Shown one piece after another: positions 1-64,000 of a stretch of DNA of 64,000 nt. Every line of letters begins with the position of its first letter. The stretch's first letter is position 1. The translations under genes were made by a program, and so were the position numbers. The DNA is from an uncultured Akkermansia sp. (GTDB lineage: Bacteria > Verrucomicrobiota > Verrucomicrobiia > Verrucomicrobiales > Akkermansiaceae). The notes beneath the pieces are model-generated. The model searched no databases, was not told the origin of the DNA, and worked only from the letters and a program-made list of their open reading frames with translations. The stretch covers positions 62,001 through 126,000 of the forward strand of contig CANQSS010000001.1 of the NCBI GenBank assembly GCA_947626545.1. The letters are read 5' to 3'.

Positions 1-239
1 AAATAAACCCACACCGGCGCCAACAACAGCGGCAGCGCGCAGAGTACATGGCGCATATTGCCCAGCGGAGGGGCCTGCGCCGCCCACGCATTGGCCGCAA
101 GGAGCAGCACACAGCACACCAGCCCCACGCCCAGCACGCGTTCTCCGCCCACGGCACCGCGCCGCACGAGCAGCAGAGCGCCGGCCGCCGCAAAGAGCAG
201 CGCCGACAGGATGGTCAGTATGATGATGATCGTGCTCAT
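1..239 (-). CDS. CcsA-like cytochrome c/heme assembly membrane protein, N-terminal part (truncated by window edge)
   Basis: Minus-strand reading from ATG at 239 gives a hydrophobic N-terminus (MSTIIIILTILSALLFAAAGALLLVRRG...); ATGA overlap with the ResB-like stop upstream; identity inferred from pairing with a ResB-like gene. Confidence 0.5.
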   Translation of the reverse strand, partial: MSTIIIILTILSALLFAAAGALLLVRRGAVGGERVLGVGLVCCVLLLAANAWAAQAPPLGNMRHVLCALPLLLAPVWVY

Positions 240-1306
240 GCTTGTGTCGATCTCTTGTCCCTGAAAGCCCATGCGAAGCAGCAGAGGAGGACGCCCAGCA
301 GGCCGGCAAACACCAAGGGGCGCCCCGGAGCGCGGCGAAGCAACAGCTGCACCCGCCGTCCATCTGCGCTGCAGTTCATCAGATAAATCTGCCAATGATC
401 CCAGCTCGCCGGATGATTCACGCGCAGAGTGACATCGCGTGCCTCCCCTTCGCCACGCATGGGGGACAGGCGGCACACGGCCCGGTATTCTTTCACCTGC
501 CCCGGCTGCTGCACCAGGACACGCACCGGCGAACCGGGCAGCGCCAAGTAACGCCCCTCACCACCCGGGAGAGCGCGCAATTTTTCCACGGGCCATACCT
601 CCTGCCCGCAGCGGATGGAAGCGCCCTCACGCTTCGCCACGGCAACCGGCAGCCAGCGACCGTTTCGGTGGACCAGGAGAGTGTATGATTCTGAGCTTGC
701 GTAACGCTCCACGTGCAGATCCTTCACCTCCACCTCGAAAGGCGCCAGCTTGTCCGCACCCTTGCCATGAACGACGGACGGCACACCCACGTGACGCGTC
801 ACCGCAAGGCGTTCCTCGCAACAGACATCCACAAAAGTCCCGGCCACCACCAGCACGATGCTCAAATGCGCCACCGCAAGCCACAACTTTTCCACACGGA
901 GACACAGGTGCGCCAGGTAGCCAAAAATGACGCTGAAAAGAACCCCGACAACGGCCAAGCAACCCATACCCACTGCGCCAAACCACATGCCACCGCCCAA
1001 GCTCGCACAATGCAGCGCCTTCTCCCCGCAGTGCAGCAGCACACCTACACCGGACACCACGAAGAACAGCGCAATAAGACCCACCAGCATCCTCAACCGA
1101 TGCCCCGCTGAAAGCCTCCACGCCGCCCACATGGCCGCCCCACCTGCCAGCCCGCCCAGCACGCGCATCAGACCTCCGCCATACACTGCCTCCACACCTC
1201 CCCAAGGCAAGCCACCTGCCAACAGCAGCACACACAAGGCCCCGAGCAGCATACCGGTTGCCCGAAGCATGGGATTCTTTTCACGCGCGACGCTCACCAA
1301 TTCCAA
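236..1306 (-). CDS. ResB-like cytochrome c biogenesis protein
   Basis: 356 aa, several N-terminal TM segments, periplasmic domain, C-terminal TM; ResB-like motif 'NHPASWDHWQIYLMNCS'. Confidence 0.6.
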   Translation of the reverse strand: MELVSVAREKNPMLRATGMLLGALCVLLLAGGLPWGGVEAVYGGGLMRVLGGLAGGAAMWAAWRLSAGHRLRMLVGLIALFFVVSGVGVLLHCGEKALHCASLGGGMWFGAVGMGCLAVVGVLFSVIFGYLAHLCLRVEKLWLAVAHLSIVLVVAGTFVDVCCEERLAVTRHVGVPSVVHGKGADKLAPFEVEVKDLHVERYASSESYTLLVHRNGRWLPVAVAKREGASIRCGQEVWPVEKLRALPGGEGRYLALPGSPVRVLVQQPGQVKEYRAVCRLSPMRGEGEARDVTLRVNHPASWDHWQIYLMNCSADGRRVQLLLRRAPGRPLVFAGLLGVLLCCFAWAFRDKRSTQA

Positions 1307-2259
1307 GTCAAGGAAAATACCCCCATGAGCGAATTCTTATCCTGCGTGCGGTAGGTGCGACTGTGCAACAACACCCCAGCGTAGTAGTCAATCCCCTTAT
1401 AGGCCACGCCCGCACCCAGCTGACCCTGCACCTGCCAAGGCGTGCGCCCGCACGTACGGTCGAAGTGATGGAAGACGCCGCCATCAATCGTCATATCCCG
1501 CGCCACGTACTCACCATACACCCCGGCGAGCATGAAGTAGGAAATCCTGCTGCGGTCGTAGTTCGGTTTGGTCAGCAGGCTGATGCTAAAGTTGCCCGTT
1601 TCGATGTCATTCGTCGTCATGCTGGGCGGGAGATTACGCCCGATGCGGTAGATGACACCCACGCCACCGGAGATATTGAAAGTGCCCAGCGACTCGCGCA
1701 CGTACACGCGCGTCTCGCTCTCCCACCCACGACGTAACACCCGAACCTGAGTCAACCACTCCTGGCGCGATGCAAGCTGTACAGTCATCTCCGATGGAAC
1801 CTGTTCTCCCCAACCGCGCCACTTGTCCATGTTCAGCAGCTCATGCACCGCATTTTGCGTCTTGCCGGCGAGAGAAGCCTTGCCCGTCGTCCCCACTTGC
1901 AACTCCGTACCGCAGCCGAACTTCTCTCCACGGAACAAATAGCCGCCGCCGAGAGCCAGGTAGCCGCAGTAGGGATGCTGACCGGGGATATTGCCGTAGC
2001 TGTGGACTTCCGGGGTGTACATATTTTGCGTGAGCGTGACTGCCCATGCGTGTTTTTCAGAAATCTCGCGCGTGAAATCAAGGCGCGTGCCGTGCGAGAA
2101 GTTGCTATCCTCGTCCGATATGGAATCATTTTGGAACACGCCGTGCATGTGATTTCTCGGCGTGTTGGTGTAACCCGGTTCACCAGGTTGTGATATCGGG
2201 TTGGCATATCCTGCCACACCCGCTGCAGCGGCATAGACGACGACCGGTAGTAATCCCAT
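1294..2259 (-). CDS. LpxR-like outer membrane protein (lipid A 3'-O-deacylase family, DUF2219-like)
   Basis: 'FQNDSISDEDSNFSHGTRLDFTREI' N-terminal motif and beta-barrel-like pattern ending in aromatic W. Confidence 0.65.
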   Translation of the reverse strand: MGLLPVVVYAAAAGVAGYANPISQPGEPGYTNTPRNHMHGVFQNDSISDEDSNFSHGTRLDFTREISEKHAWAVTLTQNMYTPEVHSYGNIPGQHPYCGYLALGGGYLFRGEKFGCGTELQVGTTGKASLAGKTQNAVHELLNMDKWRGWGEQVPSEMTVQLASRQEWLTQVRVLRRGWESETRVYVRESLGTFNISGGVGVIYRIGRNLPPSMTTNDIETGNFSISLLTKPNYDRSRISYFMLAGVYGEYVARDMTIDGGVFHHFDRTCGRTPWQVQGQLGAGVAYKGIDYYAGVLLHSRTYRTQDKNSLMGVFSLTWNW

Positions 2260-2265
2260 GCCCCT

Positions 2266-2294
2266 AATCTATTCCAATAAGGAAGGAGAGTCAA
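2266..2294 (-). promoter_or_regulatory. Sigma70-type promoter for the LpxR-like gene
   Basis: TTGACT-17-TAGATT, then 6 nt to ATG. Confidence 0.65.
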
Positions 2295-2698
2295 GACATT
2301 TACGATTTACGATTTACGATTTACGATTTGCAAATAATGCGCAGCGGAGCTGCGGGAATTTTGCGGAGCGAATGCGGAGCGAAATTTTGAAGGCTGTGAT
2401 CGGAGGTGGTTACAAAGGGACGGGAAGACGTGGGCAGACGGGGTCTGCCTATGTACGATGTACGACGTACGATGTACGATTTGAATTATAGCGCGCGATG
2501 CGCGGGATTTGGCGCCTAGCGGCGCCTATGTACGAGGTACAACACGCACGACGGCCCCGTTGAGGGCGCACGCGTTAGCGGGCGGTAAGTGCGTATGGAC
2601 AGCGCGAAGGCGCTGCCCCGCAGGGGCGAACCGACAGGGTGGTGCCGGTGAGTCAACTTCGATGTACGATTTGGGAATTTAGCGCGCGTTGCGCGTTT
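2295..2698 (+). repeat. Hairpin-heptamer composite repeats (several units)
   Basis: 4 x TACGATT at 2301-2328; GGCAGAC-GGG-GTCTGCC then TATGTACGATG at 2433-2460; GGCGCC-TAGC-GGCGCC then TATGTACGAGG at 2511-2536; GCGCGCGTTGCGCG near 2685. Confidence 0.9.
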
Positions 2699-4120
2699 TT
2701 ATACGTTTGTCTCGTAGCCGCCGCCGAGGGCTGTGACGAGACGCGCCAGGGTCATACGAATCTGCTGACGTGCGGCGATGACGTTGAGGCGCGCGTTCAG
2801 CCACGAGCGCTCCGCCGTCGCTACGTTCAAGTAGTCGGAATAGCCGCTGTTGTAGAGGCGCAGGGCGAGTTCGGCAGCCTCTTTGCTGGAGCGGGCGGCC
2901 TGCTCATGCTGCGGGAGTTGGTTGGTGAGGCGCGCGTAGTCGATGAGGCACTCCTCCACCTCGGCAAAAGCGGCCAATACCGTTTTGCGGTATGCCTGCG
3001 CACTCTCCATCTCTGCAATACGGGCCAACTTCACATTTGAGCGCAGCTGCACGCGGTTGAAAAGCGTTTGGGAAACGGAGGACGACAGATTCCACCCCGC
3101 GCCTTGGAAGAAGTCGGCGAAGTCCGACGAAGCCGCAGCTGAAGCGCTTCCCGTGAGCGATACGCGGGGGAAGAGGTTGGCAATCTGCACGCCGATGGAT
3201 GCCGCAGCCCGATGCAGATTGCACTCTGCCGCCACGACATCCGGTCTGCGGCGCAGCAGATCCGACGGCAATCCCGTGGGCACGCGCGGGATGAGGTTAA
3301 ACACTGACGGAGCAGGCATGCGCAGCTGCACGCGATCCGGCGTGGTGCCCAGCAGGGTAGCCAACGTGGTGCGGCAGGTCTGGATGTTCGCCTCATACGC
3401 GGGAATCTGCGCACGGGTATTGGCGATCGTGACGCGCGCCTGCTCCAGATCCAGGCGATTCTGGAAGCCGGCAGCCACGCGTTTTTCGACAATCTCAAAG
3501 GTGCGCTGCTGATAGACGAGCTGTTCGCGTGCCGAGCGCAGGCTCTCCGTGGCAGAAATCCATTCGAAATAGGTGGTAGCAATGGAGGATGCAAGCGCGA
3601 TGTTGGTGGCGGCAGATGCGGCACGAGCCGAACCGACATTGGCCACGGCAGCTTCCACCTCACGCCGCGTGCCGCCCCAAATATCCGGCGACCACGCGAG
3701 CGACAGCCCGCCATTCCACTGACCATGCGAAGTCGAGCTGTCGAACCCGCCCCCATTTCCCCCGCCGAAACTACCGCTCACACTCGGGGACAGATCTGCA
3801 CGGGTACTGCGCAGCTGGGTCTCTGCGCGATCAATAGCCAATGCGGCGGAAATGACATCCGGGTTGGCCGCGAGACCTTGTTGAATCAGCGCGGTGAGCT
3901 GAGCATCCCCGAAATGACCCCACCACGCACTGCCAACGTTCTCATCCACGGCGGGAGGCATGTGGTTCACCCAAGTGGCGGGCAAATCCATATCCGGCGC
4001 GCCGTGGAAATTCGGTCCGAACAGGCAGCCGCCCAAGACCAGGGGCATTGCAAGTATCAGCGGGATTGTATGCTTCATAGGCTCGTTCAAGAAGGGGTTA
4101 TTCGTGGTGCAAGGCATCAA
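2699..4120 (-). CDS. RND/MacAB-type efflux outer membrane lipoprotein (TolC/NodT family)
   Basis: Lipoprotein signal 'LVLGGCLFGPNF', 'WWGHFGDAQL', 'RRRPDVVAAECNL' motifs. Confidence 0.9.
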   Translation of the reverse strand: MMPCTTNNPFLNEPMKHTIPLILAMPLVLGGCLFGPNFHGAPDMDLPATWVNHMPPAVDENVGSAWWGHFGDAQLTALIQQGLAANPDVISAALAIDRAETQLRSTRADLSPSVSGSFGGGNGGGFDSSTSHGQWNGGLSLAWSPDIWGGTRREVEAAVANVGSARAASAATNIALASSIATTYFEWISATESLRSAREQLVYQQRTFEIVEKRVAAGFQNRLDLEQARVTIANTRAQIPAYEANIQTCRTTLATLLGTTPDRVQLRMPAPSVFNLIPRVPTGLPSDLLRRRPDVVAAECNLHRAAASIGVQIANLFPRVSLTGSASAAASSDFADFFQGAGWNLSSSVSQTLFNRVQLRSNVKLARIAEMESAQAYRKTVLAAFAEVEECLIDYARLTNQLPQHEQAARSSKEAAELALRLYNSGYSDYLNVATAERSWLNARLNVIAARQQIRMTLARLVTALGGGYETNV

Positions 4121-5468
4121 TGGGATCTAAACGCGAGGCCTTAAAAGCCGGATACCAGCCGAAGATGATGCCAATGATGGCCGCGACACTCACAGCGAGC
4201 ACCATCGCCGCCGGGGATGTCGCCACGGGCCAGCCGTTATGCGTGCTCACCAGCTCCGAGGCAATGCGCCCCGCGATGATGCCGATGATACCGCCCGCCA
4301 AACACAGCAACACGGCCTCCAGCAGAAATTGCTGCATGATGTCGCGAGGTCTGGCGCCGACCGCCATGCGCAGGCCAATCTCGCGCGTTCTCTCCGTGAC
4401 GGACACCATCATGATGTTCATGATGCCCACACCGCCCACCACGAGCGATATCATCGCCACGGCTATCAGCAGTTTGCTCATCGTCTCGCTCGTGCCCGTC
4501 ACCATCTTGATGAACTGCGAACGATCGCGCATCTCGAAGTCGTCCAGCACCCCCGGCTCCAGCTTGTGTTGGCGGCGCAAGACAGGCGTCATCTCATCCA
4601 TGGCAGGCGTGGCGCTTTCTTTGCTCTTAATTTTTACGAGAATGACGTCCACCGTGCGTGTGCGCAGGGGGTGCGGCGAGTTCGAATAAGGCTGTAAATC
4701 GCACCCGGGGTAGAAGTTCACCCCCGACGTCGAATACGTGGACGTGGAAGAAGCTTTGTTCGTGTTGTTGGCCGCGCCGCCTTTGGATATCGTCGCCGTG
4801 CCCGAGGCACCCATGAGGCGCATACGTATGCTGGTCCACGGCAGAATGAGGCAGTCGTCCTGATCATTGCCCATGCCGTCTGCTCCCTTGGCCGCCAGGA
4901 CACCAATGACGGAGAAAGCGACATCCTTGATGCGGATATCCTGACCGATAGGATCCTGCCCGGGATAGAGCTTATCGGCAATTGTCTTACCGATGAGGCA
5001 CACGCGCGCGGCCTCGTCCACCTGCTTTTTGCTGAACGCGCTGCCACGCTCCACCTCCCACCCCTCGATGTCCAGATAATGCTCATTGCCCCCCTTGATG
5101 GAATTCGGGCTCCAGTTGGTATTGCCGACAATGACCTGACCGGAGGCGCGCACGAAGGGCGAAGCAGAGACCACCGTGGCGCGGCACTCCTCCATGATAG
5201 CATCCGCATCTGACGGGAAAAGGGAAGCACGACCGCCCATACCGCTGTTCACGCCCCCGGTGCTGACCGATGCGCCAAAGATATTCACCACATCCGCGCC
5301 CAGGTTGGAAAATTTATCGGCTATCTGCTGCTTGGAGCCCTCGCCGATTTCCATAATCGCGACCACGGCCGCGATGCCGATCACGATCCCCAGCACCGTG
5401 AGCGCCGCCCGCATCGGGTTGCGCACCAACCCGCGCAGACATGTCAAAAGTAGCGTGGTAAACTTCAT
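4098..5468 (-). CDS. MacB-like ABC transporter permease
   Basis: 'RAALTVLGIVIGIAAVVAIMEIGEG', 'NIMMVSVTERTREIGLRMAVGARP' FtsX/MacB motifs. Confidence 0.92.
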   Translation of the reverse strand: MKFTTLLLTCLRGLVRNPMRAALTVLGIVIGIAAVVAIMEIGEGSKQQIADKFSNLGADVVNIFGASVSTGGVNSGMGGRASLFPSDADAIMEECRATVVSASPFVRASGQVIVGNTNWSPNSIKGGNEHYLDIEGWEVERGSAFSKKQVDEAARVCLIGKTIADKLYPGQDPIGQDIRIKDVAFSVIGVLAAKGADGMGNDQDDCLILPWTSIRMRLMGASGTATISKGGAANNTNKASSTSTYSTSGVNFYPGCDLQPYSNSPHPLRTRTVDVILVKIKSKESATPAMDEMTPVLRRQHKLEPGVLDDFEMRDRSQFIKMVTGTSETMSKLLIAVAMISLVVGGVGIMNIMMVSVTERTREIGLRMAVGARPRDIMQQFLLEAVLLCLAGGIIGIIAGRIASELVSTHNGWPVATSPAAMVLAVSVAAIIGIIFGWYPAFKASRLDPIDALHHE

Positions 5469-6172
5469 TTGTGCAAGGTGGCGTTCAGTTCATCAGACAC
5501 ACCTTCCATGATGAGACCATCACTCATATTGATGGCACGGTCGGTGAAAGCAGCCGTCTTGGGATCATGCGTGACGATGATGACCGTAATGCCCTGCTGC
5601 CGGTTCAAGTCGCGAAACATGTTCATCACCTCCACCGAGGTGGAAGAATCGAGGTTGCCGGTGGGCTCATCTGCCAGCAAAATGCCGGGGGAATTGATGA
5701 GCGAGCGAGCGATGGCCACACGCTGCTGCTGCCCGCCGGAGAGCTGCGCGGGGGTGTGATGCATGCGATCCTCCAACCCGACCAGGCGGATGAGCTCCAG
5801 CGCGCGCGCGCGGATCTGCGCGGTTTTCTGCACCGGGTGGCGGTAGTATGCAGGCATCATCACATTCTCGATGGCCGACGTACGCGGCAGCAGGTTGAAA
5901 TTCTGAAAGACAAAACCGATACGCGCATTGCGCAGCCGGGCACGCTCATCGGCATTCAATCCGGCCACGTCCTTGCCATCCAGCAGGTACTCCCCGCCGC
6001 TCGGGTGATCCAGACAGCCCAAGATATTCATGAGGGTAGATTTTCCACTCCCCGAGGCGCCCGTGAGCGAGACGAACTCCCCGTCCCCGATGCTCAACGA
6101 TATCCCCTTGAGCACGGGCAGGTCAATCTCTCCCAAGTGGTAGGTCTTGGTGATATTACGCAACTCAATCAC
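5465..6172 (-). CDS. MacB/LolD-like ABC transporter ATP-binding protein (probable GTG start at 6172; ORF open to 6253)
   Basis: Walker A 'GASGSGKST', signature 'LSGGQQQRVAIARSL', Walker B 'LLADEPTGNLD'. Confidence 0.92.
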   Translation of the reverse strand: MIELRNITKTYHLGEIDLPVLKGISLSIGDGEFVSLTGASGSGKSTLMNILGCLDHPSGGEYLLDGKDVAGLNADERARLRNARIGFVFQNFNLLPRTSAIENVMMPAYYRHPVQKTAQIRARALELIRLVGLEDRMHHTPAQLSGGQQQRVAIARSLINSPGILLADEPTGNLDSSTSVEVMNMFRDLNRQQGITVIIVTHDPKTAAFTDRAINMSDGLIMEGVSDELNATLHK

Positions 6173-6191
6173 AGCGAAAGGAGGGCGTTGG

Positions 6192-7613
6192 TTACATGGG
6201 TGGTGGTCCAGGACGGCCATTGCGCGCATCCTGCCCCGGCTTTGGTTCCGCACCGCCGGTTGAACGTTCGCGGTGTTTCGGACGGTTCATGCCAAAGAGA
6301 TTTTTCTGCCCCTCCGGAGCCGATGACGCCTTGGAACTCTCCCCTTGCAGCACGCCTGTCACCAACACCTCACCATCCTCCAGCGTTCCCTCGTCCAGCA
6401 GTGTCACCACACTGCGCGTACCGTCATCACACCCTCGCAGCACCCACACCGGCGCCACATGTTCGCCTGTTTTTTTCCAGAGCAAAGCGGCACCGTCCGC
6501 ATCACCGCGTTCCGGGGGGGGGAAGGCGCCCGGTTTGATGAGCTCCTGCGGAGGGTGAAATTCAAAGGCTGAATCTGCCACCATCAAGCAATCCTTAAAC
6601 TCCTCCACGATGAAGTTCACATTGGCGCTCATGTAAGGCAACAATTTACGTTGCGGGTTTTCCACATCGACCTCCACAATGTAGGTCACCACATTGGAGG
6701 ACATTGTAGCGTTCGGACGTATCTTGTTGACGCGACCCGTAAACGTTTCATTGGGCAGAGCATCCACGGTGTAGCGCACCTCCTGTCCCGCATGCACCTT
6801 CGCAACATCCGCCTCGTTCACGCTCGCCCATATCTGCATATGGGACAAATCGCGGGCCACCAAGAAGAGCGTGGTGGCATTCATGCTGCTCACCACCGTC
6901 TGGCCCACATTCACCTGGCGCACCACAATGGTACCATCCACCGGGGTGGAGATGCGCGTGTAGTCGCGGTTGCGCAATTCACGAGTCAACTGCGCCTGGG
7001 CGCTCTGCAACTGCGCGTCTGCGTTCGCCTGCTGGGCCCGGCTGGTCTGCTGCTGCGCCTGAGCGCTCTGCAAGGCTGCCGCCGTGCTCTCCGCCGCGTT
7101 CACGAATTGGTCGTACTCCATCTGGGAAAGCGCATCACCCACGCCTAACTTGTCCGCGCGCTGCATGTCGCGGTCTGCCTTGTTCTTGTTGGCCTGCGCC
7201 TGAGCCACTGATGCATCGGCCTGAGCCACAGCTGCGGCAGCAGAGAGGATTTGCGCCTGAGCCTGCGCCACTTGGGCTTCCGCGCGCTTGATATCCAGCT
7301 CCACCAAGGTGTCATCGATGCGAGCCAACAGCTGCCCTGCCTTCACCTCACTCCCGTAGTCCACCCGCTTACCATCCAAATCCGTGCCAAACTCCTTGAT
7401 TTCACCCGTCACCTGTGCGCCGACATCCACCAACTCCTGCGGCTCCAAGGTACCGGTGGCCTGCACCTTGTTGACAAAGTCCCCGCGCACCACATTCGTC
7501 GTTGAAAAACGGACTTCACGCACACGATGGCTCGACCTGTAAAACATCCACGCGCCCACTGCGAGCGCCGCCACCAGCATTAATACGATTGTTTTGACTA
7601 CTTTTTTTACCAT
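6192..7613 (-). CDS. MacA-like periplasmic adaptor (HlyD family)
   Basis: Membrane anchor, 'TGTLEPQELVDVGAQVTGEIKEFGTDLDGKRVDYGSEVKAGQLLARID', Ala/Gln coiled coil; start taken at MVKKVVKT. Confidence 0.9.
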   Translation of the reverse strand: MVKKVVKTIVLMLVAALAVGAWMFYRSSHRVREVRFSTTNVVRGDFVNKVQATGTLEPQELVDVGAQVTGEIKEFGTDLDGKRVDYGSEVKAGQLLARIDDTLVELDIKRAEAQVAQAQAQILSAAAAVAQADASVAQAQANKNKADRDMQRADKLGVGDALSQMEYDQFVNAAESTAAALQSAQAQQQTSRAQQANADAQLQSAQAQLTRELRNRDYTRISTPVDGTIVVRQVNVGQTVVSSMNATTLFLVARDLSHMQIWASVNEADVAKVHAGQEVRYTVDALPNETFTGRVNKIRPNATMSSNVVTYIVEVDVENPQRKLLPYMSANVNFIVEEFKDCLMVADSAFEFHPPQELIKPGAFPPPERGDADGAALLWKKTGEHVAPVWVLRGCDDGTRSVVTLLDEGTLEDGEVLVTGVLQGESSKASSAPEGQKNLFGMNRPKHRERSTGGAEPKPGQDARNGRPGPPPM

Positions 7614-7714
7614 GATTTTATCCTTCGTTCTCCACCCGCGCGACCCCCGGTTCGTCCCTCCCTTTTTCGGGAGACGTAATGGAGACACGATTTTCTACTT
7701 TACTGACAAATTTA

Positions 7715-7770
7715 GCGCGCCGATAGCGCGAGAATCTTGCGAAGCAGAAGGCGCACAGCAGCGCCTATGC
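7715..7770 (+). repeat. Degenerate composite repeat lacking the heptamer array
   Basis: AAATTTAGCGCGCCGATAGCGCG...GGCGC-ACAGCA-GCGCC-TATG. Confidence 0.55.
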
Positions 7771-7828
7771 CTCCGCGCCCTGCAGGGCAATACGCCCTTA
7801 CAGCCGTCGTCCGTTTTACCACGCGCGA

Positions 7829-8320
7829 TCAAAACGGAATGTCGTCGTCGTCCTCCATCGGCATAGGGGCCGGATTCTGAGCCGGCGTCTGAGTACCGCC
7901 AACGGGCGCACCATTCCCCTGGCGGTAACCGCCAGAATAATTACCGCCACGCGGCGCCTGGGCAGATGCCGGAGCACCATCGCGCCCACCAGAAAGCAGC
8001 TGCAGATTCTCCGCGATAATCCGAATTCGACTCCGTTTCTGCCCACTCTGCTTATCCTCCCACGAATCCATTTGCAGACGCCCCTCGATGAACACCGGGC
8101 GCCCCTTGGACAGGTACTGCGCCGCTATTTCCCCGAGCCGCCCCCAACAGGTCACATCCAAAAAGGTCGTCTCCTCGCGTCGATCACTCTCATTGGGGCC
8201 TCCGGTCACACGGTTGACGGCGAGCCGCAGCTCGGTGAGGGATGTGCCGCGCGGCGTGGTTCTCACCTCCGGATCTGCCGTGAGGTTACCGATTAACATC
8301 ACTTTATTCAAATTAGCCAT
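7829..8320 (-). CDS. ssb: Single-stranded DNA-binding protein
   Basis: 'NKVMLIGNLTADPEVR' OB-fold start, acidic tip 'MEDDDDIPF'. Confidence 0.97.
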   Translation of the reverse strand: MANLNKVMLIGNLTADPEVRTTPRGTSLTELRLAVNRVTGGPNESDRREETTFLDVTCWGRLGEIAAQYLSKGRPVFIEGRLQMDSWEDKQSGQKRSRIRIIAENLQLLSGGRDGAPASAQAPRGGNYSGGYRQGNGAPVGGTQTPAQNPAPMPMEDDDDIPF

Positions 8321-8400
8321 GGTCTTGTGTGGTTGGACGTTGTTCGTTCAATATGGTGTTATTTTACGCATGTGGCCCCAACAAGGCAAGTAAAAACGGT

Positions 8401-8592
8401 GCAAACGCATTAGAAAAGACGTTTATCCATTTACGATTTACGATTTACGATTTACGATTTACGATTTGGGAAATTCGCGCGCGTTGCGCGGGGCGGCAGA
8501 GCAGGAGCGAGTGGAATGTGATAAAACCGTGCGCGGGCGTAGTTACAAAGCAACGGGAGGCGGGGCGCCTGACGGCGCCTATGGACGATTGC
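8401..8592 (+). repeat. Hairpin-heptamer composite repeat
   Basis: GCAAACGCAT remnant, 5 x TACGATT at 8432-8466, GCGCGCGTTGCGCGG, GGCGCC-TGAC-GGCGCC-TATGGACGATTGC. Confidence 0.9.
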
Positions 8593-10608
8593 TTATTTGC
8601 AAAGGCGCTTGGCGTGTGCGACGATATTGGGCACGTTCATGCCAAGTTCGCTGAGCACTTGTTCACCGGGAGCCGAAAATCCGAATTGATCGATGCCGAT
8701 GATGGAACCTTGCGAACCAACGTAGCGGTACCAGAGGTCAGACTTGCCGGCTTCCACCGCCAAGCGACGCGTGCAGGAAGACGGCAAAACGCTTTCCCGG
8801 TAAACCTCGCTCTGCTGATTAAACCTCCACATGGACGGCATGGAAACCACACGCACTCCCTCTCCGAGCTCGGCAGCCGCCTGCAGCGCAAGCAGAACCT
8901 CCGATCCCGCAGCGATGATGATGAGCTGTGGTTTGTCAGTGCCCTCACGCCGGGCCACATAGGCGCCGCGCAGTGTCCCCTCGCGCCGCATTTGCGCGCT
9001 CAACTCCGGCTGAACTGCAGTGAGAGAGGGCACATTTTGGCGGGTCAAGATAAGAGCTGTCGGACCATCCGTGCGCTCCATAGCGCACATCCAAGCGCCG
9101 GCGGCCTCCTCCTCATCTGCCGGGCGCACCACATCCAAGTTCGGGATGATGCGCAGCCCCGTCACGGTCTCCACCGGCTGATGCGTCGGTCCATCCTCGC
9201 CCACGGCGACGGAATCATGCGTGAGCACATAGGTGACGGGCAAGTGAGCCAACGCAGCCACACGTATGGCAGCGCGCATGTAATCCACAAACACGCAGAA
9301 AGTGCCGGCAGACACGCGGAAGAGGCCATCGTAGGCGATGCCATTGCAGATGGCAGCCATGGCATGTTCGCGAATACCGAACCAGAAATTGCGTCCTGCA
9401 TAATTTTGCGCGGAGAAGTCGCCCGCGTCTTTCAGGTAATTTTTGTTGGACGAGAAGAGATCCGCGCTTGTGGAGAGGAAAGCCGGACAGTGCGATGAAA
9501 TAGCGTTTTCGACTTGAGCGGCAGATGTACGAGTGGCCAGCTTGGACCCGCCCTCAAAATGCGGGATCATGGCGTCCGACTTCTCCGCGCTCAACCCGCA
9601 CACCGCCAAATCCATGCCAGATTCCAGCTCCTGCGCCTTCTCCGGGCAGGCCTGTTTCCACGCCGCAAAAAGCTCGTGCCACTCTGCACACGCGGCCACA
9701 CGCTGCGCTTTCAGCTGTGCCATGTACTCACGCACCTCAGCAGACACGTAGTACTGCTGATCCGTCGGCAGGCCCCAATTAGCATGTGCAGCCTCCCATA
9801 TCTTCGCACCACCCTCCCCATGACCCTTGGTGGTTCCCTCAAATCCCGGCACCCCTTTTGCAATAGTCGTGTGGGCGACAATGAGTTTTGGGCGACCATT
9901 ACGTTCCAAACGAGCCGTGCGCAAAGCGTTTTCCACCGCCTGCAAATCATGTCCGTCGACGGTGAAAGTATCCCACCCGTGCGCCGCAAAGCATGCGGCT
10001 ACATCATCCACCTGAGTCCTTTCTACCGGAGCGTCCAGAGTGATGCCGTTGGCGTCGTATATGAGCACGAGGTTATCCAGACGGAGCGTTCCGGCGATGG
10101 CAGCTGCCTCGCGAGAAATTCCCTCCTGCATACATCCATCACCCGCCAAGCAATAAACGGTTTGATCAAAGATTTCATATTCGGGCGTGTTATAGCGGGC
10201 GGCAGCGTGTTTGGCAGAAATAGCAAAGCCTACGGCGTTTGCGATACCCTGCCCCAGCGGTCCGGTGGTACACTCCACCCCCGGGCAGCAACCGAACTCC
10301 GGATGCCCCGGAGTGTGCGAACCCTTTGAACGAAAAGCGCGCACATCCTCCATCGTCACATCATACCCGCTCAGATGCAACCAAGCGTACAAAAACATGG
10401 AGCCATGCCCACCGGAAAGGATAAAGCGGTCGCGGTTCAGCCAGCGAGGTTCATCGGGATTCACCCGCAGCAGCTCTCCATAAAGCACGGCCCCTATTTC
10501 CGCGCACCCAAGCGGCAAACCTATGTGTCCGGATGATTTGTCATATATGGCATCTATTGCCAAGCCTCTGGCTTCATTTGCTGCCCGTTGTAAAATATCC
10601 GCCTTCAT
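8593..10608 (-). CDS. tkt: Transketolase
   Basis: 'GHIGLPLGCAEIGAVLYGELL', 'GPLGQGIANAVGFAI', 'AGDGCMQEGISREAA', 'THDSVAVGEDGPTHQPVE'. Confidence 0.97.
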   Translation of the reverse strand: MKADILQRAANEARGLAIDAIYDKSSGHIGLPLGCAEIGAVLYGELLRVNPDEPRWLNRDRFILSGGHGSMFLYAWLHLSGYDVTMEDVRAFRSKGSHTPGHPEFGCCPGVECTTGPLGQGIANAVGFAISAKHAAARYNTPEYEIFDQTVYCLAGDGCMQEGISREAAAIAGTLRLDNLVLIYDANGITLDAPVERTQVDDVAACFAAHGWDTFTVDGHDLQAVENALRTARLERNGRPKLIVAHTTIAKGVPGFEGTTKGHGEGGAKIWEAAHANWGLPTDQQYYVSAEVREYMAQLKAQRVAACAEWHELFAAWKQACPEKAQELESGMDLAVCGLSAEKSDAMIPHFEGGSKLATRTSAAQVENAISSHCPAFLSTSADLFSSNKNYLKDAGDFSAQNYAGRNFWFGIREHAMAAICNGIAYDGLFRVSAGTFCVFVDYMRAAIRVAALAHLPVTYVLTHDSVAVGEDGPTHQPVETVTGLRIIPNLDVVRPADEEEAAGAWMCAMERTDGPTALILTRQNVPSLTAVQPELSAQMRREGTLRGAYVARREGTDKPQLIIIAAGSEVLLALQAAAELGEGVRVVSMPSMWRFNQQSEVYRESVLPSSCTRRLAVEAGKSDLWYRYVGSQGSIIGIDQFGFSAPGEQVLSELGMNVPNIVAHAKRLCK

Positions 10609-10618
10609 TCGCGCCGTC

Positions 10619-10646
10619 AGTATACCAGATTACCCGGTTTTGTAAA
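10619..10646 (-). promoter_or_regulatory. Sigma70-type promoter for tkt
   Basis: TTTACA-16-TATACT, 10 nt to ATG. Confidence 0.55.
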
Positions 10647-10659
10647 GTAAAACAAACCC

Positions 10660-10899
10660 AGGGCAAACGCATTAGAAAATGCGTTTGCCTATGTACGATT
10701 TACGATTTACGATGTACGATTTATTAATAATGTGCGCGTTGCGCAGATTTTTCGGATCATTAATGTGTGTTGAGATCCCTTTAGAGCCATCATCATAATG
10801 ACCACCGGTTATCACGGTTTTTGATACGTGTGAACAGTGATAGCAGCCAATAAAAGCATTTTTCTTTGTTGATTGACTTCTCCCAAATGCGTTTGCCCT
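10660..10899. mobile_element. ~240-bp MITE-like element with inverted termini AGGGCAAACGCATT / AATGCGTTTGCCCT
   Basis: Left end 10660-10673, right end 10886-10899; internal heptamers and GTGCGCGTTGCGCA; internal homology to 32178-32312. Confidence 0.75.
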
Positions 10900-10910
10900 A
10901 GGGTGTCCCA

Positions 10911-10939
10911 TTGACACGGTGAAAAAAATCGGCTAGAAT
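10911..10939 (+). promoter_or_regulatory. Sigma70-type promoter for fabG
   Basis: TTGACA-17-TAGAAT, 9 nt to ATG. Confidence 0.7.
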
Positions 10940-10948
10940 GGCGGGCGT

Positions 10949-11695
10949 ATGAACAGACTTGCAGGAAAAACGGCTGTGGTGACTGGAGCTGGGCGCGGGA
11001 TAGGGTACGCTATTGCACATCGATTTGCGCAGGAGGGAGCGAAGGTAGCTCTCATATCGCGCAACACGGCGTCATGCGGAGGAGCCGCGGAGCGGATAAA
11101 CGAGGAGATACCCGGGAGCTGCAAGGCCTACCCATGCGATGTGGCTGATGCCGAGGCGGTGGACGCGTGCGTGAAAGCGATATTGGCAGATTTTCCAGCA
11201 GTGGATATCTTGGTAAATAATGCGGGCATCACAAAGGATGGACTGCTCATGCGTATGAAGGAAGAGGACTGGGACGCCGTAGTCTCCACGAATTTGAAGA
11301 GCGCGTTCCTCTTCGTGAAGGCCCTGCAACGCACGCTCATGAAGAGCCCTGCGGGTCGTATCATCAACATGAGTTCCGTCGTTGGCATCTCCGGTAATGC
11401 GGGACAGGCGAATTATGCGGCATCAAAGGCCGGGGTAATCGGGTTCACCAAATCGGTGGCGCAGGAATTAGCCGGGCGCAAAGTGACGAGTAATGCGATA
11501 GCGCCCGGGTTTATTGCAACGGAAATGACGGATGCCATACCGGAGAAAGCGCGGGAGGCTATCTTGTCCCGCATACCCTTGGCTGATATGGGCAAGCCGG
11601 AGGACATCGCCAGCTGCGCACTTTTCCTAGCCTCTGATGAAGCGCGGTACATCACTGGTCAGGTGCTGGTGTGCGATGGCGGCATGTGCATGTAA
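10949..11695 (+). CDS. fabG: 3-oxoacyl-[acyl-carrier-protein] reductase
   Basis: SDR fold: 'VVTGAGRGIGYAIA', 'LVNNAGITKD', 'YAASKAGVIGFTKS'. Confidence 0.95.
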   Translation: MNRLAGKTAVVTGAGRGIGYAIAHRFAQEGAKVALISRNTASCGGAAERINEEIPGSCKAYPCDVADAEAVDACVKAILADFPAVDILVNNAGITKDGLLMRMKEEDWDAVVSTNLKSAFLFVKALQRTLMKSPAGRIINMSSVVGISGNAGQANYAASKAGVIGFTKSVAQELAGRKVTSNAIAPGFIATEMTDAIPEKAREAILSRIPLADMGKPEDIASCALFLASDEARYITGQVLVCDGGMCM

Positions 11696-11707
11696 CTTCC
11701 TCCCCCT

Positions 11708-12196
11708 GTGACAGCAGTACGGAAACCGGTTCAGAAGTTCCTGGGACTCCTGCTGGTGCTGATGGTGACGGACTGCCAGCAGCAGCACGGGGCTCCGCCG
11801 CCGTACCGGGGCTACAAAATGGCGCCCTACACGCTGAAGGGACTGCGTTTCGTGCCCATGAATGTGGAGCAGGCTCTCCGTTACAAGGCGGTGGGCATCG
11901 CCTCGCATTACGAGGCAGATGGCGCTCCCGGGGCTATCGGCCAGCGCCTTTACCGCGACCAATATTACGCTGCACACCGCACCCTGCCCCTGCCATGCTC
12001 GGCTCGCATCACCAACTTGGAGAACGGGAAGAGCTGCATCGTGCGCGTTGCTGACCGCGGGCCCTATATTGCGGGCAGGCTCATCGATGTAAGCACTGCG
12101 GCGGCGCACAAGCTGGATTTCCACAGCAATGGGTTGGCACGTGTGAAAATTGAGGTTCTCTCCGTAGGGGATGGCCCGTACAAACGCACACGCTAA
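11708..12196 (+). CDS. RlpA-like septal ring lytic transglycosylase
   Basis: 'AVGIASHYEADGAPGAIGQRLYRDQYYAAHRTLPLPCSARITNLENGKSCIVRVADRGPY' RlpA/DPBB motif; GTG start. Confidence 0.85.
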   Translation: MTAVRKPVQKFLGLLLVLMVTDCQQQHGAPPPYRGYKMAPYTLKGLRFVPMNVEQALRYKAVGIASHYEADGAPGAIGQRLYRDQYYAAHRTLPLPCSARITNLENGKSCIVRVADRGPYIAGRLIDVSTAAAHKLDFHSNGLARVKIEVLSVGDGPYKRTR

Positions 12197-12199
12197 GCA

Positions 12200-12535
12200 A
12201 GGCAACTGCATTAGAAAATGCGGGGGCCCAGCGGCGCCTATGTACGATTTTCGATGTACGATGTACGATTGCCATATTCGCGCGCGTTGCGCGGGGAGGC
12301 GGGGCGCCTGACGGCGCCTATGTACGAGGTACGATGGACGATGTACGATTTGAGAAATTTGGCGAGTGAAGCTCGCGGAACTGCGAAGCTTGAGCTGAGG
12401 TGGTGGGGAAAATCATGGGAGGTTGTTGGTTCGAAAGGGGCTGGGTTATGCAAAGCTGTGTCACGGGCTGAAATGATTTACGATTTACGATTTGCAGAGC
12501 TTGCGCGCGTTGCGCGGGGAGGTGGAGCAAGCCCT
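12200..12535 (+). repeat. Hairpin-heptamer composite repeats between convergent rlpA-like and tatD genes
   Basis: CTGCATTAGAAAATGC remnant, GGCGCC-TGAC-GGCGCC-TATGTACGAGG at 12303, several heptamer tracts, GCGCGCGTTGCGCGG twice. Confidence 0.9.
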
Positions 12536-13152
12536 CAGTGCGTGCCAATGTCCCCACGCAACATGGTGAGCATGCCTATCGCGCGTGGGAAGGACTCCGG
12601 GGCGTCGTCAGATTCTGCGAACAAACGGTCGGCCGGAATACGTGCGTAGCGCTCTGCCGCCTTGGGGTGTGAAAGCTCGCGCACGCCCACGGAGAAGAGG
12701 GCGCCCAAGGAGAGGAATTCTCGCGCCAGCTCATGGGAGCCGTTCCATGCGTGTAAGAGCACACGCGGCAAGGTTCCGCAGCGATCGCGCTGTCTCAACA
12801 GTTCCAGCAGGCGTGCCCATGCGCCCGCGCCGTGCAACTGAGCCAGGCGATCATGCCGAAAAGCCGCACCCAAATGCACCTGCAGCAGAACCTCCTGCTG
12901 ATTCAGCGAATCGCGGTAGCGCGGGGTGGCATCCAACCCGGTTTCTCCCACCTGTGCTTGAGGAAAACGGCACAGGTATTCATCCAAATCGTAGGCGATC
13001 TGAGTCACGGGCGCTTCTGCTGCATGCCAGGGATGTACGCCGAAACAGGGAATCATGCCCGAAGCCTCAGCTACGCGGTCCCAATCACTGCGCTGCACGG
13101 AGCACAGGAAGCCGCCGTAAGAACCGGGGTGATGGGTGTGGTAATCCATCAT
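12535..13152 (-). CDS. TatD family metal-dependent hydrolase
   Basis: 'MMDYHTHHPG', 'GVHPWHA', 'VGETGLDA', 'FAESDDAPES'. Confidence 0.85.
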   Translation of the reverse strand: MMDYHTHHPGSYGGFLCSVQRSDWDRVAEASGMIPCFGVHPWHAAEAPVTQIAYDLDEYLCRFPQAQVGETGLDATPRYRDSLNQQEVLLQVHLGAAFRHDRLAQLHGAGAWARLLELLRQRDRCGTLPRVLLHAWNGSHELAREFLSLGALFSVGVRELSHPKAAERYARIPADRLFAESDDAPESFPRAIGMLTMLRGDIGTH

Positions 13153-13904
13153 ACCGTGGGTAAATGACCTGCCTGTCTGAAACTGTAGAAGGGTTCCCTC
13201 TCCTCACCCTCGGTACCGATAATGACGTGATCCTCCACAGGGATGAGCAACAGTTGCCCTGCACTGGCCAAGCGTTCTGTAAGCGAGATATCCTCCCGGC
13301 TCGGAGAAGGATTGCCGCTTGGATGATTATGCACCAGCACAATGCGAGCGGCGCTGTGTCGAATGGGGTCGCGAAAAACATCTCGAGGGTGCAGTGTAAC
13401 ACGCGTGAGCGTGCCACAGGCAATGGATGAGCGATGGATGACCTCATTGCGCACATTCAGCGAAAGCACGTAAAAATGCTCTTGCACCTCGTAGCGCAGT
13501 TCGCCTGCCATTAGATTGTACACATCCCGCGGTCCGGAGATCTTACGATTCTCAGGAGCCTCTTGCACGGCACGTTTCCCCAGCTCGAACACTGCAGCCA
13601 GTGTAGCGGCCTTTGCCGGGCCTATTCCCCTCTCCAGCTTCGCGATTTCCGAAGCCTCCAGTCGTCCGAGAGCCGTGAGTGATCCTGCGCTTTTCTTGAG
13701 CTGACGAGCCAGCTCCAGCACATTGCACCCGGGAAGTCCGGTGCGCAGGAATATGGCGATCAGCTCCTCATCCGACAGGGTTTTGCGCCCGTGCGCGATG
13801 AGCTTTTCACGCGGCCTCTCCTCCGCGCTCACGCAGCTATGCAGAGTCTGACTGAGACACTCGTGCGAATCTGCATGGCGTGCTGTCTCCGGGCATTCGG
13901 ACAT
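13149..13904 (-). CDS. radC: RadC/JAB-domain DNA repair protein
   Basis: 'LSDEELIAIFLRTG', 'LVHNHPSGNPSPSREDISLT'. Confidence 0.95.
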   Translation of the reverse strand: MSECPETARHADSHECLSQTLHSCVSAEERPREKLIAHGRKTLSDEELIAIFLRTGLPGCNVLELARQLKKSAGSLTALGRLEASEIAKLERGIGPAKAATLAAVFELGKRAVQEAPENRKISGPRDVYNLMAGELRYEVQEHFYVLSLNVRNEVIHRSSIACGTLTRVTLHPRDVFRDPIRHSAARIVLVHNHPSGNPSPSREDISLTERLASAGQLLLIPVEDHVIIGTEGEEREPFYSFRQAGHLPTV

Positions 13905-13907
13905 TGC

Positions 13908-16124
13908 TCAGCGCAAGTCAACCATATCGCGCAAGATATAAAGGGACTCGCGCAACACGGGATCGAGATTTGAGGGATAATCCAGAGAATCCTCGAGCTC
14001 CGCCTCCGGGTCCTTTGCCTCGCGCATAAAGTTATCCTTATCTTCCTTGGAAGCCAAAGGGAGTTCAGCGCTATCCAAGTCTGTCAGCTTGAGCCGATAA
14101 ATGGTAAGCTTGTTTGCATCCTCCTTACTCATAACCTCGTAGCGTTTCTTACGATCCACATCGCTCTTCTTCTTGAAGTCACGCAACTCGGCAATCTGAG
14201 CCTGACGCTTATCCTTGTTCAGGGAATACGAATTTTCTTTGACAAGGCGGCGGCGGTAGTTGGCATACCAAACATTGTTCTGCAGATCACCATCCTTGGC
14301 CACACGTGCTGCACTCAGCTCGCGCAAGCGCGGCAGGATATCCGCCAAATGGGTGCCAGGCACATAGCTGCCCGCCTGCGCAATCGCGTCATAGGGCATG
14401 GCATGGTCCATCTCCGCCTCACCAATCTGCATGCCGGAGGTCACGGTCGGCAGCTCAATGTCGCTACTCACACCCTTCAGCTGAGTGGAAGCACCGTTGA
14501 TGCGGTAGAATTTCTGCACCGTCACCTTGATGAGGCCACTGCCCTCGCGCGAGGAGAAGAGGGGCATATAATCCGCGAGGCTGCGCGGCACCTGCACCGT
14601 TCCCTTACCGAAAGTGGTTTCATCGCCCACGATGACAGCGCGACCGTAGTCTTTCATAGCACCAGCAAAAATTTCGGAAGCAGAAGCGCTCGCCTTGCTG
14701 ATGAGTACCACCAGCTCACCCGGGAACCGCGGCTTACCGCTCACCGTAAGACGCTCCACCTGCCCGCGCGCATCCTTCACCTGCACGACAGGCCCCGCCC
14801 CAATGAATAGACCTACCATCTTACGCACTTCCTCTAATGAGCCGCCGCCGTTGGAGCGCAAATCAATGACAAGCCCCTGTACGTTTTCGCGCAACATACG
14901 GAGAAGGATATGCCGCACATCAGTGGCACAGTGCACATCGCCGCCGTCTATATCCACGTAGAAAGAAGGGAGGGTCAGGATACCCAAGCGGTAGTTGCGT
15001 TCCTCGCCCTGCGGGCCACGTTCACGCAGATCAACAATGCGTGCGCTCGCCAAAGACTCGGACATAGGAACCTCGTCGCGGACAATGGTGATAATACGTT
15101 CATCTCCGCTTTCGGCACTCTGCACGCGCAAACGCACGGGCACGTCTTTTTTGCCACGGATAAGGTTCACCACCTTATCAATGCTCATAAACAAGATATC
15201 CGTCCAGTTGCCATCGCCATTTGCATCCACTGCCACCACGTGATCGCCGAGCTTGAGCTGGCCATTTTTATCCGCCGGGCCGCCTTTCACGATACCCTCG
15301 ATCTTGGTCGAGCCATCATCATCTTCCCGCAGCTGCGCACCAATACCTACCAAAGAGGCCTTGATCATGTCCTTGAACTGCTTCTCCTCGCGAGCACCCA
15401 TGTAATCGCTATGCGGATCGTACACATGCGCCACGGCGTTAAGCAGCAGACTCACCATATCCTCCTGATCGGCTTCCTGCACTTCCATGCGCACGCGCTT
15501 GAGGCGTGCGAGAATCTTGGCAGCCGGGGAAGGCTCTTTAGCATTGGGATCCGGTTTACCCTTCTCTGCCGCCAAACGGGCGACATTCTCGCGACGGCAC
15601 ACTTCGGTGAGCATCATATCTTCCACTTGGTCACGCCAGACCTGGTCCAACTCAGCCTCATTCTTGGCACGGGGCAACTTACGACGCGTACGCGGCACTG
15701 TACGATCCGAATTAAACGCCGGCGGATTTTTTTCGTACTCGTGCAGGATTTCCTCTGCCTGAGCAATGTGTTTGAGGGCTCGCTGCGAGTACATGCCGTA
15801 CAAGTCCTGCGCAAGCGAGACCGTCTCGCGGTTGAGGAGGTAATCCCCAAAAGAATCACCATACTTCTTATGCAAGGCGTCTACATCTTCCTGTGTAAAA
15901 TACAGATGTTGTGGATCTATAGACTGTAAGTAGCAATCGAGGAACTTGGCGTACAGGGCCGCAGAAAACCGCTCCCGAGAGAAGTGGGAATTTTGCAGCA
16001 CCTCCGAAAACTGCTTTCCTATCATGTTATAGTCCGGCGCCGCATGCCCCACACCGCTGCACGATACCAGCAACGCCATGGCAACCATCCGCAGACCGCG
16101 TACTCTTTTTATAAAGTAGTTCAT
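13908..16124 (-). CDS. Tail-specific carboxy-terminal processing protease (Prc/CtpA, PDZ + S41)
   Basis: 'GIGAQLREDDDGSTKIEGIVKGGPADKNGQLKLGDHVVAVD', 'GLVIDLRSNGGGSLEEV', 'ISKASASASEIFAGAMKDYGRAVIVGDETTFGKGTVQ'. Confidence 0.93.
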   Translation of the reverse strand: MNYFIKRVRGLRMVAMALLVSCSGVGHAAPDYNMIGKQFSEVLQNSHFSRERFSAALYAKFLDCYLQSIDPQHLYFTQEDVDALHKKYGDSFGDYLLNRETVSLAQDLYGMYSQRALKHIAQAEEILHEYEKNPPAFNSDRTVPRTRRKLPRAKNEAELDQVWRDQVEDMMLTEVCRRENVARLAAEKGKPDPNAKEPSPAAKILARLKRVRMEVQEADQEDMVSLLLNAVAHVYDPHSDYMGAREEKQFKDMIKASLVGIGAQLREDDDGSTKIEGIVKGGPADKNGQLKLGDHVVAVDANGDGNWTDILFMSIDKVVNLIRGKKDVPVRLRVQSAESGDERIITIVRDEVPMSESLASARIVDLRERGPQGEERNYRLGILTLPSFYVDIDGGDVHCATDVRHILLRMLRENVQGLVIDLRSNGGGSLEEVRKMVGLFIGAGPVVQVKDARGQVERLTVSGKPRFPGELVVLISKASASASEIFAGAMKDYGRAVIVGDETTFGKGTVQVPRSLADYMPLFSSREGSGLIKVTVQKFYRINGASTQLKGVSSDIELPTVTSGMQIGEAEMDHAMPYDAIAQAGSYVPGTHLADILPRLRELSAARVAKDGDLQNNVWYANYRRRLVKENSYSLNKDKRQAQIAELRDFKKKSDVDRKKRYEVMSKEDANKLTIYRLKLTDLDSAELPLASKEDKDNFMREAKDPEAELEDSLDYPSNLDPVLRESLYILRDMVDLR

Positions 16125-16269
16125 ATACTGACAGCGATTCGTGTCTATGCGCCGCCCGGTTTCGGCAGATGCCGGTTATCCCTTGCAAGCGCTCTCTCAC
16201 ATTATACACCGCCTAGGCTGTCAGTCTATCGAATTTTCTCAATGCTGACAAAACAATTTCGTTGTTCGT

Positions 16270-16437
16270 GTCATAGGCGGACAAGGTCTCCCTATGTACG
16301 ATGGCCGACGTACGATGTACGATTGCAGGGCTTGCGCGCGTTGCGCGGGGCAGCGGTGGCGCCTAGCGGCGCCTATGTGCGAGGTACGATGAACGATTTG
16401 GGAAGTTTGCGCGCTTACGCGCTAGCACTCATGTCGT
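16270..16437 (+). repeat. Hairpin-heptamer composite repeat
   Basis: CTATGTACGATGGCCGACGTACGATGTACGATTGC, GCGCGCGTTGCGCGG, GGCGCC-TAGC-GGCGCC-TATGTGCGAGG. Confidence 0.85.
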
Positions 16438-17817
16438 TCAGTTCGATAGCTTATGCGCACGACCCGGCACCGGTCGAGAGATTCTCACCCCCTCCGGCAT
16501 GTAGTGCATCAACTCTTTCTGCATCTGCCGCTGCGCAGCCTCATCGCCGTGCACCAGCAAGATTTCGCGCGGGTTGAGAGAGCGAGCGTAGTCCAGCAAA
16601 GCCGTGCGAGGCGCATGCCCGGAGAAATCGAAACTTTCGATGCGACAAGCCACCCTGTATGCCTGCCCCACATTCGGGTCTTCACCGAGCCGCACATTGT
16701 CGCCGGGCTTGGCGGCCTTGATACGCGCCGCCGGGCTATCCGGATCACTGTACCCCACAAACAAGATAGCATCAGCCGGATGCGACAACACCTGCGCTGC
16801 CAGCTTATTGGAGAGAGTGTGCGGACTCATCATACCGCTGGACACCAAATAAATGTTGCCCGGGCTCACGCGCAGCGGTCCATCCATTTCTCGCGGCAGG
16901 GGCATTGTATCCACCGATGCGCGCACAAGCAAACCGGGGTGCAAGCGTGGGGTATCGTACGTCATGCGGTCGTACACGCCAGTTACTTTTGCGCCTAAGC
17001 CGCCGCTGTAAATCGGTGCATCCGGGATACGGCCGCTATCACGCATTTTGCCGATTTCGTAGAGCAACTCTTGGGTTTTGCCGAGAGCGAAGACGGGGAT
17101 GAGTACAGCGCCGCCACCCAGCAGCGTTTCTCGTATAGCCTTAGCAAGACGACTTATCTCGCGTTCACGCGTATAGCTCAGCGAGCGCTCTGTGTCGCCA
17201 TGCGTACATTCCATGACGAGCACATCCACCCCCTTCCTTGGAAAAGCGGCACCGGGTATTAAACTCTGATTTTCGAACTGCACATCCCCGGTGTAGAAAA
17301 TACGCATTCCCGACCGCGTTTCGAGCATCACCCCGCAGGAACCGAGGATGTGCCCGGCATCGTAAAGCGTGGCGAGCATATTACCATTGCGCCCCACGCG
17401 GAAACTCTCCTCGTATGGCCGGGACACCCAGTTGTCGGCAGCGTGATCCAGCTCGCCGTGGCTGAAGAAAGGGTACTCCGCCACACCGTCGTAGAGCCTC
17501 TTTGCCGTCATCACATTGACGGAATTGTGCAACATCACGCGACCTATCTCCGCCGTCGCGCGCGTCATAATAACCTCCGCCTGCGGGAACTTGTCTTGCA
17601 AGACCGGCAGCGCCCCGATGTGATCTAGATGCGCATGGGATACGATGACCGCCTGCGGATCTGTTCCCTCCAGCAAATCAAAGCGGGGCTTGGACTCCTC
17701 GCCCACCTTCTTGGGGTGCACACCGGCATCCAGCACCACACTGGTCGCGCCGTCTTGGATGAGGTAGCAATTTGCGCCTATTTCCATGGCGCCCGTCAGG
17801 TTGGTGAAAGTCGTCAT
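16438..17817 (-). CDS. MBL-fold beta-CASP ribonuclease-like protein
   Basis: 'VSHAHLDHIGALP', 'YTGDVQFENQ', 'LVMECTHGDTERSL', 'DFSGHAPRTALLDYARSLNPREILLVHGD'; start at MTTFTNLTG with 4-bp overlap to murG. Confidence 0.9.
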   Translation of the reverse strand: MTTFTNLTGAMEIGANCYLIQDGATSVVLDAGVHPKKVGEESKPRFDLLEGTDPQAVIVSHAHLDHIGALPVLQDKFPQAEVIMTRATAEIGRVMLHNSVNVMTAKRLYDGVAEYPFFSHGELDHAADNWVSRPYEESFRVGRNGNMLATLYDAGHILGSCGVMLETRSGMRIFYTGDVQFENQSLIPGAAFPRKGVDVLVMECTHGDTERSLSYTREREISRLAKAIRETLLGGGAVLIPVFALGKTQELLYEIGKMRDSGRIPDAPIYSGGLGAKVTGVYDRMTYDTPRLHPGLLVRASVDTMPLPREMDGPLRVSPGNIYLVSSGMMSPHTLSNKLAAQVLSHPADAILFVGYSDPDSPAARIKAAKPGDNVRLGEDPNVGQAYRVACRIESFDFSGHAPRTALLDYARSLNPREILLVHGDEAAQRQMQKELMHYMPEGVRISRPVPGRAHKLSN

Positions 17818-18908
17818 ACCGATTGAACCAGAAGTTGAGCTATGACCCTCGCCGCATCCGGCCGCGCGCGGGAGAGCATAGCTTGCTGCATTGCCGAGCG
17901 TACCGATAGATTGAGCACGTTTTGTCGGACAAACTCGACTATTCGTGACTGCGTGAGATCCTTTTGCTCGCACAGGCAAGCAGCGCCGGCATCTGCAAAG
18001 ATCTGCGCGTTATAGAACTGGTGATTGTCTGCCGCAAAAGGGTAAGGCACCAACAAGCAGGCCTTGCCGATTACTGAAAGCTCCGTGAGCGTGGATGCGC
18101 CACTACGCGCTACCACGGCATCTGCAGCTGCATAGGCCGCCGGCATATCTGAGCAGAAACCCAGCACCCGAACATTAGCACAGCCCTCTGCCAGACTCGC
18201 CACACGCGACTGATCCGCTTTGCCGGCAATAATAAGAAACTGCACATCAGGCAATTCCCTGGCAGCCTCCACCATGAGAGAATTCAGCTTCTGGGCCCCC
18301 TGAGACCCACCCGTCACCAACAAGAGAGGTTTATCCACGGGCATGCCTAATGCGACACGCGCGGCTGCGGGTTGTGGCGCATGCAACATCTCCTCGCGCA
18401 CCGGCGTGCCCACCTCTTGACAAGCCCTCCCCGGAAAACGCTTGGCCGCCTCTCCCAACCCCAGCAACACAGCCGTGCAAAAACGGGCCGTGAGGCGATT
18501 CGCCCGACCGGGGACAGCATTCGAGTCATGCATATAGGTGCGCAGCCCCAGCATGCGACCCGCCATCACAGGCGCTAGTGAAGTAAAGCCACCCATGCCC
18601 AGAACGGCATGCGCCCTTTCCCGACGCAGCAGTCTGTAACTGCTCCACAGGGTACCGACGAAGCGCATGAAGAAGGGTATCATGCGCAGCGAAAAAGTGC
18701 GCGGTTTGGCAATGGCCGGTACCGTACGGAATTCCAGGTGGGCGTACTTTCGCGAGCCCTCCGCATCCACCTCTTTGCGCGAGATGAGCAACAAAGGGCG
18801 GTGACCAAGCGCAAGCAACTGCTCTGCCACAGCAATGCCGGGGAACATGTGCCCACCTGTGCCACCACAGGCAATGATGATGCGTTGGGATGAGAGGACG
18901 TCGTTCAT
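17814..18908 (-). CDS. murG: UDP-GlcNAc-undecaprenyl-pyrophosphoryl-MurNAc-pentapeptide transferase
   Basis: 'IIIACGGTGGHMFPGIAVAEQL', 'VTGGSQGAQKLN', 'VVARSGASTLTELSVIGKACLLVPYPFAADNHQFYNA'. Confidence 0.97.
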   Translation of the reverse strand: MNDVLSSQRIIIACGGTGGHMFPGIAVAEQLLALGHRPLLLISRKEVDAEGSRKYAHLEFRTVPAIAKPRTFSLRMIPFFMRFVGTLWSSYRLLRRERAHAVLGMGGFTSLAPVMAGRMLGLRTYMHDSNAVPGRANRLTARFCTAVLLGLGEAAKRFPGRACQEVGTPVREEMLHAPQPAAARVALGMPVDKPLLLVTGGSQGAQKLNSLMVEAARELPDVQFLIIAGKADQSRVASLAEGCANVRVLGFCSDMPAAYAAADAVVARSGASTLTELSVIGKACLLVPYPFAADNHQFYNAQIFADAGAACLCEQKDLTQSRIVEFVRQNVLNLSVRSAMQQAMLSRARPDAARVIAQLLVQSV

Positions 18909-20044
18909 GAATCTTTGAGGAGGTGCTTGGGCCAAATATCCTGGCGCACATTTGGAGTGTGCCTCTGAATGCTCGTGAGTATGCCCACGGAAAGGATCGT
19001 GAAGACGAGATTCGTGCCACCGTAACTAATGAAAGGAAGAGGCAGGCCGGAATTGGGCAGCAGCGAAGTAACTACAGCCATGTTCAGCACCGCCGGCCAA
19101 AAGATTGTACATACAATACCGATGGCTAACAATCGTCCGAAAGTATCCTGCGTTTGCAGCGCAAGCATTATGCCGAAAATTGTGAGCAAGGTAAAGAGCA
19201 TGAGAACACCCAACGTGCCCACCAGTCCCCATTCTTCTCCAATTTCTGCGAAGATGAAGTCGGTGTGAGCAAAGGGCAAATTGCCGAACTTTTCTATTCC
19301 ATCCCCCAGGCCGACACCCATTACTCCGCCGCGCGCGAGAGCCAAGATAGCTATCCACTGCTGCCGCCCCACCCCCTGACTGAAGGCCTGCGGGTCGAAC
19401 CACGCGTAAATACGCTCCAAGCGGTTGTCATTGCCGGTTGCCATGTCGAACATAAGCACCATGCCCACCAACATTGCAGTGAAGAGCAGCCAATTTCGCA
19501 CACCGGCCACATACATCACGCACCCGCCGGACACCGCAAGCGCTGCCGCCGTGCCCATATCTTTCTCAAACAAAATGAGCGCAAGAGGTATGCCAAACAG
19601 CACAGCCCCGGGCCATACAAAACCTCGCCAAAACGTGCCCGGCATCTCACGGTGCGTGGTATACCAATCCGCCAACGTCAGCATGAGGCAGATTTTGGCT
19701 ACCTCACTAGGCTGAAATGACAGGAAACCGAGATTGATCCAGCGCCGTTCCCCATTGATCTCCATTCCGATGTATGGAATGTAGCAAAGAACCAGCATCC
19801 CCGCGCACGCCCACCACATTGTATGTACCCACGGACGCAATGATTGGTAGCGCACGGTACTCATCGCCAGAGCCGCCAGCAACCCAAGGAAGCCGAAACC
19901 ACATTGCTTGTAAAGAAATTGGGCCGGTGTTCCCCCGTTGGGCACATAGGCGCACAGCCCGGTGCTCGCTACCATCATAATCCCCAGCACCAGCAAAATG
20001 ATGAAGCAAATCCAGATGCCTATGATGCTCAAACGCGGGGACAT
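18905..20044 (-). CDS. ftsW: Lipid II polymerase (SEDS protein)
   Basis: Polytopic, 'INGERRWINLGFLSFQPSEVAKI', 'NSGLPLPFISYGGTNLV'. Confidence 0.96.
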   Translation of the reverse strand: MSPRLSIIGIWICFIILLVLGIMMVASTGLCAYVPNGGTPAQFLYKQCGFGFLGLLAALAMSTVRYQSLRPWVHTMWWACAGMLVLCYIPYIGMEINGERRWINLGFLSFQPSEVAKICLMLTLADWYTTHREMPGTFWRGFVWPGAVLFGIPLALILFEKDMGTAAALAVSGGCVMYVAGVRNWLLFTAMLVGMVLMFDMATGNDNRLERIYAWFDPQAFSQGVGRQQWIAILALARGGVMGVGLGDGIEKFGNLPFAHTDFIFAEIGEEWGLVGTLGVLMLFTLLTIFGIMLALQTQDTFGRLLAIGIVCTIFWPAVLNMAVVTSLLPNSGLPLPFISYGGTNLVFTILSVGILTSIQRHTPNVRQDIWPKHLLKDS

Positions 20045-20068
20045 GGATGGATCTGACCAACGTGATAC

Positions 20069-20914
20069 TTAGCGACTCAAACGCAGCTTCATGCCGGGAC
20101 TGATACGATTGGCATCCTTGATGCCATTGATTTGCATGAGCTCCTTCATGGGCACTTTCACCTTGCGAGAAATACGCGAGAGCGTCTCACCACGCTGTAC
20201 GACATGCACCTTCCCAGTGGAAGACGGGGAGCTTGAGGAGTCGTTTACCGGGCGAGCAGGAGCGGACGCAGTGGGGCGTGCTCCGGCAAGCCCCGTAGGC
20301 ACCACCAAATTCACCCCCACTCGAGGCTGCGGGTCTGTCACACCAGGATTTGCCGCTTGCAACGAAGCCGGACTCACAGCATACTGCGCCGCAATATTCT
20401 GCCATGTATCACCCGTAGCTACCATGTGATACACAGGAGCTGCCGTAGCCGCGGGGGCAATCTCCACCACATCGTCCTGGACTTCTTCGGCTGCTTCTTC
20501 ATCCGCCATCTCCGCAGGCTGCGTAATGTGATTTGCTGCAGCTGCAGGAGCTTTTGTGATCTGTTGGGGGGGAGCGGTCGGCGCAAGGACAGGCGGCGGC
20601 GTCAGCACTTGATCCACCGTTGACGTTGACGCAGCGGGAGCAGTCGGAGCTTTTTTCGATACAACCGAAACCGGAGTCGTGTTCACCGCACTCCCTTTCA
20701 TCATGTGCCCACGCAACAGCACGCCACCGATAATGATGAGGTGCAGCATCAGCAAACCCACAATAATACGCACAATCGTGACGCTGCTCGTACGATCCTC
20801 CACCAACCCTGTATCAGTGCGATGGCGGTATTTTTTTATGAGGGAGTGAAAGAAATGGCGTTTAGGTTTTGTTCTGCCGAGTGTTGGAGTGGCATAAAAA
20901 TCGTCCTTTTTCAT
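20069..20914 (-). CDS. LysM-domain membrane protein (two LysM repeats)
   Basis: TM plus 'YHMVATGDTWQNIAAQYAVSPASLQAANPG' and 'VHVVQRGETLSRISRKVKVPMKELMQINGI'. Confidence 0.88.
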   Translation of the reverse strand: MKKDDFYATPTLGRTKPKRHFFHSLIKKYRHRTDTGLVEDRTSSVTIVRIIVGLLMLHLIIIGGVLLRGHMMKGSAVNTTPVSVVSKKAPTAPAASTSTVDQVLTPPPVLAPTAPPQQITKAPAAAANHITQPAEMADEEAAEEVQDDVVEIAPAATAAPVYHMVATGDTWQNIAAQYAVSPASLQAANPGVTDPQPRVGVNLVVPTGLAGARPTASAPARPVNDSSSSPSSTGKVHVVQRGETLSRISRKVKVPMKELMQINGIKDANRISPGMKLRLSR

Positions 20915-20948
20915 GGGGTGCTGGTGGAATGATGGTTAAAATGGTTTA

Positions 20949-22259
20949 TTAGAGATGAAGATTTTCTTGTACAGCTCGGCGAAAATCATCACCGCGCTGC
21001 GCATAATTCCTGTATTGGTCGAAAGATGATGTGCCGGGGGAAAATAAGACGACGTCCCCGGCAGAAGCGCGCACTGCCGCTGCGTGCACAGCCTCGCTCA
21101 CGGTCTGCACACGCACTGTTTCATGAGCTCCGGAGAAGGTGCGCTCCAGTTGCTCCGCTATTTGCCCGAACACCACGCAGAGCTTCACTTTTCCCGACAT
21201 AGTGGACAGCAGCGGCGTGTAATCCAAGCCCTTGTCCTTGCCACCTATGAGCAGGATAATGGGGCGCGTCTGCGAGCGGATAGCCGCTTCGGTGGAGTGC
21301 AAATTGGTACTTTTGGAATCATTCAGCCAAAGCACGCCACCCTCCTCTGCTACAAACTCGCAGCGATGATGAGGCGGTTCAAAGTTGGCAAGTGATGATA
21401 TGATCTCATCATCATTGAGCCCCACGGCACGACACGCGAGAATGGCAGCCATGGCATTCTCCGCATTGTGAGCCTGCACAAGGGCCGTGCCTTTCAGATC
21501 AGCCACGGTGGTATCTATCTGCTTGATACATGTGCCATCGTAACGCAGCAGACCACTGCCGGAGCATGCGGAAAACTCAGTTATCCGGGGTCTGATAGAC
21601 GGCATTTTTTCGCCGACGCGGATGATAGCAATCTGGCTTTCATCCATATTTTCAAAGATGTGCAGCTTGGCCTCATAGTAATCGCTGACCTTGGTATAAC
21701 GATCCATGTGATCGGGGGCAAAATTCAACCACACCGCAACCTCCGGGCGAAAACTTTGTACCGTTTCCAGCTGGAAGGACGAGACCTCCAGCACAGCAAA
21801 CTCCGGCTGCGGTTTTTGCAACACGACCTCGCTGAACGGGTAACCATAATTGCCACAGGCTTTCGCACTGCGGCCTGCCTGCAGCAGGATGTGCTCGATG
21901 AGCGCGGTTGTTGTCGTTTTACCGTTCGTGCCGGTTATGGCAATGATTCGCCCACTGAAATAGCGGAACGCCAGCTCCACCTCACCGATGATGGGAGCGC
22001 CCGCGCAAGTGAATGCCAACGCCCACGGCTTGTCAGCCTCGATGCCGGGCGAAATAACCACGAGGTTTGCAGCAAAGTCCCGAGCCTCTTTCTCGCCGGC
22101 TCCTGCAATGAACTCCACCGTGTCATCAGAGCATACGGCCTCAGGATTAGAATCAAAGATGCGCACCTGAGCTGCACCACGCGCCACGGCTAAATGCGCC
22201 GCCGCAACACCGCTGCGACCGCACCCCAACACCGCCACCTTTTTCCCGTGTAAGTTCAT
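20949..22259 (-). CDS. murD: UDP-N-acetylmuramoylalanine-D-glutamate ligase
   Basis: 'KKVAVLGCGRSGVAAAHLA', 'ITGTNGKTTTTALI', 'NDSKSTNLHSTEAAI'; start at MNLHGKK. Confidence 0.96.
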   Translation of the reverse strand: MNLHGKKVAVLGCGRSGVAAAHLAVARGAAQVRIFDSNPEAVCSDDTVEFIAGAGEKEARDFAANLVVISPGIEADKPWALAFTCAGAPIIGEVELAFRYFSGRIIAITGTNGKTTTTALIEHILLQAGRSAKACGNYGYPFSEVVLQKPQPEFAVLEVSSFQLETVQSFRPEVAVWLNFAPDHMDRYTKVSDYYEAKLHIFENMDESQIAIIRVGEKMPSIRPRITEFSACSGSGLLRYDGTCIKQIDTTVADLKGTALVQAHNAENAMAAILACRAVGLNDDEIISSLANFEPPHHRCEFVAEEGGVLWLNDSKSTNLHSTEAAIRSQTRPIILLIGGKDKGLDYTPLLSTMSGKVKLCVVFGQIAEQLERTFSGAHETVRVQTVSEAVHAAAVRASAGDVVLFSPGTSSFDQYRNYAQRGDDFRRAVQENLHL

Positions 22260-23275
22260 ACTGCTGGTAAAGAAAGAACTGCGATCACAAACAACACACA
22301 TCCCACAATCCACGAACGCACACACACCTGCGACTCGCTAACTCCGCATTTCTCAAAGTGATGATGCAATGGAGCCATCCGGAAGAAGCGCCGTCCCTCG
22401 CCGTATATCCGTTTAGTCATTTTGAACCACAGCACCTGCACCACGACGGATGTTGCCTCTGCCACAAACACACCCCCTACGATGATGAGCACGAACTCCA
22501 GTCCCGCACAAACCGCCAGCGTGCCCAATGCCCCCCCCAATGCCAGCGAACCCGTGTCGCCCATGAAAACCTTTGCCGGGTGGCAGTTGTACCACAGGAA
22601 GCCCATACAGGCAGCTATCACCGCTAAGGAAAAGCAGGCAAGACCGTCGGAAGGTCCACCTCGGAAATAGAGAAAAAACAAGAGAGCGGCAGGCACCATA
22701 CAGCCACTTGCCAATCCATCCAACCCGTCCGTCAAGTTCACCGCATTGGAAGTGGCAATAATGGTGAGGATGGCCAACGGTATCAACAGCCAGCCAATAT
22801 CCACCCAGCCAAAGAACGGTATGGCAACCCTGCACACACTTGCATCCGAATAGTAGAGATAGACCGCGCAAACGGTCGCAGCAAAAGTTTGAAGCGCAAT
22901 CTTAAACCAACCGTTTACACCTTCGCAATTGTGTTTTTTTACCTTTGCGTAGTCGTCCAAAAAACCAAGGAATGCCGTAACAATTGTGACGAACAGAACA
23001 CACTGCACCTGCGCATTTGCCAATGGAAGGAAAAGCAGAGAATAGACAAGTACAGCACCGATGAGCAGCAAACCGCCCATCGTCGGTGTACCAGCTTTTG
23101 CCGTATGCTCCGGCGCATGTACATTGCCGTGCGCCTCGCGCACCGGCTGTCCCGCCTTCAAAGCTCGAAGTCTGTTGACAACACACGGACCGAGCGCTAG
23201 CACCATCACAAACGGCACCACAAGCGCCGCTACGATCTCCAAATCAACTCTAAAGGGAAAAAAATGGTACGGCAT
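22256..23275 (-). CDS. mraY: Phospho-N-acetylmuramoyl-pentapeptide transferase
   Basis: 'GTPTMGGLLL', 'FLGFLDDYAKV', 'NAVNLTDGLDGLASG', 'VFMGDTGSLALGGALG', 'APLHHHFE'. Confidence 0.97.
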   Translation of the reverse strand: MPYHFFPFRVDLEIVAALVVPFVMVLALGPCVVNRLRALKAGQPVREAHGNVHAPEHTAKAGTPTMGGLLLIGAVLVYSLLFLPLANAQVQCVLFVTIVTAFLGFLDDYAKVKKHNCEGVNGWFKIALQTFAATVCAVYLYYSDASVCRVAIPFFGWVDIGWLLIPLAILTIIATSNAVNLTDGLDGLASGCMVPAALLFFLYFRGGPSDGLACFSLAVIAACMGFLWYNCHPAKVFMGDTGSLALGGALGTLAVCAGLEFVLIIVGGVFVAEATSVVVQVLWFKMTKRIYGEGRRFFRMAPLHHHFEKCGVSESQVCVRSWIVGCVLFVIAVLSLPAV

Positions 23276-23281
23276 GATTCG

Positions 23282-24661
23282 TCAGTCCTGTCTAAGAAAA
23301 TCATTCATTACCCGCTCGATACCCGCCGCGCGAGAACCTTTGAAGAGAACTACATCCCCGGAGCGTACAACGGCACGCAGAGCCTCTGCGGCCGCCAACG
23401 AACTCTCGACACGCTGCACGGGCACACCACCGGCACGCACCGCTTCCACCAGCGCATGAAGCTCGGCACTGCCCTCACCCAGAACCACCACACCTGCATA
23501 CTTTGCCTCTGCCGCGCACTTGCCCACCTCAGCATGCGCAGCCACACCAGCACTTCCCAGTTCGCCCATTTTACCGAGCACAGCATAGCGCCTGCCACGC
23601 ACAGCCATACTTGCCACAGTACGGAGCGCGGCCATCATGCTTTCGGGATTGGCATTGTAGGTATCATCCACCAGCAAAATCCCCATTTCTTCACGGCAGG
23701 TGAGACGTCCGTGCGTAAGAGCGATCGTGTTCAGCCCGACGGCAATTTCCTGCAAACTGCAACCTAACTGCCATCCTGCTGCAGCCGCCAACAAGCTATT
23801 GCTCACCATGTGCATCCCAGGCACCGGCAGATGTACAGGAATTTCGCCTACTCCCTCGATTACGAGCGTGTAGTCACTTCCCTGAGCATTGCTCTGTACA
23901 TTGTGTGCACGAACGGCGCTTGACGCGCCGCCCACAGGAAGAAGATGCGCCTTCGTCTGCTCGGCGATGTAGGCCGCATAATCATCGTTGGCGGAGTAAA
24001 TCATGCAACCATCCTGCGGCAATGCACGCGCCACGGTGCACTTTTCCTGGGCAATGGCATCTCTCGATCCAAGCATGCCGATGTGAGCTGAGCCAATATG
24101 CGTGATAATCCCTATGCGAGGCTGCGTCATGGCACATAGCGGGGCAAGCTCGCCGGCGTGGTTCATACCCATTTCCCACACAGCTGCCTCGGTATCAGCA
24201 GGAGCAGACAGAACACTCAGGGGCACGCCGATATGATTGTTCAAATTGCCCTGCGTGGCGACTACACGCGAGAAATGTCGCTTCAACACAGCACAGACCA
24301 TATCCTTCGTGCTGGTCTTGCCACTTGAGCCCGTGATACCTACCACCTGCGCTTCCATTTGCCCACGCCACCAAATCGCCAGATCATGCAGCGCCTTCAA
24401 GGTATCCGACACCAGCACCACACTGCACTCTGCGCTGCACTCACCTGTCACTCTGCTTATCACGACTGCGGCAGCTTTCTGCGACGCCTCAGTGGCGAAG
24501 CTGTTGCCATCGAATTTATCCCCACTGAGCGCAAAAAAAACGCATCCTTCACGCACGCGGCGGCTATCCGTACACACACCAGTTGTAATGGGACGCGAAC
24601 CCCGTGCCCGGAGTGTGCCGCCGGTGCTTACGAGAAGATTTTGGAGATCCAGTTCAGTCAT
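23282..24661 (-). CDS. murF: UDP-N-acetylmuramoyl-tripeptide-D-alanyl-D-alanine ligase
   Basis: 'GITGSSGKTSTKDM', 'DDTYNANPESMMAAL'; start at MTELDLQNLL. Confidence 0.95.
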   Translation of the reverse strand: MTELDLQNLLVSTGGTLRARGSRPITTGVCTDSRRVREGCVFFALSGDKFDGNSFATEASQKAAAVVISRVTGECSAECSVVLVSDTLKALHDLAIWWRGQMEAQVVGITGSSGKTSTKDMVCAVLKRHFSRVVATQGNLNNHIGVPLSVLSAPADTEAAVWEMGMNHAGELAPLCAMTQPRIGIITHIGSAHIGMLGSRDAIAQEKCTVARALPQDGCMIYSANDDYAAYIAEQTKAHLLPVGGASSAVRAHNVQSNAQGSDYTLVIEGVGEIPVHLPVPGMHMVSNSLLAAAAGWQLGCSLQEIAVGLNTIALTHGRLTCREEMGILLVDDTYNANPESMMAALRTVASMAVRGRRYAVLGKMGELGSAGVAAHAEVGKCAAEAKYAGVVVLGEGSAELHALVEAVRAGGVPVQRVESSLAAAEALRAVVRSGDVVLFKGSRAAGIERVMNDFLRQD

Positions 24662-26180
24662 GCTTTTTCTCTGCAGTCTTGGTAGCAATAATATCAGCTT
24701 CTTTGCGCTCCACGAAGCGGCGCACCGCCTCGGCATCCGAAAAGCGAATCGTCTTGTCGCCGATAATTTGGTAATCTTCGTGTCCCTTGCCGGCAATGAG
24801 AATCACGTCCCCCGGACGCGCCATGGTGAGCGCCGTTTCAATAGCCTCGCCGCGGTTGGTGATACGGTGCTGTTTGTCTGCCGGGATGCCGGGCATTATC
24901 TCATCAATAATGCTCTCCGGGTTTTCGTGTCGCGGGTTGTCGCTGGTAACGAGACAGACATCCGCATATTTCGCAGCCGCTGCCCCCATGAGTGGACGCT
25001 TTGTGCGATCGCGATCGCCGCCGCAGCCAAATACCACGATGAGCCGCCCCTGCCGCGTCAGTGCGCGCATAGTACGGCAAACATTTTCCAAGGCATCCGG
25101 CGTATGCGCGTAGTCCACGAAACATTGAATGTGATGTGCGCTGCTCACCAGCTCGAGACGCCCTGGCACCTGCGGGGCCGTAGCGAGGCAACTGATGGCG
25201 TCGCGAAAGTTTACCCCTGCCGCCGCCGCACCCACTAGCGCCGCTAAACTGTTGGAAACATTGAAAGCGCCGATAAGCGGGACGCGCACGAGAAAACTGC
25301 GTCCCTTCCAAGTAAGTTCATACTGGCTACCTTTCAGAGAAATGAGCCTCGGGGTAATGCGATATTCCGCATCAGCGGCTTCGCCGAAGGTCCGCACCTT
25401 CATGAGCGGTTGCATTTCTCCCGCCAAGCGTCGCCCGTATGAATCATCGATATTGATCACTGCCACCGCCTTGCGATCCGCCCCTAGCGCCATACTGGTG
25501 AAAAGCTTTTTTTTCGCCTGGTAGTAGGTTTCCATATCTCCGTGGTAATCCAAGTGATCCTGGGTGAGATTGGTAAAAATACCAACGCGAAAATCGGTGC
25601 CAGCAGTACGCTGTTGGTCGAGGGCATGGGAAGAGACTTCCATGGCCACAGCGCGGCACCCGTTACGCACCATATCCGACATCATGCGTTGCAACTCCGC
25701 ACTGCCCGGCGTGGTATTGTGCGAATTGATTCGCCGCGCACCATCATCATACATCACTGTACCAATCAATCCGGCTTTCTGCCAAGTACTGCGCAAAATG
25801 TGGTGCAGCAGATAGGCAATCGTCGTTTTACCGTTGGTCCCGGTTACCCCCACTGTGACGAGCTGCTGGCTTGGGAAGCCGTGCCACGCACTCATGAGCG
25901 TACCGCAGGACAATCGTGAATCTTTCACCTGCACCCAGCACACTCCTTTCTCCTCCATACCGGCAGGGCATGGTTCCTCAGCCACGATGACGATCGCACC
26001 GCAGCTAATGGCCTTTGGGATAGCGCGGTGTCCATCAAACTTGCTGCCACGCACAGCAATGAAAGCACTGCCGGGAGTCACCTTACGGCTGTCATCCGTA
26101 AGCTGACCAATCGTGCGGCGCAATGGACCGGTGATCACCGCATCGGGCAGCACGGAAAAAAGTTGTCTATGATTAATCAT
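24654..26180 (-). CDS. murE: UDP-MurNAc-tripeptide synthetase
   Basis: 'VTGTNGKTTIAYLL', 'VDYAHTPDALENV', 'DNPRHENPESIIDEI' (DNPR motif typical of meso-DAP-adding MurE). Confidence 0.96.
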   Translation of the reverse strand: MINHRQLFSVLPDAVITGPLRRTIGQLTDDSRKVTPGSAFIAVRGSKFDGHRAIPKAISCGAIVIVAEEPCPAGMEEKGVCWVQVKDSRLSCGTLMSAWHGFPSQQLVTVGVTGTNGKTTIAYLLHHILRSTWQKAGLIGTVMYDDGARRINSHNTTPGSAELQRMMSDMVRNGCRAVAMEVSSHALDQQRTAGTDFRVGIFTNLTQDHLDYHGDMETYYQAKKKLFTSMALGADRKAVAVINIDDSYGRRLAGEMQPLMKVRTFGEAADAEYRITPRLISLKGSQYELTWKGRSFLVRVPLIGAFNVSNSLAALVGAAAAGVNFRDAISCLATAPQVPGRLELVSSAHHIQCFVDYAHTPDALENVCRTMRALTRQGRLIVVFGCGGDRDRTKRPLMGAAAAKYADVCLVTSDNPRHENPESIIDEIMPGIPADKQHRITNRGEAIETALTMARPGDVILIAGKGHEDYQIIGDKTIRFSDAEAVRRFVERKEADIIATKTAEKKHD

Positions 26181-28375
26181 GGGGTAGAAGATGAGGCTTG
26201 CTGAGCCGTGCGGTCTTTGCTAATGCGGTAGCGTTCGTAAGCCGCGGGGTCGCTAGGTTGAATATTCAGGACATTGATGAAACGTTCCGCCGCCTGCCGG
26301 AAGATGGGTGCAGCTACCGTGCCGCCGCCCGGGTTACAATCCGTAGGGTGAGGTTCGTCAATGACAGTCATCACGACAAGCTGCGGGTTGTCAACTGGCA
26401 ACAACCCCGCAAAGGACACAGTATAGAGTCCCTCGTAGTATCCGCCTTTTTCCTTCACCTTTTTTGCTGTGCCTGTTTTACCTCCGATAAGGAAACCAGG
26501 AATAGCCGCCGCTGTCGCCGTACCACGTCCACTCTGGCCGGAACTTTCCGTCACACTGCGCAACGCGCGGCGCAAATCACGGGCCGTGTCGCTCGTCATC
26601 ACACGACGCACCTCCTGGGGCTTGCAGTCATCGTATACGGAACCGTCCGCCGCAATGATTTTATCGATGAGCCGCGGCTTCATGCGCACACCATCATTGG
26701 CAATGGTAGCGTACACCATCGCCATGTGCAGCGGGGAAACGGAAACAGAGTAGCCGTATGCGATTCGGGAGAAATTGACGATGTTGTTGCCATCCGCCAA
26801 TAGGCACGCGCCACCACTGGGCAGATCCACACCCACAGGCTTGTCCAAGCCATAGCGCTGCAAGTACTCTTTATAATTGGGCCATTTGCACGCCAATGCA
26901 ATTCTCGCCGCACCCGGATTGCTTGACTTTTTAAGCACGCAATACAGAGGCTGCGTGCCATAATTAAATCGCCCATCGTTAATCGGCTTGCTGCCAAACC
27001 CCACGCTGAAAGGAGAGCAATTCACCGGCGTGTCAATACGCATGATATGTTTGTCGACCGCAGTGGTGGCAGCTATCACCTTAAAGGTCGAGCCTGGTTC
27101 ATAGCGGGTCTGGCAGGCAAAGTTGAAATCGCCAGTTACAGGGTTGCCCTTGGCATCTTTCACTGTGCCTCGCTTGAAGGTACCATTGGGAGTGATGAGA
27201 TCTTTTGTGTTCAGATTGAATGATGGGCGACTCACCATGGCAAGGATATCGCCTGTGTGCGGCTCCACTACGATCATACAACCACGTTTGGCGCGGTAGT
27301 GGCTCATACCACGATCCAGCTCCTGCTCGCAAATGGCCTGCAAACGCATATCGATCGTAAGTCTCAGACTCAAACCGTCTTTCGGCGCCAAGTATCGATC
27401 ATCCTCATTCGGCAATACCTGTCCACGAGCATTGTGGCGGTATTCACGCATTCCGTCCACACCAGCCAAGTAACTCTGAAAATACTCCTCCACACCGCTC
27501 ATGCCACGGTTCTCATGATCCACATATCCCAGCACGTGGCAGAGCATCTCCGGCATCACGTATGAGCGTTTCGGATTTGACTGCACCATAATCCCGCGCA
27601 CATGAGCATTTTTTAGCGTTTCCTTGATCTTCTCCGCCGTGTCCAAGTTGAAACCCTTGGCCAGAATAATCTGGTTACGGAAGGAGCGCGTGGGTTCTCC
27701 TTTTTTCTCAGCCTCACGGTTATACTTCTCGGTGGCGGTTTGAGCGATACGCTCAATAATATCCTCCCGCGTCATGTAGCGCTTGTCGCGTGAGACCTTG
27801 CCATCCTCTCCGTCCTCCACGTGGCACAGATAGGGGAAAAGCAGCTCAGCCACCAATCGATCGTGCAGTTGGTAATAATATGCGCATACTTCCGGGTCGT
27901 ACTCAAGCAGACGATTGGTTTTGGCATCCGCCGTACCCATCTGGCGACGCAGTACCGCCTTCTCCTCCGGCGTCATTCGACGACGCGCATTCTCCAAGAG
28001 CTCAGCGCGTTTTTTCGCGAGCATTTTGCGACGCTCAGCGGCATCTTTAGTCTGAGCCCATTGCATCGTGTGACTCACTTGATTATACGCCAGCCCATCC
28101 ACTACCGCCGTAAGCTCACGCAAGTGGTAGCGATTTGCCACCAGCTCGGCATTTTGGATATTGTTGGTGAGAATCTCCTCATTGCGATCCATAATCACCC
28201 CACGTTGAGCCGGAATACGCTCTTTTTCGATCAATTCATCAGCAGCAAGACGTCCATGATTCCCGGAATCCACCACCTGCAATTCCACCAAGCGGTAGGT
28301 GATCACGCAAGAGATCCCCAACACCAGAACGCAGAGCCAAGCGCAGCGGTTTGCAAATGGTATTTTGGTTTTCAT
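26177..28375 (-). CDS. ftsI: Class B penicillin-binding protein / FtsI-like transpeptidase
   Basis: 'YEPGSTFKVIAA' (SxxK), 'KSSNPG' (SxN), 'IGGKTGTAKK' (KTG); dcw context. Confidence 0.92.
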   Translation of the reverse strand: MKTKIPFANRCAWLCVLVLGISCVITYRLVELQVVDSGNHGRLAADELIEKERIPAQRGVIMDRNEEILTNNIQNAELVANRYHLRELTAVVDGLAYNQVSHTMQWAQTKDAAERRKMLAKKRAELLENARRRMTPEEKAVLRRQMGTADAKTNRLLEYDPEVCAYYYQLHDRLVAELLFPYLCHVEDGEDGKVSRDKRYMTREDIIERIAQTATEKYNREAEKKGEPTRSFRNQIILAKGFNLDTAEKIKETLKNAHVRGIMVQSNPKRSYVMPEMLCHVLGYVDHENRGMSGVEEYFQSYLAGVDGMREYRHNARGQVLPNEDDRYLAPKDGLSLRLTIDMRLQAICEQELDRGMSHYRAKRGCMIVVEPHTGDILAMVSRPSFNLNTKDLITPNGTFKRGTVKDAKGNPVTGDFNFACQTRYEPGSTFKVIAATTAVDKHIMRIDTPVNCSPFSVGFGSKPINDGRFNYGTQPLYCVLKKSSNPGAARIALACKWPNYKEYLQRYGLDKPVGVDLPSGGACLLADGNNIVNFSRIAYGYSVSVSPLHMAMVYATIANDGVRMKPRLIDKIIAADGSVYDDCKPQEVRRVMTSDTARDLRRALRSVTESSGQSGRGTATAAAIPGFLIGGKTGTAKKVKEKGGYYEGLYTVSFAGLLPVDNPQLVVMTVIDEPHPTDCNPGGGTVAAPIFRQAAERFINVLNIQPSDPAAYERYRISKDRTAQQASSSTP

Positions 28376-28392
28376 GGACGTCTTTGAAAGTG

Positions 28393-28746
28393 CTAGCGGG
28401 ACGCGGTGGAATGGATGGAAGCCTCCTGACGAGTGCTGTGCGCAATTTCGATTTGACTGTGGCGGATATCGCGCAGTTCAGAACCATCGTGTATCAGACG
28501 CTCGCGCATAGCCCAGCGGTTGGTAAGAGCATCCGTTTTGGCACGGTACTGATTAGCGTTCATTCGGCAGATGGCAATTTCACGGTTCAGTTTATTAATT
28601 TCCGTACGCTCCGTTACCTGCTCATTTTTAAGGACGGCATAGGACACACCCATGGCGGTGGAAATCACAGCAAAAGCGACCATCCACACCAAGAATCCGA
28701 AGCTAACGCGCTCCGAGTATCGCGACTTAATTTTCTTTCGTATCAT
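28393..28746 (-). CDS. ftsL: FtsL-like division protein (single TM + coiled coil)
   Basis: Small bitopic protein located between rsmH and ftsI. Confidence 0.65.
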   Translation of the reverse strand: MIRKKIKSRYSERVSFGFLVWMVAFAVISTAMGVSYAVLKNEQVTERTEINKLNREIAICRMNANQYRAKTDALTNRWAMRERLIHDGSELRDIRHSQIEIAHSTRQEASIHSTASR

Positions 28747-28751
28747 TTGTT

Positions 28752-30206
28752 CTAAAGTTTTTCGATGACTCGCAGTTTCGCACTGCGCGAGCGCGGGTTA
28801 GCGGCCAGTTCTGCCTCCCCAGGTACCACGGGTTTGCGCGTAACGCTTCGGGCGGAGTACTCTGGATTCGGACGCGGCTGCGCCCACTCCGGGCGATCAA
28901 TTTCTGGTTTTGTCACACGTTCAAAGAAATGTTTGACCTTGCGATCCTCCAAGCTATGGAAAGTGATGATGGCCATACGTCCGCCACTGCGCAGCAAAGA
29001 AAGCCCGTCACTCAATAGCTCATCCAGCGCCCCCAGCTCGTCATTCACCGCAATGCGCAATGCTTGGAAACTGCGCGTAGCCGGGTGCAACCTGCCCTTG
29101 CGAGGAAGAACAGAGTTAATGATATTCGCCAACTGAGTGGTCGTAGTGATGCGACCATGCTCACGTTGTTGCACAATGCGATGCGCAATGACACGGGAAG
29201 CGCGCTCCTCGCCATATTGCCACAAAATATCCGCCAACTCCGCTTCATCTGCTTCGTTCACAATATCCTCTGCACTGCGCGGCAGGGCAGGGTTCATGCG
29301 CATATCCAGCGGGCCCTCAATCATGAAAGAAAAGCCGCGCTCTGCCGTATCCACCTGAGGGGAAGAGATACCTAAATCTGCCAACACACCATCCACCTCA
29401 TCCACACCATGACTGTGCAGTAGGGTTTTGACTTCCCGAAAATTACCTGCCAGCACATGAAGCTTTTCGCCGTAGCCCGCCAGCCGCTTACGAGCTGCAG
29501 CACGTGCCTGCGGGTCTTGGTCGATTCCCCATACGCTCGCCCCAGCTTGAAGCAACCGCTCGCTGTGACCACCACCGCCAAGTGTGACGTCCACCATCAC
29601 CTTACCCTCCGAGGCTTGCAAAGCATCTACTGCCTCCTGCAACAAAACCGTCGTGTGACAGAAGTCCGAGACCTCCGTCGTTTCCTCCGTTGCGCACTCC
29701 GCCCCCGCTGCATGCGCCGCCCGTTGCATGTCTACAACCTCTTGAAGCGGGACCAGCTCCACGATCCTTTCTTCGCACCACACTGCATCCGGCAAGGCTT
29801 TCTGCCAACGCCGCACATGGTCATCGACTCCGGCTTCATCCGTCAGCTCGAGCCATACCTCAGCCGCCGCATTTCCTAGCCTGTAGCCCAGCACCCCAGC
29901 GTCTGACCGTAACGCCGCACGCAGCTCGCCCACGCGCATGTCCTGCGCGCGCGTGCAAAAAGCGAGCGCCTGGCGACAAATATCACGGTTGAGGCTTTGC
30001 AGTTGGTGCTGTGCCTCAGCCAGCACACCACGTGCACCTCGCGCACCAGCATCCCGCATACGCGCCACAATGGCCTCCCGCTCGTGCTTGTACACAGAAA
30101 AAGTCTGCTGACACACGGCATGAGTCTGCCAAAACAGCACACGGTAACAAGCTCCCCCGTCAGGCGGGTGGGGCGCAACCCAACTTTCTGCCTCCTGCTT
30201 GTTCAT
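28752..30206 (-). CDS. rsmH: 16S rRNA (cytosine1402-N4)-methyltransferase with ~180-aa N-terminal extension
   Basis: C-terminal 300 aa: 'HTTVLLQEAVDAL', 'DVTLGGGGHSERLL', 'GVLADLGISSPQVD', 'ITFHSLEDRKVKHFF'; start overlaps mraZ stop. Confidence 0.92.
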   Translation of the reverse strand: MNKQEAESWVAPHPPDGGACYRVLFWQTHAVCQQTFSVYKHEREAIVARMRDAGARGARGVLAEAQHQLQSLNRDICRQALAFCTRAQDMRVGELRAALRSDAGVLGYRLGNAAAEVWLELTDEAGVDDHVRRWQKALPDAVWCEERIVELVPLQEVVDMQRAAHAAGAECATEETTEVSDFCHTTVLLQEAVDALQASEGKVMVDVTLGGGGHSERLLQAGASVWGIDQDPQARAAARKRLAGYGEKLHVLAGNFREVKTLLHSHGVDEVDGVLADLGISSPQVDTAERGFSFMIEGPLDMRMNPALPRSAEDIVNEADEAELADILWQYGEERASRVIAHRIVQQREHGRITTTTQLANIINSVLPRKGRLHPATRSFQALRIAVNDELGALDELLSDGLSLLRSGGRMAIITFHSLEDRKVKHFFERVTKPEIDRPEWAQPRPNPEYSARSVTRKPVVPGEAELAANPRSRSAKLRVIEKL

Positions 30207-30673
30207 GAGAGAATGTGGAAAAGTTGGTCGAGCTTCAGCTTGCTGAGTGCATCAGCCGTGTGTGTCTTCTCGTAATCAGCGGGATTCCAAATCTCAAAAA
30301 AAGCACCCCGACCCACAATGGTCGCCGTTTCCTCCAACTTCATGCGCTCCCGCTGTGGCTTGGGTATCAGCAATTTCCCCTGGGTACTTACCTCGGCCTC
30401 AAAGCTGCATCCCGTTATCTTTCCTACGTACTGGTCAACGTCTCCAGGCGGTATCATCTGCTCCCGCGCGTGTTCCCGTATTGCCTCTATCTTCTCCGCA
30501 AAACTCTCCCGCGTGTAGCACTTCAGAACCCTGCAACTCTCACTGTGCGCCTCTATCAGAACCAACACCTCTCCCTGTGCCGCTCGCCAGCCTGCCGGGA
30601 TGGCTACCCGACTCTTCGGATCTAGCTTATGCGTCACATTCCCCGTAAAGAGCACTGTCCGGTCTTTCGACAT
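30203..30673 (-). CDS. mraZ: Transcriptional regulator MraZ
   Basis: Two SpoVT/AbrB-like repeats ('HKLDPKSRVAIPAGWR', 'AEVSTQGKLLIPKPQRE'); head of dcw cluster; start at MSKDRT. Confidence 0.92.
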   Translation of the reverse strand: MSKDRTVLFTGNVTHKLDPKSRVAIPAGWRAAQGEVLVLIEAHSESCRVLKCYTRESFAEKIEAIREHAREQMIPPGDVDQYVGKITGCSFEAEVSTQGKLLIPKPQRERMKLEETATIVGRGAFFEIWNPADYEKTHTADALSKLKLDQLFHILS

Positions 30674-30682
30674 ATCGTCTCG

Positions 30683-30730
30683 TACACTTGCCGCTACACA
30701 TAGTACACTCCAATACACTTCAATTGTCAA
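30683..30730 (-). promoter_or_regulatory. mraZ promoter with MraZ-box-like AGTGTA repeats
   Basis: Minus strand TTGACA (30725-30730), 19-nt spacer, TACTAT (30700-30705); four GTGTA boxes (plus-strand TACAC at 30683, 30695, 30704, 30714). Confidence 0.55.
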
Positions 30731-30778
30731 CTTTTTTCTCCACTTTTTTTTGACTTTTCCAAGTTATGGGAGGGTATA

Positions 30779-31015
30779 CACATCCGTTCCAAGAAAAAAG
30801 CGATCCCACCATGCAGTTATCGGCGCGTAATGCAGCATAATGTGTTCATAATTTGCAATTTATGATTTGAATACTAGCACGCTACGCACGTTCCTGCGAA
30901 ACAAAAGCAAAGCGGAATTTTCGAAGATGAAGGCGGTGGCGCCCGGCGGCGCCTATGTACGATGTAAGATTGCTAAGTTCGCGCGCCTACAGCGCGAAGA
31001 GGCGCACAAAAACAA
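30779..31015 (+). repeat. Composite repeat with CATCCGT[C/T]CCAAGAAAA / CTAGCACGCT...GAAACAAAAGCAAAGC module
   Basis: Long similarity to 41203-41370; hairpin GGCGCC-CGGC-GGCGCC-TATGTACG at 30938. Confidence 0.8.
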
Positions 31016-31264
31016 CCAAACCCGCCACAATCGGGTGGGGATGATTTGCCACATGGAGAGTCATTGTCAACCTCTTTTTACTTTTATCTTCAACAAACTC
31101 GTACACGTCCGAGAGAGAAACAGATCTTGGGACAGAACAAAAATTTCCGGACAGGGATTTGGAATCTATTATTAGCGTTTATGGAGTATCAACCCACATC
31201 CGTCCCAAGAAAAAAAGTCATCTTCGGAGCACTCCATCTGTTATCCTTTTTTCGCTCAAACGAC

Positions 31265-31293
31265 TTGTCCGCCCGGAGGGTGCGGGGTATAAT
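31265..31293 (+). promoter_or_regulatory. Sigma70-type promoter for the SprT-like gene
   Basis: TTGTCC-17-TATAAT, 7 nt to ATG. Confidence 0.6.
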
Positions 31294-31300
31294 GAAACAC

Positions 31301-31915
31301 ATGAGGTGGAGAATACCGCAGGAGGATCCGATGATGATGCTCTTACCGCAGCCCAAGGAGTGGAAGAACCTGCAAGATGTGGCGGATTACGCGCGGGCGT
31401 GCATTGAAGTGTGCGGACCACCCGGATGGGACGTGGTATGGGATCGCGCGGTAAAGCGGCTTGGCTGCTGTGTGTTCAACAGGCGTGTACTGAGCTTCTC
31501 GCGTTTCTTTGTGCAGACCTATTTGGATAAAGACCAAGAGTTGATCCGGCGCACCGTACTCCACGAACTGGCACATGCTTTAGCATGGGAAAAATACCGT
31601 GAACGCGGTCACGGCCCGGCGTGGCACCGAGCATGTTGCGCACTCGGAATAGCCGATGAACGTTCCGTGTGCAAGTGCGATGACTTTGCCCCGCCGGAAC
31701 GCCAGAAAAAGCCAACCTACGCGCTATGCCACGCCATCACCGGTGAGGTATACCGCTACTACTACCGCAAACCGAATTACTCTGCCTACCGACTGCGGCT
31801 CAGCTATATCCCCGGACAGCGCGCCCAGACGCTCGGCAAGCTCAAGCTCATTGACCTGCGTGAGCGAGAAAGCGAACGAGACTCGTCCGACGCGAATTCC
31901 AAGCAAACACAATAA
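31301..31915 (+). CDS. SprT-like zinc metallopeptidase
   Basis: 'VLHELAHALAWEKYRERGHGPAWHRACCALG' HExxH...H motif; start at 31301 chosen from the TATAAT at 31288-31293. Confidence 0.8.
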   Translation: MRWRIPQEDPMMMLLPQPKEWKNLQDVADYARACIEVCGPPGWDVVWDRAVKRLGCCVFNRRVLSFSRFFVQTYLDKDQELIRRTVLHELAHALAWEKYRERGHGPAWHRACCALGIADERSVCKCDDFAPPERQKKPTYALCHAITGEVYRYYYRKPNYSAYRLRLSYIPGQRAQTLGKLKLIDLRERESERDSSDANSKQTQ

Positions 31916-32312
31916 ACAGAGGCAGATGGGATCTGCCTATGTACGATGTACGATGTACGATTTCCAAATTCGCGCGCGTTGCGCGAGGAAGCGGGGGCAG
32001 ATGGGATCTGCCTATGTACGAAGTACGAGGTACGATGTACGATTTCCAAATTCGCGCGCGTTGCGCGGGGAAGCAGAACAAAAGCGACACGGAATTTTTT
32101 ATGCGACTACTGGTCGTGGTTAGAAAGCGACGATGGCAGACGGTGGCGGCGAGACGCCGCCCATGTACGAGGTACGACGGAGGCAGAGATTCCTCTAGAT
32201 CCATCATCATGATGACCGCTGTTTCACGATTTCTGATACGTATAAACGATGATATCAGTCAATAAGAGCACTTTCTCCGTTGATGAACTTTTCTCAAATG
32301 CGTTTGCCCTGT
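31916..32312 (+). repeat. Array of three hairpin-heptamer units followed by the right arm of the 10.66-kb element
   Basis: GGCAGAT-GGG-ATCTGCC-TATG at 31921 and 31996; GGCGGC-GAGAC-GCCGCC-CATG at 32145; 32178-32312 aligns with 10770-10900. Confidence 0.85.
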
Positions 32313-32460
32313 CGTAAATCGTACATAGGCGCCACCAGGCGCCTCGCCTCTTCCTAACCACGTCCGCGCACGGCTTTCAAAATTCCGCTCAGCACCTGCT
32401 TCGCCCCCCGCGAGCTCCGCTCGCCGAACTTTGCAAATCGTAAATCGTAAATGGTTTGTG
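32313..32460 (-). repeat. Inverted copy of the hairpin-heptamer composite repeat
   Basis: CGTAAATCGTACATA-GGCGCC-ACCA-GGCGCC ... GCAAATCGTAAATCGTAAAT (reverse complement of other units). Confidence 0.85.
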
Positions 32461-32498
32461 CGATTGCTTTGGAGAAATTCCATTGGGACACGTGTGCC

Positions 32499-34142
32499 CT
32501 ACCCCTTCATTCCTGAGATTTGTCCGCAAGCATCCACGCGAATGGCTGTAGCTGCCGGTACTTTCGGCAGGGCAGGCATGCGCATCATATCCCCGCAGAG
32601 AGCCACTAGGAAGCCAGCTCCATTGGCTATTTCGAAGTCGCGCACCGTGATTGTAAAACCTTTGGGACGACCGACAATCTTGGGGTCATCGGTCAATGAA
32701 TTCTGCGTTTTTGCCATGCAGACCGGCAGACTAGTCAGACCATTCTTTTTCATGAGCGCGAGCTTTTTCTCGGCTGTGGATGTAAGCTTCACTCCATCGG
32801 CGCCGTAAATGCTGCAAGCAATCGTGCGCATCCGCTCTTCCACCGACACATCCAGACCGTAGAGCGGTCGGAAAGGAGCTTGGTGACCGGCATCCACCAT
32901 GCCCTGCAACACCGTATTCGCAAGTTCCTTGGCGCCCTCGCCGCCGCGACCGAACACGTCTGCCACGGCACAGCTCACACCCATCTGCGCACAGCATTCT
33001 TTGACAGCGTTTATCTCCTCCTCCGTATCGCTAGAAGCAAAAAGATTGATGGCCACAGTCACCGGACGCCCGTATCTCTTGGCACTCTCAATATGAGCCT
33101 GCAAGTTTGGCAATCCGCGACGGACCGCCTGAACATCAGGCGTTTCTAAGTTCTTTTTATCCGCACCACCGTGCATTTTGAGGGCACGAATCGTCGCTAC
33201 CAGCACAATGGCCTCCGGAGACAATCCGCTCTGTCGGCATTTAATGTCTAGAAATTTCTCTGCCCCCAGATCGAACGCAAAACCGGCTTCCGTGACTACA
33301 TAATCTGCGCAGCACAACGCCATCTTTGTGGCTACAACGGAGTTGCACCCATGCGCGATATTCGCAAAAGGACCACCGTGCACAAAGGCGGGCACCCCCT
33401 CCAAACTTTGGACCAAGTTCGGGTTCATTGCGTCACGCAGAACAGCGAGCAATGCGTCCGTCACCCCAAACTCACTGGCGTAAACCGCCTCATCTTGTGC
33501 CGTGAATCCCACAACGATATTGTCAATGCGCCGCCGCAAGTCCTCCAAGTCCTCAGCCAGGCAGAAGCAAGCCATAATCTCGGATGCGGGCGTGATATTG
33601 AAGCCCTCCTCACGCGGCACGCCATTCTTGTTGAGACCCACCACAATGTTGCGCAGGGCACGATCATTCATATCCATCACACGCTTCCACGTCACCTTAT
33701 TTTGATCCAGCCGCGTGGTGTGGTAAAAAAGGGCATTATCAATCACGGCCGCCAGCAAATTATTTGCCGCCGTGATAGCAGGGAAATCACCATTGAAACA
33801 CAGGTTGATACTCTCACCCGGTACGATACTGGACGCTCCGCCCCCCGTAGCCCCGCCTTTACGCCCAAACACAGGCCCCATAGACGGCTCGCGGAGTGCC
33901 AGGCATGCTTTTTTCCCCACCTTTTGCAAACCCTGTGCCAAGCCAATACTCACCGTCGTCTTGCCCTCTCCGGCGGGGGTAGGAGTGAGCGCACTCACGA
34001 GTATCAGCTTTCCCCGCGCCTCCCTCTCTTTGAGCACCCCGATGCTCACCTTGGCTTTGTCACGTCCATAGGGAATGATCCACCTCTCATCCAGTCCGAG
34101 TTTTTCGGCCATGCTTGCTGTAAATGTCTGCATTACACTCAT
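32499..34142 (-). CDS. fhs: Formate-tetrahydrofolate ligase
   Basis: 'LTPTPAGEGKTTVSIGLAQGL', 'REPSMGPVFGRKGGATGGG'. Confidence 0.97.
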   Translation of the reverse strand: MSVMQTFTASMAEKLGLDERWIIPYGRDKAKVSIGVLKEREARGKLILVSALTPTPAGEGKTTVSIGLAQGLQKVGKKACLALREPSMGPVFGRKGGATGGGASSIVPGESINLCFNGDFPAITAANNLLAAVIDNALFYHTTRLDQNKVTWKRVMDMNDRALRNIVVGLNKNGVPREEGFNITPASEIMACFCLAEDLEDLRRRIDNIVVGFTAQDEAVYASEFGVTDALLAVLRDAMNPNLVQSLEGVPAFVHGGPFANIAHGCNSVVATKMALCCADYVVTEAGFAFDLGAEKFLDIKCRQSGLSPEAIVLVATIRALKMHGGADKKNLETPDVQAVRRGLPNLQAHIESAKRYGRPVTVAINLFASSDTEEEINAVKECCAQMGVSCAVADVFGRGGEGAKELANTVLQGMVDAGHQAPFRPLYGLDVSVEERMRTIACSIYGADGVKLTSTAEKKLALMKKNGLTSLPVCMAKTQNSLTDDPKIVGRPKGFTITVRDFEIANGAGFLVALCGDMMRMPALPKVPAATAIRVDACGQISGMKG

Positions 34143-34187
34143 ACCGGAAGTTTAGCACACATCCACCCCCCTTGGCAAGGGAACTTT

Positions 34188-34460
34188 AGCGGCGAGAAGC
34201 CGCCTATGTACGATGTACGATGTACGATGTACGATTGCGGAATTCGCGCGCGTTGCGCAGGGCAGCAAAGCAGAAACGAGCGGAATGTGATAAAGCCGTG
34301 CACGAACGTAGTTACAAAGCGACGGGAAGACGGAGGCAGACAAGGTCTGCTTATGTACGATTTTCGATGTACGATGTACGATTGCGGAATTCGCGCGCGT
34401 TGCGCGGGGCGGCAAAGCAGGAACGAGCGGAATATGATGGAACAGTGCGTGAGGCGACGA
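34188..34460 (+). repeat. Two tandem full-length hairpin-heptamer units
   Basis: GCGGC-GAGAA-GCCGC and GCAGAC-AAG-GTCTGC hairpins, TATGTACGATG arrays, two GAATTCGCGCGCGTTGCGC[A/G]GGG copies, near-identical tails. Confidence 0.93.
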
Positions 34461-34880
34461 TTAGTGCGTACGTTTGCGGCGCTTGTATTCGAGCATCGCA
34501 AGCTGCTTGGCGATCGATGCTTCGAGTCGTGTTTGATCCTCGCGAGAAAGCACGGAGCTTTCATTGCGTAATCGAGTCCGAGCTTGCTCAATGGCAGCAC
34601 TAATGGAAGTCGGATCCACTTCATCCGCCTCCAGCGCCGTGTCAGTGACGACGAGCGCGATATCATTCTCCACTTGCAAGAAACCACCGCCGATAAAAAG
34701 CGAAGCAGTTGTGCCGGACGGGGTACGGTAGGTGAGCTCCCCGTGAGAGACGGAGGTAATGAGCGCCGTGTGACCAGGCAACACCTCCAACTGCCCCTCG
34801 CTGGCGGGCACGAGGATGCTGAGCGCATCCACTTCTGCCGCGGTGCGCAAGGGGGTGATGATTTTCAGGTGCAGGGGCAT
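34461..34880 (-). CDS. atpC: F0F1 ATP synthase epsilon subunit
   Basis: 'LKIITPLRTAAEVDALSILVPASEGQLEVLPGHTALI'; downstream of atpD. Confidence 0.92.
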   Translation of the reverse strand: MPLHLKIITPLRTAAEVDALSILVPASEGQLEVLPGHTALITSVSHGELTYRTPSGTTASLFIGGGFLQVENDIALVVTDTALEADEVDPTSISAAIEQARTRLRNESSVLSREDQTRLEASIAKQLAMLEYKRRKRTH

Positions 34881-34886
34881 AGCTGA

Positions 34887-36335
<1,449 letters not shown>

Positions 36336-37202
36336 TTATTCCATAGCGCGAGTGGCTGTGGTAATTTCGAGCAGTTCGTTGGTAATTTGAGTTTGACGAG
36401 CCTTGTTGTAGTCCAGTGTAAGTTCGGCAATGAGATTCCTAGCGTTTTCTGTGGCTGATTTCATAGCCACCATGCGCGCCGATTGCTCAGACGCCTTCCC
36501 CTCCAGTACCAACTGAACCAGCATATTACTCACATACAGCGGCAGGATAGACGTCAGCAAGTCTTTAGGCGTAGGTTCCAACAGGAAGTTTCCTTCCCGA
36601 GAATCTTCAATATCGTCCATGGATGCTATTTCCATGAGCTCCTCAGCAGTGACCGGCAGCAACTCATGCACATTCGGTCGTTGTACCATCACATTCACGA
36701 ACTTTTGGTAAGTCACGAGCACGCGGTTGTAGGTGCCGTCCTCAAAGCCACGACGGATCACCTCAAAAATGGGCTTAAGCTCCACGTCCGTCATGTTATC
36801 GCTCACACTGAAAGTGAACCGCACATTGCGTCCCAAGCGCTGCAAGGTGGGTGAAAGTTTAGCACCAATGCACATGTAATCCGCGTCCTGCGGGGTCTTG
36901 ACAATCGTCTCGCGCAGCAAATTGGCATTCAGGGCACCGCAGAGGCCTTTATCGGTGTTGATCACAATGACAAGAGTCTTACCGTACTCCCGTTGCTGCA
37001 TGAGCGAAGTACCGGCCTGTTCAATGGAAGCAGAAAGATGCTGAAGGACATTGGCCAAGGCACTGATGTAAGCACGCCCGCGCAGGGCAAGATCCTGAGC
37101 GCGGCGCATTTTAGCGGACGCCACCATCTGCATCGCCTTAGTGATTTGCGATGTGTTTCGCACCGATTTGATGCGTCGCTTAATATCACGCAGATTAGCC
37201 AT
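36336..37202 (-). CDS. atpG: F0F1 ATP synthase gamma subunit
   Basis: 'MANLRDIKRRIKSVRNTSQITKAMQMVA', 'MKSATENARNLIAELTLDYNKARQTQITNELLEI'. Confidence 0.97.
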   Translation of the reverse strand: MANLRDIKRRIKSVRNTSQITKAMQMVASAKMRRAQDLALRGRAYISALANVLQHLSASIEQAGTSLMQQREYGKTLVIVINTDKGLCGALNANLLRETIVKTPQDADYMCIGAKLSPTLQRLGRNVRFTFSVSDNMTDVELKPIFEVIRRGFEDGTYNRVLVTYQKFVNVMVQRPNVHELLPVTAEELMEIASMDDIEDSREGNFLLEPTPKDLLTSILPLYVSNMLVQLVLEGKASEQSARMVAMKSATENARNLIAELTLDYNKARQTQITNELLEITTATRAME

Positions 37203-37213
37203 GATTGGTTATG

Positions 37214-38749
37214 TTACAAACGAGAAATGAAGCTCTTCATGAAGGTCTGCAAACGCTCGTCCAATTCCGGCGTCAGCTCACGTACACGTTCTATCTCCTC
37301 CAATAAATCCGGCGCGGCAGAGGTAACCTCCTCCTCCATGCGAGCACGCACGCTTCGGACGTCGTCCACCGCCACACCATCCAGGAAACCTTTTTGGATA
37401 GCATAGAGATTGATGACCTCAATACCTAGCGATTTGGGTTCGTATTGTCCCTGTTTGAAGAGTTCTACAATGCGGCGTCCTCGCTCCAACTTAGCTTTAG
37501 TAGCGGCATCCAAATCAGATCCGAACTGAGCGAAAGCCTGCAACTCCTCGAACTGCGCGAGGTCAAGCTTCACGGAGCCTGCGAGCTTTTTGATAATCTT
37601 CGTCTGCGCACTGGATCCCACGCGGCTCACGGAAATCCCGACATTGATGGCCGGACGAACGCCTTGGTAGAACAGGTCGGTGTCCAGGAAAATCTGTCCA
37701 TCAGTGATGGAAATGACGTTCGTGGGAATGTAGGCGGATACGTCACCGGCCTGCGTCTCAATGATCGGCAATGCAGTGAGTGAACCGCCTTTGCGACCAC
37801 CCTCAGAGTTGATGCGTGCCGCGCGTTCCAGCAAACGACTGTGCAAGTAAAACACATCCCCCGGATACGCTTCGCGTCCGGATGGGCGGCGCAGAATGAG
37901 CGACACCTGACGGTAGGCCACAGCGTGCTTGGAGAGGTCATCATATACGATGAGAGCGTCCTGCCCCTGATCCATGAAGTACTCCCCCATGGCGCAACCG
38001 GCGTAGGGCGCCAAGTATTGCATGGCTGCTGAGTCACTGGACGAAGCCACCACCACGATAGTGTATGGCAGCGCGCCACTTTCTTCCAGCTTAGCCACCA
38101 AGCGAGACACATTAGCGCGCTTCTGTCCCACGGCCACGTAAATGCTCAACAGCGGGCGGTGTCCGGGCAGTTTGCCCTCTTCCGCCAGCTTGTTCTGGTG
38201 AGCCTGGGAGATGATGGCATCAATGGCGATGGCCGTTTTCCCGGTGGAACGGTCACCAATGATAAGCTCACGCTGTCCGCGACCAATGGGAATCATGGCA
38301 TCAATGGGAAGAATACCCGTCTGCACGGGCTGATTCACACCCTGGCGCGAGATGATGCCCGAGGCTATCTTCTCCACCGGGTAATGCGCGGCGGCGGTGA
38401 TAGGACCTTTGCCGTCCAGCGGGTTGCCCAGCGTATCCACCACACGCCCCAACAGCTGCGGCCCCACCGGCACCTCCAGCAAGCGGCCGGTAGTCTTGCA
38501 GGTGTCACCCTCTTTGAGGGCAGCGCCCTTGCCGAGCAGCACCACACCCACTTCGTTTTCCTCCAGGTTCATGGCCAGACCCATGGTGCCGTCGGGAAAC
38601 TCAATCATCTCATTGAGCATAGCGTTGCTCAGTCCTTCAATGTGGGCCACGCCATCGCCGATGGATTTGATAACGCCGACATTCTCGCTGACAGCGGCTG
38701 TGGAGATACTGCGGATTTGTGCTTCGAGTTCTTGGATGATGTTGCTCAT
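37214..38749 (-). CDS. atpA: F0F1 ATP synthase alpha subunit
   Basis: '[16 protein letters not shown]', '[19 protein letters not shown]'. Confidence 0.98.
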
Positions 38750-38777
38750 GAGAAGATAGATGAAGAAATGGTTAAGG

Positions 38778-39173
38778 CTATTGGATGAGACGTTCCAGGC
38801 GTTTGATGCGGGAATTCAAAGAGACATCTGTCACTTGGTCGCCAACACGCACGACAATGCCTCCGAGCAGCTCCGGACACACCTGCCAATCATAGCGCAG
38901 GTCGGGGGTGCGGGCGCTCAATTTGGCACGGATAGCTGCTTGTTCCTGCCCAGTGAGGGGTACAGCACTGGTAATGGTGGCCGTGTGCTTTGCCATCTCC
39001 AAGCGAACCAAGTCAGTAAAAGCCGTGAGCAGTTCCGCGCCATTGCGCGGTTTCTTTCGTGATATTTCCCCTGCAATTCGCCGAACATGCTCCTCTTGGA
39101 GCCGACCATCCTCCGTCAGGCAGAGACGCAGCAATCGGCGCGCTTGAGCTTGCACTTCCTTGGTGATTTTCAT
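38778..39173 (-). CDS. atpH: F0F1 ATP synthase delta subunit (short)
   Basis: C-terminal '[30 protein letters not shown]'; position between atpF and atpA. Confidence 0.88.
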
Positions 39174-39195
39174 GAACAGCGACAGGTTTGATTCG

Positions 39196-39720
39196 TTAGG
39201 GTAGCTGGTTGATAGCCTCGGCGTTAATGATTCGGTGATCCTCCTCGGTGAGCACCTTTCCCGTTACTTTTTGGGTGGCTTGTGCGAGCAGGCGGGCAAA
39301 CTCTTCCCGCAGCGCCTCCTCTTGGCGGCGGGTATCAATTTCCGCCTGTTGGTGCGCATTTTGCAGAATGGTTTGCGCATCGGTCTCAGCCTTGGCGGCA
39401 CGCTCGGCGCGCAGTTTTTCGGAGAGCTGGCGAGCGTGATCCAATTCCGCTTTGGCCTGGTCGCGCGCCTCATTTACGATGCCAATGCTACGTTCCTGCA
39501 CCTCTGCAAGCTCCTTTTCACTTCGGGCGTGCATAGCTTCACCTTCTTCAATGCGCCGACGGCGTTCCTCAAGCTGTTGCATGACCGGCTTAATACCGAA
39601 AAACACCACCACTGCGGCTAGGATGGCAAAGGCAATGAAGTGTGCAATGAAAGCCTCGGTATGTAATCCGAACTGATCCACCATTTCGCTAAACGACGTC
39701 GCGATGATGAGCGTTTTCAT
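39196..39720 (-). CDS. atpF: F0F1 ATP synthase b subunit
   Basis: N-terminal TM then long charged helix; position between atpE and atpH. Confidence 0.9.
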   Translation of the reverse strand: MKTLIIATSFSEMVDQFGLHTEAFIAHFIAFAILAAVVVFFGIKPVMQQLEERRRRIEEGEAMHARSEKELAEVQERSIGIVNEARDQAKAELDHARQLSEKLRAERAAKAETDAQTILQNAHQQAEIDTRRQEEALREEFARLLAQATQKVTGKVLTEEDHRIINAEAINQLP

Positions 39721-39774
39721 GGGAGGAAAAAAGTGTGTCCTTGTTGGCGTGAGGAGGAAGTGGACAGACAGGGC

Positions 39775-39813
39775 GGCGGGGAACCAATGCCCTTTGCGCC
39801 TCAGCGCCCCGCC
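39775..39813 (-). other. Intergenic stem-loop between atpE and atpF
   Basis: GGCGGGG...CCCCGCC arms with inner GCGC-CTCA-GCGC. Confidence 0.55.
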
Positions 39814-39836
39814 GGCCTACCTTGCGCTGCTCTCGG

Positions 39837-40040
39837 CTAGCCCATGAAGATGGCCACAAAGGCCACGCCTTCTACCAATGCGGCCAAAAGGATGGAGATG
39901 GTCAGCACCTTGCCGAAGGAGGCAGGGTTGCGCCCCGTAGACTCCGCAGCCTTCATGCCGATGAGACCAATGCCCAGGCCTGCGCCGATGACGACGAGCC
40001 CAGCCTTAGCGATAGCAGCTTCTGCGATGATGGGTAACAT
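39837..40040 (-). CDS. atpE: F0F1 ATP synthase c subunit
   Basis: 67 aa, two TM helices, 'GAGLGIGLIGMKAAESTGRNP' loop, carboxylate in 'AALVEGVAF'. Confidence 0.95.
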   Translation of the reverse strand: MLPIIAEAAIAKAGLVVIGAGLGIGLIGMKAAESTGRNPASFGKVLTISILLAALVEGVAFVAIFMG

Positions 40041-40119
40041 AGTTGTTGTGTGTTGGTGTTGTTATTGTTTCCCTGCCCCCTCACGTTTTACTTCATGATC
40101 CGGAGCAGAAGAAGGGGGA

Positions 40120-40983
40120 TCAAGTTTCGGCGGACGCTTCTTCCTCCTCATCTCCGCCCACCTGCGTCTTCAGGAAGATGGCAGTGAGCATCAGGAAGAC
40201 CAAAGCCTGCACGAAACCGACGATGAGTTCGAGTGCCATAAAGGGCAGCATGGCGGCAAAATTGATGCCTCCCATTTGCTCCAAAATAGCCTCGCCTGCG
40301 AAGATGTTGCCGAAAAGTCGGGCTGCCAATGCCACCGGTCGGATGCATATCGAAAGCACCTCAATGAGCCCCACAAAAAAAAAGATAGGCAGCAATGCGT
40401 ACTTCAAGAAACCCGTGAGCCCTCCCTTCGGTCCAAAAGTATGGGCGATGAAATGGGTGAGTCCTTGCTCGCGCAGCACCCAGATGAACCACAGGATAGC
40501 GTAAAAGAAGCCTAGAAAAACGGTTACATTCAGGTCCGCATTTGCCCCGCGCAGCAATGGTTGCCCTCTGTAGGTGATTTCTCCGACCCCGGGCAACAAG
40601 CCCATGTAATTGCTCACAAGAATAAGCAAGAACACCGTCGCAAAGTACCAAAAGTACTTCCTTGCAAGTTTTTTCCCGGTCAATCCCTCTACAAAGTCGT
40701 AGAGCATCTCGAAAACCCACTCCACGAAATTCTGCAAGCCGTGCGGTATCCGCTCCATTCTGCGCGTGGCCATTTTCAAGACGAGAGTGATAACTAACAC
40801 GGCCACAGCAAACATGATAAGCGAATTGCTGACCGGCAACGTGTGCCCCTCCCAAAAGGGTATTGGTATTTCCCAAAGAACTGGTGCACTCGTGCTCAAC
40901 CCTTCATGCGCGTCTTCTGCCCCACAGGCTATACTGCCCGCTGTCATGGCCGTCAAACACACTTTTTGCACGAGTTGCCGCAT
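40120..40983 (-). CDS. atpB: F0F1 ATP synthase a subunit
   Basis: 'LSICIRPVALAARLFGNIFAGEAIL' conserved Arg helix. Confidence 0.95.
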   Translation of the reverse strand: MRQLVQKVCLTAMTAGSIACGAEDAHEGLSTSAPVLWEIPIPFWEGHTLPVSNSLIMFAVAVLVITLVLKMATRRMERIPHGLQNFVEWVFEMLYDFVEGLTGKKLARKYFWYFATVFLLILVSNYMGLLPGVGEITYRGQPLLRGANADLNVTVFLGFFYAILWFIWVLREQGLTHFIAHTFGPKGGLTGFLKYALLPIFFFVGLIEVLSICIRPVALAARLFGNIFAGEAILEQMGGINFAAMLPFMALELIVGFVQALVFLMLTAIFLKTQVGGDEEEEASAET

Positions 40984-40995
40984 AGTACACTCCGT

Positions 40996-41024
40996 AAGGT
41001 ATCACTCACTCCGCGCCGTGTCAA
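40996..41024 (-). promoter_or_regulatory. Sigma70-type promoter for the atp operon
   Basis: TTGACA-17-TACCTT, 12 nt to atpB ATG. Confidence 0.55.
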
Positions 41025-41049
41025 GCAGCTTTTTTGGTCATAATCGTCA

Positions 41050-41203
41050 CACTCCGAGCCCTCGGGGGGGCTTTCACGGCCTTGGTCAATCATCAATGGT
41101 TTGAGCTTCTTGCTGACTTTACCTTCTTCATTTATGGGAAACGCATGAGGAATGGGTTGAATGATCCCTGAGAAGATTTTATTGGGACGCGTGTGTGCTT
41201 GCC
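41050..41203 (+). repeat. ~154-bp dispersed direct repeat, copy A
   Basis: ACTCCGAGCCCTCGGGG...GGGACGCGTGTGTGCTTGCC; partner at 41590. Confidence 0.9.
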
Positions 41204-41370
41204 CACATCCGTCCCAAGAAAAGCACCCCCTATAGGCAGTTAACGGCATATCGTGAAGCATAAGTTGTTGGTTATTTACGATTTACGATGTACGATTTAC
41301 GATTTGAATGCTAGCACGCTGCGCGCGTTCCTGCGAAACAAAAGCAAAGCAGAATTTTCGAAGACGATGG
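41203..41370 (+). repeat. CATCCGTCCCAAG / CTAGCACGCT composite repeat with heptamers
   Basis: Shared with 30779-30950. Confidence 0.8.
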
Positions 41371-41438
41371 TGCGTTGATAGAAGGAAAGTCTCCTGTGTG
41401 AGACTATGTCGGGTTGACTCAGCGCCGCCCCATCGACG

Positions 41439-41492
41439 GTTGCTTCGGAGTTGCCTCACGACTATTGCTTCGGAGTCGCCTCACGACTCCTC
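41439..41492 (+). repeat. Short tandem repeat TTGCTTCGGAGT(T/C)GCCTCACGACT x2
   Basis: Direct reading. Confidence 0.8.
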
Positions 41493-41589
41493 ACCCCTAC
41501 GGGGCAAAAGCTATCGCTTTTGGCTAATCGACCTCACGGCCGTCGGTCGCTTTCGCCCTTCGGGCAAAAGCTGTGCTTTTGTCCAATCC

Positions 41590-41740
41590 CACTCCGAACC
41601 CTCGGGGGCTTTCACGGCTTTGCTCAATCATCAATGGTTTAAGCTTCATGCTGGCTTACCTTCTTCATCCATGGGAAACGCATGAGTAATGGGTTGAATG
41701 AGCCTGGAGAAGATTTTATCGGGACGCGTGTGTGCTTGCC
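41590..41740 (+). repeat. ~151-bp dispersed direct repeat, copy B
   Basis: High identity to 41050-41203. Confidence 0.9.
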
Positions 41741-41761
41741 GTGTCGGCGGCAACATTGCAC

Positions 41762-41789
41762 TTGACGCAAAGGGGAAATTGGATAGAAT
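41762..41789 (+). promoter_or_regulatory. Sigma70-type promoter for kdsB
   Basis: TTGACG-16-TAGAAT, 32 nt to ATG. Confidence 0.55.
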
Positions 41790-41821
41790 GGGGAAAGCGG
41801 TCAGTTTGCCGCACATGAACT

Positions 41822-42646
41822 ATGGCAGCAAAGATCCTCCTTGTTATACCAGCGCGTTACGCTTCCACGCGCTTGCCCGGAAAACCACTCGTAAAAATAG
41901 CCGGGGTGGAAATGATTCGTCGTGTGGCTGATATAGCCGCCTGCATCTGCCGCCACAATGCGGAGTGCGACTATGTGGTGGCCACGGATGATGGACGCAT
42001 TGCGAGCTTCTGCGACGGCGTGGGTGTGCCCGTGCAAATGACATCCGACACCTGCCGCAGCGGCACAGAGCGCTGCTGGGATGTTGTGCAGCACCGCGCA
42101 GAACGCCCTGCCTTTGTCGTAAATCTGCAAGGAGACAATCCGCTCTGCCCACCGTGGGTCATCCAACAGCTCATTGATGCCTGTCGTTCTGCGCAAGGAG
42201 ATGTTTTTACACCTTGCATCCGCTTGAGCTGGGAGGAGTATGACCGTTTGGTGGAGTCCAAGAAAACAACGCCCTACAGCGGCACCACAGTGCTGGTGAG
42301 CCATACCGGGTACGCGCTCGCCTTTTCCAAAAATATCATCCCCGCTGTGCGTAAACCCGATAAAGCGCGTGAGCAGATGCCTTTCAGCCCGGTGCGCCGC
42401 CACGTGGGGCTGTACGCTTACACCATCGATGCTCTGCAGGCCTACTTCCAGCTTCCCGAATCTCCCTACGAAGTTGGTTGTGTGGAAGGACTGGAACAGA
42501 TGCGCTTCCTCTACAATGGCCTGCGTATTAAAATTGTGGAAACTGATTACCGCGGCCGCAAAACAACGGCAGGCGTCGATTCCTTGGAGGATGTGCAGCG
42601 CGTGGAGGCCATCCTGCGCGAATACGGTGAGTTCGATTTGAGCTGA
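41822..42646 (+). CDS. kdsB: 3-deoxy-manno-octulosonate cytidylyltransferase
   Basis: 'VIPARYASTRLPGKPLVKIAGVEMI', 'VNLQGDNPL', 'HVGLYAYTIDALQAY'. Confidence 0.93.
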   Translation: MAAKILLVIPARYASTRLPGKPLVKIAGVEMIRRVADIAACICRHNAECDYVVATDDGRIASFCDGVGVPVQMTSDTCRSGTERCWDVVQHRAERPAFVVNLQGDNPLCPPWVIQQLIDACRSAQGDVFTPCIRLSWEEYDRLVESKKTTPYSGTTVLVSHTGYALAFSKNIIPAVRKPDKAREQMPFSPVRRHVGLYAYTIDALQAYFQLPESPYEVGCVEGLEQMRFLYNGLRIKIVETDYRGRKTTAGVDSLEDVQRVEAILREYGEFDLS

Positions 42647-42648
42647 CC

Positions 42649-43362
42649 ATGCTTTACTCAAACGATAACGTTCCCCGGCATATCGCCATCATCATGGATG
42701 GTAATGGGCGCTGGGCCCGACAGCATGGTCTGCCCCGCGCCAAGGGACATGAAAAGGGCGGCGAGACCGTGCAACGGGTCGTGCAAATGTGCCTAGATCG
42801 TGGTGTGCCGTGGCTTACCCTCTACGCCTTTTCCACAGAGAATTGGGGACGCCCCGCTGCTGAGGTAAAAGGACTCATGGAGATGCTGTACCTGTTTCTG
42901 AAAAAGAACCAAAGTATGCTTGTGGAGAAAAATGTGCGGCTGCGTGCCATCGGGGAGCTGGAGATGCTGCCCGAGAAGTGCCGCCGTGTACTGAGGGAGT
43001 GCATACAAAGTTCAGCCTCGCACTCGGCGCTCACCCTTACTCTTGCTCTTTCTTACGGCTCGCGTCAAGAAATTACTGCAGCAGCGCGTCGGTTGGCCGA
43101 GCAAGTGCAACGCGGCGAACTGCAGCCGGACGATATCTCTCCCGAGCTTCTGGCTGCCCAGCTCTACACCGCCGGTATGCCCGACCCCGACCTTCTCATC
43201 CGCACTTCCGGGGAGATGCGCCTTTCCAACTATCTGCTCTGGCAAGTAAGCTACGCAGAATTGTGGCTCACCCCCGTGCTGTGGCCAGACTTCTCAGAGG
43301 CTGACTTCGATAAAGCCCTGTGTGAATATGCAACACGCCACCGCCGCTACGGGAAGCACTAA
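42649..43362 (+). CDS. uppS: Isoprenyl (undecaprenyl) diphosphate synthase
   Basis: 'HIAIIMDGNGRWARQHGLPRAKGHEKG', 'LYAFSTENWGRP', 'LLIRTSGEMRLSNYLLWQ'. Confidence 0.96.
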   Translation: MLYSNDNVPRHIAIIMDGNGRWARQHGLPRAKGHEKGGETVQRVVQMCLDRGVPWLTLYAFSTENWGRPAAEVKGLMEMLYLFLKKNQSMLVEKNVRLRAIGELEMLPEKCRRVLRECIQSSASHSALTLTLALSYGSRQEITAAARRLAEQVQRGELQPDDISPELLAAQLYTAGMPDPDLLIRTSGEMRLSNYLLWQVSYAELWLTPVLWPDFSEADFDKALCEYATRHRRYGKH

Positions 43363-43748
43363 TTGCGCGGTGAAGGTTGAGTCTGTCGCAAAGGCCGAGA
43401 TGCCGGATCGGGACGGCGGATGACAGTTTCACCATCCTTGGCTTGGTTGGCACGATCACGCGCGATTTGCTCAAAATATTCCGGATCCATCATCCAAATG
43501 AAGCGGTCGCGCGCCTCCTCTTCCTCCTCCTGGGCCTTATTGAGACGCTGGATCACCGATTCACGCTGCTGCTGCAGGCTCTGCAACTCCAGCGAAGCAG
43601 GCAGCACTAACGTAAACCCTAAAAAGGCCGCAAAGGCCAAGAATATCAACCCACAAATGCTCAGCATGCGCCAAACAGCCAGAAGTCGTTCCTCGCGGCG
43701 ACGATCCTGCTCTGCGCGTCTGCGAATTCTGGTGAATAGAATCGACAT
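43359..43748 (-). CDS. FtsB/DivIC-like septum formation initiator
   Basis: Single TM, coiled coil, 'FIWMMDPEYFEQIARDRANQAKDGETVIR'. Confidence 0.75.
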   Translation of the reverse strand: MSILFTRIRRRAEQDRRREERLLAVWRMLSICGLIFLAFAAFLGFTLVLPASLELQSLQQQRESVIQRLNKAQEEEEEARDRFIWMMDPEYFEQIARDRANQAKDGETVIRRPDPASRPLRQTQPSPRN

Positions 43749-43758
43749 CTTTCTCCCA

Positions 43759-44430
43759 TCACCGCTCAGCAAAGGGTACAAAACGTCCGCGTCGCGCCAA
43801 CAACAACGTGTGCATGCGCGACTGCTTTCCTCTGTCATTCACCGGCAGGGCAGATACGGATATCTCGAATCCGGCGCGTTTGAGTGTGCTGCATAGCTTG
43901 TTGTCTGGCCGCGTCAACAAGATGGACAGAAGGCTTCCCCCCTTCAGCGCTTGAAAGTATGCCTGTGCATCTGACAAGCTCAGCTCGCAGCGTGCATGCG
44001 TGTGGCACATGATGATGGCGTGCAACGAACCTACACGCTTGCGGCATAAATCTGCCGCCTTTCCAACCTCCACGTTCACCCTCTCGTCTTCCAACACTTC
44101 TTTACACGAGCTAAATTCACGGTTCCAGCGCACCACTTGCTCCACCGGCTCAGCAATAATGAAGCGTGCCTTGGCCCTCGGCAGCGCCGCTATGGCAGCG
44201 GTCGCACTTGTTCCAAGCCCAAGTCCAACTATCATGATAAGCGGCTTGTTAGCTCGGGACACAGGAGAAACCGCCAGCAGCGCCATATTTGCCTCGCTCG
44301 CACTCGCCCGCGAAGACGCCACTGGCGCACCGTCTTTCATCAGACTCAGTTCACCATCACGCTCCCACAGCTCCCACTCGTGCCCCTCGGCATCCGCAGT
44401 CGGTCCTCCACGTTTGATTAACGGTTTCAT
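43759..44430 (-). CDS. Spermidine synthase-like / Rossmann methyltransferase protein
   Basis: 'IMIVGLGLGTSATAAIAALPRAKARFIIAEPVEQVVRWNRE', 'LHAIIMCHTHARCELS', C-terminal 'GGSLLSILLTRP'. Confidence 0.65.
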   Translation of the reverse strand: MKPLIKRGGPTADAEGHEWELWERDGELSLMKDGAPVASSRASASEANMALLAVSPVSRANKPLIMIVGLGLGTSATAAIAALPRAKARFIIAEPVEQVVRWNREFSSCKEVLEDERVNVEVGKAADLCRKRVGSLHAIIMCHTHARCELSLSDAQAYFQALKGGSLLSILLTRPDNKLCSTLKRAGFEISVSALPVNDRGKQSRMHTLLLARRGRFVPFAER

Positions 44431-44479
44431 CCCGTCCGCAATATAGCAGATTCTACCGCTTGTTAGCAAGCCAATTTGC

Positions 44480-44728
44480 AGGGCAAACGCATTAGAAAAT
44501 GCGTCTGCCATTTACGATTTTCGATTTACGAATTATAATTTATTGATAACGTACGCGTTGCGCACGTGTATTCCGGATGGAAGATGTACTCAAAAATGAG
44601 AGAGGGACAACTTCATTCGCATCACGTAGTGTGCTGTCATTGCGGTTTTCGTGTTCGTAAATAGACTCATGATCAATCGTTTAGAAAGTTTTTCTCTCCC
44701 TTTCTACTTCATCCAAATGCGTTTGCCG
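44480..44728. mobile_element. Second ~250-bp inverted-terminus element
   Basis: AGGGCAAACGCATTAGAAAATGCGTCTGCC at left, AAATGCGTTTGCC at right, internal heptamers and GTACGCGTTGCGCAC. Confidence 0.7.
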
Positions 44729-44803
44729 TATGAACTTGTGATTATGCTTGACGTATGTAGCCAAAACTGGCAGAATGTCGCGCGACCGTCATTCTGCGCT
44801 GAT

Positions 44804-47374
44804 ATGCTCTCCTCTCTGTACAACCTGACACAATCACCGATGTTTTACTTTGCGACCGGCATTTTGTTGCTGGTGCTGTTTTTTTGGTACATGGCATCGG
44901 AGAATGATAAGATGAAGAGGAATGCAGGTACCTTTTTCATATTGGGGCTGGCGAGCTTCTCCATTATGTCACTTTTTGTGAATGGGATGCACTACGGGAT
45001 CGATATTCGCGGTGGCGTTGAGCTTACGCTGGAAGTGCAACCCAAGCTGGATGATCAAACGGGCATGCCTACACCTCCCACTGAGGAAGATATGCAACAG
45101 GCGTGCAATATTTTGGAGGAACGTCTGAACTCCACCGGCACCAGTGAAGTGCAAATTATCCACACCAACAACAAGATTCTCATCCAGATTCCCCAGCAAG
45201 ATACCAAGGACGAAAAAGCTAACAAAGAGAAGATAGACGCGATGGTGAGCATGCTCACCCGCATGGCCAAGCTCGAGCTACTGGCAGTCCACCCGGAAAG
45301 CGAGAAGCTAATTGCGCAGATGATGAGCATCGACCCTGCCACCGGCAAGCCGCTAGTTGATTTTGATGCGTTCATCCACAATCGCAACGCTTACCTCGCT
45401 GCCCAAAAAGTTGGGGATAATAGTAAGCGTATGCCTGTGTTGCGCATCCCCGCCAAAATGGGACTCAATGATTACCAAGTGCTGCCTAATCCCGTCACCG
45501 ATGATGAAACCGGCCAGCCTGTCCTGGACGCCGAGGGCAACCAGGTGATGCGCTTCTTTGTGCTGCAGAAACCTCATGCTGCCATGCAGCAGGATGTGTA
45601 CATCACCGGCAAAGAGGTATCCGCTGCTCACCCGGATTATTCGCGCCGCGGTTATGTGAACGTCACCCTCAACCGCACGGGGGCCGGCCGCATGGGGCGT
45701 TTGACTGGCAAAATGGTGAAAGGACGCGACCGACTGGCGGTGGTGCTCAATGGGCAAGTGAAGTGTGCTCCAGTAGTGCAAGCTACGCTTTCCAAGGATT
45801 TCCAAATCTCAGGTCTCAACGGCAAAGGCGAAGCGGAGGATATCTCCAAGGCTCTGGCTAATCCTCTTTCCAGCGACCTGAAGGTTGAGGGACGTAAAGA
45901 TGTGAGTGCTCAGCTCGGTCAATCTGCGCTGGAGCAAGGTACTTTCGCGGGCATTGTGGGACTGCTGGCTGTGTTTGTGTTCTGCTATTGGTACTACAGA
46001 ACGGCAGGTATCGTGGCCATGGTAGGGTTGGCGCTGAATGCCACCACTCTGGTAGGACTCATGAGCTTGTTCGGTTTCGTGCTCACGCTGCCGGGCATCG
46101 CCGGTATTGTACTCACCATGGGTATGGCGGTGGATGCCAATGTGCTCATATATGAGCGCATGCGAGAGGAACGCGCTGCCGGCAGGTCTTTCCTAGTGAG
46201 CTTGCGCGTAGCGTACGACAAAGCCTTTTCTGCTATTTGGGATTCCAATATCACTTCGCTCATCACTGCCGTCATTCTTTTCTGGCTGGCAAGCGGCTCC
46301 ATTAAGGGGTTTGCCGTCACCACCAGTGTAGGTATTATCACCTCGCTCATCGGCGCCATTGTGGTCACGCGTGTACTCTTCTTCTGGGCTGAACATACCG
46401 GCATGCTGCGCGAGTTTACCTTCAGCCATGCTCCTTTCCAAAACAGGGAATTTGACTTTATGAAGTGGCGAAAGGTAGCGCTCGTGTGTTCGCTGGTGGT
46501 CATTGTGGGCTCCCTGTTGTACGGCGTACTAGTGCGCAGGGATGCTGCGTTAGGTATTGACTTCACCGGAGGTTCGACCGTCACCTACGTGCTTCCTACG
46601 GACTCTAACGTCAACTACAGAGAGGTAGAAAACACCGTGATGTCCATGAAGCTCTCCAAGCTCCCCACCGTGCAGGAATTCAACAACGCCGGCTCCAACC
46701 GCAACATAAAAATCCGTTGTGCCACAAAGGATGAAGCCTCGCTCATCGACCGCACCCTGCGCGAAAAGGTACAGGGAATGCAGGTCATCCCCATGCCCTC
46801 GATTGATGAGGTGAGTGCCTCGTTGGGATCCACATTCTTCCGCACGGCATGCTGGGCTTTGCTGGCGGGCTTATTAGGCATCACCATCTACTTAGCAGTG
46901 CGTTTTGAATGGAGTTTCGCCGTAGGTGCGCTGTTTTCCACAGCACACGACGTACTCGCCATCCTCGGGCTTGTCCTCGTCATGGGCACCGAGCTGAGCA
47001 TCATCCACATCGGCGCTTTCCTCACCGTGGCGGGCTATTCCATCAACGATACGATCGTGATATTCGACCGTATTCGCGAGCGTCTGCGCTACGCTGAGCC
47101 AAAAGAGGACTTGAAAGATATCATCAACGAAGCTATCAGCTCTACCCTGCCGCGTACACTGCTTACCTCGCTTTCCACGCTGGCGGTGCTCATAGCTCTC
47201 ATTGCACTCGGCGGCCCCGCCATGCGCGACTTTTCGATCACCATGCTTCTGGGTATCTTGGTGGGCACCTACTCCTCCATTTTCATTGCCGCTCCGGTGG
47301 TCTATATGTGTGACCGCCGCAACACGCTGGTGCGTGAGGTGCAGGAAGCGGCTCAAGCCGACTCCATGGTGTAA
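44804..47374 (+). CDS. secDF: SecD-SecF fusion protein-export protein
   Basis: SecD 'GIDIRGGVELTLEV' and SecF 'GIDFTGGSTVTYV', 'GYSINDTIVIFDRIRE' in one ORF. Confidence 0.96.
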   Translation: MLSSLYNLTQSPMFYFATGILLLVLFFWYMASENDKMKRNAGTFFILGLASFSIMSLFVNGMHYGIDIRGGVELTLEVQPKLDDQTGMPTPPTEEDMQQACNILEERLNSTGTSEVQIIHTNNKILIQIPQQDTKDEKANKEKIDAMVSMLTRMAKLELLAVHPESEKLIAQMMSIDPATGKPLVDFDAFIHNRNAYLAAQKVGDNSKRMPVLRIPAKMGLNDYQVLPNPVTDDETGQPVLDAEGNQVMRFFVLQKPHAAMQQDVYITGKEVSAAHPDYSRRGYVNVTLNRTGAGRMGRLTGKMVKGRDRLAVVLNGQVKCAPVVQATLSKDFQISGLNGKGEAEDISKALANPLSSDLKVEGRKDVSAQLGQSALEQGTFAGIVGLLAVFVFCYWYYRTAGIVAMVGLALNATTLVGLMSLFGFVLTLPGIAGIVLTMGMAVDANVLIYERMREERAAGRSFLVSLRVAYDKAFSAIWDSNITSLITAVILFWLASGSIKGFAVTTSVGIITSLIGAIVVTRVLFFWAEHTGMLREFTFSHAPFQNREFDFMKWRKVALVCSLVVIVGSLLYGVLVRRDAALGIDFTGGSTVTYVLPTDSNVNYREVENTVMSMKLSKLPTVQEFNNAGSNRNIKIRCATKDEASLIDRTLREKVQGMQVIPMPSIDEVSASLGSTFFRTACWALLAGLLGITIYLAVRFEWSFAVGALFSTAHDVLAILGLVLVMGTELSIIHIGAFLTVAGYSINDTIVIFDRIRERLRYAEPKEDLKDIINEAISSTLPRTLLTSLSTLAVLIALIALGGPAMRDFSITMLLGILVGTYSSIFIAAPVVYMCDRRNTLVREVQEAAQADSMV

Positions 47375-47377
47375 GCC

Positions 47378-48250
47378 ATGTCTGCCCGCGCCAACCGGAG
47401 AGACTTGTGGATACTGCTGTGCTGCGCGATCGTTTTCATTGCTGCAGTGACGGGAGCCGTAGCTTGTGGCCTGCGGATGGGCCATGTACAGGACACATCA
47501 CATGCCGCCCATCTGCGCTGGCTCATCTACGCGCATTTTTTACTCTCGCAACTAGCACTGGCAGCGGCTATTTCACTTATCTATGCGGCACACCGCCATT
47601 GGAGGCGCTCCTACCTCATCGTCAGCTACAATGAACACGGCATGTCGCTCGACCCTCCCGGCGTACTCATGCCCCCGCGCCGCGTGTTTCGCTGCCACCT
47701 GCACCATTTGACACCGCAGGACTTACCCCCCGCAAACGCACCCGTTGTAGTGTATCCCATGTTTATGCTCAGTGGTCGCTCCAGTGGCGAAAGACTCGAG
47801 CGTATGCTGCGTCAGGCCTACGCTGAAATGCCACGCATGCCGGAGCTCTTTTTCCAGCCCGTCTTAGGGGCCTCACCTTGGCTGGCGCAAGCCGCCGCTG
47901 CACACCTGCATCCCCTGCTTTCTCCGGACTGTGGCATATTGGTCGTAGCTCATGGCTCGGAACTGCCCGAGGCGCCTCCAGAGCCTGCACTCTTCTGCCG
48001 CCGCCTGCGCGAACTGCTACCCCAAAACACCGAAGTGCAGCTTGGCTTTTTCGGCAATCAATTGCCGGATGCTTGCGCTGTGCTGCGCAGTATGCGGGCA
48101 CGCCATGTGCTACTGCTGCCTTTCTTGCTCACGGAGGGAATCCACACCACCCGAGATTTGCCCACGCAACAAGATGCCCAAGCTATCGGAAAAACACTGC
48201 AGCGCTTACCCGTGGTGGCAGCTTTGCTAACACCACATGAAAAGACATGA
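47378..48250 (+). CDS. Membrane-anchored CbiX/sirohydrochlorin chelatase-like protein
   Basis: Two N-terminal TM segments; C-terminal 'GILVVAHGSELPEAPPEPALFCRRLRELL...VLLLPFLLTEGIHTTRDLPTQ' resembles CbiX. Confidence 0.55.
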   Translation: MSARANRRDLWILLCCAIVFIAAVTGAVACGLRMGHVQDTSHAAHLRWLIYAHFLLSQLALAAAISLIYAAHRHWRRSYLIVSYNEHGMSLDPPGVLMPPRRVFRCHLHHLTPQDLPPANAPVVVYPMFMLSGRSSGERLERMLRQAYAEMPRMPELFFQPVLGASPWLAQAAAAHLHPLLSPDCGILVVAHGSELPEAPPEPALFCRRLRELLPQNTEVQLGFFGNQLPDACAVLRSMRARHVLLLPFLLTEGIHTTRDLPTQQDAQAIGKTLQRLPVVAALLTPHEKT

Positions 48251-48513
48251 AAATTGCCCTGAAAGTAACTCCCGGCGCACGCCGCAATCAACTGCTCGGC
48301 TGGGAACCGAACTACCCTGGAATCGGCCGCGTCCTCAAACTCAAAATTGCGGCTCCCCCCATCGACGGTCGAGCCAACAAGGCCATTGAACTCTTCTTCG
48401 CTGAACTCCTGCGCATCCCAAAATCCTCTGTCCATATTGTCCAAGGATCCTCCGGACACATCAAACTCCTAGAAATTCCGGATTCCACCGACCTGAGTCT
48501 CCTCTGCCTCTAA
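48247..48513 (+). CDS. DUF167/YggU family protein
   Basis: 'IALKVTPGARRNQLLGW...LKLKIAAPPIDGRANKAIELFFAELL'. Confidence 0.92.
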   Translation: MKIALKVTPGARRNQLLGWEPNYPGIGRVLKLKIAAPPIDGRANKAIELFFAELLRIPKSSVHIVQGSSGHIKLLEIPDSTDLSLLCL

Positions 48514-48569
48514 ACTTTCGTTGTCACTCACGACAACTCCATTTTCCCATGTTACTCGTTGACATACAA

Positions 48570-48632
48570 TACGGTTTTCGCGTTCAAAAATAAGCGTGAT
48601 CTACCGACACTTCATCGAAATGCGTCTGCCCT
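48570..48632. repeat. Probable solo right arm of the inverted-terminus element
   Basis: ACGGTTTTCGCGTTC...ACACTTCATCGAAATGCGTCTGCCCT resembles 44641-44728. Confidence 0.5.
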
Positions 48633-48653
48633 GCACGCGGCACGAGGACAGAC

Positions 48654-50915
48654 TTATAAGTTGCTGAAAGGCACAAAATCCTGAGCGGGATCTTCCTGTT
48701 TGGGAACGGTGGTGATGTTAAGCACAGCACTCGACCATGCGAGCTTGCTGAACTTGGCATGTTTGGCATGTTTTTCTCGGAAAGCAAGAAGAGCTTGGTT
48801 CTCAATCTGTCCGGGACGTTGATCAGGAGTACTCTGCTTAAGTTTTTCATGCAGCTCCTTAGCAAAATCACACTTATGAGTCGTTGCCACAGCCAAAAGC
48901 ACGACAGTCTCCGTACCAAAAGGAGGTTCCACCACCATCTGGTATCCTGTACGTCCAATATTCGGGAACTTCGCCTCCACTGCCGGAAACACCATGTTAT
49001 CCGTTCCATCCTCACCAGGCATAATAAGCTCTGCACCACCCTGGCTATCATGGGCCACGATATACACCCGACAGTCACAATCGGCTTTCACATAGAAGCG
49101 CAAAGGAGCACCTTCCTCAAACCGAGCAGCAGGAGTAGTAACGCGAAAATGCACCATGAAATCAGTCGGAAGATCGAGCAAACTCCCAGGAAGACCCTTC
49201 AACTGAAGCTCAGGTGGGAGAGTTTTTTTCCCCGTTTTCTTGTGAACGAGCGCCGACTGTTTCTTCTTATGGTCGACTGGCAATTGCTCCGGCTTTTTCT
49301 GCAACAAGGTGGGCGCCGGTTCCGGCGAGGGAGAAAGTTCGGGAGCTTTTTCCCGTGGGGATGCAGTCTCTTTCGTATCATCGGAAATAGGATCCGACGA
49401 AAGCTGATCTGTCAGTTCATGCGATTTTTCTTCAGCAGGCAGCTGGGGCTGCTCCGCAGGCTGCGTACTTTCTTCTTTGTCGGCCGCCCCCTTGTCCTTG
49501 CGCCGACCAAGCCCCCAATGAGCAAACTTGTTCTTCCCGGCAGAAACAATACTGGAAAGCTTTCCACGCAAATCGGCTTTTTTCTCGGCAGCTAACTCAC
49601 TGGCGAGCATCTCTTCCATACTGGCGGTCGACTCCCCAGATCCCGACTTCTCTTCCGCATGCTGCTCCGGCGTGGTTGAGGATTCCGGCAATGGGTAGGC
49701 TTGTTGCTCCGGCGTGGCAGGAGATTCCGGCAGTGGGTATGCCTGCTGCTCTGGCGTGGCAGGAGATTCCGGCAGTGGGTATGCCTGCTGCTCTGGCGTG
49801 GCAGGAGATTCCTGCAGCGGGTAGGCTTGCTGCTCTGGCGTGGCAGGAGATTCCGGCAGTGGGTATGCCTGCTGCTCTGGCGTGGCAGGAGATTCCGGCG
49901 ACGGGTAGGCTTGCTGCTCCGGCGAGGCAGGAGATTCCGGCAACGGGTAGGCTTGCTGCTCCGGCGCGGCAGGAGATTCCGGCAACGGGTAGGCTTGCTG
50001 CTCCGGCGCGACGGGAGACTCTGGCAGTGGATAAGCTTGCTGCTCCGGCGTAGCAGAATATTCCGGCAGTGGGTATGCTTGCTGATCCGGCACAGTGTAA
50101 TCACCTTGCTGGGGATAAACAGAGGGCTGGGTGTTTGCCTGCGAGTAATCCAAAACTTGTGGATAAGACGATGAGGCCGGGTACGCCTGTGGATAGGATA
50201 TCGGCGCGGGATAAGGCACTGCCTGCGGGTAGGCTTGCTGCGCAGGATACGCTTCTACCTGCGGGTAGCTCCCGGGCTGCGGGTAGACCTGCTGTGCAGG
50301 ATATGCCCCTGCTTGGGGGTAGACCGCAGGCTGCGGGTAGACCTGCCGTGCAGGGTACGCCTCCGCCTGTGGGTAAGCCACAGGCTGCGGATAGACTTGT
50401 TGTGTAGGGTACACCTCAGCTTGCGGATAAGCTTGAGGTGCAGGATAAGCTCCCACTTGCGGGTAGCCTGCCGATGGCGGGTACGCCTGCGGTACCGGGT
50501 AGGCCTGAGTGGGCGTAGGATAAGCCTGAGTGGGCACCGGATAAGCCGACGAAGGCGGATAGGCCGACGCATATGCCGGAGGAGCCTGGTAAGGCACTTC
50601 CTGCTCATCGAGGGTGTCATCTTCTTGCACTGTCATGTAGCAATATCCGATACGATACGGTTGATTCATAACCAGGAAATCCGACGTAATACGCTGATCA
50701 TCGAGGAAGACACCATTACTGGATTGGTTATCTTGGATCATGAGCTGCCCATTCGAGTACAGAATGAAACAGTGCACACGCGAGAGATACTCCTCGTCCG
50801 GCAAGGATATTTCACACGAAGTATCCCGTCCAATGCGGTACCGCACGCCCTCGACCAGAGCGAAATGATACGCTGTGGTCTCACCGTTCGTATGAGTTAT
50901 GGTGACAGAAATCAT
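48654..50915 (-). CDS. FHA-domain protein with long Pro/Gln/Tyr repeat region and C-terminal DUF4384-like domain
   Basis: N-term 'YRIGRDTSCEISLPDEEYLSRVHCFILYSNGQLMIQDNQSSNGVFLDD' (FHA); ~9 x 14-aa 'ESPATPEQQAYPLP'; C-term 'LRFYVKADCDCRVYIVAHDSQGGAELIMPGE'. Confidence 0.85.
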   Translation of the reverse strand: MISVTITHTNGETTAYHFALVEGVRYRIGRDTSCEISLPDEEYLSRVHCFILYSNGQLMIQDNQSSNGVFLDDQRITSDFLVMNQPYRIGYCYMTVQEDDTLDEQEVPYQAPPAYASAYPPSSAYPVPTQAYPTPTQAYPVPQAYPPSAGYPQVGAYPAPQAYPQAEVYPTQQVYPQPVAYPQAEAYPARQVYPQPAVYPQAGAYPAQQVYPQPGSYPQVEAYPAQQAYPQAVPYPAPISYPQAYPASSSYPQVLDYSQANTQPSVYPQQGDYTVPDQQAYPLPEYSATPEQQAYPLPESPVAPEQQAYPLPESPAAPEQQAYPLPESPASPEQQAYPSPESPATPEQQAYPLPESPATPEQQAYPLQESPATPEQQAYPLPESPATPEQQAYPLPESPATPEQQAYPLPESSTTPEQHAEEKSGSGESTASMEEMLASELAAEKKADLRGKLSSIVSAGKNKFAHWGLGRRKDKGAADKEESTQPAEQPQLPAEEKSHELTDQLSSDPISDDTKETASPREKAPELSPSPEPAPTLLQKKPEQLPVDHKKKQSALVHKKTGKKTLPPELQLKGLPGSLLDLPTDFMVHFRVTTPAARFEEGAPLRFYVKADCDCRVYIVAHDSQGGAELIMPGEDGTDNMVFPAVEAKFPNIGRTGYQMVVEPPFGTETVVLLAVATTHKCDFAKELHEKLKQSTPDQRPGQIENQALLAFREKHAKHAKFSKLAWSSAVLNITTVPKQEDPAQDFVPFSNL
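49660..50110 (-). repeat. 42-bp tandem repeats encoding ESPATPEQQAYPLP
   Basis: About nine near-identical 42-nt units inside the FHA gene. Confidence 0.93.
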
Positions 50916-51146
50916 ACTTGCCTACGCGTTCACATTATAATATAGGCAACGTACCTATGCAAGTCTGGAGTTATTTTTCTTGCGTCAGCGTTAAATTCTG
51001 CACCGGAAAAACATGAGTCGGAGAAGTGAAATGAGAGGCAGTCTCATCACACTAAAATAACGGCACCCAAAACGAAATCGTTTGAGCTTCAAAAAACAGC
51101 GTGCAAACATTCAAATAAGCACGGTCCGACAAGGCTGCTCCATAGC

Positions 51147-52136
51147 TCATTTTTCGACGCGCGTCGTAGCCTCGGTAAGTTGTTGAATAATGGCACGCAG
51201 AGTTTCCACCTGCTCCGCCGTCGGCAAAGCGCCTTCCGGTAGTTCCATGGCTTGGGCGAGCTTCTTGAGCAGGTCAAGCATGTGATCCACATGCATCTTT
51301 TCTGCCGTTTGAGGGTTTAGACCGCTGAGAATCTCGCTAAAATAGGTTGGGCCATCCGGATAAAATACTACCAAAGCCTGCCGAGCATCAAATTTAGAAC
51401 CAATAGCTGCCGTAGCGCCCTGCAAAGCACGAATCCACCCACCTAGAGCAATGAGATGTGCCAAATCAGGGTCGCGCAAGGAGACAAGCTCCGCATTCAC
51501 ATCCTCCTGCGTATTCGCCAAGTTACGCTTAAAATCCTCTATCTGTCCTTTTTCCGCATTTTCCAATAAACTGGCGGAGTGCGCATTCATGCGATCACCC
51601 ACGCCGAGAGCTTTACCAAAGCGAGCAAGTTCCAAAGCGATGGGCTTGATGTCGTTCATATGACCGCTACGTACAGCAATAAACCCATCAGCCATCAAAT
51701 ATCCCATCTCCAGTGCCAACTGACCTGGTTCCGTGGATAATTTTTCCGGGCGTTCGCGCAATACATACTCCTCCGGGATAGCGGGCAGATTATCCAACTG
51801 ATTAAAAATTTTGCTAATTGAGGGGGCTGTATAAATGTTGATGCCAAGCTCCTGGTTGATCAAGGAATCATCCAACTTGGAGTCATCGCGAAACATAGCC
51901 GGCACCTCCCCAGGCTTTCGCACCTCTGACAATCCCTCCTCCGACTCCGGCGTCCCGTCTACCGCCTCAAGTTCATCTCCATCTCCGCAGGACCCTAGTT
52001 GCTCCTGCCGTGCAACATCCTCTCCCAGCTCCACCGATGTTGGCAAAAACTCGCCTTCAACCTCCCCCTGTCCCCAAGCGCCGCTGAGCAACCCCGAGGT
52101 CAATGCCAGAATGGTTGTGGTTAATCTAACTTTCAT
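51147..52136 (-). CDS. Secreted hypothetical protein
   Basis: Signal peptide MKVRLTTTILALTSGLLSGAWG, acidic linker, helical domain; clean ORF in gene order. Confidence 0.75.
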   Translation of the reverse strand: MKVRLTTTILALTSGLLSGAWGQGEVEGEFLPTSVELGEDVARQEQLGSCGDGDELEAVDGTPESEEGLSEVRKPGEVPAMFRDDSKLDDSLINQELGINIYTAPSISKIFNQLDNLPAIPEEYVLRERPEKLSTEPGQLALEMGYLMADGFIAVRSGHMNDIKPIALELARFGKALGVGDRMNAHSASLLENAEKGQIEDFKRNLANTQEDVNAELVSLRDPDLAHLIALGGWIRALQGATAAIGSKFDARQALVVFYPDGPTYFSEILSGLNPQTAEKMHVDHMLDLLKKLAQAMELPEGALPTAEQVETLRAIIQQLTEATTRVEK

Positions 52137-52312
52137 ATACGATTGGGTGAGCCGCTGCAACGAAGCGCTCCTTTTTTTGCTTGACTTAAGGCTAAGTTTA
52201 CCCTATTATACCCGTGCGTCAAGCATATCTTCCCAGCTGACGCAAAAAACGCGAGTGGGTAGAGATGCGACACGATGGAAAGTTCAGCTGACGAGGAAAA
52301 GCCGCTGAGTGG

Positions 52313-53890
52313 GTGTTAAAGAGCATAGGCAACGTGGATACGGAAGGACAATTCTGGTTCAATCTGATATGGCTTGCAGCGTACTTCGTGGTACTGGTCT
52401 GCATGTCAGGGTTTGGCGTGCACCGATTGCTCATGGTGGTGTTATATGCAGTACACCACAAGGAGAAACCTCAACCCAAAGGGGAATGGAAAGAGATGCC
52501 AGTCGTGACAGTTCAGCTGCCCATGTACAACGAACGTTATGTGGTGGAGGGTCTGCTCAAGAAAGTGACGGCCATTGATTATCCGAAAGATAAGCTCGAG
52601 ATACAGATTTTAGATGACTCGACAGACGATACTTGGGAACTTTGTAAGCAACAGGTGGAGTATTATTCCAAACAGGGATTTGACATCAAATGCCTTCACC
52701 GCACTGATCGCACCGGCTACAAAGCAGGCGCCTTGGAGCAAGCTAACAAGACGGCTCGAGGTGAGTTTTTACTCATCCTAGATGCGGATTTCCGGCCGGA
52801 ACCGGATATACTGCGCGTGGTGATGCCCTACTTCACAGATGAAAAGGTGGCGCTCGTGCAAACCCGATGGGGACATATTAATCGCTGTAAAAATTTGCTT
52901 ACCCGTTTGCAATCTGTTTTTCTAGATGGGCATTTCGCTCTCGAACAGCTTTGCCGCAACCGTTCCGGTCGCTTTTTCACCTTCAATGGTACTGCTGGCG
53001 TCTGGCGCAAATGTGCTATCGCCGACTCTGGAGGCTGGCAACACGACACGATTACGGAGGACATGGATCTCTCCTACCGCGCGCAGATCAAGGGCTGGCG
53101 TTTCGTGTACCTCAACGATTACGTGACTCCCGCCGAGCTGCCAGAGGATGTTGATGGTTTTAAAACGCAGCAACATCGCTGGACTAAGGGCTGCATTCAG
53201 GTATGCCTCAAAATGCTGCTGCCCATATGGCGTGCTCGCCTTCCGCTGAAGGTAAAGCTGGAAGCCTCCACACACATGACGTGTAATTTCTCATATTTGG
53301 GGCTCATTTTGCTATGCGTGCTAGTCATGCCCATCTGCACGGGAATTGTGAGGCCAAGTGGAGTATGGAGCTGGGATTCACCTCGCATGCTGCTGCTTAC
53401 ATTTACGCTGTTTTTCTTTGCCACAGTGTCGGTATGCATGTTCTATGTGCTAGCAGAATACATCGTGCATCCAAAACGGTGGTGGGCGGTATTTTTTCTG
53501 CTTATTCCGCTCATGGCGCTCGGCGTGGGAATGGCGGTAAATAACTCCAAAGCTGTGTTGGAAGCACTCTTCAGCAAATCTGTTGTTTTCGAGCGTACAC
53601 CCAAGTTCGGCGAATCCGCTCAAATATCGCTCGCCGTAGACCAGCGAGCAAAAGGCTACAAAGCGCTCAAATCTGTTTTTTTACCTGTTTTGGAACTCCT
53701 GTTTGGAGTCTTCTTCCTGCTCGTCGAAATGGGTACACTGTATTACGGCCTTACTCAGAATCTGATGGGTCTTGTCAACTTTATCCTGATGAGCCCTTTC
53801 TTGGGCTTTTTCTACACGGGCGCCAGTTCACTCTGGCGTGTAATTCATGGCATGCTGCGTCGCCGCCGCGCCTCTGTCGCTGTTTCATGA
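52313..53890 (+). CDS. Family 2 glycosyltransferase (cellulose synthase/mannan synthase-like)
   Basis: 'VTVQLPMYNERYVVEGLL', 'FLLILDADFRPEPDIL', 'ITEDMDLSYRAQIKGWR', 'QQHRWTKG' (QxxRW). Confidence 0.9.
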   Translation: MLKSIGNVDTEGQFWFNLIWLAAYFVVLVCMSGFGVHRLLMVVLYAVHHKEKPQPKGEWKEMPVVTVQLPMYNERYVVEGLLKKVTAIDYPKDKLEIQILDDSTDDTWELCKQQVEYYSKQGFDIKCLHRTDRTGYKAGALEQANKTARGEFLLILDADFRPEPDILRVVMPYFTDEKVALVQTRWGHINRCKNLLTRLQSVFLDGHFALEQLCRNRSGRFFTFNGTAGVWRKCAIADSGGWQHDTITEDMDLSYRAQIKGWRFVYLNDYVTPAELPEDVDGFKTQQHRWTKGCIQVCLKMLLPIWRARLPLKVKLEASTHMTCNFSYLGLILLCVLVMPICTGIVRPSGVWSWDSPRMLLLTFTLFFFATVSVCMFYVLAEYIVHPKRWWAVFFLLIPLMALGVGMAVNNSKAVLEALFSKSVVFERTPKFGESAQISLAVDQRAKGYKALKSVFLPVLELLFGVFFLLVEMGTLYYGLTQNLMGLVNFILMSPFLGFFYTGASSLWRVIHGMLRRRRASVAVS

Positions 53891-53916
53891 ACGATTAACA
53901 TACAACACCAGATAAT

Positions 53917-54696
53917 ATGATCAATCGACACACTACGCTAATATGCCTTACAGTAAGTTTACTTGCTTGTGTTTCATGCCGCCACAACAAGATGCCCGAT
54001 ACACCGCCTCGCGCTGTGGTGCGCGATGGCGTCGCCATCACTCTGCGCGACCAAAAACTGACCGTATTCCGCGATGGTAAAGTGGTTAAGGATTACGAAA
54101 TCAGCTCATCCAAGTTTGGCATGGGTAGCAGCGTTGGCAGCCACCGTACCCCTCTGGGCATCCACGCTGTCACAAAAAAAGTTGGAGAAGGCCAACCTTC
54201 CGGTATGGTCTTTAAGGGGTGCAGACCAACTGGAGAGGTGGTTGGGACTGATAGTGGGCGAGATCCCATTGTCACCCGAGTCATCCAACTCGCCGGGTTG
54301 GAACCATTCAACAGCAACTCCCATAAGCGCCGCATTTACATCCACGGTACCCCGGAGGAACGCTTTATCGGGCGACCGGCCTCGTACGGCTGCATCCGCA
54401 TGCGCAGTAAGGATGTGTTGGAACTGTATCCCTACGTGTATCGCGGTATGCCAGTAGCCATTGAAAGTTGTTCGCAATCCACGTACATGAAAGCGGAGCG
54501 GGAGCATGCACGATCCATCGTGGTACCGCCCTCGGTGGTAGCAAAACTGCCGACGGAAACAACGCTTCGGATAGCACACCACCCTGCGGCAGGACACGGA
54601 GCCTCGCGTCGTCTGGCACGCACCACAGTGAGAGATGCTGCTACCGGACGTAGCTTGGCACTTCGCCGCTCCAACTACGCAAACTCAATTCAATAA
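53917..54696 (+). CDS. L,D-transpeptidase (YkuD family)
   Basis: Lipoprotein-like N-terminus; 'IYIHGTPEERFIGRPASYGCIRMRSKDVLEL'. Confidence 0.92.
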   Translation: MINRHTTLICLTVSLLACVSCRHNKMPDTPPRAVVRDGVAITLRDQKLTVFRDGKVVKDYEISSSKFGMGSSVGSHRTPLGIHAVTKKVGEGQPSGMVFKGCRPTGEVVGTDSGRDPIVTRVIQLAGLEPFNSNSHKRRIYIHGTPEERFIGRPASYGCIRMRSKDVLELYPYVYRGMPVAIESCSQSTYMKAEREHARSIVVPPSVVAKLPTETTLRIAHHPAAGHGASRRLARTTVRDAATGRSLALRRSNYANSIQ

Positions 54697-56129
54697 TGAT
54701 GGAAACACTCAGCGGCATTTTGCACACCACTTGGCTGATTATTGTGGTGGTGCTTTTTTTCAACTTCATGATATTTGTGCATGAGTTGGGGCACTTCTTA
54801 GCTGGCAAGTGGCGTGGGGCTTATATCGATCGATTTCAAATATGGTTCGGCAAGCCGCTGTGGAAAAGGAAAATAGGAGGTGTGCAATGGGGCATCGGTT
54901 GGATTCCTGCCGGCGGATTCGTTTCACTTCCACAGCTCGAGTCCATGGAAGGCATCGAAGGACGAACTGATGTACCCGAGGGCCTTAAGCCACTCAAGCC
55001 ACTGGATAAGGTCATCATCGCCGCAGCAGGGCCTCTTTTCTCCCTGCTGCTGGCGTATGCCTTTGCCGTGGTGGTGTGGATAGCCGGAAATCCCGAGATA
55101 CAGTCCATTGAACCCCAAGTTGGTTACGTGGCTCCGGGCAGTCCAGCGGAACGGGCAGGCATCCTCGCTGGGGATACGATACTAGCAGTGGATGGCAAAC
55201 CCGTTTCCCAATGGACCGGGCACTTAGAAGGTGTTCGCGAATTGATCGCTCTGAGCGAGGGCGAGCGCATACGTCTTACCATTTCGCGACCTGGAGTCCA
55301 GCAGCCCATCACCATAGAATCCGGCTATGAATTACCGCAGAAAGAATGGTGGCAACGCCAAGGAATGAGGCGTATGGGCTTTGTGCCGGCGTCCCCGGCT
55401 GTGGTTGGGGAGGTACGCCCCAACTCACCCGCAGCATTCGCCGGACTGAAGGAGGGACAACGCATCATCGCCGTCAACGGACAGCCAGTCTATTCCCCGC
55501 TGGCAGTGCTGGCAGTTAGTAAAAAAGGCGAACCCTTGCAACTTACTGTTACCGCAACGGATGGAACGGAATTGCAGCTCAGTGTGCAGCCACGCGTTCC
55601 CGATAATTGGCAGGGGCTACCCGGTGCTACTCCGCTGCTCGGCTTTGACTGGCAGGCTGAACCCGCTCGCGTCAAAATGGAATATCCCTCCCCACAACAA
55701 CAGGTGAATCTCAGCCTTCAGTGGATGTACGACACCCTTAAAAAAATCTGCGCACCCGGCAGCAGTGTTAAAATGGAACACCTCTCCGGCCCAGTTGGCA
55801 TCGGCAACTACATCTACCGCATGATGGAAGCCGGCGAGGGCATTGGCTGGCGTCTTGCGTTCTGGTTTGCCGTGGTGCTCAACGTAAACTTGGCAGTGCT
55901 TAACATCCTGCCCCTTCCAGTAGTGGATGGAGGCCATGTAACATTGGGCATCATTGAGATGCTGCGCGGCAAGCCTGTGAGCGGGCGTTTCTTGGGATGG
56001 ATTATGACAGCGTTCATCTTCCTTCTCTTCGCGTTTTTCATCTTTGTGACTTTCAAAGACGTGGGCGACATGATCGGCGATTCATCCGATCCCCCTGCTC
56101 TCCCTGCACCCATCTTTCGCGTGCAATAA
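54696..56129 (+). CDS. rseP: Site-2 intramembrane metalloprotease RseP
   Basis: 'FVHELGHFLAGKW' (HExxH), PDZ domains, 'LNILPLPVVDGGH'. Confidence 0.95.
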   Translation: MMETLSGILHTTWLIIVVVLFFNFMIFVHELGHFLAGKWRGAYIDRFQIWFGKPLWKRKIGGVQWGIGWIPAGGFVSLPQLESMEGIEGRTDVPEGLKPLKPLDKVIIAAAGPLFSLLLAYAFAVVVWIAGNPEIQSIEPQVGYVAPGSPAERAGILAGDTILAVDGKPVSQWTGHLEGVRELIALSEGERIRLTISRPGVQQPITIESGYELPQKEWWQRQGMRRMGFVPASPAVVGEVRPNSPAAFAGLKEGQRIIAVNGQPVYSPLAVLAVSKKGEPLQLTVTATDGTELQLSVQPRVPDNWQGLPGATPLLGFDWQAEPARVKMEYPSPQQQVNLSLQWMYDTLKKICAPGSSVKMEHLSGPVGIGNYIYRMMEAGEGIGWRLAFWFAVVLNVNLAVLNILPLPVVDGGHVTLGIIEMLRGKPVSGRFLGWIMTAFIFLLFAFFIFVTFKDVGDMIGDSSDPPALPAPIFRVQ

Positions 56130-56150
56130 AAATTTTCGATATCAGGCAAG

Positions 56151-57188
56151 ATGTTTGTGGATCACATCAGAATTTATGCGAGAGCCGGAAAAGGCGGGGA
56201 TGGTCTCGCGAGTTTTCGTCGGGAGAAGTTTGTGCCGCGGGGTGGGCCGGATGGTGGCGATGGCGGCGATGGAGGGAATGTGACACTGGAAGTGAGCAAC
56301 AGCGTGAATGACCTCCGCCAGTACTTTTTTGAGCCCAAGTTAGTGGCTGGTAATGGCATGCCCGGCATGCACGCTCTCAAACACGGTAAGTCCGGCAGGA
56401 GCGTGATCGCGAAGGTTCCACCCGGTACTATCGTGCATCGCAGCAATGCTGCCACCCTGCAAGAGGCGTCGTGGCTTGAAAAAGAGGGACAGGGTATCCA
56501 AACTGAGCAGATTGCCGACCTCACTCGAGACGGCGAACGTTTCGTGCTCTGCCAAGGTGGCAAGGGCGGTCGCGGCAACTGGCATTTTCGAACGTCCACT
56601 GACCAGGCGCCTACCACCTTTGAGCCGGGAACCGACGCAGAAAGCGGAGTTTTTTTTCTGGAACTGCGACGCATAGCGGATGCCGGACTGGTGGGCTATC
56701 CGAATGCGGGTAAAAGTTCGCTGCTAGGAGCTATCTCGCGCGCCACACCTAAGGTGGCAGCCTACCCTTTCACCACGCTGCAACCAGTGGTAGGCGTCGT
56801 GGAATTTGACAATTACGCGCGTTGCGTGGTGGCAGACATACCGGGTATCATCGAAGGGGCTTCGCGCAATCGCGGATTGGGACACGAGTTCTTGCGCCAT
56901 ATTATGCGCTGTCGCGTGCTGCTTTTTGTGGTGGATATGACAGGCTTAGAACATGACCCAGTGGAAGCTATACAAACCTTGAGAACAGAGGTGAAATTAT
57001 ACTCGGAGGAGCTCGCTGCCCGTCCATGGCTTATCATCGCCAACAAAATGGATGATCCAACAGCCACAATCAATCTTGACATCCTTCGCCAGCGTTTTCC
57101 GAAAATAGAAATCATTCCCATTTCCGCCCTTGAAAGAACTGGGTTGGATGACTTACGCAGTCGTTTGTACTCCATTCTCGTCGGTTGA
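56151..57188 (+). CDS. obgE: Obg family GTPase
   Basis: 'RAGKGGDGLASFRREKFVPRGGPDGGDGGDGG', 'GLVGYPNAGKSSLLGAIS', 'VADIPGIIEGASRNRGLGHEFLRH'. Confidence 0.97.
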   Translation: MFVDHIRIYARAGKGGDGLASFRREKFVPRGGPDGGDGGDGGNVTLEVSNSVNDLRQYFFEPKLVAGNGMPGMHALKHGKSGRSVIAKVPPGTIVHRSNAATLQEASWLEKEGQGIQTEQIADLTRDGERFVLCQGGKGGRGNWHFRTSTDQAPTTFEPGTDAESGVFFLELRRIADAGLVGYPNAGKSSLLGAISRATPKVAAYPFTTLQPVVGVVEFDNYARCVVADIPGIIEGASRNRGLGHEFLRHIMRCRVLLFVVDMTGLEHDPVEAIQTLRTEVKLYSEELAARPWLIIANKMDDPTATINLDILRQRFPKIEIIPISALERTGLDDLRSRLYSILVG

Positions 57189-57213
57189 CACATCCCCACG
57201 TACGTGCTAGGAT
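57185..57213 (+). promoter_or_regulatory. Sigma70-type promoter for secreted hypothetical gene
   Basis: TTGACA-17-TAGGAT, 6 nt to ATG. Confidence 0.65.
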
Positions 57214-57219
57214 GTGGGC

Positions 57220-57981
57220 ATGAGAATGAGCGTTGCGATACTCCTGTGCGCGCTGGTCGGTGTGTGTTCCACTGCCTTAGCTGTCGTAAGCGAAACGGCC
57301 AACAGCGCCGCCGAGGCTGCGCGTAGCTACGGAGCCGCCGTGCGATCCTGCGATATGGGTTGGGCTCTTGATTACATGTATCCGCCGCTCAAGCGCATGT
57401 ACGCCGAGCAATTTGCCGGCCGTGGCGAAAAGGAGGCCGACAATGCCCGTCGCATTATGGGACTCGCGCATGAGACTCCGCAGCAAGCTCGCACTCGCGT
57501 GGAGGCAGGCATGCGAGCCTTGCGGGAGCATTACGTGAAGATGGGAAAACAAATGATTAGTAGCGGTCTCAAGATCGAGTCTTTCACCGTCCGTGAACCT
57601 GTGGCCGAATATGTACTCACGCCGCCATCCAGCGTGGTAACTGCCGTGAAGCAGGATAGAGACGGACGCGTGCGAGCTGACGAATTGCAAGGTAACGGAG
57701 AACAAAGTCGCTTGGTGGTGTTACCCACGGTGCTCGTGGTAAATGGCCCCGGCAAAAATGGTACGACCGTGCGCGTGGAACGTCGCTCGTACATTTACGC
57801 CATCCGTGATGAAGTCGTGCGTGGCGAAACAGATCGCAATGGCCTCACTCCACGCGAAACGCGCATCAATAAATGGTATTTCGTGGATGGTAACACAGAC
57901 ATCAACACATTGCGCACCTTTTTCCCCGGACTACCGCTCAATATTACCCTGCCCAGCAGCGGTGAGCGCGTGCTCCGCTAA
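57220..57981 (+). CDS. Secreted hypothetical protein
   Basis: Signal peptide; start at 57220 (MRMSVAILLCALVGVCS) fits the promoter at 57185-57213. Confidence 0.75.
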   Translation: MRMSVAILLCALVGVCSTALAVVSETANSAAEAARSYGAAVRSCDMGWALDYMYPPLKRMYAEQFAGRGEKEADNARRIMGLAHETPQQARTRVEAGMRALREHYVKMGKQMISSGLKIESFTVREPVAEYVLTPPSSVVTAVKQDRDGRVRADELQGNGEQSRLVVLPTVLVVNGPGKNGTTVRVERRSYIYAIRDEVVRGETDRNGLTPRETRINKWYFVDGNTDINTLRTFFPGLPLNITLPSSGERVLR

Positions 57982-57995
57982 CGTTCCCTCTTTCC

Positions 57996-60011
57996 GTGCC
58001 GGGTTTCATCGAACAGGTCCTTCAAGATTTTGCTCCGGATGGTATCCTTTCGGGCGGCAAGGGCTATGAGTTTCGCCCGGAACAGCAGAAGCTCGCTGCG
58101 GCAGTAGCTCGTGCTCTGGAAAATGAGCGTCCCCTTCTCGCTGAAGCCGGAACCGGTGTCGGCAAATCACTCGCCTATCTCGTTCCCGCCATCCGATTTG
58201 CGCTGGCACATGGACGCAAAGCAGTCATCTCTACCCACACGATCAACCTACAAGAGCAGCTCTTCGGCAAAGACATACCCACTGCAGCAAAAGCCCTGGA
58301 ACTTCCCGTGCGAGCCGCACTACTCAAAGGTCGTTCACATTACCTATGCCGCACCCGCTTGCAGCGTGCCGTGGAACAGGCGAAAGATCTTTTCAATCCA
58401 GAAGAAGTGCGTCAGCTGCGCGCCGTGCAGGAGTGGGCTCACGATTGCGGAGAAGGCTGGCTTTCCTCCATCCCGACAGGACTCGGTGTATCTGAAAAAG
58501 TGAAAGCGCAGGTGTGCAGTGAGAATTATGTGTGTACCCTGCGCAACTGTGGACCAAATTGCCCCTACCAAGCTGCCCGTCGCAAGGCAGAAGAGGCAGA
58601 GATCGTGGTACTCAACCACACCCTTTTCTTTGGTCTGATGAGTCTCGCTGAAGAGGCCCGTAACCAAGCATTGGAGGCTGATGAAGAGGAAAATTTGGAG
58701 AGCATGGGCTTTATCTTTCCGCACGACTTTGTGATCCTGGATGAGGCGCACACCATCGAAAACGTGGCCGCGCACCAATTCGGCACCGTGTTGCCTGAAG
58801 CCGAACTACGGCGCGATTTGTGGCGTCTTTACAATCCACGAACTCACAAAGGGACATTGCGCCATGCCGCCACGCCTCGCCTCCTTCAACTCATTGAAGA
58901 AGCTCAGCTCGCTTCCGATGAGTTTTTTGACCGAGCAATGCTCGATGCCCGCTTTCAAAACGCGGAGAATCGGCAGGAAGTGCGTCTTCGCCAGCCAAAG
59001 TGGACGGAGGATGTGCTCACTCCTGCCCTATGCGAGTTGGAGCGCGAAGTTCTTTCCATGGCCAAATGCGAGGAGAATGAAGTGACGCGTGCCGAGCTAA
59101 TGGACACGGCCGCACGTTTGTTGGCCTACCGTACCGCCGCAGAAGACGTCGTTTCCCTGCACAACATCGGCAATGCCGTATATTGGGCTGAAAAAGGCGG
59201 CGAAAGAGATGACAAGAGGCGCTTTCTCACTCTGCGCTCCGCGCTTGTTAACGTGGCCCCTGTACTGCGCGAAAAACTCTTTGAAAGCGGCCGAACCTGC
59301 ATCTGCACCAGTGCCACTCTTTCTGCTGGAGACATGGGGACCGCCTATTTTGCCGGTCGCGTAGGTGCAGAAAGTGTCGACACTATCCGCATCGGTAGTC
59401 CCTTCGACTTTGCGCACCAAATGCGCGTGACAATTGCGCGCAGCATGCCTCTACCGAATGAAGAAGGCTACGATGAAGAGCTGCCCGCCCGGATACTGCA
59501 CGCGCTGGAAAGCTCAGACGGCCACGCCTTCGTTCTGTTTACCAGCTACCGCACCCTGCGCAATGTGGCCGAGGCACTGCGCCCCTCCTGTGCCGAGCAT
59601 GGCTGGCAGATGCTCGTGCAAGGAGACGGTATCAGCCGCTCGGATATGCTCGCTCTCTTTCGCAGAAAAATGGGCAGTGTCCTTTTCGGTACGGATAGCT
59701 TTTGGATGGGCGTTGATGTGCCCGGCGATGCGCTTTCGCATGTCATTGTCACCAAACTTCCATTTGATTCGCCGAGTACGCCGCTGGTGGAGGCACGCTC
59801 AGAAGATATCCAGGCGCGCGGAGGCTCTCCCTTTACTGAATATTCTATGCCGGAGGCTATCCTTAAATTCCGCCAAGGGGTAGGGCGCCTTATCCGCTCC
59901 AAAACAGATACGGGAGCTATCACTCTGCTGGATGCACGTCTTTGCCGCAAGCACTACGGACGACATTTTCTGCGCGCCCTACCTCCTGACGTTCCTTGCA
60001 CCTATGAATAA
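57996..60011 (+). CDS. DinG/XPD-like ATP-dependent helicase
   Basis: 'AEAGTGVGKSLAYLVPAI', DEAH box 'ILDEAHTIENVAA', 'SFWMGVDVPGDALSHVIVTKLPF', four-Cys cluster region. Confidence 0.93.
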   Translation: MPGFIEQVLQDFAPDGILSGGKGYEFRPEQQKLAAAVARALENERPLLAEAGTGVGKSLAYLVPAIRFALAHGRKAVISTHTINLQEQLFGKDIPTAAKALELPVRAALLKGRSHYLCRTRLQRAVEQAKDLFNPEEVRQLRAVQEWAHDCGEGWLSSIPTGLGVSEKVKAQVCSENYVCTLRNCGPNCPYQAARRKAEEAEIVVLNHTLFFGLMSLAEEARNQALEADEEENLESMGFIFPHDFVILDEAHTIENVAAHQFGTVLPEAELRRDLWRLYNPRTHKGTLRHAATPRLLQLIEEAQLASDEFFDRAMLDARFQNAENRQEVRLRQPKWTEDVLTPALCELEREVLSMAKCEENEVTRAELMDTAARLLAYRTAAEDVVSLHNIGNAVYWAEKGGERDDKRRFLTLRSALVNVAPVLREKLFESGRTCICTSATLSAGDMGTAYFAGRVGAESVDTIRIGSPFDFAHQMRVTIARSMPLPNEEGYDEELPARILHALESSDGHAFVLFTSYRTLRNVAEALRPSCAEHGWQMLVQGDGISRSDMLALFRRKMGSVLFGTDSFWMGVDVPGDALSHVIVTKLPFDSPSTPLVEARSEDIQARGGSPFTEYSMPEAILKFRQGVGRLIRSKTDTGAITLLDARLCRKHYGRHFLRALPPDVPCTYE

Positions 60012-60026
60012 TGACCTCCCTTAATC

Positions 60027-60860
60027 ATGAAAAAAGTCCTTACACTCCTCTCTACCACCGTTGCCCTGCTAGGTTTTCTGCTCAATGCCGCAGAAGTAAG
60101 AGACGTAACCATCACCAGCACATCCATGGGCAAACAGATTACCAACATGGTGATCACGCCGGAACGACACTCGGAGGGCGAACGTTTTCCCGTGGTGTAT
60201 CTGTTGCACGGCTACAACATGATACCGAGAGATTGGCTGAACGTGCAGCCTGAGCTTCCCGATTTGGCGGACAAACTACGCCTCATCATTGTGTGCCCCG
60301 ATGGCAGTAATAGCTGGTACATGGACAGCCCGGTCAATCCTGCCTCTAAATACGAAACCTATGTGGCGAAGGAGTTGGTGGATTACGTGGACGCCCACAT
60401 GCCCACCATTCCTGACCGCCGTACCCGCGCTCTCTGCGGACTGAGCATGGGTGGCTTTGGATCCCTGCGCCTCGCTATCCTGCACCAAGACGTATTTAGC
60501 GCAGCTGGTTCCATGAGCGGCCTCGTGGATTTCACTCCCTTTCCCAATCGCTGGGGAACGAGGGAAATATTCGGCAAGGCTGAAGAGAATGCCGAGCGCA
60601 TGAAGGAATACAATGTCGTCGATCTTGCACATCTCATCCGCCCCGGGCTTGACATCATGATTGATTGCGGCACGGAGGACTTTTTTCACCAGGTTAATGA
60701 TAATTTACATCGCTTGCTCCTGGCGCGTCATGTGCCGCACACCTACATATCTTTCCCAGGCACGCACAACTACGCGTACTGGAACAACGCCATCCTGCAC
60801 CAGTTCGTCTTCCTGTCGCATCACTTTGCGACTGCCGAATCCTCCGAAACGAAGGAGTGA
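60027..60860 (+). CDS. Secreted alpha/beta-hydrolase esterase (esterase D / tributyrin esterase-like)
   Basis: 'YLLHGYNMIPRDWL', 'ALCGLSMGGFGSLRLAI' nucleophile elbow. Confidence 0.9.
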   Translation: MKKVLTLLSTTVALLGFLLNAAEVRDVTITSTSMGKQITNMVITPERHSEGERFPVVYLLHGYNMIPRDWLNVQPELPDLADKLRLIIVCPDGSNSWYMDSPVNPASKYETYVAKELVDYVDAHMPTIPDRRTRALCGLSMGGFGSLRLAILHQDVFSAAGSMSGLVDFTPFPNRWGTREIFGKAEENAERMKEYNVVDLAHLIRPGLDIMIDCGTEDFFHQVNDNLHRLLLARHVPHTYISFPGTHNYAYWNNAILHQFVFLSHHFATAESSETKE

Positions 60861-60879
60861 TTCGTTGCGTGCATCGGCG

Positions 60880-61920
60880 CTAATCGAGCAGCCTATCCCA
60901 GTACTTGGCACTCCAGTAGGCGCGCGCAGCCTTGCGCGATATATGTGACGCGGATATGTAACGGAACCGCAGCATCTGCGACGATCGGTGTCCCATCTCA
61001 TATTGCAATCGTTCCATGTCGCGATAGTGCGCAGCGTGATAGGAGGCAAAACTGTGCCGTAGCACATCAGGCACCCACGGATGCAGGCCACTGGCCCGAT
61101 GCAGCTCTCCCCATCGCTTAATCCACCCTTTGGGGCATATAAGTTCATCCTCATGCGGGTTCAGGTTGAGGCGTCTGAACCAGCGCAGAAGAGGTTGGGG
61201 CATGCTTACGCAACGTGAGCCGCCCGTTTTGCTTTGTGTTGCGTAGAGCGTAATCGTTCGCGTCTTGATGTGGATATTGCGCCATCTGAGTCGTGTTATC
61301 TCCGTCGGTCGCATCCCGCTCCATATCATGATTCCAACGGCGGGCGCACACGCTCGGTGCTTTGGCAAGAGAGAGGTGCGCAAGAGTCTCAGAATCTGCT
61401 CCAACGTGAGCGGTTCCTTCTCTCGCTCTCTTGAGGGCGCTTCCTGGATGGGTTGCACTGGATTCCTTTGCAGCCACCCCATGCGACAGCAATATGAGAA
61501 TAACCCATGCAGGATAGTGCGCGCTTTACTTCGGCTGCTTGTCCTCTGAAATGTTTTCCTAAGCATTTCACGACACATTTGCGTTGAGATATGGCGCATC
61601 TCACGCCTGGCGAGTTCAGGGTTACACATCAAAATTTTCTTCGTGTAATATTCCAATTCTCGACGCGTCGCCGCACGCCGATGCTGCTTCCCCTTCAGCA
61701 AATACACCACTCCCCTCTCCAGCGTGAGCTGAGGATCCGTTTCTTGCAGCACTTCACGCGCGTCACGCAGCCTTTGGATGCATTCTTTCGCCTTAATTTT
61801 ATGTTTTGTTCCCATACATTCCGCCAGTTCACGGATTATCTCTGCAGCTTCTATCAATTTCAATCCGTGTGCCTGTATGAGCTCCACCCCCATCCTATCT
61901 ATGCTTACTTTCTGTTTCAT
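60880..61920 (-). CDS. Tyrosine recombinase / integrase
   Basis: SAM-like N-terminal region; 'GMRPTEITRLRWRNI', 'VPDVLRHSFASYHAAHYRDMERLQYEMGHRSSQMLRFRYI'. Confidence 0.9.
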   Translation of the reverse strand: MKQKVSIDRMGVELIQAHGLKLIEAAEIIRELAECMGTKHKIKAKECIQRLRDAREVLQETDPQLTLERGVVYLLKGKQHRRAATRRELEYYTKKILMCNPELARREMRHISTQMCREMLRKTFQRTSSRSKARTILHGLFSYCCRMGWLQRNPVQPIQEAPSREREKEPLTLEQILRLLRTSLLPKHRACAPAVGIMIWSGMRPTEITRLRWRNIHIKTRTITLYATQSKTGGSRCVSMPQPLLRWFRRLNLNPHEDELICPKGWIKRWGELHRASGLHPWVPDVLRHSFASYHAAHYRDMERLQYEMGHRSSQMLRFRYISASHISRKAARAYWSAKYWDRLLD

Positions 61921-61938
61921 ATGATTTCAAATCACATG
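61918..61938. promoter_or_regulatory. 21-bp near-palindrome CATATGATTTCAAATCACATG overlapping the integrase start
   Basis: Single mismatch in the arms; core TGATTTcAAATCA also at 62098-62110. Confidence 0.55.
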
Positions 61939-62094
61939 TCAAACTTTTTTGCAAATTTTTTTGCGAATTTTTCTGCTTTTTGCGGGGAAACCAGCTTTTC
62001 CGCAAAGGCAATTTTTTTGCATTTTACGATCTAATTTTTTCAGGTTTTTCCACAATAATTATTCAATATATGCGTACGGGAGGGGTTTTAGGAC

Positions 62095-62113
62095 ATATGA
62101 TTTGAAATCATAT
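62095..62113. promoter_or_regulatory. 19-bp perfect palindrome ATATGATTTGAAATCATAT
   Basis: Direct reading; same core as 61918-61938, 176 bp apart centre to centre. Confidence 0.6.
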
Positions 62114-62167
62114 AGCATCGGCTGTGCGAGGGGGATGGTCCCCGGATATTTTAACCTAGCGAGAACG

Positions 62168-62563
62168 ATGAAATACAAACTAATCATAGCAACGGTCGCT
62201 GCCGCCACAGTGGGAGTAGCAGGATTGAGTTCATGTGATTCAATGAAGTCCCTTGGGGGTTCGCTCACCAAGATGGGACTCAATCCGTTTGAGAAGACAA
62301 ACAGTCTTTCTGCGACAGTAGTGCACGCATCGACTCCGGTATATCATGCCGGCGGAGAGCACATCATGGGCAAGGGTAAGGGAGAAATAAAGACCTCAGA
62401 GGGGTGGAGTCAAAATTTGATTGTCAAGACGGCTGATGGCAATACCTACAAGGGGAGTTTGAATGTGGATACTCAAGATGAGTGTGTTGCCACAGGAGAC
62501 ACAGGTATTGCGGAGATCGGAGTTGAGAGCAACATGATGAAGCGATTTGAGAAGACATATTAA
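62168..62563 (+). CDS. Small lipoprotein, unknown function
   Basis: Lipobox 'VAGLSSCDS'; start at 62168 (MKYKLIIATVAA). Confidence 0.8.
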   Translation: MKYKLIIATVAAATVGVAGLSSCDSMKSLGGSLTKMGLNPFEKTNSLSATVVHASTPVYHAGGEHIMGKGKGEIKTSEGWSQNLIVKTADGNTYKGSLNVDTQDECVATGDTGIAEIGVESNMMKRFEKTY

Positions 62564-62682
62564 GGGCTTGATGAGAGCTTCCGACGGCGGAGTTCCCGTA
62601 CGGGGATGACGGGTTGGATCAGAAGGAGCCGAAGCGTGTATGATTGACGGCGTGATTTCTGAAAGGCTCATGTTTCTCTGAT

Positions 62683-63546
62683 ATGAAAGCGAAATTATAT
62701 ACGCCCCTTGTGGCGCTGACTGTTCTGGGGCTCTGCTCTTGTGGGGATTTGGGGTCGCTGGCGGGTACCGCTATTGAGGTTGCCGCCGCTGGTTACTCTG
62801 CTGTTCAGGAGTACGACGCAAACGGCGTGCCGATTTACGGATATGACGGTAACAATGCCGTGTACGGGTATGACAGCAACAATCAACCGATATACGACAT
62901 AGCCTTGCTTGCAACTGCAGCGAGCGTGCCAAACTGGGAGCCCAAAGCCGGCGTCCCAATCATCTACCCGACGCAAGCCCGGCGCGCAGCCACACCGCCC
63001 CCACAGGCTCGCCACCATGCACCGCTCAAACACCGTCACCCTGTAGTGGCCCACGGATCTCATCGTCCCAATCGCGCCGCCACTCCTCCGCCGTTCAATC
63101 CTCATGTATCCGGTCTTGGATCGCGCCCGGATCGCGCAGCTCCGCTGCCACCGAGCAATACCCGTACGTCCGAGCCGGCGCCGCATCCCGATCGCGCCAC
63201 TCCGCCATCGCGCAATCCTCGTGTGTCGGGACATGGGCCACACTCGAATTCCAATCACCGCATGCAACCCGGCCAGAATCTGGGACGCCCGGGGTTCGGT
63301 CCTCAGCAGGGACGCCCCAATGCAGGTTCCGGACCGGGTCGTCAAAAGGGGAAACCTGCCACGTCAACTCTCGCGGCTCCTGCAGGGGTGAGGGTGGCGC
63401 CGGTGCCCACGGCGACTGCAAAGCCTGCGTCTTCGGACGGGTATGTCTGCATGTCATGCAGCTTGGGCGATACACTCATCAAGAAGTGTACCAACAAAAA
63501 GTGTGTGAATTACGGTAATCCACCGAGTTCCTACAAAAAAAGATGA
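62683..63546 (+). CDS. Pro/His/Arg-rich lipoprotein with C-terminal zinc-ribbon-like Cys motif
   Basis: Lipobox 'VLGLCSCGD'; GYD.NN repeats; C-term 'VCMSCSLGDTLIKKCTNKKCVNYG'. Confidence 0.75.
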   Translation: MKAKLYTPLVALTVLGLCSCGDLGSLAGTAIEVAAAGYSAVQEYDANGVPIYGYDGNNAVYGYDSNNQPIYDIALLATAASVPNWEPKAGVPIIYPTQARRAATPPPQARHHAPLKHRHPVVAHGSHRPNRAATPPPFNPHVSGLGSRPDRAAPLPPSNTRTSEPAPHPDRATPPSRNPRVSGHGPHSNSNHRMQPGQNLGRPGFGPQQGRPNAGSGPGRQKGKPATSTLAAPAGVRVAPVPTATAKPASSDGYVCMSCSLGDTLIKKCTNKKCVNYGNPPSSYKKR

Positions 63547-63566
63547 ATCTCATCCACATCAACACC

Positions 63567-64000
63567 ATGAAAATGAAATTAACCATCGGGGCTCTCGCAT
63601 GCTTCATGCTGGGGAGCTGCGCAAGTATGAGTGATTACAACACGGTGAACAGCTCGCAAGTAGGCGTGCCTCAACAGGCATTTGCCGCCACGGTGACGTC
63701 TGCGCGACAGGTGACGCAGGAGTCCTCTGCCTCTACACACAACATGGGTACACTGATTGGCGCCGGCATTGGCCTGGGTGGTGGGCAATTGCTCGGCAGT
63801 GGCAAGGGGCGCGCAGCTTCTACCATTGGCATGGCGGCGGCAGGCGCTCTGGCCGGGCGTTATTTGGCGGACTCCATGGGTCGCACAAAATGCCAAGAGC
63901 TCACTGTCCAAGTGGATGGCACCGGAGCTATGTACAGCTTCGTTCAACCGATCTACAAGCAAATCGGAGAGATCAGCGTCGGAACGCACGGAGTTTATTA
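63567..64000 (+). CDS. Glycine-zipper lipoprotein (runs off window end)
   Basis: ATG at 63567: MKMKLTIGALACFMLGSCASMSD..., 'GTLIGAGIGLGGGQLLGSGKGRAASTIGMAAAGALAGRYLADS'. Confidence 0.75.
   Translation, partial: MKMKLTIGALACFMLGSCASMSDYNTVNSSQVGVPQQAFAATVTSARQVTQESSASTHNMGTLIGAGIGLGGGQLLGSGKGRAASTIGMAAAGALAGRYLADSMGRTKCQELTVQVDGTGAMYSFVQPIYKQIGEISVGTHGVY

Follow-up and report, generated by a model that had tools for sequence, protein, structure and literature searches.

A non-autonomous mobile element between tkt and fabG

The 242-bp segment located between the divergent genes tkt and fabG of this uncultured Akkermansia sp. is best explained as a non-autonomous MITE that was moved in trans by the ISAs1-family transposase of a separate 1315-bp IS, with an insertion that is probably near-neutral at this site. 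We assign a probability of about 95% to this explanation. Dispersed copies of the element, 10-bp TSDs, empty sites in sister species and an IS with matching ends in the same genome were all observed. To judge from the sequences, the ISAs1-family transposase is very probably the mover of the MITE, and the effect of the insertion on tkt and fabG is probably close to neutral. The following observations count against the explanation: the copy at this site has no TSD, the corresponding spacer of the closest relative is a composite and not an empty site, and several MITE-bearing species gave no ISAs1 transposase match.

The transposase would recognize the CAGGGCAAACGCATT ends of the MITE, and the MITE would be inserted into 10-bp staggered target sites, mostly in intergenic positions, which would result in 10-bp direct repeats. 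At tkt-fabG, such an insertion would have lengthened the divergent spacer just outside both core promoters.

Borders and anatomy of the element

Positions refer to the window, which is the whole stretch of 64,000 nucleotides that was analyzed. The MITE copy was assigned to positions 10659 to 10900 (plus strand) by its relatives in the same genome and the alignment of the copies, with the family consensus ends CAGGG...CCCTG. The ends were set by the 10-bp TSDs of other copies of the family. The first base of the window copy is a C at position 10659, and the last base at position 10900 is an A where the consensus has a G. The sequence-only reading had described a 240-bp segment bordered by exact 14-bp inverted termini. 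This repeat pair is indeed present, with AGGGCAAACGCATT (10660-10673) pairing with AATGCGTTTGCCCT (10886-10899), being exact in the window copy and conserved across the MITE family, while the comparison of the copies adds one base at each side, so that the borders had to be moved to give 242 bp. The left terminal inverted repeat extends from 10659 to 10680 (plus strand) and contains 20 to 22 bp common to the ends of ISAs1-family IS; the right terminal inverted repeat, at 10884 to 10900 on the minus strand, is the reverse complement of the left tip.

The internal hairpin that had been reported, GGCAAACGCATT-AGAA-AATGCGTTTGCC, was found at 10662 to 10689 (plus strand). It is followed by a heptad minisatellite, (TACGATK)n, at 10690 to 10723 (plus strand), which changes in length from copy to copy mostly by 7 bp, and by the body of the element at 10720 to 10884 (plus strand), in which similarity to the IS was undetectable and the copies differ by indels of 1 bp. 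A small GC hairpin, TGCGCGTTGCGCA, is conserved within the body (10733-10745). A conserved minus-strand open reading frame, 81 amino acids long in the window copy, was considered and rejected; 1-bp indels in other copies break the frame. These frame-breaking indels exclude a conserved ORF, and the segment is non-coding, as had been proposed.

Two further copies are located in the window. The body of the second copy (44479-44730, plus strand) is divergent with 66% identity, with ends and hairpin as in the copy between tkt and fabG. A truncated copy (32186-32310, plus strand) contains only the right half of the MITE, preceded by a heptad array.

Copy number and mobility

With a 276-bp query, no fewer than 40 other loci were matched in the same 2.7-Mb genome, most of them at full length and 80 to 90% identical; as the best 40 candidates were scored, this number is a lower bound. 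For the 28-bp hairpin pattern, about 175 sites were counted in the genome, compared to 0 for a reversed control pattern. A chance inverted repeat is therefore excluded by the dispersed relatives together with the hairpin counts. Both ends are linked in dozens of copies, which answers the question of whether the terminus pair recurs genome-wide. Beyond this species, about a dozen others of the genus Akkermansia also contain relatives of the MITE, and exact matches to the hairpin were found in rabbit-gut Akkermansia MAGs.

The copies are nearly always intergenic. Among 43 copies, the surrounding gap was tandem for 17, divergent for 15 and convergent for 4, which needs to be read against a small window background of only 4 divergent and 5 convergent gaps; 5 of the same 43 copies were at contig or locus edges, and 2 were overlapped by a called ORF.

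Evidence for mobility came from the flanks of 90 copies with both ends, taken from the same genome and from other Akkermansia. An exact 10-bp TSD was present in 24 of them, and an additional 10 copies agreed at 9 and another 4 at 8 of the 10 positions. The resulting 38 of 90 copies with a match of at least 8/10 compare to 0.26% for mismatched pairs of left and right flanks. No exact direct repeats with a length of 6 to 9 or 11 to 13 bp existed among the 90 copies.

The joined flanks of eight TSD-bearing copies were used to search five sister species for empty sites. The L019 site was empty in G045, with 99% identity and a single copy of the target. At the L002 site, G016 was empty, with G045 and G055 filled; at the L023 site, G055 was empty and G045 filled. 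Empty alleles thus exist at these three loci, while a clean pair of filled and empty sites was not obtained for tkt-fabG itself.

The ISAs1-family partner

A single transposase gene of the ISAs1 family is present in the genome, and its ORF of 383 amino acids is intact (profile match to NF033564, 337 bits). A transposase gene with matching ends, as the sequence-only reading had suggested looking for, is therefore located elsewhere in the genome. The corresponding IS is 1315 bp long (L049:1373-2687) with the ends TAGGGCAAACGCATTAGAAAA and CAGGGCAGACGCATTAGAAAA, and relatives of it with 92 to 94% DNA identity and the same length of 1315 bp are present in G060 and G014. ISAs1-family elements possess CAGGG-type ends and generate duplications of 8 to 10 bp. 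The G060 IS (L208) carries CCCCTTGGTT on both flanks, a 10-bp TSD of the same length as that of the MITE; no TSD was visible at the flanks of the IS copy in the genome of the window.

At the left end of the MITE, 22 bp are 100% identical with the right end of the G014 IS, and 20 bp with the left end of the IS in the same genome. At the right end, 16 bp are identical with the left ends of the IS in G014 and G060, and 15 bp with that of the IS in the same genome. Overall, the matches between MITE and IS ends comprise 20 to 22 bp on the left and 14 to 16 bp on the right side, and a BLASTN comparison of both elements revealed no significant match beyond 14 to 22 bp at the ends. The MITE was also considered as an internal-deletion derivative of the IS and this origin was rejected, the body having no significant BLASTN match to the IS interior. 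The MITE thus resembles the ISAs1-family IS (NF033564) in the CAGGG-type ends and the 10-bp TSD of the G060 copy, and the transposase ORF is present in the same genome; it differs by having no transposase ORF of its own and a body, about 200 bp long, in which no similarity to the IS was detectable. No ISAs1 transposase match was found in the MITE-bearing genomes G055, G025, G054, G047, G026 and G020. Mobility in these species therefore belongs to the past, or the IS is missing from the MAGs.

The tkt-fabG site

The element is located between tkt (transketolase, 8593-10608, minus strand, TIGR00232, 725 bits) and fabG (3-oxoacyl-ACP reductase, 10949-11695, plus strand, TIGR01830, 320 bits). The core promoter of tkt, TTTACA-16-TATACT (10619-10646, minus strand), and that of fabG, TTGACA-17-TAGAAT (10911-10939, plus strand), are both outside of the MITE, and a similar motif exists upstream of tkt in relatives, as the fabG motif is kept upstream of fabG. 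The sequence-only reading had placed the element just upstream of both −35 sites, and this position holds with the corrected borders, TTTACA being 12 bp and TTGACA 10 bp away.

When 1.5 kb upstream of tkt was examined, only G045 among 27 relatives with tkt shared the tkt-fabG synteny. G045 is the closest relative, with Tkt and FabG proteins 99 to 100% identical to those of the window. Its tkt-fabG spacer is a nested composite of 1189 bp whose outer flanks match those in the window. There are hairpins at either border; several units of GC-rich repeats and a MITE that is reversed and interrupted internally are also part of the composite. A target-site duplication had not been seen at the window copy before, and its flanks AAAACAAACC and GGGTGTCCCA do differ, with 10-bp TSDs being common in the family. 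Because the window copy has no TSD and the G045 composite has the same outer borders, we infer that this spacer is the product of several insertions and of recombination between repeats, and the single copy now present may be a recombinant.

In G055 (L235), an independent MITE precedes fabG in the opposite orientation and has the perfect TSD GCCCTAGCGT. MITE-like remnants or hairpins are located upstream of fabG in G054 (L241), G025 (L242), G026 (L243) and G065 (L236), and no MITE was found upstream of this gene in G060, G047, G016, G020, G014 and G008.

Evaluation of other explanations

The abundance of the hairpin, which exceeds that of the full MITE copies found, would fit a REP/BIME-type palindromic repeat spread by a RAYT (Y1 HUH) transposase. 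Insertion mediated by HUH enzymes leaves no TSD, however, and the two-ended structure, the 10-bp TSDs and the ends shared with an IS encoding a DDE transposase refute such an origin for the two-ended copies, so that it is very improbable as an explanation of the segment. Equally improbable is that the spacer is a conserved, non-mobile regulatory or RNA element of tkt-fabG, such as a riboswitch, an sRNA or a bidirectional terminator. The location between two promoters and a small conserved GC hairpin with a T-run (10731-10755) may point in this direction, but dozens of copies adjoin unrelated genes, and Rfam gave only a weak match to an animal miRNA, far below the gathering score. The fold of the body was no better than that of shuffled sequences on either strand (z of −0.07 and −0.32), and no conserved body fold was found among the aligned copies; the z of −2.58 for the whole element includes pairing of the inverted ends. 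Covariation in RNAalifold was almost exclusively that of the terminal hairpin.

Alternatively, a transposed MITE may have been domesticated later as a bidirectional insulator or terminator that separates the tkt and fabG units, which would be compatible with the near-neutral insertion of a trans-mobilized MITE. The MITE-like insertions and remnants that precede fabG in several other species and the preponderance of divergent over convergent copy locations agree with such a role. On the other hand, fabG does without a MITE in G060, G047, G016, G020, G014 and G008, divergent spacers are longer and hence larger targets, and the background sample is small. We consider the insulator role unlikely, albeit less so than the two origins above, and take near-neutral insertion as the first choice and the insulator as the second.

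Hairpin, heptads and exchange of bodies

The arms of the terminal hairpin co-vary among the copies at pair 6, which in the RNAalifold pair counts is A-T in 39 copies, C-G in 23 and a mismatch in 2. In 215 left ends, 2116 Watson-Crick pairs were counted compared to 1983 ± 8 in shuffles, a null that is not strict for related sequences. The right terminus did not follow the change in the hairpin, and among 78 two-ended copies, 22 of the 30 with a C-G hairpin retained the T at that end.

The lengths of the heptad arrays cluster at 16, 23, 30, 37 and 44 (or one less), which are 7-bp steps. Heptads are also present in many dispersed repeats other than the MITE, and at least one strict four-unit array was found in 34 of 69 Akkermansia genomes compared to 13 of 388 in a phylum-wide sample of genomes. 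The reversed control pattern AGCATNN ×4, intended as a null, was itself abundant in G314, G397, G361, G344 and G328 (up to 87 and 122 matches), which belong to another family of the same phylum; other heptad arrays therefore exist in that family.

A second kind of dispersed repeat consists of a short GC hairpin (e.g., GGTGGCGCCTAGCGGCACC), TATG, (TACGATG)n and a GCGCGCGTTGCGCGGGG-type body. It occurs in the window at 2298-2500, 8429-8500, 12190-12350, 16294-16400, 31930-32070, 34200-34400 and 41274-41305. Its units are often arranged in tandem, and in some cases inverted heptads border them. An insert, TACAACACGCACGACGGC...GTGAGTCAACT, is located within heptad arrays at about 2525-2660 of the window, in L128 and in L037, with one of its positions being inside a MITE of G045, as if the heptads were insertion or exchange points. 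Other repeats of the window are long tandem repeats with units of 42 and 54 bp at 49660-50547, probably a repetitive coding region, and three copies of the 12-bp tandem repeat CAAATTTTTTTG at 61940-61976.

At many places, the hairpin and the heptads after it lead into differing bodies, an arrangement that suggests exchange at the arrays. A tentative extension is that the hairpin and (TACGATK)n form a recombination platform, in which arrays common to the MITE and to other, GC-rich dispersed repeats would allow bodies to be swapped, generating a mosaic of elements that have one mobile end in common and repeatedly rebuilding sites such as tkt-fabG. The arm covariation would then reflect a process at the DNA level instead of an RNA function, and may come from template-switch correction of the quasi-palindrome or from recognition of a cruciform.

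Relation to known elements and biological meaning

BrickBuilt of Porphyromonas gingivalis is a minisatellite-bearing MITE with a 23-nt repeat and IS5-family ends; its target duplication is AAAA at the described site, and its activity as a promoter was measured in E. coli (PMC4596501). Both elements are intergenic and multi-copy, share their TIRs with a full-length IS of the same genome and carry a tandem repeat between leader and tail. The Akkermansia MITE differs by the 7-nt repeat, the ISAs1-family ends, the 10-bp TSD and the terminal hairpin. The MITEs of Anabaena sp. 90 are similarly 100 to 300 bp long, intergenic and multi-copy, and ISAs1-family IS are likewise present in the genome of that strain (PMC3542288). 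The literature searched contained no account of a MITE from Akkermansia. The family is newly recognized, and MITEs with IS-matched ends and minisatellite-bearing MITEs are already known kinds.

Some of the repeats in Akkermansia MAGs from the rabbit gut are explained by the MITE family. With a probable autonomous partner, exact ends, a defined TSD length and empty sites, this family makes trans-mobilization by an ISAs1-family transposase directly testable. The co-varying terminal hairpin together with the exchangeable heptad minisatellite provides a system for how small transposons gain new bodies.
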